This document shows, piece after piece, positions 1 to 64,000 of a stretch of 64,000 nt of DNA (position 1 is the stretch's first letter; every line of letters starts with the position of its first letter). Made by a program: the position numbers and the translations under genes. The notes beneath the pieces were generated by a model. It made no database searches. It saw only the letters and a program-made list of their open reading frames with translations, and was not told the DNA's origin. This stretch comes from Candidatus Neomicrothrix sp. UBA881 (lineage in GTDB: Bacteria > Actinomycetota > Acidimicrobiia > Acidimicrobiales > MedAcidi-G1), in assembly GCA_002294285.1 (NCBI GenBank), contig DBFL01000087.1, forward strand, positions 19,972 through 83,971, written 5' to 3'.

Positions 1-258
1 TGTCAATACAACCAATGTGAAGGACATTTTTTTCCATACTGCTAAAGCTCCCATTCCCACCCCTACTAAGCGGGCATCTATTACTAGGGATCCATCATCT
101 GAAATAGACATAATTACAACTAAAGCTGAAAAAAGAGCCGCTGGTAAAAGCAATGTTGCGGGTGCTAAGTGCTTGCTGAATCTCTTTCCGGCTATGAGCC
201 CTAGAAATTTGAAAGCATAGCTACCTGCCGATAAAGCAATAACCGCACCCCAGGTCAT
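1..258 (-). CDS. azlD: AzlD-like branched-chain amino-acid transport subunit (3' end cut by window)
   Basis: The reading frame is open from the ATG at 258 to the window edge, giving 86 residues without a stop. It is hydrophobic, begins MTWGAVIALSAGSYAFKFLG and has the short multi-helix pattern of AzlD, the small membrane partner of AzlC in export of branched-chain amino acids or their analogues. The ATG overlaps the azlC stop (ATGA), the usual arrangement for this pair, which supports both start and identity. The natural C-terminus is missing because the gene runs past base 1. It is the last visible gene of the leftward operon that starts at ipdA. The specific substrate is not known. Confidence 0.75.
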   Translation of the reverse strand, partial: MTWGAVIALSAGSYAFKFLGLIAGKRFSKHLAPATLLLPAALFSALVVIMSISDDGSLVIDARLVGVGMGALAVWKKMSFTLVVLT

Positions 259-932
259 GTTGTCCTCTTTTTTTTCTTCTTTAAGGCCAGCAAACCAGGC
301 AGGATTGCTGTTGACGCCAGGAGTATAGGCATACCAACTGGCGTGAGTGGAATGCTCACAATAGTTATCACTGCGGCTGTTATTGCCGTGATTTTTCCTT
401 CTCGCGTGGTTACATGTGGAAGTGTAAGAGCTACAAATGCTGCTGGGAAAGCAGCGTCCAGCCCCCATGAGCCGGGATCTTCAATAATGCCGCCTAATAA
501 AACGCCCAATATTGTGCCTAGATTCCAAAAAACGAAAAGGCTTAATCCTGTAAACCAAAATGCATCTCTCGAGTCCTCAACAGTGTCTTGTGAACTGGCG
601 ACTGCAATCGTTTCGTCAATTACAAAATGTGCTGCCAAGACTTTATAAAGTTTCCCATTGTGTAGAGATTTTGCAATCACTGGACCATATAAGGCATTTC
701 TAACTGACAGCAAAAGAGCGCTACCAACAGCAGCGGCTGGATTGCCTCCCCCATCAATGACTGATACGGCTGCGAATTGTGAAGCTCCAGTGAACGTAAA
801 GATGGATAAAGCTGATGCTTGTAGTAGAGACAGGCCTGCGGTGTCTGCAAAAACTCCGTAAGTTATGCCAATTAACCCACAAGCGGCAGCCAGAGTGAAT
901 CCATTTCTCTGAAAATCGTTAAATTTTTGCAT
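255..932 (-). CDS. azlC: AzlC family inner-membrane permease
   Basis: A 225-residue polytopic membrane protein. The conserved AzlC core is visible near residues 20-85: ITYGVFADTAGLS, then FTFTGASQFAAVSVI and SALLLSVRNALYGP. In the family AzlC pairs with AzlD to export branched-chain amino acids and toxic analogues. The start ATG overlaps the stop of the preceding phosphatase gene (TAATG), and the stop overlaps the azlD start, so the genes are translationally coupled. The C-terminus ends in a run of lysines (KKKKKR), consistent with a cytoplasmic tail. Its link to the steroid genes upstream is only co-transcription and may be incidental. Confidence 0.85.
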   Translation of the reverse strand: MQKFNDFQRNGFTLAAACGLIGITYGVFADTAGLSLLQASALSIFTFTGASQFAAVSVIDGGGNPAAAVGSALLLSVRNALYGPVIAKSLHNGKLYKVLAAHFVIDETIAVASSQDTVEDSRDAFWFTGLSLFVFWNLGTILGVLLGGIIEDPGSWGLDAAFPAAFVALTLPHVTTREGKITAITAAVITIVSIPLTPVGMPILLASTAILPGLLALKKKKKRTT

Positions 933-1441
933 TATGGAAGTCGGTGTATTAGTTCGTTAATCAATCGATCTATCTCATTAGCGCATTTATCAAATTCTTC
1001 TTGATCTCCTGAAGCTGGATCCACTACCTCTTCCCATGACTCAATATTTACTTCGGCTAAATCTAATTTCATTATTCGTTCTGTGAGAGAACCTTCTTCA
1101 GTTAAGTCGCGAACAAGACGAGGGAGTGTGGCTGTTCGTTGTGCGACCTCAGGAAAGTTTTTTCTGATCCATTCGATGTGACTGGGCTCCATAGCTACTA
1201 TCAGATCAACTCCAACGTGTTTTTGGCCAAATTGTGTACTTCTATGTGTCGGATCAGAAATTCCAAAACGCTCAAGAGCTTTTCTTGTTCTTTGGCTCAT
1301 TGGATGCCCTTCAAGAACAAGTGTTCCGGCTCCGATGGCAATATAGTTTGAAACTCTTTTCTCGAACATTATTCGAGCCATCACAGACCGAGCTGCGTTA
1401 CCGGTACAAAGGAAACATATAACTGGTTTTTCTTCTTCCAT
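932..1441 (-). CDS. Low-molecular-weight protein-tyrosine phosphatase / arsenate-reductase-like protein
   Basis: 169 residues. The phosphatase P-loop C-X5-R-S lies at the N-terminus: C12-TGNAA-R18-S19, with Cys12 the expected nucleophile. A DP pair in the C-terminal third (VVDPASGD) is in the right place to supply the general-acid Asp. The family removes phosphate from tyrosine residues or reduces arsenate; the sequence does not decide between them. The central HPMS motif region resembles bacterial LMW-PTPs. It follows the thioesterase by 6 bases and overlaps azlC, so it is inside the leftward operon. Confidence 0.8.
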   Translation of the reverse strand: MEEEKPVICFLCTGNAARSVMARIMFEKRVSNYIAIGAGTLVLEGHPMSQRTRKALERFGISDPTHRSTQFGQKHVGVDLIVAMEPSHIEWIRKNFPEVAQRTATLPRLVRDLTEEGSLTERIMKLDLAEVNIESWEEVVDPASGDQEEFDKCANEIDRLINELIHRLP

Positions 1442-1447
1442 CTAACT

Positions 1448-2071
1448 TCAATCCGTTCCAATCCTAATAAACAGTGCTTCGGCTTCAGCTGTAACCACAC
1501 CATTTGCCAGACATACAGCTTTCGCTTTTATTCTCTTTCCAGTCGAGTTTTCGAGCCGGGCTTCAAAACGAAGTTCCTGATCTATAGGAGTGGCTTCGCG
1601 ATAGCGAATTTCCAACTTCCCCGTTACAGCCGGTCCTCCTCCTGCTAGTCGGACTGCACCGCTGAGAACGTCGTCGAATAGTCCAGCAAGAAAACCCCCA
1701 TGGACACGGCCTTCGGGACCTTCTCTGCATCTGTTGATTTCCAATTCACCTATTATGACTTCTTGTCCAGCGGGATTTTTTTCGGTTCTCACTCTTATAG
1801 GCGGAGCTAAGGGATTTCTTTCCCCTCTGAACAGGCTGTTGTCTTTTGCTTCAATGTATAAGCGCTCTTTAGTCAGTTCGTCGATCTCTTTTTCGTCGAT
1901 TTCATACCATCTGAGTCGAACTGATTCTTCTAGGGATTCATTCGCCGCATCCACATGTGTGATTGCCTTTTCCATCATTTCGCTTGTAGGCGCTGATTTG
2001 TGTATTTTCAGCAACAGATCCCTTACTCGGTCAGCTAACCGTATTCCGGTTTCTCTTTCATTTTCTGACAT
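1448..2071 (-). CDS. PaaI-type hotdog thioesterase
   Basis: 207 residues with an unassigned helical N-terminal half and a hotdog domain in the C-terminal half. The signature is visible as GRVHGGFLAGLFDDVLSGAV, with HGG and a following acidic residue typical of PaaI/4HBT acyl-CoA thioesterases, then the strand GKLEIRYREATPIDQ. It probably hydrolyses an acyl-CoA intermediate. It follows two acyl-CoA dehydrogenase genes by 44 bases, so a role in releasing or recycling CoA in the same catabolic pathway is likely. The exact substrate cannot be read from the sequence. Confidence 0.75.
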   Translation of the reverse strand: MSENERETGIRLADRVRDLLLKIHKSAPTSEMMEKAITHVDAANESLEESVRLRWYEIDEKEIDELTKERLYIEAKDNSLFRGERNPLAPPIRVRTEKNPAGQEVIIGELEINRCREGPEGRVHGGFLAGLFDDVLSGAVRLAGGGPAVTGKLEIRYREATPIDQELRFEARLENSTGKRIKAKAVCLANGVVTAEAEALFIRIGTD

Positions 2072-2115
2072 CTGTATTCGTCATCTTTCGTGTCGCTTCA
2101 TCAAAATTTTAAACT

Positions 2116-3144
2116 TCAGGCAGTCAAACCGAGAATTTTACTCAAGCGCCGACGGTGAAATAATGCGTCTCCCCATGTGGATGCAAGAATCCATCCACGC
2201 TTAAGCCATATCTGTAAATCATGTTCAACTGTATAACCGATCGCGCCGTGGCATTGAAGAGCTGATCTGCATGCAAGTTCAACAGCTTCACTAGCTAAAG
2301 CTTTTGCGGCTGACACCTCTCCTGAAACTGTGAAATTTTCTGTAGGGCTTTTTTGATTATCTATCGCCCAACTAGCTACTTGAACTAAAGGCCTCGCAAA
2401 CTCGATCGCTATTGCCATGTCTGAACAGTGGTGTTTGACTGCTTGATTAGTTCCAACTGGTTTTCCGAACTGTTTTCTTTCTGAGACATAACTGACAGTC
2501 ATGTCTAGAAGTTTTTGTGCCACTCCCACTGCTTGTGCTGCAGCAGATAGTGCACCACGGTTAGTCATGTCTTCAATAGCTTCGTGAGTTTCCGAAATGA
2601 GTGTTTGAGAAGATGGTGTCCAATCAATAACACTGGTTTTATAACGAGGGTCAATCGACGTCATGGGAGTATGTTCGATTTCCTTTGTTGGAACTGCATG
2701 AAGCTCATTTTCCTTGCTAATTAAAATCAGATCAGAATTTTCAACTGAAACGACACGTTCATCTATCGGTGAACCAACGGTCAATTTTTTCGATCCGTTT
2801 GCCGCTTCCTCTAATATTTCTTGGGCCATTTCATTTTGTGCCCATCTAGCGATTAAAGGTGATGCGACTGCTGCATGTTCAGCCACAGGTTCAGCACAGG
2901 CTGAAATTCCCAATTCTTCTAAAATAAAAACAAGGTCAGAAGCACCCATGCCTAAACCACCGAATTCTTCAGGTATACCAATTCCCATAAGTCCTGTTTC
3001 AGAAAGTGTTTCCCACAGGCCATCAACGCACCCTGAGGATTTTTCACCAGCTGACTGGAGTGCTTCGACAGAACATTCTTTTTCTAAAATGGAGGCAATA
3101 TTGGAAGCAAATTGCTCTTGTTGTTCTGTTGGTGCAAAACGCAT
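2116..3144 (-). CDS. Acyl-CoA dehydrogenase, short subunit type
   Basis: 342 residues, shorter than the usual 380-400. The N-terminal helical domain starts MRFAPTEQQEQFASNIASIL; the C-terminal domain has SERKQFGKPVG and LQCHGAIGYTVEHDLQIWLKR, which bind FAD and line the active site. The YEGT-type segment that carries the catalytic Glu in many family members is not seen; the protein ends STWGDALFHRRRLSKILGL. Mycobacterial steroid-degrading dehydrogenases often work as pairs of a complete and a reduced subunit, and this gene lies 8 bases after a full-length dehydrogenase, so a heteromeric enzyme is likely. That pairing is inference. Confidence 0.8.
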   Translation of the reverse strand: MRFAPTEQQEQFASNIASILEKECSVEALQSAGEKSSGCVDGLWETLSETGLMGIGIPEEFGGLGMGASDLVFILEELGISACAEPVAEHAAVASPLIARWAQNEMAQEILEEAANGSKKLTVGSPIDERVVSVENSDLILISKENELHAVPTKEIEHTPMTSIDPRYKTSVIDWTPSSQTLISETHEAIEDMTNRGALSAAAQAVGVAQKLLDMTVSYVSERKQFGKPVGTNQAVKHHCSDMAIAIEFARPLVQVASWAIDNQKSPTENFTVSGEVSAAKALASEAVELACRSALQCHGAIGYTVEHDLQIWLKRGWILASTWGDALFHRRRLSKILGLTA

Positions 3145-3152
3145 CTGACTTC

Positions 3153-4313
3153 CTACTTTCTCGGCAAACCAAGAACTCTTTCAGCGATTATGTTTCGCTG
3201 AATCTCATTTGTTCCTGCATATATAGGTCCGGCCAAGGCAAATAAATAGCCCATTAACCATTCATTTTCAGGACTTTCATAAATCCAGTCTGTTATCAGA
3301 TCAGAACGGTTTCCTAGGATTCTTAGAGCAGTGGCGTGGAGTTCAACATCTAATTCTGACCAGAAAACCTTCATAATTGAAGGCTCAGAATTTAGTGACT
3401 CACCTTCGATGATTCGTGTTGCAGTTCTCTGCGCTTGCCATCGATAAGCGTGAGCTCTGACCCACGAGTTAACAACTTCTTCCGTAAGGCTTGGATCTGG
3501 CTTTCGCTCTGTTGTCTCATGGAGGTCGACAAGTCTTTTTGCAGCGGCCGTGAAACGACCTGGCGCTCTTAGGTTTAAGCCACGTTCATTAGATGCAGTT
3601 GACATAGCGACAGACCAACCTTCTCCTTCTCCTCCGAGAAGATTCGATTTGTGAACACGGCAATCATCGAAAAATATTTCGGCAAATGCAGGTTCACCAT
3701 CAAGACGTTTAACTGGTCTACGGTCTAAGCCTTCCGAGTCAGCTGGTACAAGCAGGTAGGACAAACCCTGATGTCTTTCAGAATCTGGATCGGTTCTTAC
3801 GATGCAAAATATCCAATCTGCCCATGCTCCCCGAGAGCACCAAGTTTTCTGACCATTAATGACGAACCATTCGCCATCCTTTTGGGCTTTTGTTTTTATC
3901 GAAGCTAAATCGCTTCCGGCATCCGGCTCTGACCACCCTTGTGCCCAAATTTCTTCTCCAGATGCCATCGCTTGTAGAAACCGACTTTTTTGTTCATCAC
4001 TACCAAAATCGAACAAAGCGGGCGCTAATAAATTAATTCCATTTGTGTTGACACGACCTGGAGCACCTGAGTGATAATACTCTTCTTCAAAAATGAGCCA
4101 TTCGATCACACCTAAATTTCTTCCCCCGTACTTTTCTGGCCATGTAATAACCGACCATCCGTTTTCGAAAAGCTTTTTCTCCCATGTTCTATGGAGTTCA
4201 AAACCCTCCTGAGTGTCCATCGAAGGTAAAGGTTCCTTGGGAATATTTTCTTTTAGCCAGTTCCTCACTTCAGCACGAAAGTCTTTTTGCTCTCTTGTGG
4301 GATCTAAATCCAT
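3153..4313 (-). CDS. Acyl-CoA dehydrogenase, full-length (FadE30-like class)
   Basis: 386 residues with all three acyl-CoA dehydrogenase domains: the helical N-terminus (DPTREQKDFRAEVRNWLKEN), the central beta domain (WAQGWSEPDAGSDLASIKT, then INGQKTWCSRGAWADW) and the C-terminal FAD domain ending IYAGTNEIQRNIIAERVLGL. The Glu of the common YEGT motif is Ala here, so the catalytic base may be the Glu in SNERGL, as in long-chain and isovaleryl types; that is inference. The enzyme introduces an alpha-beta double bond into an acyl-CoA. It sits 2 bases after ipdC, which suggests a steroid-derived ring or side-chain CoA ester as substrate. Confidence 0.85.
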   Translation of the reverse strand: MDLDPTREQKDFRAEVRNWLKENIPKEPLPSMDTQEGFELHRTWEKKLFENGWSVITWPEKYGGRNLGVIEWLIFEEEYYHSGAPGRVNTNGINLLAPALFDFGSDEQKSRFLQAMASGEEIWAQGWSEPDAGSDLASIKTKAQKDGEWFVINGQKTWCSRGAWADWIFCIVRTDPDSERHQGLSYLLVPADSEGLDRRPVKRLDGEPAFAEIFFDDCRVHKSNLLGGEGEGWSVAMSTASNERGLNLRAPGRFTAAAKRLVDLHETTERKPDPSLTEEVVNSWVRAHAYRWQAQRTATRIIEGESLNSEPSIMKVFWSELDVELHATALRILGNRSDLITDWIYESPENEWLMGYLFALAGPIYAGTNEIQRNIIAERVLGLPRK

Positions 4314-4315
4314 CT

Positions 4316-5374
4316 TTAACTTTCCCCGAATCGGTTAAGTGAATTTGTCGCCTCTTCAACTATTCCTCTTACTAACTCTTCGCTAGTGATTAATTCATTT
4401 ATTGATCCAACTCCTTGACCTGTGGGTAAAATCCCAACTTCTAAATGCCCGTCCACCATTGTCGCTTTCGTCAACATTGGTGCGTTAGCTGCAAGGGCTA
4501 CCTGACTCCAGGTTAATTTTTGGGTTTTTTTCATCCTCAAGCCTTCGACAATAAGGCTTTTGAAGGTTGTCCCGGAGAGTTTTCTAAAACGTAAGGCATT
4601 AAGTAGTGCTATGGGAAAAGCAAGCAACCGAGCCTTTTCAAGTCTTTCAACCATTTTGTTGGAAATCACTCGTTGTGGTGCACCATCAATTGCTTTAGTA
4701 ACGACTGTCTGAGTTGATGAAGTCGACAGGTAAACACTTTTTACATTCTCTGGGACATCGCTTTCACTTGTTAAAAGAAATCTGGTTCCCATTGCTATTC
4801 CAGAAGCTCCCCATGCCAAAGCAGCCGCTAGGCCTCTTCCGTCTGTAAAACCACCTGCTGCGATTACTGGAATGTCAACTGTGTCTATGACTTGAGGTAT
4901 TAGAAGTGAGGTCGGAATCACACCTGTATGGCCGCCTCCTTCAGAACCTTGAGCAATAACTGCATCAACACCCATCTCGGCTACCTTTTCTGCATGTCTT
5001 GCAGCTCCAACGGTTGGCATGACTATCACATCTGCTTCTTTTAAACGTTCAACTATTCGTTGAGTAGGTGCTTGTGCAAATGAAACTACTGGAACCTGAG
5101 AGTGAATTAAATGTTCAATCCTGGTTTCAATATCTAAAGCGTCTGTTCTTAAATTCACACCAAAAGGATTCTGTGTATTCTTTCTAATTTCTTCAACTGC
5201 TTTAGCCATTTCATCAAAAGTCAGTGTTGCAGCTGCGAGTATTCCAAGAGCACCCGCTTGACAAGTAGCTGTAACTAAATTCGGACCTGCGACCCAACCC
5301 ATGCCAGTTTGAACTATCGGGAATTGAATCCCTGTTAATTCACAAAATTTCGTGTTTAATCTCTTATCGCTCAT
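4316..5374 (-). CDS. ipdC: IpdC-like flavin oxidoreductase (nitronate monooxygenase family)
   Basis: 352 residues with the FMN-binding TIM barrel of the 2-nitropropane dioxygenase/nitronate monooxygenase family: FPIVQTGMGWVAGPNLVTAT near the N-terminus, VIAQGSEGGGHTG and IPVIAAGGFTDGRGLAAALA in the middle. In mycobacteria the ipdA-ipdB-ipdC trio lies in the same order, and IpdC acts on a CoA ester of the C/D-ring remnant rather than on nitronates. The start ATG overlaps the ipdB stop (ATGA). The family alone would be ambiguous; the gene order makes the steroid assignment likely. Confidence 0.8.
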   Translation of the reverse strand: MSDKRLNTKFCELTGIQFPIVQTGMGWVAGPNLVTATCQAGALGILAAATLTFDEMAKAVEEIRKNTQNPFGVNLRTDALDIETRIEHLIHSQVPVVSFAQAPTQRIVERLKEADVIVMPTVGAARHAEKVAEMGVDAVIAQGSEGGGHTGVIPTSLLIPQVIDTVDIPVIAAGGFTDGRGLAAALAWGASGIAMGTRFLLTSESDVPENVKSVYLSTSSTQTVVTKAIDGAPQRVISNKMVERLEKARLLAFPIALLNALRFRKLSGTTFKSLIVEGLRMKKTQKLTWSQVALAANAPMLTKATMVDGHLEVGILPTGQGVGSINELITSEELVRGIVEEATNSLNRFGES

Positions 5375-6138
5375 TTTTTTACGAATTCTGCTTTACGTAA
5401 ATCATGCGGATCGATTACTTCCCTAATAAGTTTTAGTTCCTCTTCTGTAGGTTTTCGGGTTTCTTTAACATTGTCTGGGACCAACAATTCAAATCCTGTT
5501 GAGGAAATTATTTCTTCGACTGTCACATTCGGATGATGAGAGACCAGTTGCATCCGTTTTTCTTTATTCGAAAAATTTAAGACTCCTAGATTTGAAACGA
5601 TTTGACGAATTTCATGGTTACTTTGTATCCAATCTGAGAGTTCAGAAACCCTGTCATAGCCGGGGCCTGAAACAACATCTACTTTTTGGACAAAGCTACG
5701 AATGGAATGATTTGGTATCCAATAGCTAGTCGTGTGGTTTACCAAATTGCCTGGAGCTCCGCGAAGCCCTAGGAGTTGGGCTTTAGGCTTTTTCCAGTCT
5801 CCGATTGCAGCAAAATTTTGATTACCGTATGGATCTATCTGGCTTGCACCCATAACCACATGGCGACGACCTGACCAGACAATGTCAAAAAGGTCCCGAT
5901 ATGGCATCCATGCTTCCACCAGTCGTTCTGCATCTGGATCTCCTACAGGAATGGTGTTAGCAGCCAGAACAGAAACAGTGTCAGTCATTACCATGGCGGA
6001 TTCAAATGTGGCTTTGGCTAAGCGCCCGGCTATCACAGGAACGTTTCCTATGGGGTTGCACAAAATCTCTCCGTCTCCGCGAAAACCATCAGCAATTGCA
6101 GTTACACATATTTCATCTATTGTTGCTTCGTCAGCCAT
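5371..6138 (-). CDS. ipdB: IpdB, ring-opening hydrolase beta subunit (CoA-transferase fold)
   Basis: 255 residues from the ATG at 6138 (a start at 6171 would add 11 residues). Segments shared with mycobacterial IpdB as I know it include GRRHVVMGASQIDPYGNQN, a RGxPGNxxNH segment with a following TSYW, VDVVSGPGYD, VVSNLGVL and LIREVIDPHDLR. IpdA and IpdB form a hydrolase with a CoA-transferase fold that opens the last carbocyclic ring of steroids (COCHEA-CoA). The chosen start has an AGAAGAG sequence upstream and overlaps the ipdA stop by 8 bases, consistent with coupled translation of two subunits. Confidence 0.88.
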   Translation of the reverse strand: MADEATIDEICVTAIADGFRGDGEILCNPIGNVPVIAGRLAKATFESAMVMTDTVSVLAANTIPVGDPDAERLVEAWMPYRDLFDIVWSGRRHVVMGASQIDPYGNQNFAAIGDWKKPKAQLLGLRGAPGNLVNHTTSYWIPNHSIRSFVQKVDVVSGPGYDRVSELSDWIQSNHEIRQIVSNLGVLNFSNKEKRMQLVSHHPNVTVEEIISSTGFELLVPDNVKETRKPTEEELKLIREVIDPHDLRKAEFVKK

Positions 6139-7009
6139 TTTGGTTCTCTTCTGTTTGAGTTCTTGAGTCAACTACTTTTAGGTATTCCTGATGGCTGGTT
6201 GTTTCTAAGTATTTTTGTTTGAAGTTTTCCCAACTCTGGAGATCTTTGGCACTAGCGGCATATTCACTTTGAAATGCCTCATCCCTGCCGTAGTCGGGAG
6301 GACATTCAGTGAAATGAGCTCCTCTTGGAGCTTCTATTACGCCATCGACAAATAACCTTGGAATTTTAAGGGTGTGTACACTTCCTTCTTTGAGGAAATC
6401 TTCAGTAGGGACTATCTTTTCGCAACTCATAAACGTCCGTTTCGCTGCTTTTGCGAAGAGGTCGTCAAAATACAAATCTGGTCCTAAGAATTGTCCATTT
6501 CCTTGGGAATCAGATCTGTTCATGTGTATAAGTGATACGTCAAGGTTTAGTGCAGGTATCGCCACTAGCTCCTCACCTTTTTCTCCATCACCAGATTTGT
6601 ATGGAGATTCGATTGTCTTTATTTCAGGGTTCATCTCTAGCATGTCACTACCAAGGCCGGCTCTCGTTGGGTAAAACGGCATACGATGCGCTGCGGCTAG
6701 TAGTCCCAAATAGAAAGCGCCTTCATCTAGTTCGCTGGTTTCTATAGTTCCCGATTGTTTGGCGTTTCTGAAATGAGGTTCTAGGGGTATTGAATCGAGT
6801 GAAACAAAGCCATAGATAGCTTTACGAACTTTGCCAGTAGCACAAAGCAGTCCTATATCTGGCCCTCCATAACTAACGATTGTCAGATCCTTCAAATTGC
6901 TACGTGCTATTGCTCGGATCAGAGACATGGGTTTTCGACGCGACCCCCAACCCCCTACGCCTATTGTCATTCCATCTGTTAGTTCTTCAATGACTTCCAT
7001 CTCAGTCAT
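6131..7009 (-). CDS. ipdA: IpdA, ring-opening hydrolase alpha subunit (CoA-transferase fold)
   Basis: 292 residues from the ATG at 7009, about the length of mycobacterial IpdA. Diagnostic segments are MTIGVGGWGSRRKPM, TIVSYGGPDIGLLCA, YGFVSLDS, RAGLGSDML, PYFDDLF-like LYFDDLFAKAAKRTF and GAHFTECPPDYGRDEAFQ. The enzyme hydrolyses the final steroid ring with IpdB. The frame stays open to 7270, but those extra residues lie in the divergent promoter zone and across the start of the opposite gene, so they are unlikely to be translated; a GTG at 7024 is another possible start. First gene of the operon running left to azlD. Confidence 0.88.
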   Translation of the reverse strand: MTEMEVIEELTDGMTIGVGGWGSRRKPMSLIRAIARSNLKDLTIVSYGGPDIGLLCATGKVRKAIYGFVSLDSIPLEPHFRNAKQSGTIETSELDEGAFYLGLLAAAHRMPFYPTRAGLGSDMLEMNPEIKTIESPYKSGDGEKGEELVAIPALNLDVSLIHMNRSDSQGNGQFLGPDLYFDDLFAKAAKRTFMSCEKIVPTEDFLKEGSVHTLKIPRLFVDGVIEAPRGAHFTECPPDYGRDEAFQSEYAASAKDLQSWENFKQKYLETTSHQEYLKVVDSRTQTEENQNG

Positions 7010-7063
7010 TTTTTTGTCAATCACAACTTCAACGCTAGAGCAACCCACGCTATGCAACGACCT

Positions 7064-7090
7064 GAGATACTCTTCTAGTGTGAATATCTC
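7064..7090. repeat. Inverted repeat in the ipdA / dehydrogenase divergent promoter
   Basis: GAGATA (7064-7069) and TATCTC (7085-7090) form a 6-bp inverted repeat with a 15-bp spacer. It lies between ipdA and the rightward dehydrogenase and overlaps the proposed TACTCT box. It could be an operator for a repressor of the steroid genes, but a repeat this short also arises by chance. No match to the mycobacterial KstR2 palindrome was recognised. Confidence 0.25.
7068..7073 (+). promoter_or_regulatory. -10 box TACTCT of a leaderless start
   Basis: TACTCT ends six bases before the GTG at 7080. The same box-to-start spacing recurs at many genes in this window, which favours GTG 7080 over ATG 7092. 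No clear -35 element. Confidence 0.45.
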
Positions 7091-7895
7091 TATGAACAAA
7101 AGTGAAATCCTTGATTTCTCGGGTAAAACGGTAATTGTTACTGGTGGGACTCGTGGCCTTGGACGTGTTATTTCAGAATATTTTCTACATGCTGGGGCGA
7201 ACGTTGTTACTTGTGCGCGTAACGCTCCTGAAAAACCAATTGTCTCGGAGTTAACTAATAAGGAAGCCATTTTTTTTGAAACCGATGTAAGGGATCCTGA
7301 AAAAGTTGAATCTTTTATTGCTGACGTTGTTCAACTATTTGGCCGCATCGATGTACTTGTAAATAATGCTGGAGGCGCGCCTTCAGTTAAATCTTCAGAT
7401 GCTTCACCTCGCTTCAATGAAAAAGTTGTTTCATTGAACCTCTTAGCTTCTATGCACTGTTCTCAATCTGTATTCCCAGTAATGGCAGAGCAAGAAGACA
7501 ACGGTGTCATAATCAATATTTCTTCAGTCAGTGGAAGTAGACCCAATCCTTCAGGGATGGCTTACGGAGCGGCCAAGGCTGGTTTGGACAATTTAAGCAA
7601 AACTTTAGCTCATGAATGGAGTCCAAAAATACGCGTTCTGACTTTGGCGGTTGGGCTTATAGAAACGGATGAATCATCTGATTTTTATGGTGATGATGAG
7701 AAGCGTTCGAGACTGGCCGAACATCTAGCTATGAAGCGTTTAGGGAAGCCCGAAGAAATAGCTGACATGTGTATGGTGTTGGCTTCACCTTTGGCTCGAT
7801 GGATGACTGGAACAACTGTTGAAGTTCATGGAGGCGGAGAGGGTCCCTTCTATCTAAAAGAAATCTCTGATATAGGCACTGAAGAGAACACGTAA
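7080..7895 (+). CDS. Short-chain dehydrogenase/reductase divergent from ipdA
   Basis: 271 residues from GTG 7080; ATG 7092 is the alternative. It has the classical SDR layout: nucleotide-binding TGGTRGLG near the N-terminus, NNAG in the middle, INISSVSGS supplying the catalytic Ser, and YGAAK with the Tyr-Lys pair, then the C-terminal GTTVEVHGG. It should oxidise or reduce a hydroxy/keto group with NAD(P)(H). Position opposite ipdA, where mycobacteria also carry SDR genes, suggests a steroid-ring CoA ester as substrate. The start choice rests on the TACTCT box; no Shine-Dalgarno sequence is present. Confidence 0.8.
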   Translation: MNISMNKSEILDFSGKTVIVTGGTRGLGRVISEYFLHAGANVVTCARNAPEKPIVSELTNKEAIFFETDVRDPEKVESFIADVVQLFGRIDVLVNNAGGAPSVKSSDASPRFNEKVVSLNLLASMHCSQSVFPVMAEQEDNGVIINISSVSGSRPNPSGMAYGAAKAGLDNLSKTLAHEWSPKIRVLTLAVGLIETDESSDFYGDDEKRSRLAEHLAMKRLGKPEEIADMCMVLASPLARWMTGTTVEVHGGGEGPFYLKEISDIGTEENT

Positions 7896-7909
7896 TATTT
7901 TGAATAAAT

Positions 7910-8839
7910 ATGGGACCCGTCTTTCTTACTGAAGAATCGCCGACATACGGGCTGGTGCACTCCGTTTCACCCATGGTTAGTAGAATTGTTGCTAAAAATC
8001 CTTCTAAATTTACGTACCACGGAACCGGTACTTACATCATAGGAGATCCCGCTGGTAGTGAATTGGCGGTAATCGATCCAGGGCCAATTGATGATGCACA
8101 TCTAACTGCCCTTCTGGACGCTATTGGAGGGAGGACCGTAAGCCACATTCTGATAACACATACACACCCCGATCATTCCCCTGCTGCTAAAAGTCTCTCT
8201 GAAATCACTTCGGCTCCTACTTATGGTTTTGGGAGACACCCAGTTGCTGCTACGGAATCGTTTGAAGGGTCTGATGGGGTAAAGGGAGATGAAACTGAAG
8301 AAAAGGGTGACACTGAGTTCATTCCGGATGTTGAAATAGGAAATGGTGACGTAATAGTAGGCGAAGGCTTTACTTTTGAAGCGCTACATACACCGGGTCA
8401 CATTTCTAACCATCTGTGTTTTTCTTTGGAGGAAGAAGCCACTCTGTTTACCGGTGATCATGTAATGGGATGGTCAACTACTGTAATTCCTGCCCCAGAT
8501 GGGAACCTCTCAGATTATCTGACCAATCTTCGCCGCCTTCTTGATAGGTCTGAGCTTATTTACCGGCCTACACATGGTCCTTTAATTGAAAACCCTCATC
8601 CGTTCGTTAATTCTTTAATCGAGCATCGAGAGAGGCGTACCGCTGAAATAGTTGCTGCTCTTAAAAATGAACCAAAAACAATTAAGCAACTGGTTACCGA
8701 AATATATTCTGCTGTTGATAAAAGTCTCCACAAAGCAGCGGGAGGATCCGTATATGCACACCTATTGGATCTAGCTCGTAAAGGGGTTGTCTCTGCAGAA
8801 CCTGATTTAAGCATGGACGCGGAGTGGGTTGTAATTTGA
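7910..8839 (+). CDS. Metallo-beta-lactamase-fold hydrolase (LACTB2-like)
   Basis: 309 residues. The zinc ligands appear as HTHPDH (residues 84-89), the His in LHTPGHISNH and the Asp in LFTGDHVMG; a further His lies in YRPTHGPLI. The C-terminal ~60 residues look like the winged-helix tail of the LACTB2/RNase Z-like branch. This branch hydrolyses esters, thioesters or RNA; no substrate can be fixed. It follows the SDR by 14 bases and is probably co-transcribed with it, so thioester hydrolysis in the same pathway is possible. The segment before residue 20 is weakly conserved in type, so the start could be internal (Met22). Confidence 0.75.
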   Translation: MGPVFLTEESPTYGLVHSVSPMVSRIVAKNPSKFTYHGTGTYIIGDPAGSELAVIDPGPIDDAHLTALLDAIGGRTVSHILITHTHPDHSPAAKSLSEITSAPTYGFGRHPVAATESFEGSDGVKGDETEEKGDTEFIPDVEIGNGDVIVGEGFTFEALHTPGHISNHLCFSLEEEATLFTGDHVMGWSTTVIPAPDGNLSDYLTNLRRLLDRSELIYRPTHGPLIENPHPFVNSLIEHRERRTAEIVAALKNEPKTIKQLVTEIYSAVDKSLHKAAGGSVYAHLLDLARKGVVSAEPDLSMDAEWVVI

Positions 8840-8842
8840 ACT

Positions 8843-9628
8843 CTAGGGATGCTGACTTGATACTGAGATTACTTCTCCAGTCATGTATGAGGAGTATTCG
8901 CTTGCTAGAAAAACCATGACGTTTGCTACTTCCCATGGTTCAGCAGCACGTCCCATAACTTCTTTCTCTATCAAAGAATCAATAAGGTCTTGATTGCTGG
9001 ATTTCGCCAAATTTGGATGCATAGCCAAGCTTGGGGCCACGCAATTTACTCGAATGTTGTATTCAGCTGCTTCTATAGCAACACAGCGAGTGAAAGCCAT
9101 GACACCTGCTTTGGCAGCAGCATAGTGAGACTGGCCTGATTGAGCACGCCATCCTAAGACCGAAGCGTTATTAACTATCACTCCTTTATTATTCTTTTGC
9201 ATTGTTTTAAGTGCTGCTCTTGTGCATCGCATTGTTCCATTTAATGTGACGTCGATAACTCTTGACCATTCAGCATCGTCCATTTCTACTAACAAGCTTT
9301 GAGCCCCTAGGCCTGCGTTATTAATTAGTACATCGATTCTTCCGTGCTCTTTGATTGTTTGGTCAAACAAGTTTTGTACTTGTTTTTCTTCTGTTACGTC
9401 GCAAAGTATTGCGAGAGGTGCTTCTCCCTTAATCTGACTCAGAATTTCACTTGTGGAATTGAGTCTTTTTTCATGAGAATCAGAAATAACTACAACCGCT
9501 CCTTCTTCGATGCAGCGTCTTGCGACTGCGGATCCGATTCCTGTTCCAGCAGCAGCTGTAACGACTACTACTTTCCCATCTAACAGATTGTGGCCTTCTA
9601 GGTAACTTGGAGGGGGTTTGATCGCCAT
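8843..9628 (-). CDS. ipdF: IpdF-like hydroxy-CoA dehydrogenase (SDR)
   Basis: 261 residues. The SDR signature is unusual and specific: VVVVTAAAGTGIGSA as the cofactor loop, VVISDSHEKRL after it, INNAGLGAQS, then IVNNASVLGWRAQ with YAAAKAGVMAFTRC, and the ending YMTGEVISVSSQ. These segments match mycobacterial IpdF as I know it, which oxidises the 5-hydroxy group of a steroid C/D-ring CoA ester before ring opening. The start is supported by a TAGAAT box six bases upstream and by absence of a Shine-Dalgarno sequence. It ends 3 bases from the convergent hydrolase gene. Confidence 0.85.
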   Translation of the reverse strand: MAIKPPPSYLEGHNLLDGKVVVVTAAAGTGIGSAVARRCIEEGAVVVISDSHEKRLNSTSEILSQIKGEAPLAILCDVTEEKQVQNLFDQTIKEHGRIDVLINNAGLGAQSLLVEMDDAEWSRVIDVTLNGTMRCTRAALKTMQKNNKGVIVNNASVLGWRAQSGQSHYAAAKAGVMAFTRCVAIEAAEYNIRVNCVAPSLAMHPNLAKSSNQDLIDSLIEKEVMGRAAEPWEVANVMVFLASEYSSYMTGEVISVSSQHP

Positions 9629-9634
9629 AAATAG

Positions 9635-9640
9635 ATTCTA
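9635..9640 (-). promoter_or_regulatory. -10 box TAGAAT of ipdF
   Basis: TAGAAT followed by exactly six bases (CTATTT) and the ipdF ATG at 9628. One of the best matches to the recurring leaderless arrangement. It lies just after the stop of the upstream dehydrogenase gene, so ipdF can have its own promoter. Confidence 0.55.
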
Positions 9641-9646
9641 GATCAA

Positions 9647-10561
9647 CTAGTCGGTTCCCTGTTCTGTCTTTTCAGCCATTTCTTTCATTCGCCTCTCCAA
9701 ATCTGCAAAGAGGGGAAGTTCTTCAACACCTATATCCTCATTTAGCCTTTCGGATATCTCTTCAAATGAAAAAGCTTCTCCGTTATTGGCTGTCATTTCT
9801 CTTACCTCAGAAGGTTGATTCCATACCGCTATTCGTTTGCCTGTGCATGTGTATATTTGAGCAGTTATTTCTTTGGCTGCATCCGAAAGCAAAAATGCCG
9901 CTAAGGGTGCAATGTCTTCCGGTGCTCCTGCTTCTATTTCAAAAGGTACGTTCTCCGACATTCGAGTCATTGCTGCTGGCGCTATACAGTTGGCGTTTAC
10001 CCCATACCTCTTTAAGGCAAAAGCCGCACTTTTCGTGAGGGAGACGATGCCTCCTTTTGCAGCTGAATAATTTGGCTGAGCAGTTGAAGCAACGAAAGCA
10101 CCTGACGTGAACCCAAGGAGACTTCCACCTTCTTCTTGTTTGCGCATTACTGCTGCAGCTGCTCTGTAGACACTGAAATGACCTCTCAGATGAACTCGCA
10201 CGACGTCATCAAATTCTTCGTCTGTCATATTGAACAACATTCTTTCTCGCAGAATCCCTGCAGCACAAGCAACGCCATCAATTCGACCCCAGGAGTCAAT
10301 AGCAGCTTCAACTATTTTTTTTCCGACCTCTGAATCTGAAACATCACCTGCAACAGCAATCGCGTCACCTCCTGATTCTTTGATTTGCTGTACAACTTCA
10401 TCAGCTACAGCACTCGATGGGTCAGAACCATCCAGCTCCACTCCATAATCAGCAACAATTACATTTGCTCCTTCTTTGGCGCAAAGTAAAGCTACAGCAC
10501 GTCCAATTCCGTTTCCGGCCCCTGTTACTGCAATGTTTTTACCTGAAAGATGACCAGCCAC
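9647..10561 (-). CDS. Short-chain dehydrogenase, HSD17B4-like (steroid-cluster type)
   Basis: 304 residues from a GTG at 10561. The frame extends to an ATG at 10576, but the sequence AGGAGGGG lies between that ATG and the GTG and is an ideal ribosome-binding site for the GTG, so the shorter start is chosen. SDR motifs: TGAGNGIGRA, then VACAAGI in place of NNAG, FTSGAFV supplying Ser, YSAAKGGI with Tyr-Lys, and a long C-terminal tail with an acidic helix. The length and the DYGVELDG segment resemble the SDR that sits beside ipdAB in mycobacteria. The substrate is probably a 3-hydroxyacyl-CoA or ring hydroxyl; this is inference. Confidence 0.78.
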   Translation of the reverse strand: MAGHLSGKNIAVTGAGNGIGRAVALLCAKEGANVIVADYGVELDGSDPSSAVADEVVQQIKESGGDAIAVAGDVSDSEVGKKIVEAAIDSWGRIDGVACAAGILRERMLFNMTDEEFDDVVRVHLRGHFSVYRAAAAVMRKQEEGGSLLGFTSGAFVASTAQPNYSAAKGGIVSLTKSAAFALKRYGVNANCIAPAAMTRMSENVPFEIEAGAPEDIAPLAAFLLSDAAKEITAQIYTCTGKRIAVWNQPSEVREMTANNGEAFSFEEISERLNEDIGVEELPLFADLERRMKEMAEKTEQGTD

Positions 10562-10629
10562 TTCCCCTCCTAACATATTTTTTACTAAAAGTTATGTGGG
10601 CGACACTATCGAAGGTATCCGAATCGACC

Positions 10630-10635
10630 TATCGT
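10630..10635 (+). promoter_or_regulatory. -10 box TATCGT of the epimerase gene
   Basis: TATCGT ends six bases before the ATG at 10642, matching the leaderless pattern seen elsewhere. The intervening CGGGGG is not a usual Shine-Dalgarno sequence. Confidence 0.45.
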
Positions 10636-10641
10636 CGGGGG

Positions 10642-11550
10642 ATGTTATCAGATAAAAAAATTCTAATCACAGGTGTTACTGGTCAAATAGGTTTTCCGAT
10701 AGCTAATTTCTTAGCGAAGAACAACGAGGTTTGGGGTGTCGCCCGTTTCACCAATGACCGGAAAAAGCAGTTTCTGGAAGAATCAAATATTCAAACCTTT
10801 CCGCTTGATCTCAACTCACAAGACTACGGGAAGCTTCCGGATGACTTCGACCATGTAATCCATTTTGCTATTTTTCAAGGTCAGAAAAATGACTATGATT
10901 TGGCGATTTCGAATAACGCTGAAGCAACAGGACTTCTAATGTCTCATTGTCGTGATGCAAAGTCGGTGTTAATTGCCTCTACGAACTCTGTATATAAACC
11001 CTGTGCTGACCCTTGGCAGAAATACAAAGAGACCGATCCTTTAGGTGACTCAACGGTTACACATTCTCCCACTTATGGGGTTTCGAAGTTGAGTCAAGAA
11101 GCTGTGGCGAGAACCATGTGTAGAGTTCTGGATCTTCCGACTACCATTGCTCGAATTAACGTGAGCTACGGCGATAACGGCGGTCTTCCTAAGTATCACT
11201 TTGATTTGATTGCTGATGACAAACCCGTGACACTTAGAGACTCTCCTCCTTCGCCCTACAGTCCGATTCATGAAATTGATATGGCCAATCAAGTTTTCCC
11301 TCTTCTCGAAGCCGCGTCAGTTCCTTCGACCATTGTTAATTGGTGTGGTGATGAGGTTGTAACCGCCGAAGACTGGTGTGCTTTATTTGGTTCTCATTTG
11401 AACAAAACACCTCAGCTTATCTACGAAGCTGTTTCTGGTAGCCAGTCAGGAGGTGCAGCAGATCCAAGTTTGAGAAAGTCAATAACTGGTCCGTGTTCGG
11501 TTTCTTGGGTGGATGGAATGTCTAGCTTCACGCAAAGTCATGTCAAATAG
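10642..11550 (+). CDS. NAD-dependent epimerase/dehydratase family protein (extended SDR)
   Basis: 302 residues from ATG 10642. The frame is open upstream to 10417, but that part overlaps the opposite dehydrogenase and is a shadow. The Rossmann motif is GVTGQIG (residues 11-17) and the catalytic Tyr-Lys pair is in SPTYGVSKLSQEA, with Ser/Thr in IASTNSVYKP. Extended SDRs of this kind modify nucleotide sugars, sterols or flavonoid-like ketones; the sequence does not tell which. It heads a rightward group with the NTF2-like, Nudix and P-type ATPase genes, with gaps of 6-21 bases. Confidence 0.75.
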   Translation: MLSDKKILITGVTGQIGFPIANFLAKNNEVWGVARFTNDRKKQFLEESNIQTFPLDLNSQDYGKLPDDFDHVIHFAIFQGQKNDYDLAISNNAEATGLLMSHCRDAKSVLIASTNSVYKPCADPWQKYKETDPLGDSTVTHSPTYGVSKLSQEAVARTMCRVLDLPTTIARINVSYGDNGGLPKYHFDLIADDKPVTLRDSPPSPYSPIHEIDMANQVFPLLEAASVPSTIVNWCGDEVVTAEDWCALFGSHLNKTPQLIYEAVSGSQSGGAADPSLRKSITGPCSVSWVDGMSSFTQSHVK

Positions 11551-11571
11551 ATTTTGCTGCTATAACTGAGG

Positions 11572-12069
11572 GTGGATTTAAGGTTCAGGGTATTTTTCTC
11601 TGATCCTGAAAGCAGTCTTATGGATATTGAAAACATTGTTGACAGGATTGAAATAGAGAACTTCTTTTCTCGATATGCGCGTGCTGTAGATGATAGAGAC
11701 TGGGAACTTTACAGAACATTGTTTACTGAAGATGCACACATCGATTACTCCTCTTCTGGTGGTTCAAAAGGAAATTTAGATGAAACTGTCTCATTTTTAT
11801 CAAAGGCCCTAGACATGTTTGAAATGTCTCAACATCTGATTACTAACATTGAGTTGTTTCACAAAGATGAGAATGCAGTTCACGCTGTTGCACTCTTTAA
11901 TAACCCCATGCGTCTTAAGGGCGGAGATGTCTGGTTTGTGGGCGGAAAATACAAACATGAATTGCTTAGATCAGCTTCCGGTTGGAAGAGTGAGAAACTA
12001 ATTGAGGAAACTCTTTGGTTTGACAGATCTCCCTTTGGAGATCTCACTGGTAATAAAAAAGAAGAGTGA
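11572..12069 (+). CDS. SnoaL/NTF2-like domain protein
   Basis: 165 residues from a GTG at 11572, or 149 from ATG 11620. The N-terminal helix IENFFSRYARAVDDRDWELYRTLF followed by ED and DY is typical of the SnoaL-like/ring-hydroxylating-dioxygenase-beta-like cone fold, then a sheet ending LIEETLWFDR. Proteins of this fold are small isomerases, dehydratases or cyclases, or have no catalytic role. TATAAC at 11561-11566 would place a transcription start near GTG 11572, favouring that start, but the domain itself fits ATG 11620. Function is not assigned. Confidence 0.65.
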   Translation: MDLRFRVFFSDPESSLMDIENIVDRIEIENFFSRYARAVDDRDWELYRTLFTEDAHIDYSSSGGSKGNLDETVSFLSKALDMFEMSQHLITNIELFHKDENAVHAVALFNNPMRLKGGDVWFVGGKYKHELLRSASGWKSEKLIEETLWFDRSPFGDLTGNKKEE

Positions 12070-12075
12070 TTTTCA

Positions 12076-12816
12076 TTGACAAATAACCGTGATGAACGTC
12101 GTTACAGAAAATGGGAATCAGATCATGAGAAACGAGGAACGAGTGAACTGATACCAGCCGCAACTGTTGTAATTATGCGTGATTCTGAATCTGCGATTGA
12201 GCTTTTAATGTTGAGAAAAAATTCTAAGGTTGCTTTTGGTGGCATGTGGGTTTTCCCTGGCGGCAAGATTGACGAAATTGATAAAGTTTTTGATTCGACC
12301 GGTAATCTCGATGAACTGCCGACGGCAGTAAATGCCGCTGTGAGAGAAACTTTTGAGGAATCATCCATTTCTGTTGCACAAGAGAATCTGGTTTGGTTTT
12401 CGCATTGGGTCCCACCACCTATTACTCCCAAGAGATTTTCAACATACTTTTTTGCAACAGATTTTTCAGACGACGATCAAGTGGTTATTGATGACTCTGA
12501 GATAATTGAACACAAATGGTTCCGTCCTGGTGAGGCAATAGCTTTACGTGATAAGGGCAAAATAGAGTTGGCGCCACCTACGTGGATGACTTTGAATCTT
12601 CTTTGTCTTTTTACCAGTGTTGAAAGCGCGTTGAGTGAACTCAAAAACCGTGAACCGCTTTTCTATGAAACTCGTATAGGCCAATCTGAAAAAGGACCAG
12701 TTGCTATGTGGTTTGGGGATGCAGGTTACGAAAATGGGAACCCTGAAATCGCCGGAGATAGACATAGGTTGACAATGTCTGAAAATGGCTATCATTTTGA
12801 ACAGTCAACCACCTAG
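12076..12816 (+). CDS. Nudix hydrolase, NUDT19-like
   Basis: 246 residues from a TTG start; no other in-frame start precedes the domain and GAAGAG lies 9 bases upstream. The Nudix box is split by an insertion: FPGGKIDEID (from residue 60) and then AVRETFEESS (residues 88-97), so the usual spacing of seven between the first Glu and REUxEE is about twenty. That insertion is known in the NUDT19/RP2 group, which cleaves CoA and acyl-CoA pyrophosphate bonds. A role in CoA turnover would suit the many acyl-CoA genes nearby, but this is inference from the fold only. Confidence 0.75.
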   Translation: MTNNRDERRYRKWESDHEKRGTSELIPAATVVIMRDSESAIELLMLRKNSKVAFGGMWVFPGGKIDEIDKVFDSTGNLDELPTAVNAAVRETFEESSISVAQENLVWFSHWVPPPITPKRFSTYFFATDFSDDDQVVIDDSEIIEHKWFRPGEAIALRDKGKIELAPPTWMTLNLLCLFTSVESALSELKNREPLFYETRIGQSEKGPVAMWFGDAGYENGNPEIAGDRHRLTMSENGYHFEQSTT

Positions 12817-12824
12817 CTCTCACA

Positions 12825-12830
12825 TAAAAT
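12825..12830 (+). promoter_or_regulatory. -10 box TAAAAT of the P-type ATPase gene
   Basis: TAAAAT, six bases (CTATTC), then the ATG at 12837. No Shine-Dalgarno sequence is present, so a leaderless transcript is likely. Confidence 0.55.
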
Positions 12831-12836
12831 CTATTC

Positions 12837-15155
12837 ATGAGTTCTGATAGCTATCTCGATAATTCAAAAGGCCTATCTGAAGTTGAAGTTGCTGAGCGTA
12901 TAAAGAATGGTCAGACTAATAATCTCCCAGATGCCCCTGTCAGAACGACAAAAGAAATACTGAGAGCAAATGTTTTAACTCCTGTAAACGCAATTATGGG
13001 AACCTTGCTTGTTCTAATATTGGTAGCGGGTTTTCCTGGAGATGCCCTATTTGCAGGAGTGATCTTTTCTAATAGTGCTATAGGCATTTTTCAGGAATTG
13101 AAGGCTCGTAAGACTTTGACACAACTTGCAGTTCTGTCTGCTCCAAAAGCTCGTGTAATCCGCTCCGGGAATACCAGCGAAATTGGTATTTCTGAAGTTG
13201 TACTAGATGATTTGATCGAAATCCAGCCTGGTGACCAAATAGTCGTGGACGGGGAAATAATTTACTCGGAAGGACTTGAGGTCGATGAATCTCTTCTAAC
13301 TGGCGAATCAGAACCTATCGAAAAAACCTTACATGACGAGGTCCTATCTGGAAGTTTTGTTGCTGCAGGTTCTGGACACTACAGGGCTACTCGTATAGGT
13401 GTTGATTCATATGCTGTTGCCTTGTCAGAAGAAGCTAAACGCTTCAAACTTGTGGACAGTGAGTTACGTTCAGGGGTAAACACAATACTTCGTTGGTTGA
13501 TTTTTATTATCCCTCCAGCTGTGGGACTTTTACTTCTGAGACTTCTATCAACTGAAGATCTTTGGGAGGAGGCTTTGAGGGGTACTGTAGCTTCAGCAGT
13601 TGCGATGGTTCCTGATGGGCTTGTCTTACTTACTAGCCTCTCCTTTATAACCGGTGTGGTTGCATTGGCGAGGCATCGGGCTTTATGTAAGGAGCTTGCG
13701 ACTGTTGAGATGTTGGCTCGAGTCGATGTCTTGTGTTTAGACAAAACTGGAACGATTACAACTGGCAAAATTTCTTATACGGGATTTGAAACTCTTGATG
13801 GAACTGATCCTTCAGACGCACTCGGAGCTATGTCATTTGCCGACCCTTCACCTAATGCGACTCTTTCAGCAATAGGTGAAAACTTTCCGGATCCTGAATG
13901 GTCTTTGGTTGAATCTGTGCCTTTTTCGTCGTTGCGTAAATGGTCTATGTGTGATTTTGGCGAAAAGGGGGTCTTTTATCTAGGGGCTCCTGAGATCCTC
14001 ATTGCTCAAGACGACGTAGTAGTTAGAGATCGGGTGAACCTTCTGGCAAGTGAAGGTAAACGTGTTCTGGTATTAACCAAAGCGAATGGCCCTGTTAGCG
14101 AGGTGAATGAATTACCGGCGGAAAGAACTTCTGTTTGTCTTATTTTTCTGGAAGACACTCTGCGCGAAGACGCACTTGAGATTTTTAATTACCTTCAGCA
14201 ACAAGGCATCCAGTTAAAAGTAATTTCGGGAGATCATCCGGCAACAGTGGCATCTGTGGCAAAAAAGGCGGGAATCTCTTCAGTTGAAACACCTGTAGAT
14301 GCTAGAGAATTTTCAGAAGATCAAAATTTTGATGAAATTATTGAAAATGGTTCAATTTTTGGCCGGGTAACTCCTCATCAAAAGAGATCAATGGTTGCGT
14401 CTCTTCAGAAGAAAGGCCACACGGTTGCGATGACTGGTGATGGTGTGAATGATGTACTTGCTTTGAAAGATTCTGACATGGGCATTGCAATGGGGTCTGG
14501 CAGTTCAGCTAGCAGAGCAGTAGCTCAATTAGTGCTTCTCGACAACCAGTTTAAAATTTTGCCACGTGTGCTACAAGAAGGAAGGAGGGTGATTAATAAT
14601 ATTGAAAGAGTCTCTAACCTTTTTATAACAAAAGCGGCTTACGCGATTATTTTGACAGCACTTGTGGGATTACTTGGCGTTCCTTTTCCTTTCAGGCCTA
14701 AACAACTAACACTTATAGGTACTTTTTCAATAGGTCTTCCGGGTTTTTTCTTGGCTTTAGCTCCTGACAGTTCTCTGGTGAAACCAGGTTTTTTGGGAAG
14801 GGTTCTAAGATATTCGATCCCTGCTGGGATTTCTGCTGCAATAACAACTTTCGTATGTTATGAAATTGTTCGAAGGTCAGATGTTTTAATAGCAGAAGCC
14901 AGAACTGCAGCAACAGCAACCCTTTTATGTCTTGGACTTGGAATTCTTCTTGTTATTAGCAGACCTATTAAACCTTGGAAACTGTGTTTGGCCTTATTTA
15001 TGGGTTTGTCTTACATGTCGGTTCTTTTAAGCGAGTTTGGCCGCGATTACTTTGAACTCGTCCACATGTCTGGTAGTTCTTGGCTCACAACTGGAATTTG
15101 TGTTGCCGTAGGGCTAGTACCAATATCTCTTTCAGCTCGCTTTAACGAAACCTGA
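12837..15155 (+). CDS. CtpE-like P-type cation ATPase
   Basis: 772 residues. All P-type ATPase landmarks are present: actuator TGES (155-158), membrane segment with MVPDG (257-261), phosphorylation site DKTGT (302-306) and hinge GDGVND (about 534-539). Predicted membrane pairs lie at ~45-85 and ~215-275, with a C-terminal set after ~590. There are no N-terminal metal-binding domains and no CPC motif, so it is not a heavy-metal P1B pump. The PDGLVLLTSLSF segment resembles mycobacterial CtpE, a calcium-uptake ATPase; calcium as substrate is inference. It ends 5 bases from the convergent whiB. Confidence 0.85.
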   Translation: MSSDSYLDNSKGLSEVEVAERIKNGQTNNLPDAPVRTTKEILRANVLTPVNAIMGTLLVLILVAGFPGDALFAGVIFSNSAIGIFQELKARKTLTQLAVLSAPKARVIRSGNTSEIGISEVVLDDLIEIQPGDQIVVDGEIIYSEGLEVDESLLTGESEPIEKTLHDEVLSGSFVAAGSGHYRATRIGVDSYAVALSEEAKRFKLVDSELRSGVNTILRWLIFIIPPAVGLLLLRLLSTEDLWEEALRGTVASAVAMVPDGLVLLTSLSFITGVVALARHRALCKELATVEMLARVDVLCLDKTGTITTGKISYTGFETLDGTDPSDALGAMSFADPSPNATLSAIGENFPDPEWSLVESVPFSSLRKWSMCDFGEKGVFYLGAPEILIAQDDVVVRDRVNLLASEGKRVLVLTKANGPVSEVNELPAERTSVCLIFLEDTLREDALEIFNYLQQQGIQLKVISGDHPATVASVAKKAGISSVETPVDAREFSEDQNFDEIIENGSIFGRVTPHQKRSMVASLQKKGHTVAMTGDGVNDVLALKDSDMGIAMGSGSSASRAVAQLVLLDNQFKILPRVLQEGRRVINNIERVSNLFITKAAYAIILTALVGLLGVPFPFRPKQLTLIGTFSIGLPGFFLALAPDSSLVKPGFLGRVLRYSIPAGISAAITTFVCYEIVRRSDVLIAEARTAATATLLCLGLGILLVISRPIKPWKLCLALFMGLSYMSVLLSEFGRDYFELVHMSGSSWLTTGICVAVGLVPISLSARFNET

Positions 15156-15159
15156 TTTT

Positions 15160-15513
15160 TTAACGTCCAGCCGCAGCCGCAGCCGCAGCCAAAGCTGCTG
15201 CAGCCCTATCAGCGGCAACCTGTCTCCGCCCTATGATTGGTGTGGTGGGTGCGAACCCTGCAGTAGCCCTTTCAGCTTCTGATTCTCCGCCCCAGAAACC
15301 CAACTCCCTGTTGTCTCGAGCATATTGCTTACAGTCAACTTGCACTTCACAGTCAGCACATATCTCTTTCGCTTTTGCCTCACGCCTTACTCTTGCTTCA
15401 GGTCTTTCAGCAAATGGTGCAAAGAACAAACTACTTTCACCTTGGCATAAAGCATCTTTCATCCAAACTAGAACTCTTGAGTCAATAAAAAAGTTCGTTG
15501 CTATATCAGTCAT
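15160..15513 (-). CDS. WhiB-family iron-sulfur transcription regulator
   Basis: 117 residues. The four Fe-S ligands are Cys23, Cys52, Cys55 and Cys61 (C-X28-C-X2-C-X5-C), followed by the conserved GFWGGES turn at 72-78. WhiB proteins bind a 4Fe-4S cluster and the housekeeping sigma factor and are confined to Actinobacteria and their phages, so this gene sets the taxonomic frame. A GGAGGAGGG ribosome-binding site precedes the ATG. The last ~20 residues are almost pure alanine, encoded by a GCCGCA-type simple repeat at about 15163-15215; such a tail is unusual and may vary between strains. WhiB subtype is not assigned. Confidence 0.9.
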   Translation of the reverse strand: MTDIATNFFIDSRVLVWMKDALCQGESSLFFAPFAERPEARVRREAKAKEICADCEVQVDCKQYARDNRELGFWGGESEAERATAGFAPTTPIIGRRQVAADRAAAALAAAAAAAGR

Positions 15514-15751
15514 GCAGACCGGCCCTCCTCCGTTCCACTTTTCGGTGTTTTACTCCGAGCGCGCGACTTTAGGTAATACAAACTGTTTTGAACAGAGGTT
15601 TGTAATAATAATTAGAGATTAGCTATCTCTAAAACAGATCACTGTCTATGCAATTCGTAAACTTTTTCGATAACTCTAAGTCTCTAGGATGCCATTGCGT
15701 GAATCTCATGCCATAGTCATTAGATGGGCAGATCAACACTGGATACTGAAA

Positions 15752-16735
15752 ATGGATTCAGGCACCTACTTTGATGACCTTGAGGTGGGTCAACTTCTTC
15801 CGCCTTCTCCTGATTTAACTATCACGTCAGGAGAAATCGCTATGTACCAGTCGATTTGTGGAGACCCTTTATCAACTTCCCTTAGTCTTCCGATGGCTGA
15901 AAAAATAACGGGCGTCTCTAGACGTCTCGTTAATCCAGGTCTGGTAATGCACGTTTCAATAGGACAAAGCACTGTCGCAACCAGAAGAGTAATAGCAAAT
16001 CTTTTCTATCGTGGAGTCTCGTTCAAAAGACCTGTTTTTGAAGGAGAGACCCTTCATACCGAAGTAAAGATTAAAGGTTTGAAAGACTTGAGCCTTAGAG
16101 AGGACCGAGCGCCGAGAGGACTTGCGTTACTTGGGATAACCACCACCTGTGTGGAAGATGGGTCTCTGGTCGTCGATTATGAACGTTGTGCAATGTTGAA
16201 AGCGCGTGACGACAAAAAGCTTCCTGGACACGATGACGATTTGGGGTCAGTTGAAAAAGAAATAATTCTGGATAACTGGGAACATCTGGCACCCAGCTCT
16301 TGGGATGTTTCACCACTGAAAGCAAGTGAACAAAATGATTTAAAATTTGGAGAAATAACAGTCGACGAGTTGAACGACACAGTAAGCAATGCAATGGAGC
16401 TTGTCCGTCTCACCCAAAATCAGGCCCCTGTGCACCGGGATGCAAGCACTTCACCCACAGGAGAAAGACTCGTATATGGTGGTCACACCATCGGAATGGC
16501 TCAAGCATCTTTGAATAGAGTCATGCCTGGAATTGCAACAGTTTTGGGTTGGCAGTCTTGCGATCACTTAGGGCCGGTACACGAAGGAGACGTTTTATCT
16601 TTTCAGCACACTCTCTTAGATCAAAAGGAATTGAGTGTAGGGAAAATAAGCGCCATAAAAACAGAAGTTACGTCCAGACGAGGACTTGATACCTTCGATG
16701 TTCTTGATTGGAGACTTGTTGTTTTTGGAATTTAG
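15752..16735 (+). CDS. MaoC-type double-hotdog acyl-CoA dehydratase
   Basis: 327 residues from ATG 15752; an ATG at 15689 would add 21 residues that do not look like part of the fold. Two hotdog repeats are visible: GTYFDDLEVGQ... with FYRGVSFKRPVFEGETLH in the first, and QAPVHRDASTSPTGERLVYGGHT with PVHEGDVLSFQHTLLD in the second. Such proteins hydrate enoyl-CoA, and one subgroup hydrates mesaconyl-CoA. Its stop overlaps the convergent CaiB-type gene by 4 bases. Hydratase plus CoA-transferase, with a CitE-type lyase elsewhere in the window, could belong to mesaconyl/methylmalyl-CoA metabolism, but this is only one reading. Confidence 0.72.
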   Translation: MDSGTYFDDLEVGQLLPPSPDLTITSGEIAMYQSICGDPLSTSLSLPMAEKITGVSRRLVNPGLVMHVSIGQSTVATRRVIANLFYRGVSFKRPVFEGETLHTEVKIKGLKDLSLREDRAPRGLALLGITTTCVEDGSLVVDYERCAMLKARDDKKLPGHDDDLGSVEKEIILDNWEHLAPSSWDVSPLKASEQNDLKFGEITVDELNDTVSNAMELVRLTQNQAPVHRDASTSPTGERLVYGGHTIGMAQASLNRVMPGIATVLGWQSCDHLGPVHEGDVLSFQHTLLDQKELSVGKISAIKTEVTSRRGLDTFDVLDWRLVVFGI

Positions 16736-17952
16736 CTATCAGTTTTCGTTGTAGAAATAAGTCCTTTATCAGCCAGAACACCTATTTCAACTGAAGTTAA
16801 TTTCAAATTATCAGCCAAAATCTCTTCAGTGTGCTCACCTAGGGTTGGTGCTGGAAGTGAATTTCGATCACTTTCTAATGGTCCTCCAAAAGAGAGAGGG
16901 GAACCCGGCACCAAGTGTTCTCCCACCTCGGACTGGTCGATTTTCGAAAACATGGGGTTTTGAGTTGAACATCTGGGATCCTCGTCAAGCATCTGCCTTA
17001 TGGTTCTATATGCTCCCCAACACACGTCATTTTGGTCAAGCTTTTCGGATACCTCGTTTAGCGTAAATTTTTGAAACCAGGGTGCAAACAATTCCGCAAG
17101 TTCGTCTCGCGCTTCGAATCGAGCTCCTTCGTTAGTAAAATCCAACCCAAGCCTTTCGGATAATGAAGCTACCACTTCCCTTGTATTAGTAGCCTCCAAA
17201 AGACCATTCCATTGCTTTTGAGTAATCGCTACAACCATCACATGTCTTTCATCACGAGTTAAAAAATCTTTCCCGAAAGCCCCGTAGAGATCATTGCCGA
17301 GCTTTTTTCTTTCTTCACCACCGAGCTCAACCTCTGTTAAATCGCCTCTCCACGCGACAGCGGCTAATGCAACATCAGACAAAGCTAGGCTTACTAGCTG
17401 ACCTTTACCGGTTTGTGATCTGTAACGATCAGCGGCGAGCATACCTAATGCTGCAGTTTGGCCACAGATGAGGTCCCATGCGGGCAGAACATGGTTTACT
17501 GGGCGCAAGTCGTCAGGATGACCTGTTATCTGAGGAATGCCTACTGCGCAATTAACTGTGTAATCGACTGCTGTAGTTCCATCGTGGTTTCCCGTGATTG
17601 CGACCATTATCAAATCAGACTTTTGTTTTGAAATTTTTTCGTAACTAAGCCATCCTTTTGCTGGAAAATTTGTTAAAAAATTTCCAGCGTTAGTTATAAG
17701 TTCAGACAACAAACTTTGTATCTCAGGGGATCTTAAATCCGCTGAAATTGACTTCTTGCCACGGTTCAAACCATTCCAGTAGAGACTCACTCCCGATTCA
17801 CTTAGTGGCCAACGCTTATAGTCAATTCCTCCACCAAGTTGATCAAACCTGATTACTTCAGCACCTAACTGAGCTAAGGTCATGCCTCCTGAAGGAGCAG
17901 CGACAAAAGCTGAACCTTCAACTACAGAAAGACCTTGCAGAGGAAGAATCAA
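16732..17952 (-). CDS. CaiB/BaiF family III CoA-transferase
   Basis: 406 residues from a TTG start preceded by GATGAGG. The N-terminus PLQGLSVVEGSAFVAAPSGGMTLAQLGAEVIRFD is the standard family opening, with the CoA-binding fold; the segment PAWDLICGQTAALGMLAADR contains the Asp expected to form the acyl anhydride with substrate. Family III transferases move CoA between two acids. The gene begins 14 bases after the peroxiredoxin stop and is probably co-transcribed with it and the aldehyde dehydrogenase upstream. Substrates are not predictable. Confidence 0.85.
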   Translation of the reverse strand: MILPLQGLSVVEGSAFVAAPSGGMTLAQLGAEVIRFDQLGGGIDYKRWPLSESGVSLYWNGLNRGKKSISADLRSPEIQSLLSELITNAGNFLTNFPAKGWLSYEKISKQKSDLIMVAITGNHDGTTAVDYTVNCAVGIPQITGHPDDLRPVNHVLPAWDLICGQTAALGMLAADRYRSQTGKGQLVSLALSDVALAAVAWRGDLTEVELGGEERKKLGNDLYGAFGKDFLTRDERHVMVVAITQKQWNGLLEATNTREVVASLSERLGLDFTNEGARFEARDELAELFAPWFQKFTLNEVSEKLDQNDVCWGAYRTIRQMLDEDPRCSTQNPMFSKIDQSEVGEHLVPGSPLSFGGPLESDRNSLPAPTLGEHTEEILADNLKLTSVEIGVLADKGLISTTKTDS

Positions 17953-17966
17953 ACTAGCCTCATCTC

Positions 17967-18434
17967 TCAGCCATGTGAACGAATTACAGATAGAACTTCA
18001 TCGCCATGAGTCTGAAAATCTTTAATTGCGTCTTGATCCCAAATAGCTGCTATCAAACCGTCGGGAGAAATCAAGAAACTTGTTCGCATGCAAAAACCCG
18101 CAGCAGGGTCATCTGCCGGTCTAGCTGTTCCGTAGAGTTCTCCGATTTTTCTGTCTGAGTCTGAAATTAAAGAAAATGAAAATCCCTGCTCATCGGCAAA
18201 TTTCTTTTGCTCTTCTACTGTGTCAAAACTGGCACCAACAACAACTGCTCCCAATTCTGAAAATTCTGAGACTCTGTCACGGAGCCCCTGTCCTTGCATC
18301 GTTCAACCAGGCGTTGATGCTTTGGGGTACCACCAGAACAATACCCAGCTTCCTGAAAGGTCTTCTAAAGACAATATGTTGCCGTTCTGATCTGGAGCTG
18401 AAAATTTCGGGGCTTCACTTCCAATCTCAAGCAT
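17967..18434 (-). CDS. bcp: Bcp-type peroxiredoxin, predicted selenoprotein (UGA = Sec44)
   Basis: 155 residues if the in-frame TGA at 18305-18303 is read as selenocysteine. The frame starts at ATG 18434 with an AAGGAG ribosome-binding site. Residues 1-43 are a normal Bcp N-terminus (EIGSEAPKFSAPDQNG, then VLFWWYPKASTPG). The TGA falls exactly where the peroxidatic Cys of the PxxxTxxC motif belongs (P37, T41, U44), and the frame continues through the rest of the fold, with the active-site Arg in FCMRTSFLISPDG (R117). There is no Cys five residues later, so the enzyme is of the one-Sec type. A SECIS-like hairpin lies at 18268-18288. Bcp reduces hydroperoxides. A conventional call would start at Met46 and lose the active site. 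A nonsense mutation is the alternative but is less likely at this codon. Confidence 0.82.
18268..18288 (-). promoter_or_regulatory. Predicted bacterial SECIS hairpin in the peroxiredoxin mRNA
   Basis: In the mRNA, nucleotides 15-21 after the UGA (GGGGCUC) pair with nucleotides 29-35 (GAGUCUC), giving 7 bp including two G-U pairs, around a 7-base loop CGUGACA. The loop starts 22 nt after the UGA and has G as its second base followed by U. This fits the known bacterial SECIS form: a stem-loop within the coding region, apical loop roughly 16-37 nt downstream, with a G at one of the first two loop positions for SelB binding. Confidence 0.7.
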
Positions 18435-18500
18435 GACTCTCCTTTTCTTTTCTATTAGCGACCATAGCTCTTTATCGAGTAGATGAATATCTTTTAGCCA

Positions 18501-19964
18501 CTAAGCCAACCAAGAAATTGCCTGAAGCTCACTGTAGGCTTTCAAACCCCAGGTTCCACGATCTCGACCTATCCCAGACATTTTGAAACCTCCGAAAGGA
18601 GCTTCCATATGAGGCTGGATGCTATTCAGCGCCACATTGCCGCTTTCTATAGATTTTGCAATCTCATGTGCCCTTGCGGTATCTCCCGCATATACATAAC
18701 TAAATAGGCCATAATCGGAGTCGTTAGCCATTTGAATTGCTTCTTCGTCACTGTCGTGTGGCATTACTACTACAACAGGTCCGAAAGCCTCTTCCCTAAC
18801 AACATGCATGTCTGGAGTGCAGTCTGCTAAAAGAGTAGGTTGCACGAAGTAACCTTGTTCATCAGGTCTTTGGCCACCGCAAACCAATTTTGCGCCTGAA
18901 TCGACACCAGATTCAATAAATTTTTCAACGTTGTCTCTCTGTTGCTCTGAAATCAAAGGCCCTACTAAAGTGTCACGCTCTCTCGGGTCTCCCATTTTCA
19001 GCATTCCAGCTACCGCTGACAGAGTTTCAACTGTTTGATCATAAATTTTCCGGTGGCAAATAACGCGTGTTGGTGCCGTGCAGATTTGACCACTATGAAA
19101 ACCCCAGACACTTGCTATCGCCCCAATTGCCGCATCAACACTTGCATCTTCAGTCATGATTAGTGCGCCTTTGCCGCCTAGTTCCATAAGGACACGAGTC
19201 ATCGTTGCCGCTCCACTCTCATAGATTGACTTTCCAACTGTGGTGGAGCCAGTGAAACTGACCATGTTCACATCTTTGGATGCGACCATTGATGCGGGGA
19301 CCTCTGAACCAGAAGAAGTCACTATGTTTATCACTCCGGGTGGGAACCCTGCCTCGTTTATAGCTTCACCTAGTCTCAAAATCCCAAGAGGGTCTTGCGG
19401 GGCCGGTTTTATGATGCATGTGTTACCCATTACCAATGCAGGCGCTATTTTCCCCGCAACATTTGTTAGAGGAAAATTGTAAGGCGTAATACATAAGACG
19501 ACTCCAACCGGTTGATGGTAAACAGAAGCTGCAACAAGGCCCGCGGGACCTAGTGCAGTCGCTCCTTGTTTGACAGGAAGTTCTGAGCTGTCTATACGTT
19601 GTGGTCTTGAGTAGTAACGGAAGCGGTCGATGAAACCTCCTGCAACCTGCAAGGTTTCCGTAATATTTATCGTTGATCCTGTCTCTGACTGAACTAGATC
19701 AACCCATTCTGGGGTTTTATGGTCAAGTATGTCTGCGAGGTTTCCAAGTAGACGGCATCTTTGTTCCATTGGAGTGTTTCGCCATCCATCCAGCGCATCA
19801 CTGGCAGAAGACATGGCGTCACTCGCATTAAGCAAACTAGCTTCTGGTGCATAACCAATGATCTCAGTGGTGTAAGGGTCGACGATTGGATATTTTTCCG
19901 AAGTTTCCACCCATTCGCCACCTATGAGCAACTTCCACTGCTCGTCTGGGTCAATATTCATCAC
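18501..19964 (-). CDS. NAD(P)-dependent aldehyde dehydrogenase
   Basis: 487 residues; starts GTG-ATG (19964 or 19961) with GAGGAG upstream. Landmarks of the ALDH superfamily are clear: the N-binding segment ITPYNFPLTNVAGKIAPALVMGNT, the general base Glu in LMELGGKGALI, and the nucleophile Cys in FHSGQICTAPTRV, then EEAFGPVVVV and NDSDYGL. It oxidises an aldehyde to the acid. It is upstream of the peroxiredoxin and CoA-transferase in the same direction, 66 bases from the former. The substrate class cannot be set from the sequence. Confidence 0.88.
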   Translation of the reverse strand: MMNIDPDEQWKLLIGGEWVETSEKYPIVDPYTTEIIGYAPEASLLNASDAMSSASDALDGWRNTPMEQRCRLLGNLADILDHKTPEWVDLVQSETGSTINITETLQVAGGFIDRFRYYSRPQRIDSSELPVKQGATALGPAGLVAASVYHQPVGVVLCITPYNFPLTNVAGKIAPALVMGNTCIIKPAPQDPLGILRLGEAINEAGFPPGVINIVTSSGSEVPASMVASKDVNMVSFTGSTTVGKSIYESGAATMTRVLMELGGKGALIMTEDASVDAAIGAIASVWGFHSGQICTAPTRVICHRKIYDQTVETLSAVAGMLKMGDPRERDTLVGPLISEQQRDNVEKFIESGVDSGAKLVCGGQRPDEQGYFVQPTLLADCTPDMHVVREEAFGPVVVVMPHDSDEEAIQMANDSDYGLFSYVYAGDTARAHEIAKSIESGNVALNSIQPHMEAPFGGFKMSGIGRDRGTWGLKAYSELQAISWLA

Positions 19965-20062
19965 TGTTCTCCTCGGTCAAGCGGTTCTGAAAAATTTCTG
20001 ACTAAACCCGCGTTTGGCAACTTAGATTTCGTTTTTATCTAACATCTAGGATAGAAAGCTAT

Positions 20063-20746
20063 ATGCAGAATAATTCAAACGAAAAACCACGTCCTCGTTC
20101 TTTTTTTCTTAATGAGGAGCTATTCGAATACATTCTGGAACATACTTCCATGCCTGATGAAAATCAGAAGTCCCTTATTTCCAAAACTTCTAAGCTTGGA
20201 AGAGTTTCTGCCATGCAAATTTCTCAAGACCAAGGCATGTTCTTGCACATGCTGGTTTCAGTAATTAGGCCAAAATTTGCAGTCGAAATTGGAACCTTCA
20301 CAGGCTATTCTTCTTTGGCTATTGCTAAAGCTCTTCCGGAAAATGGAAAACTGTTGTGTTGTGACGTTTCTGAAGAGTGGACTGCTATCGCTCGCGAACA
20401 TTGGATTAAAGCAGGTGTAGAAGAAAAGATTGACCTAGTTATCGCTCCTGCAAGTAAGACTCTAGCTGATTTGCCAGTTGACAAAAAAATAGACTTTGCC
20501 TTTATTGATGCTGATAAATCAGGCTATTTGGAATACTACGAAGCAATTGTTCCTAGATTGTCAGAACACGGTTTGATCGCAATCGACAATGTCTTATGGT
20601 CGGGCCGTGTAGTCCACTCAGAGGTTTCTGACAGTGACACGATCTCTATTAAAAAATTTAACGATCACGTTTCCGAAGATGAAAGAGTTTCTTCAGTGAT
20701 GCTCTCAATTGGTGATGGTTTAACTTTGGTTAAACGGGTAAGTTAA
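20063..20746 (+). CDS. Class I SAM-dependent O-methyltransferase (CCoAMT-like)
   Basis: 227 residues. The SAM-binding motif I is VEIGTFTGYSSLAIAKALP, followed by LLCCDVSEEW, and the metal-binding region IDFAFIDADKSGYLEYYE plus LIAIDNVLWSGRVV, all typical of the caffeoyl-CoA/catechol O-methyltransferase family found in actinobacteria. It transfers methyl from SAM to a hydroxyl of a catechol-like substrate in a Mg-dependent manner. It stands alone, divergent from the aldehyde dehydrogenase and 80 bases before the thiolase. The natural substrate is unknown. Confidence 0.85.
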   Translation: MQNNSNEKPRPRSFFLNEELFEYILEHTSMPDENQKSLISKTSKLGRVSAMQISQDQGMFLHMLVSVIRPKFAVEIGTFTGYSSLAIAKALPENGKLLCCDVSEEWTAIAREHWIKAGVEEKIDLVIAPASKTLADLPVDKKIDFAFIDADKSGYLEYYEAIVPRLSEHGLIAIDNVLWSGRVVHSEVSDSDTISIKKFNDHVSEDERVSSVMLSIGDGLTLVKRVS

Positions 20747-20826
20747 ACTTTTTATGCAAAAATAACCAAGCGCGATTTATGCCGGTTAGGATCTCGGCAG
20801 ATCGTTAACAAATTGAGAGGATAATC

Positions 20827-22029
20827 ATGTCTGACGCTGTAATAGTTGCAACTTCGAGAACTCCAATCGGTAGAGCAAATAAAGGAAGCCTTGCCGAAGC
20901 TAGACCAGATGATATGTCGGCTTTTATTATTAAAGATGTACTGTCTAAAGTCCCTCAACTGCAAGCCAATCAGGTTGAGGACGTTTTATGGGGTACTGGT
21001 CAGCCAGGTGGTGAACAAGGTTACAATATTGCACGAATAGCAAGTCTTTTGGCAGGTATCGATGCTCCTGGTGTGACTGTTAATCGTTACTGTTCCTCCT
21101 CATTGCAAACAATCCGAATGGCGTTTCATGCCATCAAGGCTGGAGAGGGAGATGTTTTCGTCGCTGGAGGTGTTGAGTGTGTAAGCCGTTACCAGTTCGG
21201 AGCGTCCGATACCGGACCGCATAACGATTCATTCAAAGATGCGGAAACTAGAACCGCGGAACGTACAGGAGAAGGAGTTGAAAACTGGTCTCCACCTCAG
21301 GGTTTGCCAGATGTTTACATTGCTATGGGTCAGACAGCAGAAAATGTTGCACAAAGTAAAGGAGTCTCTCGACAAGCTCAGGATGAGTGGGGTGTAAGGT
21401 CGCAGAATCGAGCTGAAGATGCGGCGTCTAGAGGATTTTTTGAGCGTGAAATCACTCCATACACTCTGCCTGATGGGACTGTGGTAACAGAAGATGATGG
21501 AATAAGAGCTGGAACGACATATGAAAGTGTTTCACAACTCAATCCTGTTTTTCGACCTGATGGTACTGTTACTGCTGGAAATGCATGCCCGTTGAATGAC
21601 GGAGCTGCCGCTGTAGTTGTGATGAGTGAAGAAAAGGCTTCGGAATTAGGCGTAACCCCGTTAGCTAAAATTGTCGCTTCAGGAGTTTCTGCTCTCAATC
21701 CGGAAATTATGGGGCTTGGTCCTATTGATGCAATAAATCAGACATTGGGTCGAGCCAATATGAAAATCGGTGATATTGATCTGGTGGAGATAAATGAGGC
21801 TTTTGCTGCTCAAGTTCTTCCCTCAGCAGAGGAAACCGGAATAGACCACGACAAATTGAATGTTAATGGTGGCTCAATTGCTTTAGGGCACCCTTTCGGA
21901 ATGACAGGTGCTCGCATCATGACTACTTTAATTAACGGTCTTGAGGACGCTGACAAAGAATTTGGACTTGAAACCATGTGTGTTGGTGGCGGTCAAGGAA
22001 TGGCCATGATCATTCAACGGATGAGCTGA
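20827..22029 (+). CDS. Acetyl-CoA C-acyltransferase (thiolase, FadA family)
   Basis: 400 residues with the full thiolase set: nucleophile Cys in [45 protein letters not shown] with the catalytic His, and the second Cys in [13 protein letters not shown]. The [11 protein letters not shown] form is close to mycobacterial FadA3-like thiolases rather than to FadA5 or FadA6 of steroid degradation as I recall them, so a general beta-oxidation role is favoured. A GAGAGGA ribosome-binding site precedes the ATG. It ends 11 bases from the convergent SCO6745-like gene. Confidence 0.88.
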
Positions 22030-22040
22030 GTGTTAGCTTT

Positions 22041-22919
22041 CTAATTGATCTTTTCACGTGCCGCAGGCATCCAATTAGGGCCAGCTGTCTTATCTATATG
22101 TTCGATATATCTGTATCCGACCGGTTCGATTAACTCGAGAAATTTTTCTGTCTGATGAGAGCCGAGTTTTTGCCAAGCAATACTCGTAAGATCGTCTAAC
22201 TTTCCCTCAAGTTGTTCACGATATTCCAGACCTTCGGGAGTAACTTTTTCCCCATCTGCAAAGCCGCGTTCGGTTAATTTATTTAGTGCGGTAGCAATTG
22301 CAGCATCATCTGCTCCTCGACTACGCGGGAGCCAGTGGTCATCATAGTTGTGTCTAGCACCGTCAAGGATTCCGGCCATTACACCATCTATGTCCTCACT
22401 GATCATTATTGCCCAGTGGGTGTCTCCCCTCCATTCACGAATAGCGTTTACAGCCAACCAGGCTGATGTAAGCGGGTCCTTATGGCGTGGCCATTCCAAC
22501 AGTGAGGAAAAAAGTACACGGCCTGCTGTAGGGAGCTCTTCGGCAGTCTGCCAAAGACTCGACGACATGGATGATAAAGGTTCACATATTTCTGGAGTTA
22601 AACTTTTTAAACCAGGGGCTACGGCAGCATCTCTAGCTGCTGCCGCTGCTTCAAAAGTTGTATGTGCACGACACGCATCGAGACTTGCTGAAATAAAATC
22701 TGGGTGTATCGAGTAAAAGGCAGCGGAAACTACCTTGTTTCCAGCTTTGCCTAAAGTAGCTGCACGGGTTGCTACATAGTAACCAAAACCATCTGGAACT
22801 CCGAGAGATGCATAATTAGCTATAGCTGTAGGATCCCAATAAATCCAACCAATTAACCTATGTGAGGAGAAAGCAGCTCGACGACTTAGCTCTCTCCAGT
22901 TGTCCTGCTGTTTGGTCAA
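22041..22919 (-). CDS. SCO6745/SalK-like protein of unknown function
   Basis: 292 residues from a TTG start. It resembles the actinobacterial SCO6745/SalK-type family: SRRAAFSSHRLIGWIYWDPTAIANYASLGV near the N-terminus, ASLGVPDGFGYYVATRAATLG, and a C-terminal region LTERGFADGEKVTPEGLEYREQLE that reads like a winged-helix DNA-binding-like tail. No catalytic motif is evident and biochemical function of the family is not established to my knowledge. It begins 24 bases after ilvC in the same direction and could be the last gene of the ilvBNC transcript. Confidence 0.65.
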   Translation of the reverse strand: MTKQQDNWRELSRRAAFSSHRLIGWIYWDPTAIANYASLGVPDGFGYYVATRAATLGKAGNKVVSAAFYSIHPDFISASLDACRAHTTFEAAAAARDAAVAPGLKSLTPEICEPLSSMSSSLWQTAEELPTAGRVLFSSLLEWPRHKDPLTSAWLAVNAIREWRGDTHWAIMISEDIDGVMAGILDGARHNYDDHWLPRSRGADDAAIATALNKLTERGFADGEKVTPEGLEYREQLEGKLDDLTSIAWQKLGSHQTEKFLELIEPVGYRYIEHIDKTAGPNWMPAAREKIN

Positions 22920-22943
22920 TTTTGTAAAGGCCTCTGCGAGGTG

Positions 22944-23975
22944 TTAACCCTGTCCGCCTGATGCGTCTTGAACTGATACTTTGCCCGCACTAATCCAAGG
23001 CATCATGTCACGAAGTTTTGAACCAACCTGTTCAATTCTGTGTTGACGTCCTTTTTCTTCCAAAGCATAAAAATTCTCTCTACCCGAGTGAGCTTCTTTT
23101 ACCCATTCCTCAGCAAAGACGCCAGACTGGATTTCACTTAGAATTTGTTTCATGGTCTCCCTAACGTGGTCATCTACGACTCTAGGGCCACGTGTTAAAT
23201 CACCATACTCAGCGGTATCTGACACCGAGTAACGCATACCTCCTATACCCTGCTCGTACATAAGGTCGACAATTAGCTTCAATTCATGAAGACACTCGAA
23301 ATAGCAGATCTCTGGTTGATAGCCTGCGTCAACGAGTGTGTCAAAAGCACTTCTTACTAGTTCGGTTACCCCTCCACAAAGCACAACCTGTTCTCCGAAC
23401 AGATCCGTTTCACATTCTTCGGTAAATGTCGTTTCAATAACACCTGCTTTAGCACCTCCTAGCCCATCTGCGTAAGCCAACGCCAGGTCTTTCGCTCCTC
23501 CTGACGGATCTTGTTCTACTGCAATAAGGCAAGGAACTCCACCACCTTCAACATAGGTCCTTCTAACTAAATGCCCCGGTCCTTTTGGTGCGACCATAAT
23601 CACATCTACATCATCAGGAGGTGTAATTAGACCGAATCTAATATTGAATCCATGAGCAAAAGCGATGGCATCACCAGCTTTCAAATTAGGGGCAATGTGT
23701 TCTTCGTATATAGCCGCCTGATCGGTGTCTGGCAGAAGAAGCATAATTACGTCTGCCCACTCTGATGCTTCAGAGAGTGAACAAACCTTCAATCCGGCTT
23801 CTTCAGCCTTTGCAGCAGATCCAGAGCCATCTCTTAGACCAACACACACATCAATCCCTGATTCCTTCAAATTCAAAGCATGGGCATGACCTTGTGATCC
23901 GTAACCTAAAATCGCTACCTTGCGATTTGCGATCGCTTCGCGATCAACATCATTTTCATAATAAATATTTGCCAC
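22944..23975 (-). CDS. ilvC: Ketol-acid reductoisomerase
   Basis: 343 residues, the length of class I enzymes. The NADPH-binding [13 protein letters not shown] lies at residues 25-37, followed by [15 protein letters not shown] and the metal-binding [12 protein letters not shown] and the C-terminal knotted domain ([32 protein letters not shown]). It converts acetolactate or acetohydroxybutyrate to the dihydroxy acids in isoleucine and valine synthesis. Start is GTG with AGGAG seven bases upstream. It follows ilvN by 40 bases. Confidence 0.97.
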
Positions 23976-24015
23976 AACTTTCTCCTATTTGTTTTTTCTA
24001 CTCTATAAAAACTTT

Positions 24016-24513
24016 TTACAACGCATCTAGAGCAACACGACCTGTTCTCTGCAGTTCAACTATTCCAAAATTACTCAAAAAAGATTCAAAATCATCTATT
24101 AAAGATGGTGTTCCGACTAAAGAAAGCATCATGCTGTCAGTTCCGATATTTAATACTTTTCCCCCAACTTTGTCCAGATTCTCAACAAGCTCATCTCTTT
24201 CATTCGCTTCAGCTTTCACTGTCACAATCATCAATTCTCTTTCAACCGACTGGGAAGGGTCAAGGGCACGTATTTCAACCACGTTAATGAGCTTCTCAAG
24301 TTGGTTTATTATTTGATCAAGTGAAACGGATTCAAGTTCGATGTCGACGTCAACTGTGATGCGGCTAAATTCATCTTTATCGGTAGGAGCAACAGCTAAA
24401 GATTTGATATTCACACCGCGACGGGAAAAAAGACCACTAACGCGCGCTAGAACACCGAATTTGTTCTCAACGGTTATTACTAAAGTCTTGTAGCTTGGTT
24501 GAACCTTTTTCAC
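24016..24513 (-). CDS. ilvN: Acetolactate synthase regulatory subunit
   Basis: 165 residues. An N-terminal ACT domain (TLVITVENKFGVLARVSGLFSRRGVNIKSLAV) binds the feedback inhibitor valine, and a C-terminal ALS-associated domain follows (LMIVTVKAEANERDELVENL). It activates the catalytic subunit and makes it valine-sensitive. The ATG overlaps the ilvB stop by 4 bases, so the two subunits are translationally coupled. Standard length for the family. Confidence 0.95.
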   Translation of the reverse strand: MKKVQPSYKTLVITVENKFGVLARVSGLFSRRGVNIKSLAVAPTDKDEFSRITVDVDIELESVSLDQIINQLEKLINVVEIRALDPSQSVERELMIVTVKAEANERDELVENLDKVGGKVLNIGTDSMMLSLVGTPSLIDDFESFLSNFGIVELQRTGRVALDAL

Positions 24514-26252
24514 CGCTCTTTACCTTCCTGCGATGGTGGAACAACAATTGAAGAATTGTCTTGTCCAGCTGGAACCATAGGGTAAACACGCTCTTCAGGT
24601 GCAGTCCGAAAGTCTATGACAACTGACCGGTCTTCTATCTGATTAGCTTCAGCAATAGCTTCTGGCACCTCTTCAGGGCTGTCTACCCTTATACCCACGC
24701 ATCCCATTGATTCTGCCCACGCCTTATAATTCGGTACATCTTCTGAAAGAAACACCTCTGAGTATCTCTCGTCGTAGAACATGTCCTGCCACTGACGTAC
24801 CATGCCCAAGTAGGAGTTATTGAGTAAAGCAACTTTGATAGGTATGTTCTCCACTGTTGCGGTTACAAGCTCTTGTGCTGTCATTTGAAAGCAGCCATCT
24901 CCATCAACTGCCCAGACCATCCGATCTGGATTGCCTATTTTTGCACCAATGGCAGCGGGTATTGAAAATCCCATAGTGCCCAATCCTCCTGAATTTATCC
25001 AGGTATATGGGTGTTCAAAATTCCAATACTGGCTTGTCCACATTTGGTGCTGTCCAACCCCAGAAGCAACTATTGTATCTTCAGGGGTTAAATCCCTAAG
25101 TTGCTCAATCACATATTGGGGTTTTAAGCGATTTCCTGGTTCATGGTTCTCGTATTCAAGAGGAAATCTTTCTTGCCAACCACTTATAGTTGATTTCCAT
25201 TCTGAGCGATCGGTTTGTTTTGTTCCTTGTTTTTTAAATGCATCGACCATTGCCTCTATCACCAGGCGACAATCTCCTGTTATTGCAACATCTGGCCTTC
25301 TGACTTTTCCTATTTCCGCGGGATCAATATCTACATGGATTATTCGAGCATCTGGTGCAAAACCGTCAACTTTACCTGTTACTCGGTCATCAAACCGCGC
25401 GCCCAGAGCGATTAACAAATCAGATTTTTGCATGGACGTCACCGCCGTGTAATTTCCATGCATTCCTGGCATTCCTAAACAAAGTTCGTGACTATCAGGG
25501 AAAGCCCCTCTGGCCATGAGAGTTGTTACTACATGGATTCCGGTGAGTTCAACTAATTCTCTTAGCGCTTCAGCTGCTCTTGCTTTGAGAATTCCTCCTC
25601 CAATGTAGAAAATAGGTTTCTTCGAATTTTTAATAAGTTCTATAGCTTCCTCAACTCCGGAAAGGTCAAAACTTTTCTCAGGGTTGTAACCGGGTAAATC
25701 CATTTGGACATCATCTACCCACTCGAGTTCTGATTTCGGATTATTCGGATCGACAATATCTTTAGGAACATCAATAAGGACTGGACCCGGTCTACCGGTC
25801 GTCGCAATATGAAAAGCTTCTTTCACTATTCTGGGAATGTCCTGTGCGTCTTTAACAAGAAAATTGTGTTTTGTTACTCCCATGGTGATTCCAGTAGTGT
25901 CACACTCTTGGAATGCGTCAGTGCCTATTGCTGCTAATGGGACTTGGCCTGTAATTACAACTAAAGGGATCGAGTCTAAATATGCATCACAAAGTGGTGT
26001 AACTATGTTTGTGGCTGCTGGGCCGCTTGTGACCATAGCGACACCAGGTTTACCAGTTGCCTGGGCATAGCCTTCAGCCATATGTCCAGCACCCTGCTCA
26101 TGGCGTACGAGTATATGCCTGATAGTGGAATCGATTATCGGGTCGTACACAGGGAGTATCGCTCCACCGGGCAGGCCGAACATTACTTCTACACCTTCAT
26201 TTTCAAGAGCCCTAATTAAGGCTCTTCCACCATCTATTTGTTCACTGTTCAT
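24510..26252 (-). CDS. ilvB: Acetolactate synthase catalytic subunit
   Basis: 580 residues. Thiamine-diphosphate enzyme with the N-terminal active-site Glu in RHEQGAGHMAEGYAQATG, the FAD/CoA-fold middle domain (LIALGARFDDRVTGKVDGFAPDARIIHVDID) and the C-terminal cofactor site WAVDGDGCFQMTAQELVTA...ALLNNSYLGMVRQWQ. It condenses pyruvate with pyruvate or 2-oxobutyrate. First full gene of ilvBNC. The 172-base space before it contains a leader peptide and hairpins that should make transcription respond to branched-chain amino-acid supply. Confidence 0.97.
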   Translation of the reverse strand: MNSEQIDGGRALIRALENEGVEVMFGLPGGAILPVYDPIIDSTIRHILVRHEQGAGHMAEGYAQATGKPGVAMVTSGPAATNIVTPLCDAYLDSIPLVVITGQVPLAAIGTDAFQECDTTGITMGVTKHNFLVKDAQDIPRIVKEAFHIATTGRPGPVLIDVPKDIVDPNNPKSELEWVDDVQMDLPGYNPEKSFDLSGVEEAIELIKNSKKPIFYIGGGILKARAAEALRELVELTGIHVVTTLMARGAFPDSHELCLGMPGMHGNYTAVTSMQKSDLLIALGARFDDRVTGKVDGFAPDARIIHVDIDPAEIGKVRRPDVAITGDCRLVIEAMVDAFKKQGTKQTDRSEWKSTISGWQERFPLEYENHEPGNRLKPQYVIEQLRDLTPEDTIVASGVGQHQMWTSQYWNFEHPYTWINSGGLGTMGFSIPAAIGAKIGNPDRMVWAVDGDGCFQMTAQELVTATVENIPIKVALLNNSYLGMVRQWQDMFYDERYSEVFLSEDVPNYKAWAESMGCVGIRVDSPEEVPEAIAEANQIEDRSVVIDFRTAPEERVYPMVPAGQDNSSIVVPPSQEGKER

Positions 26253-26262
26253 TTTTTCTCAG

Positions 26263-26299
26263 ATTGCTTTCTTAATTTAAAACTTGACTTAAAAGCAAT
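26263..26299 (-). promoter_or_regulatory. Hairpin close to the ilvB start
   Basis: In the mRNA AUUGCUUU (26299-26292) can pair with AAAGCAAU (26270-26263), an 8-bp stem just 10 bases before the ilvB ATG. It uses the U-rich stretch that follows the attenuator hairpin, so it may compete with termination or affect ribosome access. No folding energy was computed. Confidence 0.4.
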
Positions 26300-26322
26300 T
26301 GACCTCCCTTCAGGGAGGTCAA
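26299..26322 (-). terminator. ilvB attenuator hairpin (terminator-like)
   Basis: A perfect 10-bp stem (UUGACCUCCC / GGGAGGUCAA) closes a UGAA tetraloop and is followed in the mRNA by UUGCUUUU. It sits between the leader peptide and ilvB and is the strongest inverted repeat in this region. The U-run is interrupted, so termination may be partial, as expected of an attenuator. AGGUC inside the leader codons could pair with GACCU of its 5' arm. Confidence 0.6.
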
Positions 26323-26323
26323 A

Positions 26324-26348
26324 ACGTGCACCCTTAATGGCTGCACGT
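26324..26348 (-). promoter_or_regulatory. Hairpin directly after the ilv leader peptide stop
   Basis: ACGUGCA and UGCACGU form a 7-bp stem around an 11-base loop, starting at the last base of the leader stop codon and followed by UUUU. A ribosome paused near the end of the leader would cover its 5' arm, so it is well placed to be the pause or anti-termination switch. Confidence 0.5.
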
Positions 26349-26383
26349 CAAATCACTACTAGACCTACGAAAAATTCTCGCAT
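26348..26383 (-). CDS. ilv attenuator leader peptide (11 residues)
   Basis: ATG at 26383 to TGA at 26348 encodes MREFFVGLVVI. Five of the last six residues are Val, Leu or Ile, the amino acids whose synthesis is controlled by ilvBNC, which is the hallmark of ribosome-mediated attenuation. Two hairpins follow at once. GATACT ends six bases before the ATG, the window's usual leaderless spacing, and TTGTTT lies 17 bases further up as a possible -35. Stalling on Val/Leu/Ile codons when the charged tRNAs are scarce would let transcription pass into ilvB. It is too short for gene callers. Confidence 0.75.
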   Translation of the reverse strand: MREFFVGLVVI

Positions 26384-26389
26384 CTATCC

Positions 26390-26418
26390 AGTATCGCTGG
26401 GAAGCTAATAGCAAACAA
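26390..26418 (-). promoter_or_regulatory. Proposed ilvBNC promoter
   Basis: TTGTTT (26418-26413), a 17-base spacer and GATACT (26395-26390), placed just downstream of the ilvD stop. It would start transcription at or next to the leader-peptide ATG. Both boxes are imperfect. Confidence 0.45.
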
Positions 26419-26424
26419 CCTTAT

Positions 26425-28116
26425 TTATGCCTTAGTAACCGCACCTTGTTCTGCTCCTGCCGCTAAACGGGCATACTTTGCTAAGAAACCTGACTCGTAT
26501 CTAGGCTCAAATGGCTTCAAATTATTTCGACGTTTTTCCAACTCATCATCATCAACTAAAAGTTCTATTGAATGTTCACGCACGTCTATAACAATGCGGT
26601 CACCTTCTGCTACTAGTGCGATAGGTCCCCCATCAACTGCTTCTGGGGCGACATGACCAACGCAAAAACCGTGTGTCCCACCTGAAAATCTTCCATCAGT
26701 GATTAGAGCAGCATCGTTTCCTCTACCGGCACCTTTCATAGCTCCGGTAATAGCTAACATCTCTCGCATACCTGGCCCACCTTTTGGACCTTCATATCGT
26801 ATGACCACAATGTCACCAGCTTCTATATCTCCCGCCAAAACAGCTTCCATAGCCTTATCTTCACCATCAAACACTCTGGCCCGACCGTCAAATCTATCCA
26901 CATCGATTCCTGCAACTTTCACAACAGCTCCCTGAGGGGCTAGAGAACCTCTAAGTATGGCTATACCTCCGATGTCATGTATCGGGTTGTCAATGGAATG
27001 GATTACTTCATTGTCTGGCTTAGGTGGGTTAAGGAGTTCTAAATTTTCTTTGACCGTAAGGCCTGTTACGGTTATTTCATCGCCGTGTATTAACCCCTCC
27101 TCGAGAAGCATCTGCATTACCACAGGAACGCCCCCAACTCTGTCTATATCAACCATGTGATAAAGGCCATGTGGTTTGGTGTCAGCCAAATGTGGAACTT
27201 TCGCAGCGATACGATTGAACGCTTCTAATTGAAGGTCAACACCAGCTTCAAAGGCAATCGCCAAGAGATGCAGGACGGCATTTGTAGAGCCACCAAGTGC
27301 CATCACTACAGCAATCGCATTTTCAAATGCCGCCTGAGTCATTATGTCTCTTGGGTAAATTCCTAACTCTAAAAGTTTCATAACGGCAGTTCCGCTGGCG
27401 TAAGCTACGTCCGAGCGTCTGCTGTCAACTGCTGCTGCGGATGCAGATCCTGGCAATGACATGCCTAATGCTTCTCCTACCGCAGCCATAGTGTTCGCTG
27501 TAAACATTCCGGCACAACTGCCCATAGTCGGACAAGCTGCTCGTTCTATCGAGAGGAGTTCTTCATCATCAATGTCCCCTACCGCATGTGCCCCCACTGC
27601 TTCAAAAACATTGACAATATCAAGTGATTTTCCCTTGTGTTCCCCGGGCAAAATAGAGCCACCGTATACGAAAACTGAAGGAAGGTTGATTCTTGCTGAT
27701 GCCATTAGCATCCCAGGTAATGACTTATCGCAGCCAGCAAAACTTACAAACGCATCGAGTCTTTCAGCGTGCATTACAGCCTCAACGGAGTCCGCAATTA
27801 TTTCTCTACTAACAAGGCTCGCCCTCATACCTTCATGCCCCATGGAAATAGCGTCACTAACCGCAATAGTTGTAAATTCAAGTGGGAAGCCACCTGAATC
27901 AAGAACTCCTTCTTTGCATTTTTTTGCAAGTGCATCTAGAGGCAAATTGCATGGTGTGACTTCATTCCAAGATGAAGCAACTCCTACTTGAGCTTTTGAA
28001 AAATCCTCTTCGCCCATACCTATGGCACGTAACATCGCACGGGCTGGCGCTCTACTCGCCCCATCTGTGACTTCACGCGATCTTGGTTTTAAATCTTTTT
28101 TATTATTTTCTCCCAT
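26425..28116 (-). CDS. ilvD: Dihydroxy-acid dehydratase
   Basis: 563 residues. IlvD/Edd family landmarks: [29 protein letters not shown] with one Fe-S Cys, [17 protein letters not shown] with another, and the C-terminal [21 protein letters not shown]. It dehydrates dihydroxy acids to 2-oxo acids, the third common step of isoleucine and valine synthesis. It is upstream of ilvB with a separate promoter: TACCAT ends six bases before its ATG. The next gene to the right is divergent. Confidence 0.96.
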
Positions 28117-28122
28117 ACATGA

Positions 28123-28128
28123 ATGGTA
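28123..28128 (-). promoter_or_regulatory. -10 box TACCAT of ilvD
   Basis: TACCAT, six bases (TCATGT), then the ilvD ATG at 28116. No ribosome-binding site is present, consistent with a leaderless mRNA. Confidence 0.5.
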
Positions 28129-28163
28129 GGGGTCGAATTGACAGTTTGACGACTTAGAGCACT

Positions 28164-28169
28164 TAGACT
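28164..28169 (+). promoter_or_regulatory. -10 box TAGACT of the MATE exporter gene
   Basis: TAGACT ends six bases before an ATT codon at 28176 that is in frame with the MATE protein. A TTGACA lies at 28138-28143, though the 20-base spacer is long. This box is the main support for the ATT start. The TAG within it is the in-frame stop that closes the reading frame upstream. Confidence 0.5.
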
Positions 28170-28175
28170 TGTCTT

Positions 28176-29480
28176 ATTAACATCCCAGATCGTGACAAAC
28201 AGCTTCTATCTCTTGCCATACCGGCTTTGGGGGCTCTTGTAGCCGAACCGCTTTATTTGTTGGCTGACACTGCAGTTGTGGGACATTTAGGCACCTTGCC
28301 GCTCGGTGGTTTAGCGGTTGCATCTGCCGCTCTCTTATTAATTTATGGACTTTGCTTTTTCCTGGCATATGGAACAACCGCAACTGTTGCGAGATTCACT
28401 GGCGCTGGCGAACCATTGAAAGCTGCAAATCAAGCAATTCAAAGTCTTTGGTTAGCTTTTTTTCTTGGTCTTGGAATTGCAATAGCCGGATCTTTAACTT
28501 CAGATCCTCTACTTCGGGCTTTAGGAGCCACTGGAGAACTGCTTGATCAAGCCCGAATTTATTTAGAAATAAGTATGTTAGGAGCACCGGCAATGCTGAT
28601 AATGCTCGCAGGTGTCGGTTACTTGCGCGGCATTAAAGACACCGTAAGACCTCTTTGGGTTGCTGTTGGGACAGCCCTTTTAAACCTATGTCTGGAACTG
28701 ATCCTTATCTATGGTTTTGGCAAAAATATAGGAGCTTCGGCAGCGGCAACTGTAATTTCACAGTGGGTTGGAGCAGCAACTTATTTATTTTGGATTTGGC
28801 AATCCATAGGTGGATTAAAGATATCTTTACTTCCAAAATTATTAGCTTTAAGAAGACTATTGAAGGATTCGAGTGAACTTTTAATTAGGAACCTTTCTTT
28901 AACGACTTCTTTTGTAGTAGCTACTTCTATGGCAGCTCGACTAGGAAACGTTGATGTTGCCGCACATGAAGTTGGATTCCAAGCTTGGTTCTTTCTCGCA
29001 ATGACAATGGACGCAATTGCGATTGCAGCGCAAGCACTAATTGGAAATTTGTTGGGTGCTGGCAAAGCTGAAGAAGCTCGGTTAATGGGCCGGAGGGCAA
29101 TATTCTGGTCTACTGGGATCGGTGCATTCACAGGATGTGTTTTAGCTATAAGCCATGACTCATTTACTGAGATATTTTCTGCAGATGAAGCCGTAGTTGA
29201 ACTAGGAAGTTTTATCGTTTTACACGTTGCTGCAATGGCACCACTGTCAGGTGTCGCATTTGCGCTTGACGGCATCCTAATTGGCGCTGGAGATCAGAGA
29301 TTTTTAGCTAAAGCAATGCTTTTTTCTGCAATGATTTCGATACCTCTAATGCTCATAGTCGGTGAGAATGACTTTGGCATAGGTTGGATTTGGGGATCTA
29401 TATGGGTCTTGATGGCAACTCGTTCTGCTGTCTTATACCTTCGGTTTAGAAGTAAGAAGTGGCAGAGAATCGGAAGCTAG
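28176..29480 (+). CDS. MATE family efflux transporter, proposed ATT start
   Basis: 434 residues from ATT 28176. The first conventional start is TTG 28227, but it would cut into the first helix: the 17 codons before it read INIPDRDKQLLSLAIPA, which continues the family opening (D-R-x-I/L-L-x-L-A-x-P-A-x-x-A-L-V-A-E-P-L). No ATG, GTG or TTG occurs in frame between the stop at 28164 and 28227. MATE features include AEPLYLLADTAVVGHLG, about twelve helices and GRRAIFWSTGIGA. It exports drugs or metabolites using an ion gradient (DinF-like branch). It overlaps the gatB end by 4 bases. Confidence 0.85.
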   Translation: MNIPDRDKQLLSLAIPALGALVAEPLYLLADTAVVGHLGTLPLGGLAVASAALLLIYGLCFFLAYGTTATVARFTGAGEPLKAANQAIQSLWLAFFLGLGIAIAGSLTSDPLLRALGATGELLDQARIYLEISMLGAPAMLIMLAGVGYLRGIKDTVRPLWVAVGTALLNLCLELILIYGFGKNIGASAAATVISQWVGAATYLFWIWQSIGGLKISLLPKLLALRRLLKDSSELLIRNLSLTTSFVVATSMAARLGNVDVAAHEVGFQAWFFLAMTMDAIAIAAQALIGNLLGAGKAEEARLMGRRAIFWSTGIGAFTGCVLAISHDSFTEIFSADEAVVELGSFIVLHVAAMAPLSGVAFALDGILIGAGDQRFLAKAMLFSAMISIPLMLIVGENDFGIGWIWGSIWVLMATRSAVLYLRFRSKKWQRIGS

Positions 29481-30922
29481 TTTGCCGATTTAGCACTTAA
29501 GATCTGGTTTACTATTTTGCCGTCAGCCTGTCCTTTTGTTTCTTTCATTACTAAACCGACGAAAAAACCTGATTTTTTCTTTTTCTCGACTTCATCTCCG
29601 TCAACATAAGCATTCCAATCGTCAAGATTTTCTTCAATTATCCGATCTACTATTTCCTCTATTTCGGAATTATCCATTGATTCAAAACCATGATTAGCTG
29701 CTATCTCTTTTGGATTTCCACCTGACTTGACTAGATCGGCTAGAACTGTTTTGGCCTGTGTCGCTGTAAGTTCACCGTCAACTTCCATTAGTGTCAACAA
29801 AGCAAATGACTTTGCAGTCAGTTCGCCAATACCATCAGCGAGATTATTTTCCAAATGCACTAAAACACGACTTGGATCAGCTTTTAGTGAGATTGCTTCC
29901 ACTGCGAACCCATCAAGATTTCTTTGCACGACTAGTGAAGTTTCTGTCGGACCCACTCCAACTGCTTTGGCTAACTCGTGTCTACGTTCTCTGGGCAACG
30001 GTGGCAGTGAATCAGCAATTTCATTTATCCACTCGGTTGAGGGTTCAACTGGTACTAGGTCAGGTTCTGGAAAATAACGATAGTCAAATGCCTCTTCCTT
30101 CGACCTTAACTTATGTGTACGTCCTTCTGCTTCGTCCCAGTGCCGTGTTTGTTGTTCAACATTCTGACCTGATTCAATCAGTTCTACCTGCCTTCTCGCT
30201 TCGTATTCAATCGCTTTTCCTAAGGATCTCAACGAGTTGATATTTTTTATTTCACAACGCGTCCCAAACTCTTCATCTTCTTCTTTGCGTACTGAAACAT
30301 TGCAATCAACTCTTAACGATCCTTCTTCCATTTTTCCGTCAGAAGCTCCGATTGTCACCAAGATGGCACGCAATTCTGAAACATATTCTTTTGCGTCTTC
30401 AGAACTGCGAAGATCTGGCGCTCCAACAATCTCTATTAGAGGAACTCCAGACCTGTTGTAGTCAATAAGGGAATAGGAAGCCTCATGTATTCTGCCGCCT
30501 CCTCCTATGTGGGTAATTTTTCCTGTGTCTTCTTCTAAGTGAGCCCTCTCGATCCCAATTCTTCTTCCGTCTGGAAGTTCCAACCACCCGTCTTTATTTA
30601 TTGGTAAGTCAAACTGAGAAATTTGATAAGCCTTAGGCATGTCAGGGTAGAAATAGTTTTTTCTAGCAAATACAGACTTCTGCACTTGGCAATTTAAAGC
30701 CAGACCTACCCTTATTGCTAGCTCTACAGCTTTTTCATTTAACACCGGTAAAGAACCTGGTAAACCCAAGGAAACAGGGTCAGTGTTGCTGTTCGGCGCT
30801 CCACCAAAAGAATTTAAAGCTGATGAAAACATTTTTGTTTTGGTTGCTAATTCTGCATGAACCTCCAAACCAATCACCGTTTCCCATCCATTTAGTGATG
30901 AGTCATTCAATTCATTCACCAC
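29477..30922 (-). CDS. gatB: Asp/Glu-tRNA(Asn/Gln) amidotransferase subunit B
   Basis: 481 residues. GatB kinase/transamidase features: ETVIGLEVHAELATKTKMFS at the start, NYFYPDMPKAYQISQFDLPI, the YNRSGVPLIEIV motif, and the C-terminal YqeY-like tail that contacts tRNA. It works with GatA and GatC to amidate mischarged Glu-tRNA(Gln) or Asp-tRNA(Asn), implying the organism makes one or both tRNAs indirectly. It overlaps gatA by 11 bases; gatC-gatA-gatB form one transcript. Confidence 0.97.
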   Translation of the reverse strand: MVNELNDSSLNGWETVIGLEVHAELATKTKMFSSALNSFGGAPNSNTDPVSLGLPGSLPVLNEKAVELAIRVGLALNCQVQKSVFARKNYFYPDMPKAYQISQFDLPINKDGWLELPDGRRIGIERAHLEEDTGKITHIGGGGRIHEASYSLIDYNRSGVPLIEIVGAPDLRSSEDAKEYVSELRAILVTIGASDGKMEEGSLRVDCNVSVRKEEDEEFGTRCEIKNINSLRSLGKAIEYEARRQVELIESGQNVEQQTRHWDEAEGRTHKLRSKEEAFDYRYFPEPDLVPVEPSTEWINEIADSLPPLPRERRHELAKAVGVGPTETSLVVQRNLDGFAVEAISLKADPSRVLVHLENNLADGIGELTAKSFALLTLMEVDGELTATQAKTVLADLVKSGGNPKEIAANHGFESMDNSEIEEIVDRIIEENLDDWNAYVDGDEVEKKKKSGFFVGLVMKETKGQADGKIVNQILSAKSAN

Positions 30923-32342
30923 TTTCTAATTCAAGAACTCTTGCTGCTCTAAACATGTTTTGCTCAGCCATTGCTGGTGCAAGGATCTGAACTCCAATTG
31001 GCATCCCATCGCTTCCTAGACCAAAAGGAACTGACATTGCTGGGTGCCCAGCGAGATTTGAGGGGATCGTACATACATCCTGTAGATACATTTGCATTGG
31101 GTCGGTAGTTTTCTCACCTAACGGAAAAGCTGTGGTGGGTGCGGTTGGGCTTATGAGAATGTCAAATTTCTCATAAGCTTCCGCGAAATCATTCATAATT
31201 AGTGTTCGGACCTTCTGAGATTTACCGTAATAAGCGTCGTAATATCCAGCTGAGAGTGCATAGGTGCCAAGCATTATTCGACGTTTCACTTCGTCTCCAA
31301 AGCCTTTTGTACGAGTGGCCGTCATTGTTTCCGCTGTGGTAGCTGCTTCTGTTCTTGGACCAAAACGTATTCCGTCATATCTTGCAAGATTCGATGAAGC
31401 CTCTGCAGGTGCGATCACATAATAAGCGGACAGACCATAAGTTGAAGCAGGAACAGAGGCTGACTCAACAATTGCTCCTGCTTTTGAGAAAACTTTTGTT
31501 GCTTCTTCAACTCTTGATAGCACGTCAGTCGAAATCCCATCCAAACCTTTTCCTGAAAGTTCTTCGATAACACCTATTCGCATGCCTTCAATTCCCTCAT
31601 TTAAGACTCCTAAAATGTCAGGTGAGTCCTCAGAAATTGAAGTGGAATCTCTTGGGTCGTAACCGCTTATTATTTCAAGACTTAAAGCAGCATCGGAAAC
31701 TGTGTTGGCGAAAGGACCTATCTGATCAAGACTGGATGCAAAAGCAACAAGTCCATACCGAGAAACTCTTCCGTAGGTTGGCTTTACACCTACGACACCA
31801 CAAAGAGCAGCTGGTTGTCTTATGGATCCTCCTGTATCACTGCCTAGCGCTAGAGGTGAAAACCCTGCTGCTACCGCTGCTGCAGAACCGCCAGATGAAC
31901 CTCCTGGAACAAGTTCCAGGTTGTGAGGATTTCTTGTTGGACCAAAAGCTGAGTTCTCTGTTGACGATCCCATCGCAAATTCATCACAGTTAGTTTTCCC
32001 AATTAAAATGGCGTCTGCTTGTTTTAATTTGTCTATGACTGTGGCGTTATAGGGTGGTTTCCAACCTTCAAGTATTTTTGAACTGCATGTTGTTTCAAGA
32101 CCTCGGGTGCAAATATTGTCTTTCACTGCAATTGGTACACCTGCGAGGGGTCCCAGTTTTTCTCCTGATGCAATTTTTGAATCTATTTCGTCGGCTTCTT
32201 TCAAAGCTTCCTCGATGGTGACGATGTTGAATGCATTCACTTGGGTTTCCAGATTGTTTATGGTCTCAAAATGTTGTTCAAGAACTGATCTTGCGCTGAT
32301 TTCACCTGAGGAAACTTGTTTAGCTATTTCTACAGCTCTCAT
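30912..32342 (-). CDS. gatA: Asp/Glu-tRNA(Asn/Gln) amidotransferase subunit A
   Basis: 476 residues with the amidase-signature fold. The catalytic Ser-cisSer-Lys is visible: Lys in GVPIAVKDNICTRG, the Ser-rich loop VPGGSSGGSAAAVAAGFSPLALGSDTGGSIRQPA. It hydrolyses glutamine and passes ammonia to GatB. The ATG overlaps the gatC stop by 4 bases. Confidence 0.97.
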   Translation of the reverse strand: MRAVEIAKQVSSGEISARSVLEQHFETINNLETQVNAFNIVTIEEALKEADEIDSKIASGEKLGPLAGVPIAVKDNICTRGLETTCSSKILEGWKPPYNATVIDKLKQADAILIGKTNCDEFAMGSSTENSAFGPTRNPHNLELVPGGSSGGSAAAVAAGFSPLALGSDTGGSIRQPAALCGVVGVKPTYGRVSRYGLVAFASSLDQIGPFANTVSDAALSLEIISGYDPRDSTSISEDSPDILGVLNEGIEGMRIGVIEELSGKGLDGISTDVLSRVEEATKVFSKAGAIVESASVPASTYGLSAYYVIAPAEASSNLARYDGIRFGPRTEAATTAETMTATRTKGFGDEVKRRIMLGTYALSAGYYDAYYGKSQKVRTLIMNDFAEAYEKFDILISPTAPTTAFPLGEKTTDPMQMYLQDVCTIPSNLAGHPAMSVPFGLGSDGMPIGVQILAPAMAEQNMFRAARVLELESGE

Positions 32343-32641
32343 TGGGATTCTCCCAAAATTGGTGGAACACGGAACTGATTCTCTTCTATCTCGGGAGCCA
32401 TCTGAAATACTTCTTCAATATCAAAGTTTTCTGTTGGTTCATCAGGACGCAGTACATTCTTTAATGGAATAGGGTGTGAACTTGGTTCAACATCATCTAC
32501 ATTCAATGCCTCTAAATCAGCTGCATGATCTAGAACTGCAGACAATTGCAAGGTAAAGGAATCCAACTCTTCTTCACTCAACGAAAGTTGAGCTAACCGC
32601 GCCACATGAGCGACTTCTTCTCGCGAAATTCTTTCAACCAC
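32339..32641 (-). CDS. gatC: Asp/Glu-tRNA(Asn/Gln) amidotransferase subunit C
   Basis: 100 residues, normal length. Begins with a GTG and the typical ISREEVAHVARLAQLSLSEEE, and ends with the conserved LRPDEP and VPPILGE-type segment (FRVPPILGESQ). GatC wraps round GatA and stabilises the complex. TACCAT lies 7 bases before the GTG, so the operon may also start leaderless. Confidence 0.95.
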   Translation of the reverse strand: MVERISREEVAHVARLAQLSLSEEELDSFTLQLSAVLDHAADLEALNVDDVEPSSHPIPLKNVLRPDEPTENFDIEEVFQMAPEIEENQFRVPPILGESQ

Positions 32642-32679
32642 AGTTCAGATGGTAGAGGAGATATTGGCAAACAAGACCA

Positions 32680-34638
32680 TTATCCACTTATTAATTCAAT
32701 AGGAGTCTCAGGTAAACCTAAAGCAGTTCCAGGTGGTTCTTGTCTTGTGATTAAGCCACCGGAAGGTCCGTTGACAGAGATAGAACGAAATCCTGCTGCC
32801 GCTAATCTAGATTCAGCTGCATCTACAGAAAGTCCGAGCACATCAGGAATTGGTCGCGGCTCAGGACCAGTTGAAACGAGTATTTCGACTTCTGAGCCTC
32901 CACGAACTGAAGTTTGTGGAGGTGGTTCTAAAGAGACTACATATCCTTTTGGAACAAATTCGTCTCTTACACCGATACGACGTGATAGCAGCCCAAGAGT
33001 TTCAAGTGCGGCTTCAGCTTCAGAAATTTCACGACCCTCAAGGCCAACAGGAATCAGAACTGGAACTCTTCCATCTGATACAAGTAGATCAACGCCGGCT
33101 CCTTGCGGGAGTTCAACCATGGGCGCTAAAACTTCAATAATCATTCCAGCCTCGATAGTTTCACTGTACGCATATGAGATTTCACCAACTATCAAGCCCA
33201 CTGATTCGATCAATCTTTCTGCACCTGGAAGACTCTTGCCAACTAAATCAGTAGGTATTTGAACACGTTCTGGACCAAGAGAAATTACTAGGACCACTGT
33301 CTCATCTTCTTCTAATTCAGTGCCTCCTACCGGTTCAGTCGCTAGGACTTCCCCTTGAACAGTATTGTCGCGACGGTCATCACGGGTTTCTACGTTCCAA
33401 CCCAAAGCAACAACCAATTCTTTTGCACTTTCCCCTGAAGAACCGACCAATTGAGGTAGTGTCCTGGTTTCTGTTTTAGTCAACTCCCACAAAAATGCTC
33501 CAAAAACGGTGATAGCTACTACTAGCAATCCTCCCAAAACTAGATTCACCCAACGACGTCTAGAGGAGTTCTTCGTGTCCAATGACTGCGTATGAGTTTC
33601 AGCCGAAACCGTTTCTATTGGCATCGTGGGAGGATCAGGCGGAGAAGAAACAGTTGGAGGTACTAGAGGAACTTCTCCAGAAAGAGGTGCTGCACCAATT
33701 TCTCCGGGACCTACAAAAGGTAGTGGTTCTGGACGAGACATTCTGCTCGCGACATCAAGCAACATCGCTCCTAACTGTCCTGCTGTAGGCCTTTCTTCTG
33801 AACTGGCAGAACCGGCTCTACTTACTATTGGAGCTAAAACCTCTAGACTCTCGGGAACAGGAACATCTCTACCTTCTCGTGCTCTCAGAGTGCCAATAAC
33901 TGTGTTCTCCACAAAAGGAAGATGACCTGTACTTGCTTCAACCATGCATAAAGCTAAAGAATAAATATCAGATTTAACTCCGAGAGGCAGTCCGCTCGCT
34001 TGTTCGGGGGAAGCATATCTAGCAGTGCCCACGTACCCACGCAAACCACCCAGCTCATCTAATTGAGGACCGGAATTAGAAATTTCTGCCTGAGTAGCGT
34101 CAGACAGTGCAGCAGCTAATCCAAAATCTGCAACTCTCAAGTGTCCATCTTGACCGAACAGTAAATTAGCAGGTTTGAGATCACGGTGGATTATTCCCTG
34201 CCCATGAGCATGTTCGAGAGCACGGCAACATTCGAGTGTGATCTGCAATATCTGAGAAGGGCTAAGTGTCCTGCCACTATCCAAAATACTTCTGAGGCTT
34301 CCTCCACCCAAATACTCAGTGACTATAAACGCCTGTTTATCTACCCCCCAATCAAACACCCTTACTGTATGAGAGCTTGTCAAAGAGGCAGCGATTTTCG
34401 CTTCTGTCTTAAATCGCTCAACAAACCCTGGATATTGGGCAAGTTTGGTATGCAAAACTTTTACGGCCACTTGGCGGTTGAGACTCAAGTCAACTGCCTG
34501 ATAAACAGACCCTGACCCACCTGTTCCTACAATATTGTCAAGCCTGTAACGTCCTCCAAAAGTTTGTCCAGATAAGTTTTGGGGGCTCCAGGAACTTCCT
34601 CTACCAAAAGTTCCACTATCTCTTCGTTTTTCTGTCAC
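32680..34638 (-). CDS. PASTA-domain Ser/Thr protein kinase (PknB type)
   Basis: 652 residues. Kinase domain (~28-290): glycine loop GTGGSGSVYQ, VAVKVL Lys, HRDLKPANLL catalytic loop and DFGLA. A Pro-rich linker, one membrane helix near 370 (WVNLVLGGLLVVAITVFGAFLW) and four PASTA repeats (~390-652) follow, ending LPETPIELISG. Kinases of this layout sense cell-wall fragments or lipid II and control growth and division. The GTG start lies inside a 42-bp palindrome shared with the divergent gene. The gene is upstream of gatC, 38 bases away, in the same direction. Confidence 0.93.
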   Translation of the reverse strand: MTEKRRDSGTFGRGSSWSPQNLSGQTFGGRYRLDNIVGTGGSGSVYQAVDLSLNRQVAVKVLHTKLAQYPGFVERFKTEAKIAASLTSSHTVRVFDWGVDKQAFIVTEYLGGGSLRSILDSGRTLSPSQILQITLECCRALEHAHGQGIIHRDLKPANLLFGQDGHLRVADFGLAAALSDATQAEISNSGPQLDELGGLRGYVGTARYASPEQASGLPLGVKSDIYSLALCMVEASTGHLPFVENTVIGTLRAREGRDVPVPESLEVLAPIVSRAGSASSEERPTAGQLGAMLLDVASRMSRPEPLPFVGPGEIGAAPLSGEVPLVPPTVSSPPDPPTMPIETVSAETHTQSLDTKNSSRRRWVNLVLGGLLVVAITVFGAFLWELTKTETRTLPQLVGSSGESAKELVVALGWNVETRDDRRDNTVQGEVLATEPVGGTELEEDETVVLVISLGPERVQIPTDLVGKSLPGAERLIESVGLIVGEISYAYSETIEAGMIIEVLAPMVELPQGAGVDLLVSDGRVPVLIPVGLEGREISEAEAALETLGLLSRRIGVRDEFVPKGYVVSLEPPPQTSVRGGSEVEILVSTGPEPRPIPDVLGLSVDAAESRLAAAGFRSISVNGPSGGLITRQEPPGTALGLPETPIELISG

Positions 34639-34644
34639 ATGTAA

Positions 34645-34650
34645 AGGTTA
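34645..34650 (-). promoter_or_regulatory. -10 box TAACCT of the PASTA kinase gene
   Basis: TAACCT, six bases (TTACAT), then GTG 34638. Mirror image of the box for the divergent gene. Confidence 0.5.
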
Positions 34651-34658
34651 CCTCTAGG

Positions 34659-34664
34659 TAGCCT
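34659..34664 (+). promoter_or_regulatory. -10 box TAGCCT of the rightward gene
   Basis: TAGCCT, six bases (TTACAT), then GTG 34671, within the same palindrome. Confidence 0.5.
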
Positions 34665-34670
34665 TTACAT

Positions 34671-35084
34671 GTGACGCACCGCAACTCAATTATTATCTGT
34701 TCTCTTCTAGCTTTAGGGATAGGTGTACTAGTAGTAGCTGCCCTAATTACCGATGGAGATGACAGTGACGTTGTCTTGACCTCAAATCCAGGAATAATCG
34801 AACTAATTCCTGCACGTGGGGATGAAGTAATCGCTCAAACAAACGTAGGAGTAATTTTTTCACCAACTTGGAAAGGTGAAATCATCAGTATTGGAGACAC
34901 ACAGATCCCACTTGACCAACAAAAAGTTGAACCTGCTTTAAATTCAGTGGTATTTAGACCAGAGGGTGGAAAAGCGATAGAACGATTACCAGCTGGAAAC
35001 ATTTGCGCGTCTGTTGTCTACTGGGATGTCCAAACACCAAGTCGTCGATCGAATCTAACTTGGTGTTTTAGAGTTATAGGTTGA
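34671..35084 (+). CDS. Small membrane-anchored protein of unknown function
   Basis: 137 residues from GTG. An N-terminal hydrophobic segment (IIICSLLALGIGVLVVAALI, about 7-26) acts as an uncleaved anchor or signal peptide; the rest is a soluble beta-rich domain outside the membrane (ELIPARGDEVIAQTNVGVIFSP...), which resembles an Ig-like or copper-resistance-C-like sandwich with two Cys (in NICASVV and LTWCFRV) that could pair. No family was recognised with confidence. It shares a symmetric promoter with the PASTA kinase, which hints at a cell-envelope role, but this is only context. Confidence 0.65.
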   Translation: MTHRNSIIICSLLALGIGVLVVAALITDGDDSDVVLTSNPGIIELIPARGDEVIAQTNVGVIFSPTWKGEIISIGDTQIPLDQQKVEPALNSVVFRPEGGKAIERLPAGNICASVVYWDVQTPSRRSNLTWCFRVIG

Positions 35085-35088
35085 AGAT

Positions 35089-38118
<3,030 letters not shown>

Positions 38119-39147
38119 TCAGATAGCGATTGCCCCGCCTACAACTTGATCTTCCTCATAAAAAACAACGCTTTGACCGGAAGCTACCTTCTGATGAGGT
38201 TCTTTCCATGTAAGTGAACCACCTTGCACACTGGCTGTTTCAGGTTTTCCATGTGCGCTTGTTTGAACGAGAAATTCCCCATTTATCTGTTTTGCAGACC
38301 ACACAGAGTCTCTGAATTCAGTTACTTTCACTAAAAGTTGTTCTGATGTTCCTACAGTTACAGTGGCTGTTTCAATGTCAACGCTGGTCGCATATCTTGG
38401 CCCTTTGCCACCAGCTAAAAGCATTCCTTTTCTCTGCCCAACGGTAACCAGTTCAATAGCCTCCACTTGACCCACTTCAGAGCCGTTTTCATCGATTACT
38501 CTGCCTGGAGTTAATGGAATCCTCTTAGCTAAAAAATCAGCTCTTCCTTTTTCGCGTGTGATAAAACAAACATCTTGACTGTCGGGTTTTGTAGCAACTC
38601 TGAGCCCCAGACTATTTGCCTTTTCCCTTACCTGATCTTTAGTCATTTCCCCCACGGGTAGGTGAAGAGATGAAATCTGATCTTGATTCAACATATAAAG
38701 AACATAGGACTGGTCTTTCGCTGCATCTTTAGCTCTAGCAATCCGTGATGTTCCATCTTCCCTTGTGGTTATTCGAGCGTGGTGACCAGTAACAATTTTG
38801 TCGAAACCAAGCGATTTTGCTCGATTTAGCAGGCGATCAAATTTAATATGTCTGTTGCATTCAATACACGGGTTAGGTGTCAATCCCGCAGAATGGGCCT
38901 CTACATAGGGACCGACTACATGCTTGTCAAAATCGTCTCCTAAATTGAATACGTGGTGTTCAATGCCTAGTGCATTGGCAGCTCTTCTTGCATCATCGAC
39001 ATCTGAAACGGAACAACAACCTGAGTCTGACTCTCCTCCCCATAGTCTAAGAGTTACCCCAACTACCTCATTGTTCGACTCACAAGCGAGAGCAGCTGCA
39101 ACTGATGAGTCCACTCCTCCCGACATAGCAACCATGACTCGTGCCAT
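38119..39147 (-). CDS. mnmA: tRNA-specific 2-thiouridylase
   Basis: 342 residues. PP-loop VAMSGGVDSSVAAAL at the N-terminus, the first catalytic Cys in TPNPCIECNRHIKF, the second in SQDVCFIT, and the C-terminal beta domain (GQRKGMLLAGG). It adds sulfur to U34 of tRNAs for Lys, Glu and Gln. The sulfur donor would be the cysteine desulfurase encoded immediately upstream, whose stop overlaps the mnmA start by one base. Confidence 0.96.
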   Translation of the reverse strand: MARVMVAMSGGVDSSVAAALACESNNEVVGVTLRLWGGESDSGCCSVSDVDDARRAANALGIEHHVFNLGDDFDKHVVGPYVEAHSAGLTPNPCIECNRHIKFDRLLNRAKSLGFDKIVTGHHARITTREDGTSRIARAKDAAKDQSYVLYMLNQDQISSLHLPVGEMTKDQVREKANSLGLRVATKPDSQDVCFITREKGRADFLAKRIPLTPGRVIDENGSEVGQVEAIELVTVGQRKGMLLAGGKGPRYATSVDIETATVTVGTSEQLLVKVTEFRDSVWSAKQINGEFLVQTSAHGKPETASVQGGSLTWKEPHQKVASGQSVVFYEEDQVVGGAIAI

Positions 39148-40280
39148 TAACTGAACTCCCTCAATTTTTCAACAGCCTTAGGAACGATCTCCAGTGCACA
39201 TTCTATTTCCTTATCGGTTGTAGCAATACCCAACGAAAATCTAATTGAACCTTCTGCTACTTTCACATCTATCCCCATTGCTTCTAAAACATGAGATGGT
39301 TCCTGAGCTCCGCTTGCACAAGATGAAGCTGCGCTGGCGTATATCCCTTTGTTTTCAAGAAGAAATAACAGAGATTCGTTTTCTATGTCTTTAAAACAGA
39401 TATGGGCAATCCCAGGTGTTCTTGGCGTTCCATCTGGGACCGTTCGACTTGTATCACTTACATTTTCTATCAATCCATTTTCCAGTTTATCCCTCAACAT
39501 AGTTACTCTCTTATGAACAACTGAACGTTCATCCTTTATTAAACGTGCTGCTTCGCCAAGACCTACTATCGCTGGAACGTTTTGAGTTCCACTTCGTCTT
39601 TCTCTCTCTTGCCCTCCTCCACGAATCACGGGTGACAAATTTACGCCATCTCTCAAAACTAGAGCTCCGGCACCTTTGGGTCCTCCGAACTTGTGCCCTG
39701 TAAGGCTAATTAAATGTGCTTTTTTCGATAATTCGGCAACATCCAACCAAGAAGTTGCTTGAACTGCATCTGTATGAATAAAGCTTTCAGGAGATTTTTC
39801 TGTTATCAGATCAGCAATCATGTCAATGTCATTAATGACTCCTGTCTCATTATTTACCATCATTATCGAGACCAAAGAAATATCAGCGATTGAATCCAAA
39901 AGGAAAGATAAATTTTCGAAATCTATCCTTCCAGTTGCATCTGTAGGGGCGATTATTCCTCCAGAGTCTCTAACTGGTTCCAGAACTGCTGGATGTTCAA
40001 CCGCAGAGCATATAGCCCGTCCTCCTTTGGCACCTAGAACTCCATCTATTGCCAAATTGTCTGACTCAGTTCCTCCACTAGTAAAAATAACATCGCCAGG
40101 TTCTGCATCCAATAAAGCAGCCACATTGTCTCTCGCGTCATCTATAGCTCGCCTTGCTTCACGTGCTAACCGATGGGAGCCAGAAGGGTTGCCTGGGTGG
40201 TTCGAAAGCCATGGCAGCATTGCTTGGATAACTTCTTCTCGTACTGGTGTACTAGCAGCATGGTCAAGATAAATATCCAT
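39147..40280 (-). CDS. Cysteine desulfurase (IscS/NifS family)
   Basis: 377 residues. PLP-binding Lys is in SLTGHKFGGPKGAGAL and the persulfide Cys in ASAASSCASGAQEPSHVLEAMG; the N-terminus DIYLDHAASTPVREEV is typical. It takes sulfur from cysteine for tRNA thiolation and Fe-S clusters. Coupling to mnmA indicates tRNA thiolation as one job; the NifU-like gene nearby suggests Fe-S assembly too. TAACCT ends six bases before its ATG. Confidence 0.95.
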   Translation of the reverse strand: MDIYLDHAASTPVREEVIQAMLPWLSNHPGNPSGSHRLAREARRAIDDARDNVAALLDAEPGDVIFTSGGTESDNLAIDGVLGAKGGRAICSAVEHPAVLEPVRDSGGIIAPTDATGRIDFENLSFLLDSIADISLVSIMMVNNETGVINDIDMIADLITEKSPESFIHTDAVQATSWLDVAELSKKAHLISLTGHKFGGPKGAGALVLRDGVNLSPVIRGGGQERERRSGTQNVPAIVGLGEAARLIKDERSVVHKRVTMLRDKLENGLIENVSDTSRTVPDGTPRTPGIAHICFKDIENESLLFLLENKGIYASAASSCASGAQEPSHVLEAMGIDVKVAEGSIRFSLGIATTDKEIECALEIVPKAVEKLREFS

Positions 40281-40286
40281 TCTCTT

Positions 40287-40292
40287 AGGTTA
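40287..40292 (-). promoter_or_regulatory. -10 box TAACCT of the cysteine desulfurase gene
   Basis: TAACCT, six bases (AAGAGA), then the ATG at 40280; the same box sequence as in front of the PASTA kinase. Confidence 0.5.
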
Positions 40293-40333
40293 AAGGGAAC
40301 TGCTTTACACGCAAAAAATCGGCATAATTAAGA

Positions 40334-40774
40334 ATGGTTCATATAAAACTGGAAATTGAAATAAATGCTCCTGTTACACAGGTTTGGGACGATATTTCAG
40401 ATATTCAAACCCATGTCAACTGGATGTCAGATGCTTCGGAAATTAGTTTTACCTCTGAGCAGACTGAAGGAGTAGGGACAATCTTTAACTGTGAAACAAC
40501 TGTTGGACCGCTTAGAACAACCGACAAAATGCAAATAACTGAATGGATCCCAAATGAATTGATGGCCATCAGCCATAACGGTCTCGTCGCAGGAAAAGGT
40601 AAATTCAAACTGGAGGAAACTCCAGATTTAAAAACTCTTTTCAAATGGGAGGAGAACCTTGATTTCCCTTTTTATTTGGGTGGAAAAATCACCGGTTACT
40701 TTGCGAAACCCGTCTTAAAAAGAATTTGGCAAAAAAATCTATACAAATTAAAACAACTGGTTGAAAACCCCTAG
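40334..40774 (+). CDS. SRPBCC-fold (polyketide cyclase/CoxG-like) protein
   Basis: 146 residues with the START-like helix-grip pattern: strand IKLEIEINAPVTQVWDDISD, then HVNWMSDASEISF, GVGTIFNCETTVGP and a long C-terminal helix ending KNLYKLKQLVENP. Such proteins bind hydrophobic ligands. No catalytic residues are apparent. It stands alone between the divergent cysteine desulfurase and the convergent rhomboid gene, 9 bases from the latter. CATAAT lies 5 bases before the start. Confidence 0.75.
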   Translation: MVHIKLEIEINAPVTQVWDDISDIQTHVNWMSDASEISFTSEQTEGVGTIFNCETTVGPLRTTDKMQITEWIPNELMAISHNGLVAGKGKFKLEETPDLKTLFKWEENLDFPFYLGGKITGYFAKPVLKRIWQKNLYKLKQLVENP

Positions 40775-40783
40775 ATGCCATAT

Positions 40784-41686
40784 TCATCCCAGTATGGGGT
40801 TATACCAATAACGTGACGCCCAAATAGACACAATCCCAAAAGTAATTGCTATCACCAAAGGAACGAAACGTTTTACATATGTCGGTAGATCCCTTGTATG
40901 CATCTCGTCGATCAGCCATCCAAGAAGCAACCCGCCCAGTAGACCACCTATATGTCCTCCAACCGAGATATTAGGTCTAGCGAATGTGAAAATTAAATTT
41001 ATAACTAGCAGACTTCCTATTCCGTTTGACCAAGGGCTTAAACCCCGACGCAACTGGTAGACAACAGTGGCACCCATCAATCCAAAAACTGCCCCTGAAG
41101 CACCAACAGTTAACACCTTGGGATCTAACAACATCACTCCCAACACACCCGACAGTAACGAGCCAAAGTACAAAAGCAAATAGCTCGTCACTCCTAAAAG
41201 CCTCTCTAGCTGACTCCCTAGCATCCACAAGAGAAACATATTAAATGCCAAATGGATTACACCTGCATGAAGAAAGCCTCCTGTAATCATCCTCCACCAT
41301 TCACCGCCTGCAACTCCATCGATGCACTCACCAGAAAAAACAAAAACTCGAGCGCATCCGACCAACGCGAAATCGCGCGTTATATCTCCACCGCCTACAC
41401 CTAACGATCCTCCTTTTAAAAGAGTTAGTAAAAACGCCATAAGATTTACTGATATAAGTGATCTGGTAGTCAATGACTGTTCTGAAATATTTCCAAATCT
41501 CCTGCTGGGACGCGAGAAAGAAGTTCGTTGTCTTCGCGAGTGGATACTCTGTGGTGCTACGCATGCTGGACAGTGAAAGCCGACGGAAGCCGTATGCATG
41601 CATTCCGCGCAGATTCTACGATCACAACGCTGACAAGTGACTCCGGCATATCGGTCTGAATGCCAATAACAAAATTTACTGGTCAT
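40784..41686 (-). CDS. Rhomboid intramembrane serine protease with N-terminal zinc finger
   Basis: 300 residues. Residues 5-45 hold a B-box-like zinc finger (CYWHSDRY..C..C..C..C). The rhomboid core follows: WRMITGGFLHAGVIHLAFNMFLLW, catalytic Ser in VGASGAVFGLMG and His in GGHIGGLLGGLLLGW, with six to seven helices. It cleaves membrane proteins within the bilayer; substrates are unknown. The zinc-finger fusion is common in actinobacterial rhomboids. It lies 7 bases after the NifU-like gene. Confidence 0.88.
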   Translation of the reverse strand: MTSKFCYWHSDRYAGVTCQRCDRRICAECMHTASVGFHCPACVAPQSIHSRRQRTSFSRPSRRFGNISEQSLTTRSLISVNLMAFLLTLLKGGSLGVGGGDITRDFALVGCARVFVFSGECIDGVAGGEWWRMITGGFLHAGVIHLAFNMFLLWMLGSQLERLLGVTSYLLLYFGSLLSGVLGVMLLDPKVLTVGASGAVFGLMGATVVYQLRRGLSPWSNGIGSLLVINLIFTFARPNISVGGHIGGLLGGLLLGWLIDEMHTRDLPTYVKRFVPLVIAITFGIVSIWASRYWYNPILG

Positions 41687-41693
41687 CTAATTC

Positions 41694-41993
41694 CTAAAGA
41701 GTTACTGCTGTTCCTTCTTCTGCTGAAGCTTCACCTATATTGAGGACAGAAGTAACCTCAGGAACCCTTTCTTTTAACACTCTCTCTATTCCTGCTTTAA
41801 TCGTCTGGTCTGATGAATCACAAGTTATGCAAGCTCCAATTAATTCAACAGTCACTTCTCCAGTTTTTTCATTCACACCATGTAGAACTACATCACCTTC
41901 ATCTGCTTGAAGGGCAGGTCGTATAATTTCGATTACATCTTTTACAAGAGTTTCTAATCTTCTATCTGAATCTTTTTCTGAATCATCTGCCAT
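41694..41993 (-). CDS. NifU-like (Nfu) Fe-S scaffold domain protein
   Basis: 99 residues made of a single NifU C-terminal domain: VKDVIEIIRPALQADEGDVVLHGV then the cluster-binding CITC in IGACITCDSSDQTIKAGIERVLKERVPEV. It carries and transfers Fe-S clusters. No IscU/SufU domain is fused. The acidic ending EASAEEGTAV is unremarkable. It is transcribed towards the rhomboid gene. Confidence 0.9.
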   Translation of the reverse strand: MADDSEKDSDRRLETLVKDVIEIIRPALQADEGDVVLHGVNEKTGEVTVELIGACITCDSSDQTIKAGIERVLKERVPEVTSVLNIGEASAEEGTAVTL

Positions 41994-42049
41994 ATATACA
42001 GTTTCGCATGACTATCGGCCGACTACACCCACTTCTGTAAGATTGACAA

Positions 42050-42055
42050 TATTCT
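42050..42055 (+). promoter_or_regulatory. -10 box TATTCT of the small membrane protein gene
   Basis: TATTCT, six bases (TAAAAG), then ATG 42062. It supports a real gene for an ORF that could otherwise be dismissed as too short. Confidence 0.5.
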
Positions 42056-42061
42056 TAAAAG

Positions 42062-42244
42062 ATGAAATTTTTACATCATGTGGTAGCACACCAAGGTGGA
42101 TGGGATGAAATTCTACTTGTCGTGGCTCCTCTGGGTTTAATTGCCTGGCTGCTTTGGGGAGCCAATCGGAAAGCGGAAAAAATGAAACACGATGATGGAT
42201 CAGATTTAACAACGGAAAACGATTCTATTTCTCCTGATAATTGA
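42062..42244 (+). CDS. Small single-helix membrane protein, unknown
   Basis: 60 residues. A His-containing N-terminus ([16 protein letters not shown]), one clear membrane helix ([20 protein letters not shown], ~17-36), then a basic and an acidic cytoplasmic tail. The positive-inside rule puts the N-terminus outside. No family recognised. Its 3' end overlaps the convergent murA by 20 bases. The TATTCT box and helix make it credible, although it is short. Confidence 0.6.
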
Positions 42245-43544
42245 GGAATTCAATCTCTGCGCCCAAAGAATGTAAGTTCCCTACTAAATCCTGATAACCG
42301 CGCTCTATATGACTAGCCGACCCAACTAAAGTTTCTCCTTCTGCTGCTAATCCAGCCAAGACTAAAGCAGCCCCCGCTCGTATATCGGGAGCTCTAACAG
42401 GCGCCCCTGAAAGTCTTTCAACTCCTCGCACAACAGCATGATGACCCTCAGCACGTATATCTGCACCCATCCTGATCAGTTCATCAACATAACGAAATCT
42501 TCCAGCAAAAATATTTTCAGTAACGATTCCTACTCCATCCGAAATTGAAAGCAATGTAACTAAAAAAGGTTTGTAGTCAGTAGCAACTCCCGGATATGGC
42601 AATGTTGCCAAATCAATCGATTGGAGCCTTTGGGAAACAGTCACACTAATTCCTGAATCAACTTGTTCAATCTCTATTCCCATCTCTTTTAATTTTTCAG
42701 TGAGCATTTCCATATGGTCTAACCGAGCTTCTTCTATGACAATATGACCTCCTGTCATTCCTAAAGCTGAGATGTAAGTAGCTGCTTCAATTCGATCTGG
42801 AATGACAGTATGTTCGACTGGTTCTAAATGATCGACTCCTTGAATTTGAAGAGTTGAAGTTCCTTCTCCAGTAATTTGCGCCCCCATACTGTTTAGAAAA
42901 TCTACAAGGTCAACTATTTCAGGTTCACGCGCAGCGTTTTCTATAAGTGTCGCCCCTTCTGCCAAGACCGCTGCCATAAGCAAATTTTCAGTAGCACCAA
43001 CACTGGGAAAGCTAAGTAATACTTTTCCTCCAACTAGTTTTTCAGCAACACCTTCTATGTATCCATGACTACTGCTGAAAGTAACCCCTAGCTCCTCCAA
43101 GCCTTTCAAATGCATATCTATAGGCCTGTGTCCAAAATCATCTCCACCTGGTACTGATACTTTTGCTTTTTTAAATCGTGCCAATAGAGGTCCCAAAACT
43201 ACTATCGAGGCTCTCATTCTCTCGACTAATTCATAGGGGGCTACTGGATGCATCTCTTCAGGTATTTCTATTATCATCACATCGTTTTGGTGTGTGATTG
43301 AAGCCCCCATTGTTTCAAGCAAATCTGACATCAAACGGACATCTGCAATATGTGGAACATTATTTATTACATACTTTCCAGGTGCCAAAAGCGAAGCAGC
43401 CATAATTTTCAGTACCGAATTCTTTGCTCCGGAAACTCTTACATTCCCCGACAAACCTGATGATTGCTGAATACGAATCACCTGATCTTCCTCAAAATGT
43501 GAAGAAGATGTTCCAAATTCAGAAGAAAAAGAATTACTTGTCAC
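42225..43544 (-). CDS. murA: UDP-GlcNAc 1-carboxyvinyltransferase, Asp variant
   Basis: 439 residues. EPSP-synthase-fold enzyme for the first committed step of peptidoglycan synthesis: [26 protein letters not shown] at the start, [14 protein letters not shown], and [22 protein letters not shown]. In most bacteria the residue after PGG is Cys, which fosfomycin alkylates; here it is Asp135 (codon 43142-43140). The same change makes mycobacterial MurA insensitive to fosfomycin, so intrinsic resistance is expected. CATACT ends six bases before its GTG start, a relaxed form of the leaderless box. Confidence 0.96.
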
Positions 43545-43550
43545 GATTTA

Positions 43551-43556
43551 AGTATG
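43551..43556 (-). promoter_or_regulatory. Possible -10 box CATACT of murA
   Basis: CATACT, six bases (TAAATC), then GTG 43544. It differs from TANNNT only at the first base. Confidence 0.35.
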
Positions 43557-43637
43557 CTTCGCTGTCAGCGAAGTTTGCATTCAGATGCAATTATTCAAGC
43601 AAAAAGATTAAATTAAAATAACGGAAATTGGGAAAGC

Positions 43638-45179
43638 GTGTTTAAGCGAGACAAACAGCTAACAATAACTAGAACTCTTAATGACAAAGAATTAGCAGCA
43701 TTAAGAGAACCTCGCAACGATCTCGTAGCTGAAAGGCCTGTTGGCGAAGATAGATATGAATTGCTACACGGTCCCTTTTCAAAATACGAAAGAACAATCA
43801 GTGTAAATTCTGAATCCAAAGAAGTTAACCACGTTCATGAAACTTTCTCATGGCGGCTTTCGATTCCATTTTGGGGAGTCTTTTTTTCATTTTTGGTCGG
43901 AAAGTCACTACCCAAGAGATCGAAACCATGGTGGGCACCTCCAGATCGTCTAAATGAACGTTCCGCTAAAGTTTTAGGAATACTCGCCTGTGTTCAAGTA
44001 ATTGACGGTTATCTGGGCTCTGTAATAACCCAAACAATAACCTTTGCGGCCGATGAATTTGACCACAGCTCTTCTGCACAAGGAATCACGCTTGCGGTTG
44101 TTCGCGTAGGTGTCCTGCTGTCTCTAGGGGTTCTTGTAATTGCAGACAAGAAAGGGCGTCGTAACGTACTTTTGCTTGCACTCGTACTTTCGATCATCAC
44201 TACAGCTTTAGGTTCTTTTTCATCTGGACTTTGGTTTCTTGGAAGCACACAATTAATTGCTCGTGGCTTGACCACAGGAATGGGAATTTTAATAGGGGTA
44301 ATTGCTGCTGAGGAGTTACCAAAAGGATCGAGAGCTTATGGGGTTAGCATGCTTTCATTATCCGCAGCCTTGGGTGCAGGTATCTCAGTATGGGTATTGC
44401 CTATTGCTGACTTGAACGAAAAAGGTTGGAGAATTGTGTACCTGGTTCCACTACTCTTTTTGCTGCCATTGATTAAAGTCACTAAAAACCTTCCGGAATC
44501 ACTGCGTTACCAGGCCAACTCAAAAACCCTCCCAAAAAACCCATCTAAATCGTCGGATGAAAATGAACCTTTCGTTAATAGACGTCTTTTCTTACTGGCT
44601 TCTGTAGGTTTTCTCCTTTTAATTTTTGCTGCACCTGCATCACAGTTTCAAAATGATTTTCTGAGAGAATACAGAGGATATTCCGCTTCGGGAATCACTG
44701 CTTATTGGCTTCTAACTTCAACCCCAGCGGGGATCGCTATATTTTTAGCCGGTCGTTTTGCGGATACCCACGGAAGAAAGAAAATCGCTACATCAGGCCT
44801 TTTGGGCGGAACACTTTTTATTGTTCTCAGTTACTACTTTTCCGGGATTTTAATGTGGACCAGTCATTTATTCGGAGCTGTACTAGGTTCCCTTACAGTT
44901 GCGTTAGGCGTATATGGGCCGGAACTTTTCTCAACAAACCGAAGGGCTAGATCTAATGGTGTCATTGTCGCATTTAGTGTGTTGGGAAGTGCAACCGGTC
45001 TTCTGCTTGTAGGTTCGATGACTGACTTTTTCAATAGCTACGGTCATGCTTTTTCTATTACAGCTGTTGGCCCAGTTTTTGCTGCAGTATTAGTGATGCT
45101 TAAATTTCCTGAAACTGCGAAAATCGAACTAGAAGATCTCAACCCGGGAGATGTAAGACCTGAAAATGATGGCGACTGA
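43638..45179 (+). CDS. MFS transporter
   Basis: 513 residues from GTG with GGGAAA upstream. An unusual ~100-residue soluble N-terminal part precedes the membrane domain. Twelve helices follow, with an MFS-like loop VIADKKGRRNVLLLALVLS between helices 2 and 3 and its pseudo-repeat FADTHGRKKIATSGLLGG after helix 8. The central cytoplasmic loop contains KTLPKNPSKSSDENEP. Substrate unknown; the layout fits sugar/organic-acid or drug MFS families. It ends 2 bases from the convergent hydrolase. Confidence 0.85.
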   Translation: MFKRDKQLTITRTLNDKELAALREPRNDLVAERPVGEDRYELLHGPFSKYERTISVNSESKEVNHVHETFSWRLSIPFWGVFFSFLVGKSLPKRSKPWWAPPDRLNERSAKVLGILACVQVIDGYLGSVITQTITFAADEFDHSSSAQGITLAVVRVGVLLSLGVLVIADKKGRRNVLLLALVLSIITTALGSFSSGLWFLGSTQLIARGLTTGMGILIGVIAAEELPKGSRAYGVSMLSLSAALGAGISVWVLPIADLNEKGWRIVYLVPLLFLLPLIKVTKNLPESLRYQANSKTLPKNPSKSSDENEPFVNRRLFLLASVGFLLLIFAAPASQFQNDFLREYRGYSASGITAYWLLTSTPAGIAIFLAGRFADTHGRKKIATSGLLGGTLFIVLSYYFSGILMWTSHLFGAVLGSLTVALGVYGPELFSTNRRARSNGVIVAFSVLGSATGLLLVGSMTDFFNSYGHAFSITAVGPVFAAVLVMLKFPETAKIELEDLNPGDVRPENDGD

Positions 45180-45181
45180 AT

Positions 45182-45751
45182 TCAATTAAAAGAAGCCACC
45201 CAAGACTTTATTTGATCACTGATCGATTCCTCTAAACCTTTTAATCCGTGATCTGCTCCTTCAAACCACTTAGTTGTTACCGGACCGCGGATTTTTTTAA
45301 CATGTTTTTGAAACTCTGACTTGGAACCAAATGGATCCTTTTCGCCAGAGATAAATAAACACGGAACTTCAATTTTGCCAAAATGACCTGTTCTAAGTTT
45401 TTCTGGCTCTTTTGGGGGATGCAACGGATAGCTGATAAGAATCAGCCCTATAGCAGGAAGCCCTTCTGCGACAGCCATTGAACACATTCGACCACCCATA
45501 CTTCTACCTCCGAGAAGGAGGTTGCCTGCGTTTAATCCATATTTTTCTGCCATTTTGTTGGAAGCTTCAGCTATTGATTCAATCAATCTCGGAGCACGGT
45601 CAGGAGGAAATTTTCGCCCTTGTTCTACATATGGGAAATTCATTCTTTCTACAGGTAATGGAGCCATCTTTTTTTCGATAGCTACCAAGCTTTGATGATT
45701 TCGATCACTTCCTGCACCATGAGTCAGCATTATTCCCGAAGGTCTGGGCAT
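45182..45751 (-). CDS. Alpha/beta hydrolase, KANL3/Tex30-like
   Basis: 189 residues from ATG 45751; a TTG at 45775 would add 8. TACGAT lies six bases before ATG 45751, supporting that start. Features: LTHGAGSDRNHQSL with the oxyanion loop, nucleophile Ser in LLGGRSMGGRMCSM, Asp in FISGEKDPFGS, and His in FEGADHGLKGLEES. Dienelactone-hydrolase-like esterases of this size are widespread and poorly characterised. Confidence 0.8.
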   Translation of the reverse strand: MPRPSGIMLTHGAGSDRNHQSLVAIEKKMAPLPVERMNFPYVEQGRKFPPDRAPRLIESIAEASNKMAEKYGLNAGNLLLGGRSMGGRMCSMAVAEGLPAIGLILISYPLHPPKEPEKLRTGHFGKIEVPCLFISGEKDPFGSKSEFQKHVKKIRGPVTTKWFEGADHGLKGLEESISDQIKSWVASFN

Positions 45752-45757
45752 TCGCCG

Positions 45758-45763
45758 ATCGTA
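45758..45763 (-). promoter_or_regulatory. -10 box TACGAT of the alpha/beta hydrolase gene
   Basis: TACGAT, six bases (CGGCGA), then ATG 45751. It decides the start against TTG 45775. Confidence 0.45.
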
Positions 45764-45819
45764 TATTGATTTCAAGCTAGTCGGTGGAATGTCGTAGCCG
45801 TAAGGAGCTAATATTTTTT

Positions 45820-46794
45820 ATGCAAGAAAATCAGTCTCACGCCGAAATGCTTGTTTCAATGACTGGAAAGATGGTCATACCGGCAGAAGAATTTGCTGGT
45901 AGCAGTCGCCTTCATCCAAATGGAAAACCAAAAGGTGCTTTTCGGGATTCCTTGCGAAAGATACCCAATTTCAGAAATTTTTTGTCAGTAACGCTGGGTT
46001 TGAGTTTTCCGCCTTTGATTGTTTGGCTAGTAGTCAGTTTTAGTCATCCTCTAACTTGGATAATTGCGATAGTGGGAATGGCTTTAGCACAAAATCGTCT
46101 TTTTATTTTTCACCACGAAGCTGCGCATAGGCTACTTTTTTCTAATCGAAAATTTAATGACTTTATTGGTATCCGTCTAATAGGATGGCTTACTTTTGGT
46201 TCAGGAAGCCATGGGTATCGAATAGGTCACATAAAACATCATAGGAATGAATTCGGCCCCGAGGAACCAGACTTTATTCTTTACAGTTTCTATCCAATCT
46301 CTAAAAGTTCAATGATCAGGAAGTTACTTCGGGATGTAAGTGGTATATCTGCCTTGAGAATTATCAAACCAAGATTTAAACAACTTAAGAAAGCTAGACG
46401 TTTACGTTTAACGATTTCTTTTCTCTCTGGACAAATTAGTATCGCGATTTTATTCTGGCTTTTTTGCAGCCTGACAATGTATCTATTTCTTTGGCTGCTT
46501 CCGTGGGCATGTGTTTATCAACTCTTAAATAGGATCAGAGCGATTAGCGAGCATGGAGGAATGACCCAATCTTCAGATAGACGTGAAACTACTCACTACG
46601 TCAAACAAAGTCGTATGGCAGCTTTTTTTATAACGCCTTTCAATGTCGGCTACCACCTAGCCCATCATGTGGACATGCTGGTTCCTTCTAAAAATCTTCC
46701 CATTCTGAACAAGGCACTTTTAGAAGATGGTTACATTACCTCTAGTCGTATTTGGCCTAACTATCGCTCCCTTTGGAAAGCTTTAGTTAACTAA
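45820..46794 (+). CDS. Membrane fatty-acid desaturase
   Basis: 324 residues from ATG 45820 (an upstream GTG at 45784 is less likely). The three His boxes of di-iron desaturases are present: HHEAAH in FIFHHEAAHRLLFS, HIKHHRN, and HLAHHVDM near the C-terminus, with paired helices between. It inserts a double bond in membrane lipids or a related lipid using O2. TAATAT lies five bases before the ATG, close to the leaderless spacing; an AAGGAG 12 bases upstream is rather far for a ribosome-binding site. Confidence 0.85.
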   Translation: MQENQSHAEMLVSMTGKMVIPAEEFAGSSRLHPNGKPKGAFRDSLRKIPNFRNFLSVTLGLSFPPLIVWLVVSFSHPLTWIIAIVGMALAQNRLFIFHHEAAHRLLFSNRKFNDFIGIRLIGWLTFGSGSHGYRIGHIKHHRNEFGPEEPDFILYSFYPISKSSMIRKLLRDVSGISALRIIKPRFKQLKKARRLRLTISFLSGQISIAILFWLFCSLTMYLFLWLLPWACVYQLLNRIRAISEHGGMTQSSDRRETTHYVKQSRMAAFFITPFNVGYHLAHHVDMLVPSKNLPILNKALLEDGYITSSRIWPNYRSLWKALVN

Positions 46795-46810
46795 ATTGTT
46801 AATTTCTATT

Positions 46811-47566
46811 TCAGATCAAAATTCGCAAGACTTCAGATAATCCACCTGCTTGTAATCGAATTTCTTCTTCATCAGCAGATCCTTCCGACAACAAAGCAAC
46901 TAATTCAGCGGATCTATTGCCAATGTCATCCCACTGATTTGCTTCGATTCCAAAAGGAGGCCTGTGCTCAACTAGAACTGGAGTTAAACGTAGCAACTCT
47001 CCCACCCCAATATCATCTCGATAATCACGCCTCAGCCGATCACATGCGACAAAAACTTCAGTTAAAAGTGAATTGGCATCTAACCCCTCAAGGTCCGGAC
47101 GTTCATCATTTACTACTTGGAATGCATCAAGTGCTGTTTCAACCGCTTCTTCATCAGATTCTTCAACTAAAAGTCCACCTCCTAAAACAAATTCATGGGG
47201 GATGCCAAGACGTACTAGTAGAGCGCTAAAGGAGGTCTGCTCAGAGTCTGACCATCCTGATGTGTCATATTCAATTTTTTCGACTTCTGGTGCAAGTGTG
47301 GGTAGAGAAGTTGTTTCAGCTTCTTCAATTAATTGATCCACTAATTCCTCATCTTCTTCACGAACCACCAAGGTAGCTCCCTGCCAAACATGAGGAACTT
47401 CTTTAAGAAGTAGCAACTGATCAAGAACCAATCGAGTTTCTCCTGCCCACTCATGCAGTTCATACTCGATTTCAGCAGCTGCAGTTTCTTCTACCTGATC
47501 TTTTCCCTCCGGTTCTAAAGAACGGTCAATTGGTTCACCTTTACCTTGCCTCTTCGACCATTTCAT
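46811..47566 (-). CDS. Acidic protein with an internal tandem repeat, unknown function
   Basis: 251 residues, strongly acidic, no membrane segment. Two ~52-residue repeats are visible at about 34-84 and 99-150: each begins EY followed by W, then a helix, the motif V/I-PH-x-x-x-x-G-x-x-L-V-V/E, and an acidic helix (EEDEELVDQLIEEAE, EESDEEAVETALDAFQ). The repeat pattern recalls the small DUF2007 'putative signal transducing protein' fold, but I cannot confirm it. The remaining C-terminal ~95 residues are helical. It is divergent from glpX. Confidence 0.65.
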   Translation of the reverse strand: MKWSKRQGKGEPIDRSLEPEGKDQVEETAAAEIEYELHEWAGETRLVLDQLLLLKEVPHVWQGATLVVREEDEELVDQLIEEAETTSLPTLAPEVEKIEYDTSGWSDSEQTSFSALLVRLGIPHEFVLGGGLLVEESDEEAVETALDAFQVVNDERPDLEGLDANSLLTEVFVACDRLRRDYRDDIGVGELLRLTPVLVEHRPPFGIEANQWDDIGNRSAELVALLSEGSADEEEIRLQAGGLSEVLRILI

Positions 47567-47666
47567 TCTCTTATACTGGCATCTTTGCCTTCTAAAAAGC
47601 TAAACAGAGAATAATCCTTTATGCGAAATGCACAAGAACTTCCATAAGACGCTAACGTCGCATCTA

Positions 47667-48644
47667 ATGAGTAAGAAAGTTCAGACACCAGATAGAAACC
47701 TCGCCCTTGAACTTGTGAGAGTGACCGAGGCCGCTGCAATGGCTGCATCTAGATGGATGGGAAGAGGAGATAAAGAAGGAGCTGACGGTGAAGCGGTAAA
47801 TGCTATGCGTCGAGTGTTAGATACCGTCAACATGGATGGAGTAGTTGTAATAGGAGAGGGTGAAAAAGATGAAGCTCCAATGCTATTCAACGGTGAACAC
47901 TGTGGAAATGGAAATGACCCTGCAACAGATATTGCTGTTGACCCAATTGATGGAACGACCCTTACAGCCCTAGGGAGAGCAAACGCAATATCAGTCATAG
48001 CCGTTAGCGACAAGGGAACGATGTTTGATCCTGGACCTTGCGTATATATGGAGAAAATTGCCGTTGGACCTGGATGTGCAGATGCCATTGACTTAGCAAA
48101 ATCGCCAACTGAGAACCTTCAAAATATTGCAGAAGCAAAAAATAAAACCGTCAGAGACCTTACCGCTGTAATCCTGGATCGAGATAGACACTCAGAGCTA
48201 ATTGCTGAAGTCCGTGAGGCCGGTGCAAGAATACGTTTGATTTCTGATGGAGATGTTGCTGGTGCAATTTCTACCGCATGGCCTGAATCTGGAGCAGATG
48301 TTCTCTTCGGTGTAGGGGGTACCCCTGAGGGAGTTATTTCTGCTGCAGCTTTAAAATGTATGGGTGGTGCACTTCAAGGCAGGTTATGGCCACGCAATGA
48401 GAAAGAAAGAAAAGCCGCTGAAGAGCAGGATTATGATTTAGAGAGAATTTTGGATCTTGATGACTTGGTGTCAGGAAATAACTGTTTTTTTGCAGCCACC
48501 GGCATTACCGATGGAGACCTTCTTGAAGGCGTTCGCTATGCAGCAGGAATAGCACACACAGAATCACTTGTAATGCGCTCTAAATCTGGAACTGTTCGTC
48601 TAATCAAAACTCATCACCGGTTAGATGATATAGAACATGCATAA
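47667..48644 (+). CDS. glpX: Class II fructose-1,6-bisphosphatase
   Basis: 325 residues from ATG 47667; an ATG at 47628 would add 13 residues not typical of the family. The metal-binding and active-site segments are [38 protein letters not shown] and [22 protein letters not shown]. It removes the 1-phosphate of fructose-1,6-bisphosphate in gluconeogenesis; GlpX is the usual actinobacterial type. It ends 16 bases from the convergent atpC. Confidence 0.94.
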
Positions 48645-48660
48645 ATGTAAGAGTTAGTAC

Positions 48661-49059
48661 TTATACCTCAACTCCTGCTACACGGAGTCTTACTTCAGAC
48701 CTTTCGAGTGAGGCAATTGCTTCTTGGTCTTCACTGTTTGATTGGATTAACTCCTTAGCTGAGACACGGGCTTCTTTAGCTCTTTCAATGTCAATCTCGT
48801 CAGCTGTTTCAGAAACATCTGACAAAATACTTACCTTTGTGCCTGCTACTTGTACAAAGCCTCTGTGAACAGCAAAAACATCTCTTTCTCCGTCCGGCCT
48901 TATCACCTCGACTGACCAGACAGAAAGAACTCCAATAAATGGAACATGACCAGGTTGAAAAGCTATATCTCCGCCTTCAACAGTTCGAGCAATGACCATC
49001 TCGGCTTCACCGCTATAAGAGATATCTTCTGGAGATACCAACTCCACTTGAAAAGTCAT
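48661..49059 (-). CDS. atpC: ATP synthase F1 epsilon subunit
   Basis: 132 residues. N-terminal beta sandwich (FQVELVSPEDISYSGEAEMVIARTVEGGDIAFQPGHVPFIG) and a C-terminal helical pair. Part of the central stalk; it can inhibit ATP hydrolysis. Last gene of the atp operon, 5 bases after atpD. Confidence 0.96.
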   Translation of the reverse strand: MTFQVELVSPEDISYSGEAEMVIARTVEGGDIAFQPGHVPFIGVLSVWSVEVIRPDGERDVFAVHRGFVQVAGTKVSILSDVSETADEIDIERAKEARVSAKELIQSNSEDQEAIASLERSEVRLRVAGVEV

Positions 49060-49064
49060 ATGTA

Positions 49065-51463
<2,399 letters not shown>

Positions 51464-51524
51464 TAGTAGCTCCCTGCAAGAGCATCAGAACTCATCTGGT
51501 TGAGGCTTAGCAAGTTAGTTTTCA

Positions 51525-53141
51525 CTAGGCCTCCGAAATATCCTCTTCTGGCAGCGTTGTATCAGCGTCAACGATGTTTGAGTCCGTATCAGCGAATTCT
51601 GCGTCAGGTGTAGCCTCAGCAGGCTTTGTTGAACCTTCAAACTGCTCTGTAAAGGCTGCAATTGCCGCTTCAAAGGCATCTTCATCTGATACGGTTCCAG
51701 ATTCACGTATTTCAGTCAAAACAGCTGCATGTCGCGTTCTAAACCAATCAAGTAATTCTGATTCAAACCTGCCTACATCTGCTATTTCAATACTGTCTAA
51801 ATGACCTCTCGTTCCGGCCCAAATTGAAACAACTTGTTCTTCAACTAATAACGGTGAATTAAGTCCTTGTTTTAAAAGCTCAGTAAGCCGGTATCCACGA
51901 TCAAGTTGAGCCTGAGAAACCGCATCCAAATCAGAACCAAATGCGGCAAAAGACTCCAATTCACGGAACTGCTGTAAATCTGACTTAAGAGTTCCTACAG
52001 CGTTTTTCATTGCCTTTACCTGAGCTGCTGAACCAACTCGAGAAACAGAAATTCCTACATCAATTGCAGGTCTTATACCTGATTTGAAAAGGTCATCTTG
52101 GAGAAATATCTGACCGTCAGTGATGGAAATCACATTAGTTGGAATAAAAGCTGAAACGTCGCCTGCTTTGGTTTCAATTACAGGTAATGCTGTTAGAGAG
52201 CCAGCTCCTTTATCATCACTTAGCTTCGCAGCACGCTCTAAAAGTCTGCTATGCAAATAGAAAACATCTCCAGGGTACGCTTCTCTACCAGGAGGTCGAC
52301 GAAGCAACAAAGACATCTGTCGGTATGCCTCAGCCTGCTTTGACAAATCATCATAAACGGCTAGAGCATGTTCACCATTGTCCATCCAGTGCTGACCTAT
52401 AGCACAGCCTGCATATGGTGCAAGATATTTGAAAGGGGCTGGGTCTGAGGCTGGTGCTACCACCACCACCGTGTAATCCATAGCTCCGTGAGATTCAAGA
52501 ACAGCGACATTTTGTGCAACAGTCGACGCTTTCTGACCGATCGCTACGTACACGCATTTCATTCCTTGACCTGCTTGGTTAATGATCGTGTCAATTGCGA
52601 TAGTTGTTTTTCCTGTTTTTCTATCTCCAATGATCAGTTCTCGCTGACCACGGCCTATTGGCACGAGGGAATCTATTGCTTTAATTCCTGTCTGCATTGG
52701 TTCATGCACAGGTTTACGTCCCATAATTCCCGGCGCCTGAATTTCCATCCGCCTTGGTTCCGTATTCGTTAGTGGTCCTTTCCCGTCGATAGGTTCACCA
52801 AGAGCGTTAACCACGCGCCCCAATAGGCCGTCCCCAACAGGCAAAGAAAGAATGTCACCAGTAGCACGAACTGTCTGGCCTTCTTCAATATCATCAACCT
52901 CACCAAGGACTACCGCTCCTATAGAATCCTCATCTAGATTCAGAGCCAATCCAAAAGTTCCACTCTCGAACTGCAATAGTTCATTTACTGCCGCGTCTGG
53001 CAAGCCCGAAACTCTGGCAATACCGTCTCCCACTTCAAGCACACGTCCAACCTGGCTTTGCTCCAAACCAGGTTCAAAACCCTCTAGGTTTTTCTGTATT
53101 GATGCAGCTATGTCAGCGGTGCTGATTGTCAATTCAGTCAT
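51525..53141 (-). CDS. atpA: ATP synthase F1 alpha subunit with acidic C-terminal extension
   Basis: 538 residues; the core (Walker [44 protein letters not shown]) matches the family, which normally ends near there. About 36 further residues form an acidic, unstructured-looking tail (from [19 protein letters not shown] to EEDISEA). Mycobacterial alpha subunits also carry a C-terminal extension that suppresses ATP hydrolysis; whether this tail does so is inference, as its composition differs. Non-catalytic nucleotide-binding subunit. Confidence 0.97.
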
Positions 53142-53171
53142 TTTTCTCTCTCGTCTCGATTGCTTTCTTTC

Positions 53172-53702
53172 CTACCGGAAATTCTCTCGAAGTTGGTTCA
53201 AACGACGACGGACACTGCCATCAATAATGTCATCACCAATTTCTGTAACCAAACCACCTATTACAGATGGGTCAATTACTACTTTTATTTCTACGTCTTT
53301 ATTAGTTGCTCCATTTAGGGCTGCAACTAATCTGTCTTTTTGTGTGTCATCCAGCTCAATAGCAGATCTAACGGTCGCAACCGTCTTATTTCTGGAAGCT
53401 GCACTACGTTCGATAAACGCGTCAACAATGCTCGAAAAACGGGAAGAACGACCTGAAGCTACGATCATCGACACCAATGCCTTTGTCGTTAGCGAAGCCG
53501 ATCCCCCTAAAAGATCCTCAACGATCTGTTGCCTGCGCTCAACTGGTAGAGACGAATCATCCAATGTCGTTTGAAGGTTCTCATCTGAATTCAACGCTTG
53601 TGAGAATCTGAATAATTCATCTTCAACAGTAGACAAAGCGTTGTCTGCAGCCGCAACGGCATACAAAGCATCTGCGTAACCAGCAATTGCGTTATCGGCC
53701 AT
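53172..53702 (-). CDS. atpH: ATP synthase F1 delta subunit
   Basis: 176 residues, separate protein rather than the b-delta fusion of mycobacteria. N-terminal helical bundle (YADALYAVAAADNALSTVEDELFRFSQAL) and C-terminal domain ending VIGGLVTEIGDDIIDGSVRRRLNQLRENF, a strong family signature. Holds the peripheral stalk to F1. It begins 2 bases after the atpF stop. Confidence 0.95.
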   Translation of the reverse strand: MADNAIAGYADALYAVAAADNALSTVEDELFRFSQALNSDENLQTTLDDSSLPVERRQQIVEDLLGGSASLTTKALVSMIVASGRSSRFSSIVDAFIERSAASRNKTVATVRSAIELDDTQKDRLVAALNGATNKDVEIKVVIDPSVIGGLVTEIGDDIIDGSVRRRLNQLRENFR

Positions 53703-53704
53703 TG

Positions 53705-54475
53705 CTAGCTACCAGCCACTTCATCAATATATTGATCTACGAGCCTTCGCTGAGCATCATCATCCAAACTTCCTTGAACAACTTTTTCCGCAGCGCCAAG
53801 CGCAATTCCTGCAACTTCTGCCCTCAAATCTGCGATTGCTTGCTGTCTTGATGCTTCAATCTCATTTGCTGCTCGTGATTTCATTTCAGAAATATCAGCT
53901 TCTGCTTTCGCCACCAAATCTGCTCGTACCTGATCAGCTGCACCTCTTGCTTCATCAATTAAACGTGATGCTTCGTTTTTAGCATCTGCTAGACGTGCCT
54001 CATAATCAGCATGGACACTCTGTGCATCCGTTTTCGCTTTTTCTGCGGCATCTAAATCGTCTCGTATTTTTTCTGATCTCGCGTCCATTGCTGCTTTAAC
54101 TGCCGGAAAGCCCTTCTTGACCATTACTACAAATAAAATCAAAAAAGCTCCGCCACCCCAAATCACTTCACTTAATTCAGGAATTATTGGGCTTGGTGCC
54201 TCGAGACAACTCTCTAGTTTGTCTTCATTTTTCTTTACCTTTTTCTTTTCCTCTTCAGTTGCGCCATCTTTGGCATGAAGAGAATGAAAGAGATGTTCAA
54301 CACCATGATCATCGTGGCCATCGTCATGGTGGCCTTCTTCAGCTATGTGTTCGAGTTTTTCAACAATACAACTTCCAATGCTGGCACCCGCTGCTGATGC
54401 TGGTGCTGCGAAAAACAACATCCCAGTTATTGCCAAAAGCAACGAAAAGCAGAGTTTTGTTCCTCGTCGTCTCAT
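53705..54475 (-). CDS. atpF: ATP synthase Fo subunit b with signal peptide and His-rich outer domain
   Basis: 256 residues, ~90 longer than a typical b. Residues 1-28 look like a cleavable signal peptide (basic start, hydrophobic core, APASAA). Residues ~29-103 are an added domain exposed outside the membrane, with a His/Asp cluster HHDDGHDDHG at ~49-58 and two Cys (36 and 90) that could form a disulfide. The usual b begins after it: one helix (~104-120), then a long charged coiled coil to the end. The outer domain might bind metal; no function is known to me. Start, operon place and coiled coil make the b assignment firm. Confidence 0.93.
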   Translation of the reverse strand: MRRRGTKLCFSLLLAITGMLFFAAPASAAGASIGSCIVEKLEHIAEEGHHDDGHDDHGVEHLFHSLHAKDGATEEEKKKVKKNEDKLESCLEAPSPIIPELSEVIWGGGAFLILFVVMVKKGFPAVKAAMDARSEKIRDDLDAAEKAKTDAQSVHADYEARLADAKNEASRLIDEARGAADQVRADLVAKAEADISEMKSRAANEIEASRQQAIADLRAEVAGIALGAAEKVVQGSLDDDAQRRLVDQYIDEVAGS

Positions 54476-54504
54476 AAATTCGACTTCCTTTCGATAACTA
54501 GGTT

Positions 54505-54822
<318 letters not shown>

Positions 54823-54861
54823 TTAATTTATATGTCTTCGTTCCACTATCCAGTGGGCGAT

Positions 54862-55629
54862 CTAATGTTCTGCGTGCATCGAACCACCGATATAAACAGC
54901 GGTCAGAATTGTAAAGATAAAGGCTTGCAAAACGGAAACCAAAATCTCGAAACCTGTCATCAATATGAGCATTGCAAATGGTGCAGCAGCTCCTACATAA
55001 CCGTTATCCCACAAGGTCTGTGTGAGAATCGCGAACGTAACCAGCAATAGGTGGCCTGCGACCATGTTTGCCCACAGTCGAATAGCCAGAGAAAAAGGTC
55101 TGACTACGAATGTTGATACCAACTCGATTGGAGTAACAATCAGATACAGAGCCTTTGGAACTCCAGGTGGGAACAAGGAATTTTTTAGGTAGCCCCCAAT
55201 TCCCTGAGAACGAACACCAACAAAGTTATAGATGACCCAAACAACGAGTGCCAAAGTAATAGGGACAGCCATTCTACTGTTTGCTGGAAATTGTATTCCT
55301 GGAACTACTTCAAAAATGTTTGAAAAAAGTATAAAGAAGAACATTGTGGTCAAAAAGGGTAAATACTTCTTTCCTTCTGGACCTATAGTCTCCATCACGA
55401 CGGACTCTTCTACGAAATTAACTCCGGATTCTGCTACATGCTGCACACCAACCGGCACTAAAGAATTGCGTTGCTTGCCCGCAGTCAAAAAAATTGCTGA
55501 TGTAATTAGCACAGCTGCCAAATAGATAAGCACCGTCTTATTGACCGCAAATAATGAACCAGAAAAAAGTATGTCCGGCCAATCAAAAAGATGACTTACA
55601 GGTGGGAATTCCAATGCAAAAACATTCAC
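54862..55629 (-). CDS. atpB: ATP synthase Fo subunit a
   Basis: 255 residues, five to six helices. The essential Arg lies in LAIRLWANMVAGHLLLVTF near the C-terminus, with FILTAVYIGGSMHAEH at the end. It forms the proton half-channels against the c ring. The gene begins 2 bases after the AtpI-like gene. Confidence 0.96.
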   Translation of the reverse strand: MNVFALEFPPVSHLFDWPDILFSGSLFAVNKTVLIYLAAVLITSAIFLTAGKQRNSLVPVGVQHVAESGVNFVEESVVMETIGPEGKKYLPFLTTMFFFILFSNIFEVVPGIQFPANSRMAVPITLALVVWVIYNFVGVRSQGIGGYLKNSLFPPGVPKALYLIVTPIELVSTFVVRPFSLAIRLWANMVAGHLLLVTFAILTQTLWDNGYVGAAAPFAMLILMTGFEILVSVLQAFIFTILTAVYIGGSMHAEH

Positions 55630-55631
55630 GG

Positions 55632-56093
55632 TTAGCGAATCTCCTTCGATTTAGTTGGCTTCAAATCAGGATAAGCCAAAGAAGCTGATATGTGACGTGT
55701 CTCTGTAGCAAGTAGTCCTAAATGTGTAACTAAGAGAGTCATGGCAAAAGGAACAGTCTTAAACCAATCAAAGGTTCTGACTGACATTACAACACCCGTC
55801 AAAATAGCTAATCTCAACACGTAGCCTCCTAGGACTGATCCGTAAAGCAAGTTTGGTGAGATTTTTACTGTTCGTGTGATTATCGCCGCTCCTGTCAAAA
55901 AGTTAAAAGCTACTAGTACAAGAGCTAATAAAGCGGAAATCGCACCACCCAAGCCCCATCCAATAGCAGAAATAACCAGAAATAAAGGTGACACCCAAAT
56001 CGCTCTCACAGCTAAGTGATTAGCAATACGTTTTTCTGGTTGTGTGGAAATATTTTCCATTACTTCTTCTTCTATCTCCTGTTTAATTGACAT
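55632..56093 (-). CDS. AtpI-like membrane protein of the atp operon
   Basis: 153 residues from ATG 56093; the longer frame to 56174 would run through the preceding gene. Four predicted helices (~32-50, 55-75, 85-110, 113-130) after an acidic N-terminus (SIKQEIEEEVMENIS). Position before atpB and helix count match the poorly conserved ATP synthase subunit I family, thought to help assemble the c ring or transport Mg. Sequence identity alone would not prove it. It overlaps the AtpZ-like gene by 11 bases. Confidence 0.7.
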   Translation of the reverse strand: MSIKQEIEEEVMENISTQPEKRIANHLAVRAIWVSPLFLVISAIGWGLGGAISALLALVLVAFNFLTGAAIITRTVKISPNLLYGSVLGGYVLRLAILTGVVMSVRTFDWFKTVPFAMTLLVTHLGLLATETRHISASLAYPDLKPTKSKEIR

Positions 56094-56343
56094 TTTGAAG
56101 CCATGTTTTACGACGCTCTTCTGCCTCTTGGGTGAGTCTAAGGGTGTATTGCCTATAAAGTCGCCACGAAGCATAAGTGATTGTTATTGCTACTAAGGCC
56201 AGTGTAAAAACTGGAAATATTTCAAACTTGCGATCTAATAGCCATCCTAAAAATCCAAAAATTGTTGGAGTCGCAACAAGTTCAAAAGCTGCTGCCATAG
56301 CGTCTCCAGAACCTTGTTTCATCTCTAGTTTTTCAGATTTCAT
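56083..56343 (-). CDS. AtpZ/AtpI-family small membrane protein
   Basis: 86 residues with two helices: ELVATPTIFGFLGWLLDRKFEIFPVFTLALVAITITYASW, where the G-x-x-x-G-x-x-x-D turn (FLGWLLDRKF) is the AtpZ/AtpI hallmark. First gene of the atp operon; the upstream GAGGTGAT can serve as ribosome-binding site. Suggested role is assembly or ion supply of Fo. Confidence 0.8.
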   Translation of the reverse strand: MKSEKLEMKQGSGDAMAAAFELVATPTIFGFLGWLLDRKFEIFPVFTLALVAITITYASWRLYRQYTLRLTQEAEERRKTWLQNVN

Positions 56344-56440
56344 GATTCAAATCACCTCAGCAATAATTCATTATTTCGAAATCACAGATTCAAATTTTGA
56401 ATAGTCAACCGCATGTGAATCTAGATTCTTTCTTGCGTCC

Positions 56441-57589
56441 TCACAACTTGGGGAAATGGTCATCTGCCACAATTTCACTATTTTTTGATTTATTTGTCTG
56501 TAAACGTGGATGGAGAAGCGTGAACAAGATCAGGACCACTCCTGCAATGCCCATTGGAACAATCCCATCACCGCGCCCACTATAGGTTGGCCATAAAACG
56601 AACCCAGACAGCAGTGCTGTCCATGTCCACAAAATAAAGACGACTCTTCTATGGCCATGTCCAAGCCGTAAGAGCCTGTGGTGTAAATGGTCTTTGTCAG
56701 CGGTAGTTACCGACAAACCCGGCGTGAATACTCTCCTTATAACTGCAAATAAAACATCAACTATCGGAACTCCTAAGATGACTATCGGAATAAGTAAGGG
56801 CGCAAAAAAGAAAAATGACTGACCACTGTATGCAGCGTCTGTCCTTCCCCCTACAGAAACCGTGGAAGCTGCTAAAAGCACCCCTAACATGAGAGCCCCT
56901 CCATCTCCCATAAATATTTTTGCGGGATGTGCATTGTGAGGAAGAAATCCAACACATACACCAGCAATGAGAACAGCAATTAATGACCCAGGGTTTTCTT
57001 CAAACAGAACCCCCTCATCTGCTAAACGGATCGCGTAAATAACAAAAGTTGTAGATGCTATGGCGACTATTCCTGTTGCTAAGCCATCTAAACCATCAAT
57101 CAGATTTATCGCATTGGCTAATAGCACTACCCATAAGACTGTTGCCAATGCAGCGAGATCAGGTGTAAGCAACACGACATCTACGAAAGGAATCCTAAGA
57201 ACTACTAAGGAAACCCCAACCAGTGATAAAACACTTCCAGCTATGACCATTCCTGCAATTTTCGCTGGAGCCGTTATTGGTTTTACATCATCTATTACAC
57301 CTACTGCACACATAACAACTGCAGACAAAAGAACTCCTAATATCTCAGATTGTGAAGAAAAAACAGCTGAAAAGTCACCTATAAGCCATGCTGTAAGTGA
57401 ACCAGCCAATAGCCCAAAAAGCATTGCAGGTCCACCTAGATTTGGAGTAGGTGATTCATGCACATCTCTTTCATCTGGAGCAGAAATAATTTCAAACCGA
57501 TTAGCTGCTTTTCGCGCTAGCGGAGTTGCAACGAACGTCGCGATAGCGGCAACCCCTCCAACTATGAAATAAGCAATAACTCCAGGCAT
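56441..57589 (-). CDS. WecA/TagO-type undecaprenyl-phosphate sugar-1-phosphate transferase
   Basis: 382 residues with ~11 helices. Family motifs: VIDDVKPITAPAK (the DD pair), NAINLIDGLDGLATGIV, and HNAHPAKIFMGDGGALMLG with the catalytic Asp, then the cytoplasmic DKDHLHHRLLRLGHGHRR loop typical of WecA rather than MraY. It starts a lipid-linked glycan by moving a HexNAc-1-phosphate to undecaprenyl phosphate (arabinogalactan, teichoic acid or O-antigen type). It begins 6 bases after glyA. Confidence 0.9.
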   Translation of the reverse strand: MPGVIAYFIVGGVAAIATFVATPLARKAANRFEIISAPDERDVHESPTPNLGGPAMLFGLLAGSLTAWLIGDFSAVFSSQSEILGVLLSAVVMCAVGVIDDVKPITAPAKIAGMVIAGSVLSLVGVSLVVLRIPFVDVVLLTPDLAALATVLWVVLLANAINLIDGLDGLATGIVAIASTTFVIYAIRLADEGVLFEENPGSLIAVLIAGVCVGFLPHNAHPAKIFMGDGGALMLGVLLAASTVSVGGRTDAAYSGQSFFFFAPLLIPIVILGVPIVDVLFAVIRRVFTPGLSVTTADKDHLHHRLLRLGHGHRRVVFILWTWTALLSGFVLWPTYSGRGDGIVPMGIAGVVLILFTLLHPRLQTNKSKNSEIVADDHFPKL

Positions 57590-57595
57590 GCGACC

Positions 57596-58837
57596 CTAAT
57601 CAATGTAAGGAGTGAAAGAACTACAAAGCTCCTCAATTTCTTTTCTTATTATGGAAAGTGAATTCGAATCTTTTCTATTGCGCAGAGTTCGAGCCATCAA
57701 CTGGGCAATCACCACCATCTCCTTCTCCGTCATACCCTGCGTAGTTGTAGAAGGCGTTCCGAGACGAACACCACTTGTAACAAAGGGAGAACGTGGATCA
57801 TCCGGAACTGTATTCTTATTGAGCGTTATGCCAGCTTCATCAAGAACCACCTGAGCTTCTGCCCCTGTTAATTCCTCATCGAAAGTTCGCAAATCAACTA
57901 TAAGCAAATGATTGTCCGTACCTCCCGTAACAAGTCTGAAACCTTCTTTTTGTAAAGCTCCGGAGAGGGCTTGAGCATTTTTTACTATTTGTTCTGAATA
58001 AATTTCAAAAGATGGGTCTAAAGCTTCTGCAAAAGCTACAGCTTTCGCAGCGATGTGATGCTCTAAGGGGCCTCCTTGCAAACCGGGAAAGATAGCTTTA
58101 TCGATTTCATTAGCAAGTTCTTCAGTACTAAGGATGCAACCTCCTCTTGGTCCCCTAAGTGTCTTATGAGTAGTAAATGTGACAACGTCGCAAAATGGAA
58201 CCGGATTGGGATGTGCCTTTCCTGCTATCAGTCCGGCTATATGAGCTGCATCAAACATTAAATAAGCGCCTACTGAATCAGCTATCTCTCTTATTGGGGA
58301 AGCTTCAATAATTCTCGGATAGGCAGTAGCCCCCAAGACAATTAGCTTTGGTTTAACTTCATTAGCTTTTTTATGCAGATCTTCAATATCAATTAGTTCA
58401 TCGTCAGTTAAACCATAAGAAACAAAGTTGTAAAGTTTTCCGCTGAAGTTGACTGGTGAACCATGTGTCAAATGCCCACCATGGTCAAGTCGTAAACCAA
58501 GGACAGTATCACCCGGTTCTAGCAAAGCTTGATAAACAGCCATATTTGCACTTGCTCCCGAATGTGGTTGCACATTTGCATGAGCAGCTCCAAATAAATT
58601 GATTATGCGTTCACATGCAAGACTTTCAGCCTCATCTACATGGATATTGCCGCCATAGTATCTTTTCCCTGGATAACCCTCAGAGTATTTGTTCGTGAAG
58701 ACAGAACCTGTTGCTGCTAGAACCGCAGGCGATGCAAAATTTTCTGACGCTATTAATTGCAGTGTGGTGTTCTGACGATTTATTTCTCGATTAATAATCT
58801 CGAACAATTCTTCGTCTTTAAGGTTAGGCCAAGGCAT
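57596..58837 (-). CDS. glyA: Serine hydroxymethyltransferase
   Basis: 413 residues. PLP Lys in [16 protein letters not shown], with [29 protein letters not shown] near the N-terminus and [13 protein letters not shown]. It exchanges serine and glycine with tetrahydrofolate and feeds one-carbon metabolism. GGGGAAA about 8 bases upstream serves as ribosome-binding site. Likely co-transcribed with the WecA-type gene. Confidence 0.97.
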
Positions 58838-58926
58838 GGTTTATTTTCCCCTAATTTAAGTCTTTTATCAATTGAAACACTGATTCTGAGGTTACAGGGC
58901 CTAAGCATACGTATCCTTATTGGTAT

Positions 58927-60231
58927 ATGACTGAAAAATTATCTATCGCACCTGCTTCTGGTCGTCTGGGAGTTTTAACACCCGGCCTAGGCGCAGTAGC
59001 TACAACTTTTATTGCTGGAGTAATTGCAGCCCGACGAGGGCTCGCAGTTCCGATTGGGTCGGTAAGCCAAATGGCTCATATCCGACTAGGCAGACGGGAA
59101 GAAGGACGAAACCCTCTAATCCGTGACTTTGTCCCTTTGGCAGATCTTGATGATTTGGTATTTGGTGGATGGGATCCGATTTCTTCGAACGTTCTCGAAG
59201 CAGCTAGAACCTGTGGGGTCCTTGAAGAAAAAGATATTGCACCAGTTTCATCTGAGCTAGAAGGAATTGTTGCAATGGATGCAGTCTTCGACAATCGCTG
59301 GGTAAAAAAATTGGATGGCAAGAGAGTCAAAAATTTAGATTCAAAATGGGATCAGGCTCAGGCCCTAATTGCAGACATTGAAAAATTTCGTGTTGAAAAT
59401 GAATGCGACAGACTAGTAATGGTCTGGTGCGGGTCAACCGAAGCTTTCCAAGAGGCCAGTGAAGTGCACGAAAGTGTTGCTTCCTTTGAAGCAGGGCTTA
59501 AATCAAATGATGAGAACATAGCACCAAGCCAAATATACGCCTACGCGGCAATCATGAGTGATGTGCCTTTCGCAAATGGTGCACCTAATCTTGCCTTAGA
59601 TATTCCTTGCATGGTCGAACTCGCAAAAACTAGAGGTGTTCCTGTTGCAGGGAAAGATTTCAAAACAGGTCAGACTCTTATGAAAACACTTCTTGCGCCT
59701 GGCCTTAAAGCGAGAATGTTGGGACTGCGTGGCTGGTTCTCAACAAATATTCTTGGAAATAGAGATGGAGAGGTTCTCGATGATCCAGACAACTTTAAAA
59801 CTAAAGAAGTTTCAAAACTAGGAGTCCTTGACACAATCCTTCAGCCTGAGTCTTACCCTGATTTATACGGAGATATAGACCACGTAGTTCGTATCAATTA
59901 CTACCCACCTAGGGGCGACAACAAAGAAGGTTGGGACAATATAGACATCTTTGGTTGGCTCGGTTACCCCATGCAAATAAAAGTAGATTTCCTCTGCCGT
60001 GATTCAATTTTGGCAGCTCCAATCGTTTTGGATTTGGCCCTTTTTCTAGATTTGGCTGCACGCGCAGAACAATCTGGTGTTCAGGAATGGCTCTCGTTCT
60101 ACCTGAAAGCTCCACAAGCTTCTACAGACGCCGGTCCAGAACACGACATCTTTATCCAGCAAACTAAATTAAAGAATACTTTAAGAGAATGGATGGGTGA
60201 AGAGCCTGTAACTCACTCAGAAGCAGGTTAG
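58927..60231 (+). CDS. ino1: Inositol-3-phosphate synthase (actinobacterial/archaeal type)
   Basis: 434 residues. The NAD-binding loop is in LGVLTPGLGAVATTFIAGV, and the catalytic region includes GAPNLALDIPCMVELAKTRGVPVAGKDFKTGQT, LRGWFSTNILGNRDGEVLDDPDNFKTKEVSK and HVVRINYYPPRGDNKEGWDNID. It converts glucose-6-phosphate to myo-inositol-3-phosphate, a precursor of phosphatidylinositol lipids and, in many actinobacteria, mycothiol. It is divergent from glyA and ends 1 base before the convergent acyl-CoA synthetase stop. Confidence 0.92.
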   Translation: MTEKLSIAPASGRLGVLTPGLGAVATTFIAGVIAARRGLAVPIGSVSQMAHIRLGRREEGRNPLIRDFVPLADLDDLVFGGWDPISSNVLEAARTCGVLEEKDIAPVSSELEGIVAMDAVFDNRWVKKLDGKRVKNLDSKWDQAQALIADIEKFRVENECDRLVMVWCGSTEAFQEASEVHESVASFEAGLKSNDENIAPSQIYAYAAIMSDVPFANGAPNLALDIPCMVELAKTRGVPVAGKDFKTGQTLMKTLLAPGLKARMLGLRGWFSTNILGNRDGEVLDDPDNFKTKEVSKLGVLDTILQPESYPDLYGDIDHVVRINYYPPRGDNKEGWDNIDIFGWLGYPMQIKVDFLCRDSILAAPIVLDLALFLDLAARAEQSGVQEWLSFYLKAPQASTDAGPEHDIFIQQTKLKNTLREWMGEEPVTHSEAG

Positions 60232-60232
60232 T

Positions 60233-61801
60233 TCAGATCCGAGTTTTTCTTTCACCCCAATACTGATCTTTGAGAAGGCGCTTATACAACTTTCCGGTTG
60301 GGTGTCTTGGCAATTCCTCTCTAAAGTCAACGCTCCTTGGACACTTCAAATCTGCAAGGTGCGAACGACAATACGCAATTAGTTCTTTCGCTAGATCCTG
60401 GCCTGCTTTTTTAGGATCAATTAGTTGAACTACTGCTTTCACTTCTTCACCAAATTCATCATTAGGGACACCTATAACTGCAACATCGTAAACATCCGGA
60501 TGCATTGTCAAAATATTTTCTGCTTCTTGTGGGTAAATATTTACTCCTCCTGAAATGATCATGTGAGCCTTTCGGTCAGTTAGATACAGGAACCCATCTT
60601 CATCAACACGACCTATGTCTCCTAGCGTGCTTAAATCTTCTCCAATTCGTGATGAAGCTGTTTTCTCTGGGTCGTTGTGATACTCGAATCTTGAATCACT
60701 CCGAAAATAAACATTACCTTCTTCCCCAACAGGAATTTCATTTCCCTCATCATCAACTATTACAAGTTCGCCTAGTAGGGATTTACCCACTGATCCTTGA
60801 TGACTAAGCCAGTCTTCTGAGTTGATGTAAGTAAAGCCATTACCTTCAGTTCCAGCATAATATTCGTGTAAAATCGGGCCCCACCAATCAATCATTTGCT
60901 TCTTTACCTCAATCGGGCAGGGAGCGGCCGCGTGTATAACCGTCTTCAAAGAAGTTGTATTATATTTCTCACGAACTTCTTCTGGTAGTTTCAGCATCCG
61001 AACGAACATCGTAGGAACCCATTGGCTAGCAGTCACACCATTTGCCTCAATTGCAGCTAATGCCCCCTCAGGGTCAAATTTCTCCATAACGACTACCGTC
61101 GCCCCGATACGATGCGCTGCCATGCAAAATCTGAGCGGAGCTGCATGATAGAGAGGGGCAGGCGAAAGATATACAGCATCACTTTCAATTCCAAATACCG
61201 CTCTAAACAAAATCGCTTGGGGCGATGGACTCCCCAAAGGAACATCCGGGGCCTTGACTTTTACTCCTTTTGGAAGACCTGTAGTGCCGGATGAGTAGAG
61301 CATGTCTTGGCCTTCAACTCTGCCTAATCTAGGTTCTTTCGAAACACTCTCAATTGCGTCTTCTAAAGAGGTATAACCAGTTAATTCGCCACCAATTGAG
61401 AACTTTTCTTGAACTGCTGTATCAGAAAAATTCATTTGTTCTGCTGTGTCTCTAACACCAACTGAAGTTATGAAGACGCGTGCTCCACAATCTTTCACTA
61501 TGTAACTCATTTCCTCATCTGTTAGACGAGAACTTATTGCCGTGTAATACAGGCCTGCATAATGAGCTCCCCAAGCCAAAGGCAGAAAATCAATCGTGTT
61601 TTCCAAACAAAAAGCAACATGATCCCCTGCGTTAAGACCCAAACTAACGAAAAGATTAGCTATACGATTCGCCTTTTCATCTAACTCAAAATAAGTCATC
61701 TCTTCACCTGAACCGGTCATAACTATCGCAATTCGTTCAGGTTCGTTTTTTGCCCAAGTCCCTGGAAACTCAAGTTGATTCTGATCGTTTTTCTGTTCCA
61801 T
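60233..61801 (-). CDS. Acyl-CoA synthetase (AMP-forming, FadD family)
   Basis: 522 residues of the ANL superfamily: P-loop MLYSSGTTGLPKGVKVK, HEYYAGTEGNGFTYIN (A5-like), GDIGRVDEDGFLYLTDRKAHMIISGGVNIYP with the hinge, and the catalytic Lys near the end in PRHPTGKLYKRLLKD. It activates a carboxylic acid with ATP and CoA. The substrate may be a steroid acid or fatty acid, but no feature of the pocket can be read. TAGTTT ends six bases before its ATG. Confidence 0.92.
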   Translation of the reverse strand: MEQKNDQNQLEFPGTWAKNEPERIAIVMTGSGEEMTYFELDEKANRIANLFVSLGLNAGDHVAFCLENTIDFLPLAWGAHYAGLYYTAISSRLTDEEMSYIVKDCGARVFITSVGVRDTAEQMNFSDTAVQEKFSIGGELTGYTSLEDAIESVSKEPRLGRVEGQDMLYSSGTTGLPKGVKVKAPDVPLGSPSPQAILFRAVFGIESDAVYLSPAPLYHAAPLRFCMAAHRIGATVVVMEKFDPEGALAAIEANGVTASQWVPTMFVRMLKLPEEVREKYNTTSLKTVIHAAAPCPIEVKKQMIDWWGPILHEYYAGTEGNGFTYINSEDWLSHQGSVGKSLLGELVIVDDEGNEIPVGEEGNVYFRSDSRFEYHNDPEKTASSRIGEDLSTLGDIGRVDEDGFLYLTDRKAHMIISGGVNIYPQEAENILTMHPDVYDVAVIGVPNDEFGEEVKAVVQLIDPKKAGQDLAKELIAYCRSHLADLKCPRSVDFREELPRHPTGKLYKRLLKDQYWGERKTRI

Positions 61802-61807
61802 GTTTCA

Positions 61808-61813
61808 AAACTA
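61808..61813 (-). promoter_or_regulatory. -10 box TAGTTT of the acyl-CoA synthetase gene
   Basis: TAGTTT, six bases (TGAAAC), then ATG 61801, in the divergent space shared with the CitE-type gene. Confidence 0.5.
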
Positions 61814-61909
61814 ATAGAAGATAATCTTGTGAATAAAGTCGAAGTTCTTAGGAAGAAGGACTTTTTGACGTCAAACTGTGTTATGGGGAATTTCTCTTCT
61901 ACTGAACTG

Positions 61910-62749
61910 ATGTTTAAAAGCTTTCTTTTTGCGCCTGGAAACAAAGAAAAAGTTTTATCAAAATTGCCAAGAAGCAAACCTGGCGCTTCAATAATCGACC
62001 TTGAAGATTCAGTCCCTTTTGGTGAGAAAGAAAATGCGCGCAAAATAACTAGGTCAGCCATAATCGAATTGAATGAAAAAGCATCGGAAATGGCTCTTTA
62101 CGTAAGAATAAATGCTTTTGGAACAGAACATTTTCATGAAGACATTTCAAATGCAGTTTCAGACGTTTTGACCGGAGTTGTCGTACCAAAAATTTCTTCA
62201 CGAGATGAAGTTGATCAAATCTCTGCTGCACTTTCTGATCTAGGCTTCGGGAGTCTTCCGATCATGGCTGGTTTGGAAACTGTTTCAGGTTTATTTAACG
62301 CTCATGAAATATCTACACATCCTAAAGTTAGTTGGTGCTATTTCGGAGCTGAGGATTATGTAGCTGACCTAGGTGGAGTAAGAAGGCCAGATAACCGTGA
62401 AGTGCTTTTCGCTCGCTCACAGATTTCTCAAGCGGCAAGACTGGGGGAAATTTATGCGATCGATATGGTTGTTTCAGATTTCAAAGATGAGAAAAGGTTC
62501 TTAGAAGAGGCCGCTGAAGCTAGGTCACTGGGCTTTACAGGAAAATTGTGCATACATCCGGATCAGGTAAGTCTGGCTAATAAAGCTTTCAAACCTACTG
62601 AAGAAGAATTTAAATGGGCTTTGGAGATAGTAGAAGCTTTCGAAGATGCCCTTGAAAGAGGTGAGGCTTCAATAGCAGTCGGTAGCGAAATGATAGACGA
62701 GCCAATATATAAGAGAGCTCTAACGACAATCAAAATGATGCAGGAATAA
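61910..62749 (+). CDS. HpcH/HpaI aldolase, CitE / malyl-CoA lyase family
   Basis: 279 residues from ATG 61910, where the family opening KSFLFAPGNKEKV begins; ATG 61883 and GTG 61829 are other in-frame options with no conserved sequence. Metal and substrate residues: IIDLEDSVPFGEKENAR, GVVVPKISS, a Glu in MAGLETVSGL, YFGAEDYVADLGGVR and KLCIHPDQV. Enzymes of this type cleave citryl-, malyl- or methylmalyl-CoA. It lies opposite the acyl-CoA synthetase and 10 bases before the LLM gene. Confidence 0.82.
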   Translation: MFKSFLFAPGNKEKVLSKLPRSKPGASIIDLEDSVPFGEKENARKITRSAIIELNEKASEMALYVRINAFGTEHFHEDISNAVSDVLTGVVVPKISSRDEVDQISAALSDLGFGSLPIMAGLETVSGLFNAHEISTHPKVSWCYFGAEDYVADLGGVRRPDNREVLFARSQISQAARLGEIYAIDMVVSDFKDEKRFLEEAAEARSLGFTGKLCIHPDQVSLANKAFKPTEEEFKWALEIVEAFEDALERGEASIAVGSEMIDEPIYKRALTTIKMMQE

Positions 62750-62759
62750 AGGAAGCAAC

Positions 62760-63704
62760 ATGTCAAACTTAGTTCCCGAAGGTGAGGCTTTCTACGGGAT
62801 TCAATTACCAATTCAAACTCTTACACAAACTTTGGCGGATCCTTGGGAAAAAGAAGCTGGACCTAATGAACTTATTTCAGTTGCTAAAGCGGCTGAATCA
62901 GCTGGTCTTGACTTTGTGGGTGTGTGTGATCATGTTGCAATTCCCGATGATAAATACTCCGCTCATATGACCACGACTTGGTATGACCCTGTGGCAACAC
63001 TTTCATGGATAGGAGCCAACACAGAAAGAATTCACCTTCTCTCAGTCGTGTGGATTGCCGCTTATCGCCATCCACTGATTTCAGCTAGTTCATTTGGAAC
63101 CTTGTCTCACCTTTCAAGCGGTCGTGTCATTTTAGGACTAGGGGCTGGACATGTGGAAGGAGAATTCAAAGCATTAAATGTGGATTTCTCTAAACGGGGA
63201 TCGATCTTGGATGAAAGTATTGACGTTATAAGAAACGCGTTTACTGACGAATATTCAACACATAATGGGAAGCATTTTCAGTTCCAATCTGTTGGTGTAG
63301 GTCCACAACCGCCGGGAAATGACATGCCTATTTGGATTGGAGGTGCTGGTCCAGCAGCATGGCGCCGTGTTGGAAAACGAGGCGACGGTTACATCCCGAT
63401 GGGTAATCCGAGAGAGCAATACAAGGAAATAATTGAAACTATTCAACAAACAGCTGCTGACTCAGGAAGGCAAAACGCAAGCTTTGATATAGGCATAATG
63501 CCACCATGGTCATATATAGGCGAAGTTCCTGAGGATCTACCGCCAGCAGGTTTAACAGGTTCTCCTGAAAAAATTGCTGAACACCTAAGAGCTGATCGCG
63601 ACGCTGGAGCAAATGTTTTTCATCTAAAATTCCGCAGTCGTACTCTTAATGAATATATTGAACAGTTGAGTATTTTCGGTGAAGAAGTAAAACCTTTGCT
63701 TTAG
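62760..63704 (+). CDS. LLM-class flavin/F420-dependent oxidoreductase
   Basis: 314 residues with the luciferase-like TIM barrel: GLDFVGVCDHVAIPD near the start, WIGANTERIHLLSVVWIAAYRHP, SSGRVILGLGAGHVEGEFKALN, and MPIWIGGAGPAAWRRVGKRGDGYIP. Actinobacterial members usually use coenzyme F420. Ribosome-binding site AAAGGAAG. The substrate is not known. Confidence 0.85.
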   Translation: MSNLVPEGEAFYGIQLPIQTLTQTLADPWEKEAGPNELISVAKAAESAGLDFVGVCDHVAIPDDKYSAHMTTTWYDPVATLSWIGANTERIHLLSVVWIAAYRHPLISASSFGTLSHLSSGRVILGLGAGHVEGEFKALNVDFSKRGSILDESIDVIRNAFTDEYSTHNGKHFQFQSVGVGPQPPGNDMPIWIGGAGPAAWRRVGKRGDGYIPMGNPREQYKEIIETIQQTAADSGRQNASFDIGIMPPWSYIGEVPEDLPPAGLTGSPEKIAEHLRADRDAGANVFHLKFRSRTLNEYIEQLSIFGEEVKPLL

Positions 63705-63741
63705 AGTCGAGTTGTAATATGAGAGAGACTAGGTCTACTAA

Positions 63742-64000
63742 ATGAAAGAAATCGACGAAAAAACCCAACAGGCTCTATTACTTTTTAACAGAAGAGCGGA
63801 AGCAGCTGAGAAAGAACTAGAGGCCTCTGCAAAAATAAAAAGAGCCGAAAAAGCTAAGGACGAAGCTGTCATAGCACTTCAAAAAGCTAAAGATAGTGGA
63901 GCAGAACCAGAAGTAGTAGCTGAAGCTGAAGCTTTATGGAGAAATGCTTTAGATACTTGGCAAAAACTGCGCGATGGAGAAGAAACACCAGAAGAAACAC
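63742..64000 (+). CDS. Coiled-coil protein, 3' end outside window
   Basis: 86 codons are visible from ATG 63742 to the window end without a stop. The sequence is rich in Ala, Glu and Lys with heptad-like spacing (RRAEAAEKELEASAKIKRAEK, LQKAKDSGAEPEVVAEAEALW), so a coiled coil is likely. No family recognised. TAGGTC ends six bases before the ATG, close to the leaderless box. Identity must come from the part beyond the window. Confidence 0.6.
   Translation, partial: MKEIDEKTQQALLLFNRRAEAAEKELEASAKIKRAEKAKDEAVIALQKAKDSGAEPEVVAEAEALWRNALDTWQKLRDGEETPEET

Follow-up and report, generated by a model that had tools for sequence, protein, structure and literature searches.

The window, i.e. the whole stretch of 64,000 nt from Candidatus Neomicrothrix sp. 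UBA881 that was analysed here, carries on its minus strand a peroxiredoxin gene of the Bcp/PrxQ type (Table 1). The frame runs from ATG 18434 to the TGA stop at 17969–17967 and is broken once, by a TGA at 18305–18303. Reading through this codon yields a product of 155 residues in which U occupies position 44, within PKASTPGUT. The spacing P37-x3-T41-x2-U44 puts the UGA at the peroxidatic position of PxxxTxxU, where the initial annotation had seen it, and the motif has the form given for selenocysteine (Sec)-containing peroxiredoxins (Sec-Prx) in a passage of PMC13188914.

Table 1. Location of the peroxiredoxin gene and of its elements in the window
Feature	Position	Strand	Remarks
Bcp/PrxQ-type peroxiredoxin gene	17967..18434	-	155 codons plus stop; in-frame TGA, very probably for Sec
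TGA, very probably the Sec codon, at peroxidatic residue 44 (PxxxTxxU)	18303..18305	-	74 of the 75 non-duplicate loci have TGA, the remaining one TGC
Shine-Dalgarno-like AGGAGAG	18437..18443	-	shortly before ATG 18434; from the sequence
Stem-loop, predicted bacterial SECIS	18268..18288	-	arms 18288-18282 and 18274-18268, loop CGUGACA 18281-18275

The AhpC-TSA/Bcp fold is complete upstream as well as downstream of the UGA, as had been claimed from the translation. The Pfam AhpC-TSA profile covers residues 4–130 of the read-through protein (2e-33 in a profile search), an AlphaFold model of all 155 residues reaches a mean pLDDT of 97.1, and the solved structures that match this model best are mostly Bcp/PrxQ proteins. 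Residue 44 lies near the start of helix 42–53 in the model. The 110-residue ORF taken alone matches AhpC-TSA at profile positions 46–123 only. With the NCBIfam model for thioredoxin-dependent thiol peroxidases the 155-residue protein scores 109.3 bits, below the cut-off of 140, and with NF040737 (peroxi_PrxU) 53.3 bits, below the cut-off of 270, which places it outside that family.

TGA is otherwise an ordinary stop here, ending 21 out of the 60 window genes that were picked by eye from the ORF list; this part of the initial annotation holds. A simple frame check of 61 window ORFs flagged four others as possible further hidden Sec genes, none of which was convincing; two of the four are the two sides of a single junction. 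At 11572–12816 of the window, an ORF ending with TGA 12067–12069 is followed by an in-frame NUDIX-like ORF (labelled by eye) at 12076. These are probably adjacent genes, though the frame stays open across the TGA.

The genome has the Sec-decoding trait: selA, selB, selC and selD were all found in the assembly (79.88% complete, 95 contigs), each over its curated cut-off, as the reading of the TGA as Sec had demanded. The selA gene (386.7 bits) and the adjoining selB (307.8 bits) are located on contig C42, the gene for tRNA-Sec (66.1 bits) on C86 and selD (369.3 bits) on C13. ARAGORN independently calls the same tRNA as tRNA-SeC with the anticodon tca. The selD gene (G000 contig C13, L018) itself has one internal in-frame TGA, in GAGUGCK, which brings the likely selenoprotein genes of this genome to at least two.

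For a comparison among relatives, 87 loci were collected by similarity to the window gene, 30 from an order-wide search, for which more matches are listed than loci are given, and 57 from a genome collection. Twelve whose sequence around the site exactly matched that of another locus were dropped, leaving 75 non-duplicate loci with the window copy included. Among these 75, which are mutually related and were selected by similarity to the query, codon 44 is TGA in 74 and TGC in one (L034), and neither TAA nor TAG occurs. The other loci share 39–90% identity with the window protein. T41, T45, R52 and R117 are invariant (75/75) and P37 is found in 70 of the 75. Cys homologues, namely L034 (TGC) and the proteins P0012–P0015, align their Cys to the UGA position, so that the alternation of Cys and Sec at residue 44 proposed as a check is indeed seen. 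In 20 lower-ranking regions picked by hand, codon 44 is TGA nine times, TGC nine times, TGT once and TCA once; two of the nine TGA regions (L123, L124) share their sequence around the site with loci included above. Lower in the order-wide ranking most matches contain no stop. The single TCA, which puts Ser at the peroxidatic position, belongs to L110 (G071), and selA is over the cut-off in that genome. Among the named carriers of the gene, most are MAGs under the labels Acidimicrobiales, Acidimicrobiaceae, Acidimicrobiia, Microthrix or Actinomycetota; one Acidobacteria record and two Planctomycetota records also occur. L049–L053 point to a marine member of the Acidimicrobiales close to MedAcidi-G1 as the probable source of the window.

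In the seven relatives compared, third codon positions hold most of the differences, before as well as after the TGA; for L050 the counts at the first, second and third position are 5/6/20 before and 15/7/47 after it. One rival reading is a Cys codon that turned into TGA in a dead or misread gene. A change of TGC or TGT into TGA takes one base only, and in a single sequence such a TGA could be an error. But 74 of the 75 non-duplicate loci, from many assemblies, share this TGA, change downstream of it is biased towards third positions, and the stem-loop described below is under selection. A pseudogene or a sequencing error is therefore hardly credible.

The real product might also begin downstream of the TGA. 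An ATG at 18299 (residue 46) follows one codon after it and would give a protein of 110 residues that lacks the active site. The initial annotation had foreseen that automatic calling would yield just this form, and a public record of a relative (P0006, NCBI, 'hypothetical protein') is so annotated. However, Met46 is present in just three of the 75 loci (L019, L049, L051), the codons upstream of the TGA change mainly at third positions, and ATG 18434 is preceded by AGGAGAG, which confirms the ribosome-binding site noted there earlier. Such an internal start is thus extremely improbable.

The predicted SECIS stem-loop extends from the 15th to the 35th nt after the UGA, and 21 nt separate the UGA from the loop. 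The stem of 7 bp and the loop CGUGACA with G at position 2 stand as initially annotated, whereas the distance of 22 nt given for them is that of the loop start, the stem beginning at the 15th nt. Passages of PMC13188914 give as features of a bSECIS a small apical loop, 16–37 nt from the UGA, with G in its first two positions and frequently G or U next. The window sequence, in which the G at position 2 is followed by U, agrees with this description. In an Rfam scan the window had no hit above the gathering cut-offs. Since the element lies within coding sequence, synonymous codons resampled from the same genes served as controls. A complete stem (7/7) arose in 278 out of 20000 resamplings of the window sequence, so the lone stem is only mildly unusual, and it is the set of 74 sequences that excludes chance. 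All seven pairs are possible in 66 of these 74 in the better of two registers; over 2000 synonymous resamplings this number averaged 3.7 and never exceeded 11 of 74. Four of the 74 stay below six pairs in both registers.

The stem was further tested by aligning the 74 TGA sequences without gaps (columns 18–24 against 32–38, 68 distinct rows). Standard pairs fill 92.2% of the stem cells in the distinct rows, against 13–65% after a slide by one to three columns. Pair 22–34 is CG in 31 of these rows, UA in 28, UG in 7 and another combination in 2; pair 21–35 is GC in 43 and AU in 14. The covariation score of 0.382 compares with 0.246 after shuffling and was reached by none of 500 shuffles, and the number of cells changed on both sides likewise lies above all 500. 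Two of the five pair measures used in all show no excess over shuffling: pairs with two-sided change (3 against 2.9; 315 of 500 shuffles reach this value) and the count of further pair types (9 against 9.5; reached by 434 of 500). Unguided, RNAalifold recovered six of the seven pairs. The loop reads CGUGAYM in 73 of 74 sequences. Arg52 in the loop is encoded by CGT in 73 of 74 sequences, whereas only 39 out of 400 Arg codons elsewhere in the same genes are CGT, and the codon of the invariant Arg117 is CGT in two of 74. When 52 nt were folded freely, at least six of the seven stem pairs appeared in the minimum-energy structure of 56 of the 74 sequences; the other 18 fold otherwise.

Thus, the stem-loop downstream of the TGA is under selection, and the check for a SECIS suggested earlier comes out in favour of one by synonymous constraint and by pairing, with some exceptions. 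L027 and L097, both Sec genes of the main group, fold with a 5-nt loop instead. L119 (G063), L121 (G242) and L122 (G261), TGA genes of the main group outside the 75, form 3–4 of 7 pairs in both registers, and pairing is low also in the separate group L115–L118. Because of these sequences the element is not uniform, and we suspect that the divergent members represent register shifts of it. Four Sec genes keep a Cys at position 49 (L092, L098, L104, L105). All of them encode it by TGT and all have A at column 38; pair 18–38 is UA in exactly these four, which preserves the stem pair. Here a difference in the protein is matched by a difference in the RNA.

The same results bear on two further readings of the TGA. 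Under a variant code it would stand for Trp or Gly, and three ENA metagenome proteins of the same family (P0002, P0004, P0009) do have Trp at residue 44. These are probably cases in which the gene caller read TGA as Trp, and Trp at the peroxidatic position of a peroxiredoxin should abolish the enzyme. Together with the 21 of 60 window genes that end in TGA, the presence of a tRNA-Sec with the anticodon tca, of SelA and of SelB, and a stem-loop that would be left unexplained, this makes a variant code exceedingly unlikely. UGA is generally read through at a low level, and a near-cognate tRNA could insert an amino acid at residue 44 without selenium. But the selected stem-loop and the sel genes point to Sec, and it is Cys that replaces the TGA in the relatives L034 and P0012–P0015, so we give read-through of this kind next to no weight. 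The sel genes, the conservation of codon 44 and the constraint on the SECIS together support the Sec-peroxiredoxin proposed in the initial annotation: TGA 18305–18303 almost certainly codes for Sec, its insertion being deduced from these features, and the product would then be a selenoprotein of 155 residues belonging to the Bcp/PrxQ class.

The order was surveyed in 397 genomes, with the lists of matches and of selA copied by hand. At least 83 of these genomes have, among the matches listed, one that holds a single TGA (79 in the main group, 4 lower-scoring); for 38 of the 83 the DNA itself shows the TGA at residue 44, the rest being recorded as '1 TGA' inside the match. A selA gene over the cut-off is present in 77 of the 83 genomes with a listed TGA match and in 156 of the 314 others (Fisher p 3e-14). 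In the six listed TGA genomes without selA, tRNA-Sec is over the cut-off in five and selB in none. One TGA genome (G311, 74% complete) has none of selA, selB and tRNA-Sec over the cut-off. Altogether selA exceeds the cut-off in 233 of the 397 genomes, hence the use of Sec looks common in this order.

In a tree of 103 rows the Sec label needs five changes, and the starred branches force at least three. Among ordinary Cys PrxQ lies a second, separate set of PrxQ genes whose peroxidatic codon is TGA: L115 (G112), L116 (G347), L117 (G258) and L118 (G308). Cys49 is kept in three of these four, and the 7-bp stem is not formed (2–4 of 7 pairs). The two Sec groups are likely of separate origin. Inside the main Sec clade there are also non-Sec forms, namely L034 with P0013–P0015, L108 with L113 and, on long branches, L109 with L110. 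An AU test with residue 44 masked and nine long or distant rows left out (L027, L102–L105, L108–L110, L113) did not reject a single clade for the main Sec rows (p 0.381). L034, the Cys form, has 4 of 7 stem pairs, 6 of 7 in a shifted register, and CGA as its Arg codon. In view of this AU test and of the pair count in L034, a reversal from Sec to Cys was dropped as a firm claim. Tentatively, and with the odds somewhat against it, one may picture a one-Sec PrxQ clade without a conserved resolving Cys that was kept across an actinobacterial order (many members marine by record title, presumably aerobic), with Sec replaced by Cys in lineage f52 (G126), where selA and tRNA-Sec are retained. According to passages of a 2026 review (PMC13188914), aerobic bacteria rarely retain selenoproteins, and the changes from Sec to Cys on record concern primarily FdhA and SelD. 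If true, the kept clade and the reversal in f52 would contradict both statements as worded in those passages.

The product most likely is a 155-residue peroxidase made by SelB-dependent insertion of Sec, with an activity predicted from its sequence. As the conserved element suggests, SelB carrying Sec-tRNA would bind the downstream stem-loop (nt 15–35 after the UGA), and UGA 18305–18303 would for this reason be read as selenocysteine. By analogy with the peroxiredoxin family, Sec44, located close to where the active-site helix begins, would attack the peroxide and become a selenenic acid; P37, T41, U44 and R117 make up what we take to be the expected peroxidatic set. An outside thiol may then reduce the oxidised Sec44 directly, in a one-Sec cycle. 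In the atypical 2-Cys PrxQ enzymes a resolving Cys stands five residues after the peroxidatic one. This Cys49 is absent from 71 and present in 4 of the 75 loci, and the window protein differs from the atypical 2-Cys type by its Gln49. As there is no conserved second Cys, an external thiol should reduce the enzyme. C115, the sole other Cys of the window protein, was considered as a resolving residue and rejected: it lies two residues before the invariant Arg117, and the position is Cys in one of 75 loci, the window's own, and Pro in 64.

Thioredoxin with thioredoxin reductase appears as the likeliest reductant, a candidate to which we would give about an even chance. It is favoured because a thioredoxin (partial, at a contig end) and a thioredoxin reductase were found over their cut-offs, close together on contig C73, and because in this 80%-complete assembly mshC of mycothiol synthesis gave a weak partial match (22.9 bits against a cut-off of 485.1) and mycoredoxin no match. 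No thiol partner beside the gene was recognised by eye among the 14 most recurrent ORF clusters at the 45 named non-duplicate loci; the commonest of these clusters, the gene itself aside, is an aldehyde dehydrogenase upstream (15 loci), and a CoA-transferase lies downstream at 12 loci.

What looks like a broken gene very probably turns out to be a conserved selenoprotein, with a TGA-containing match of the main group in at least 79 of the 397 genomes of the order. Automatic annotation misses genes of this type, giving either a fragment of 110 residues without the active site (P0006) or a catalytic Trp (P0002, P0004, P0009). Furthermore, this single-residue peroxidase exists in nature with Sec and with Cys, so that the kinetics of the two forms can be compared.

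That Sec-containing peroxiredoxins are known from bacteria, as the initial annotation had remarked, is documented by marine surveys. Passages on the Sargasso Sea selenoproteome (PMC1088965) give Sec-Prx (COG1225 Bcp, TxxU) as its second most abundant family with 43 genes, those on the GOS selenoproteome (PMC2398784) count 253, and the family is tabulated in parts of PMC9312934 and PMC13188914. The window protein resembles these, as far as those passages describe them, by its assignment to COG1225/pfam00578 and its TxxU site. For the survey sequences those passages name neither a host taxon nor a resolving Cys; the named carriers of the window type are mostly MAGs of Acidimicrobiales or other actinobacteria, and Cys49 is missing from 71 of its 75 loci. 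Members of the window type may well be among the Sargasso and GOS survey sequences. In the open-licence PMC literature, judged by titles and the openings of abstracts, no Sec-Prx was found tied to Acidimicrobiales.

In its fold the window protein is close to the Cys enzymes of the Bcp/PrxQ class, such as Xanthomonas campestris PrxQ and M. tuberculosis BcpB, with TM-scores (query) of 0.89 to 5epf and 0.86 to 5ima, but it has Sec for the peroxidatic Cys and no Cys at position 49. With AhpE of M. tuberculosis (1xxu, by its title a 1-Cys peroxiredoxin) it shares the fold (TM-score 0.87) and, going by this title, a single catalytic residue. AhpE is 25% identical to it and comes after the Bcp/PrxQ entries in the rankings by fold and by sequence. 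A Sec-containing peroxiredoxin was reportedly described by Sohling in 2001 from Eubacterium acidaminophilum, and the window protein is like that enzyme in being one; the PrxU model of NCBIfam (NF040737) presumably covers it. Summarizing, the gene is a well-supported new addition to the known Sec-Prx enzymes, whose description from marine samples dates back to 2005.
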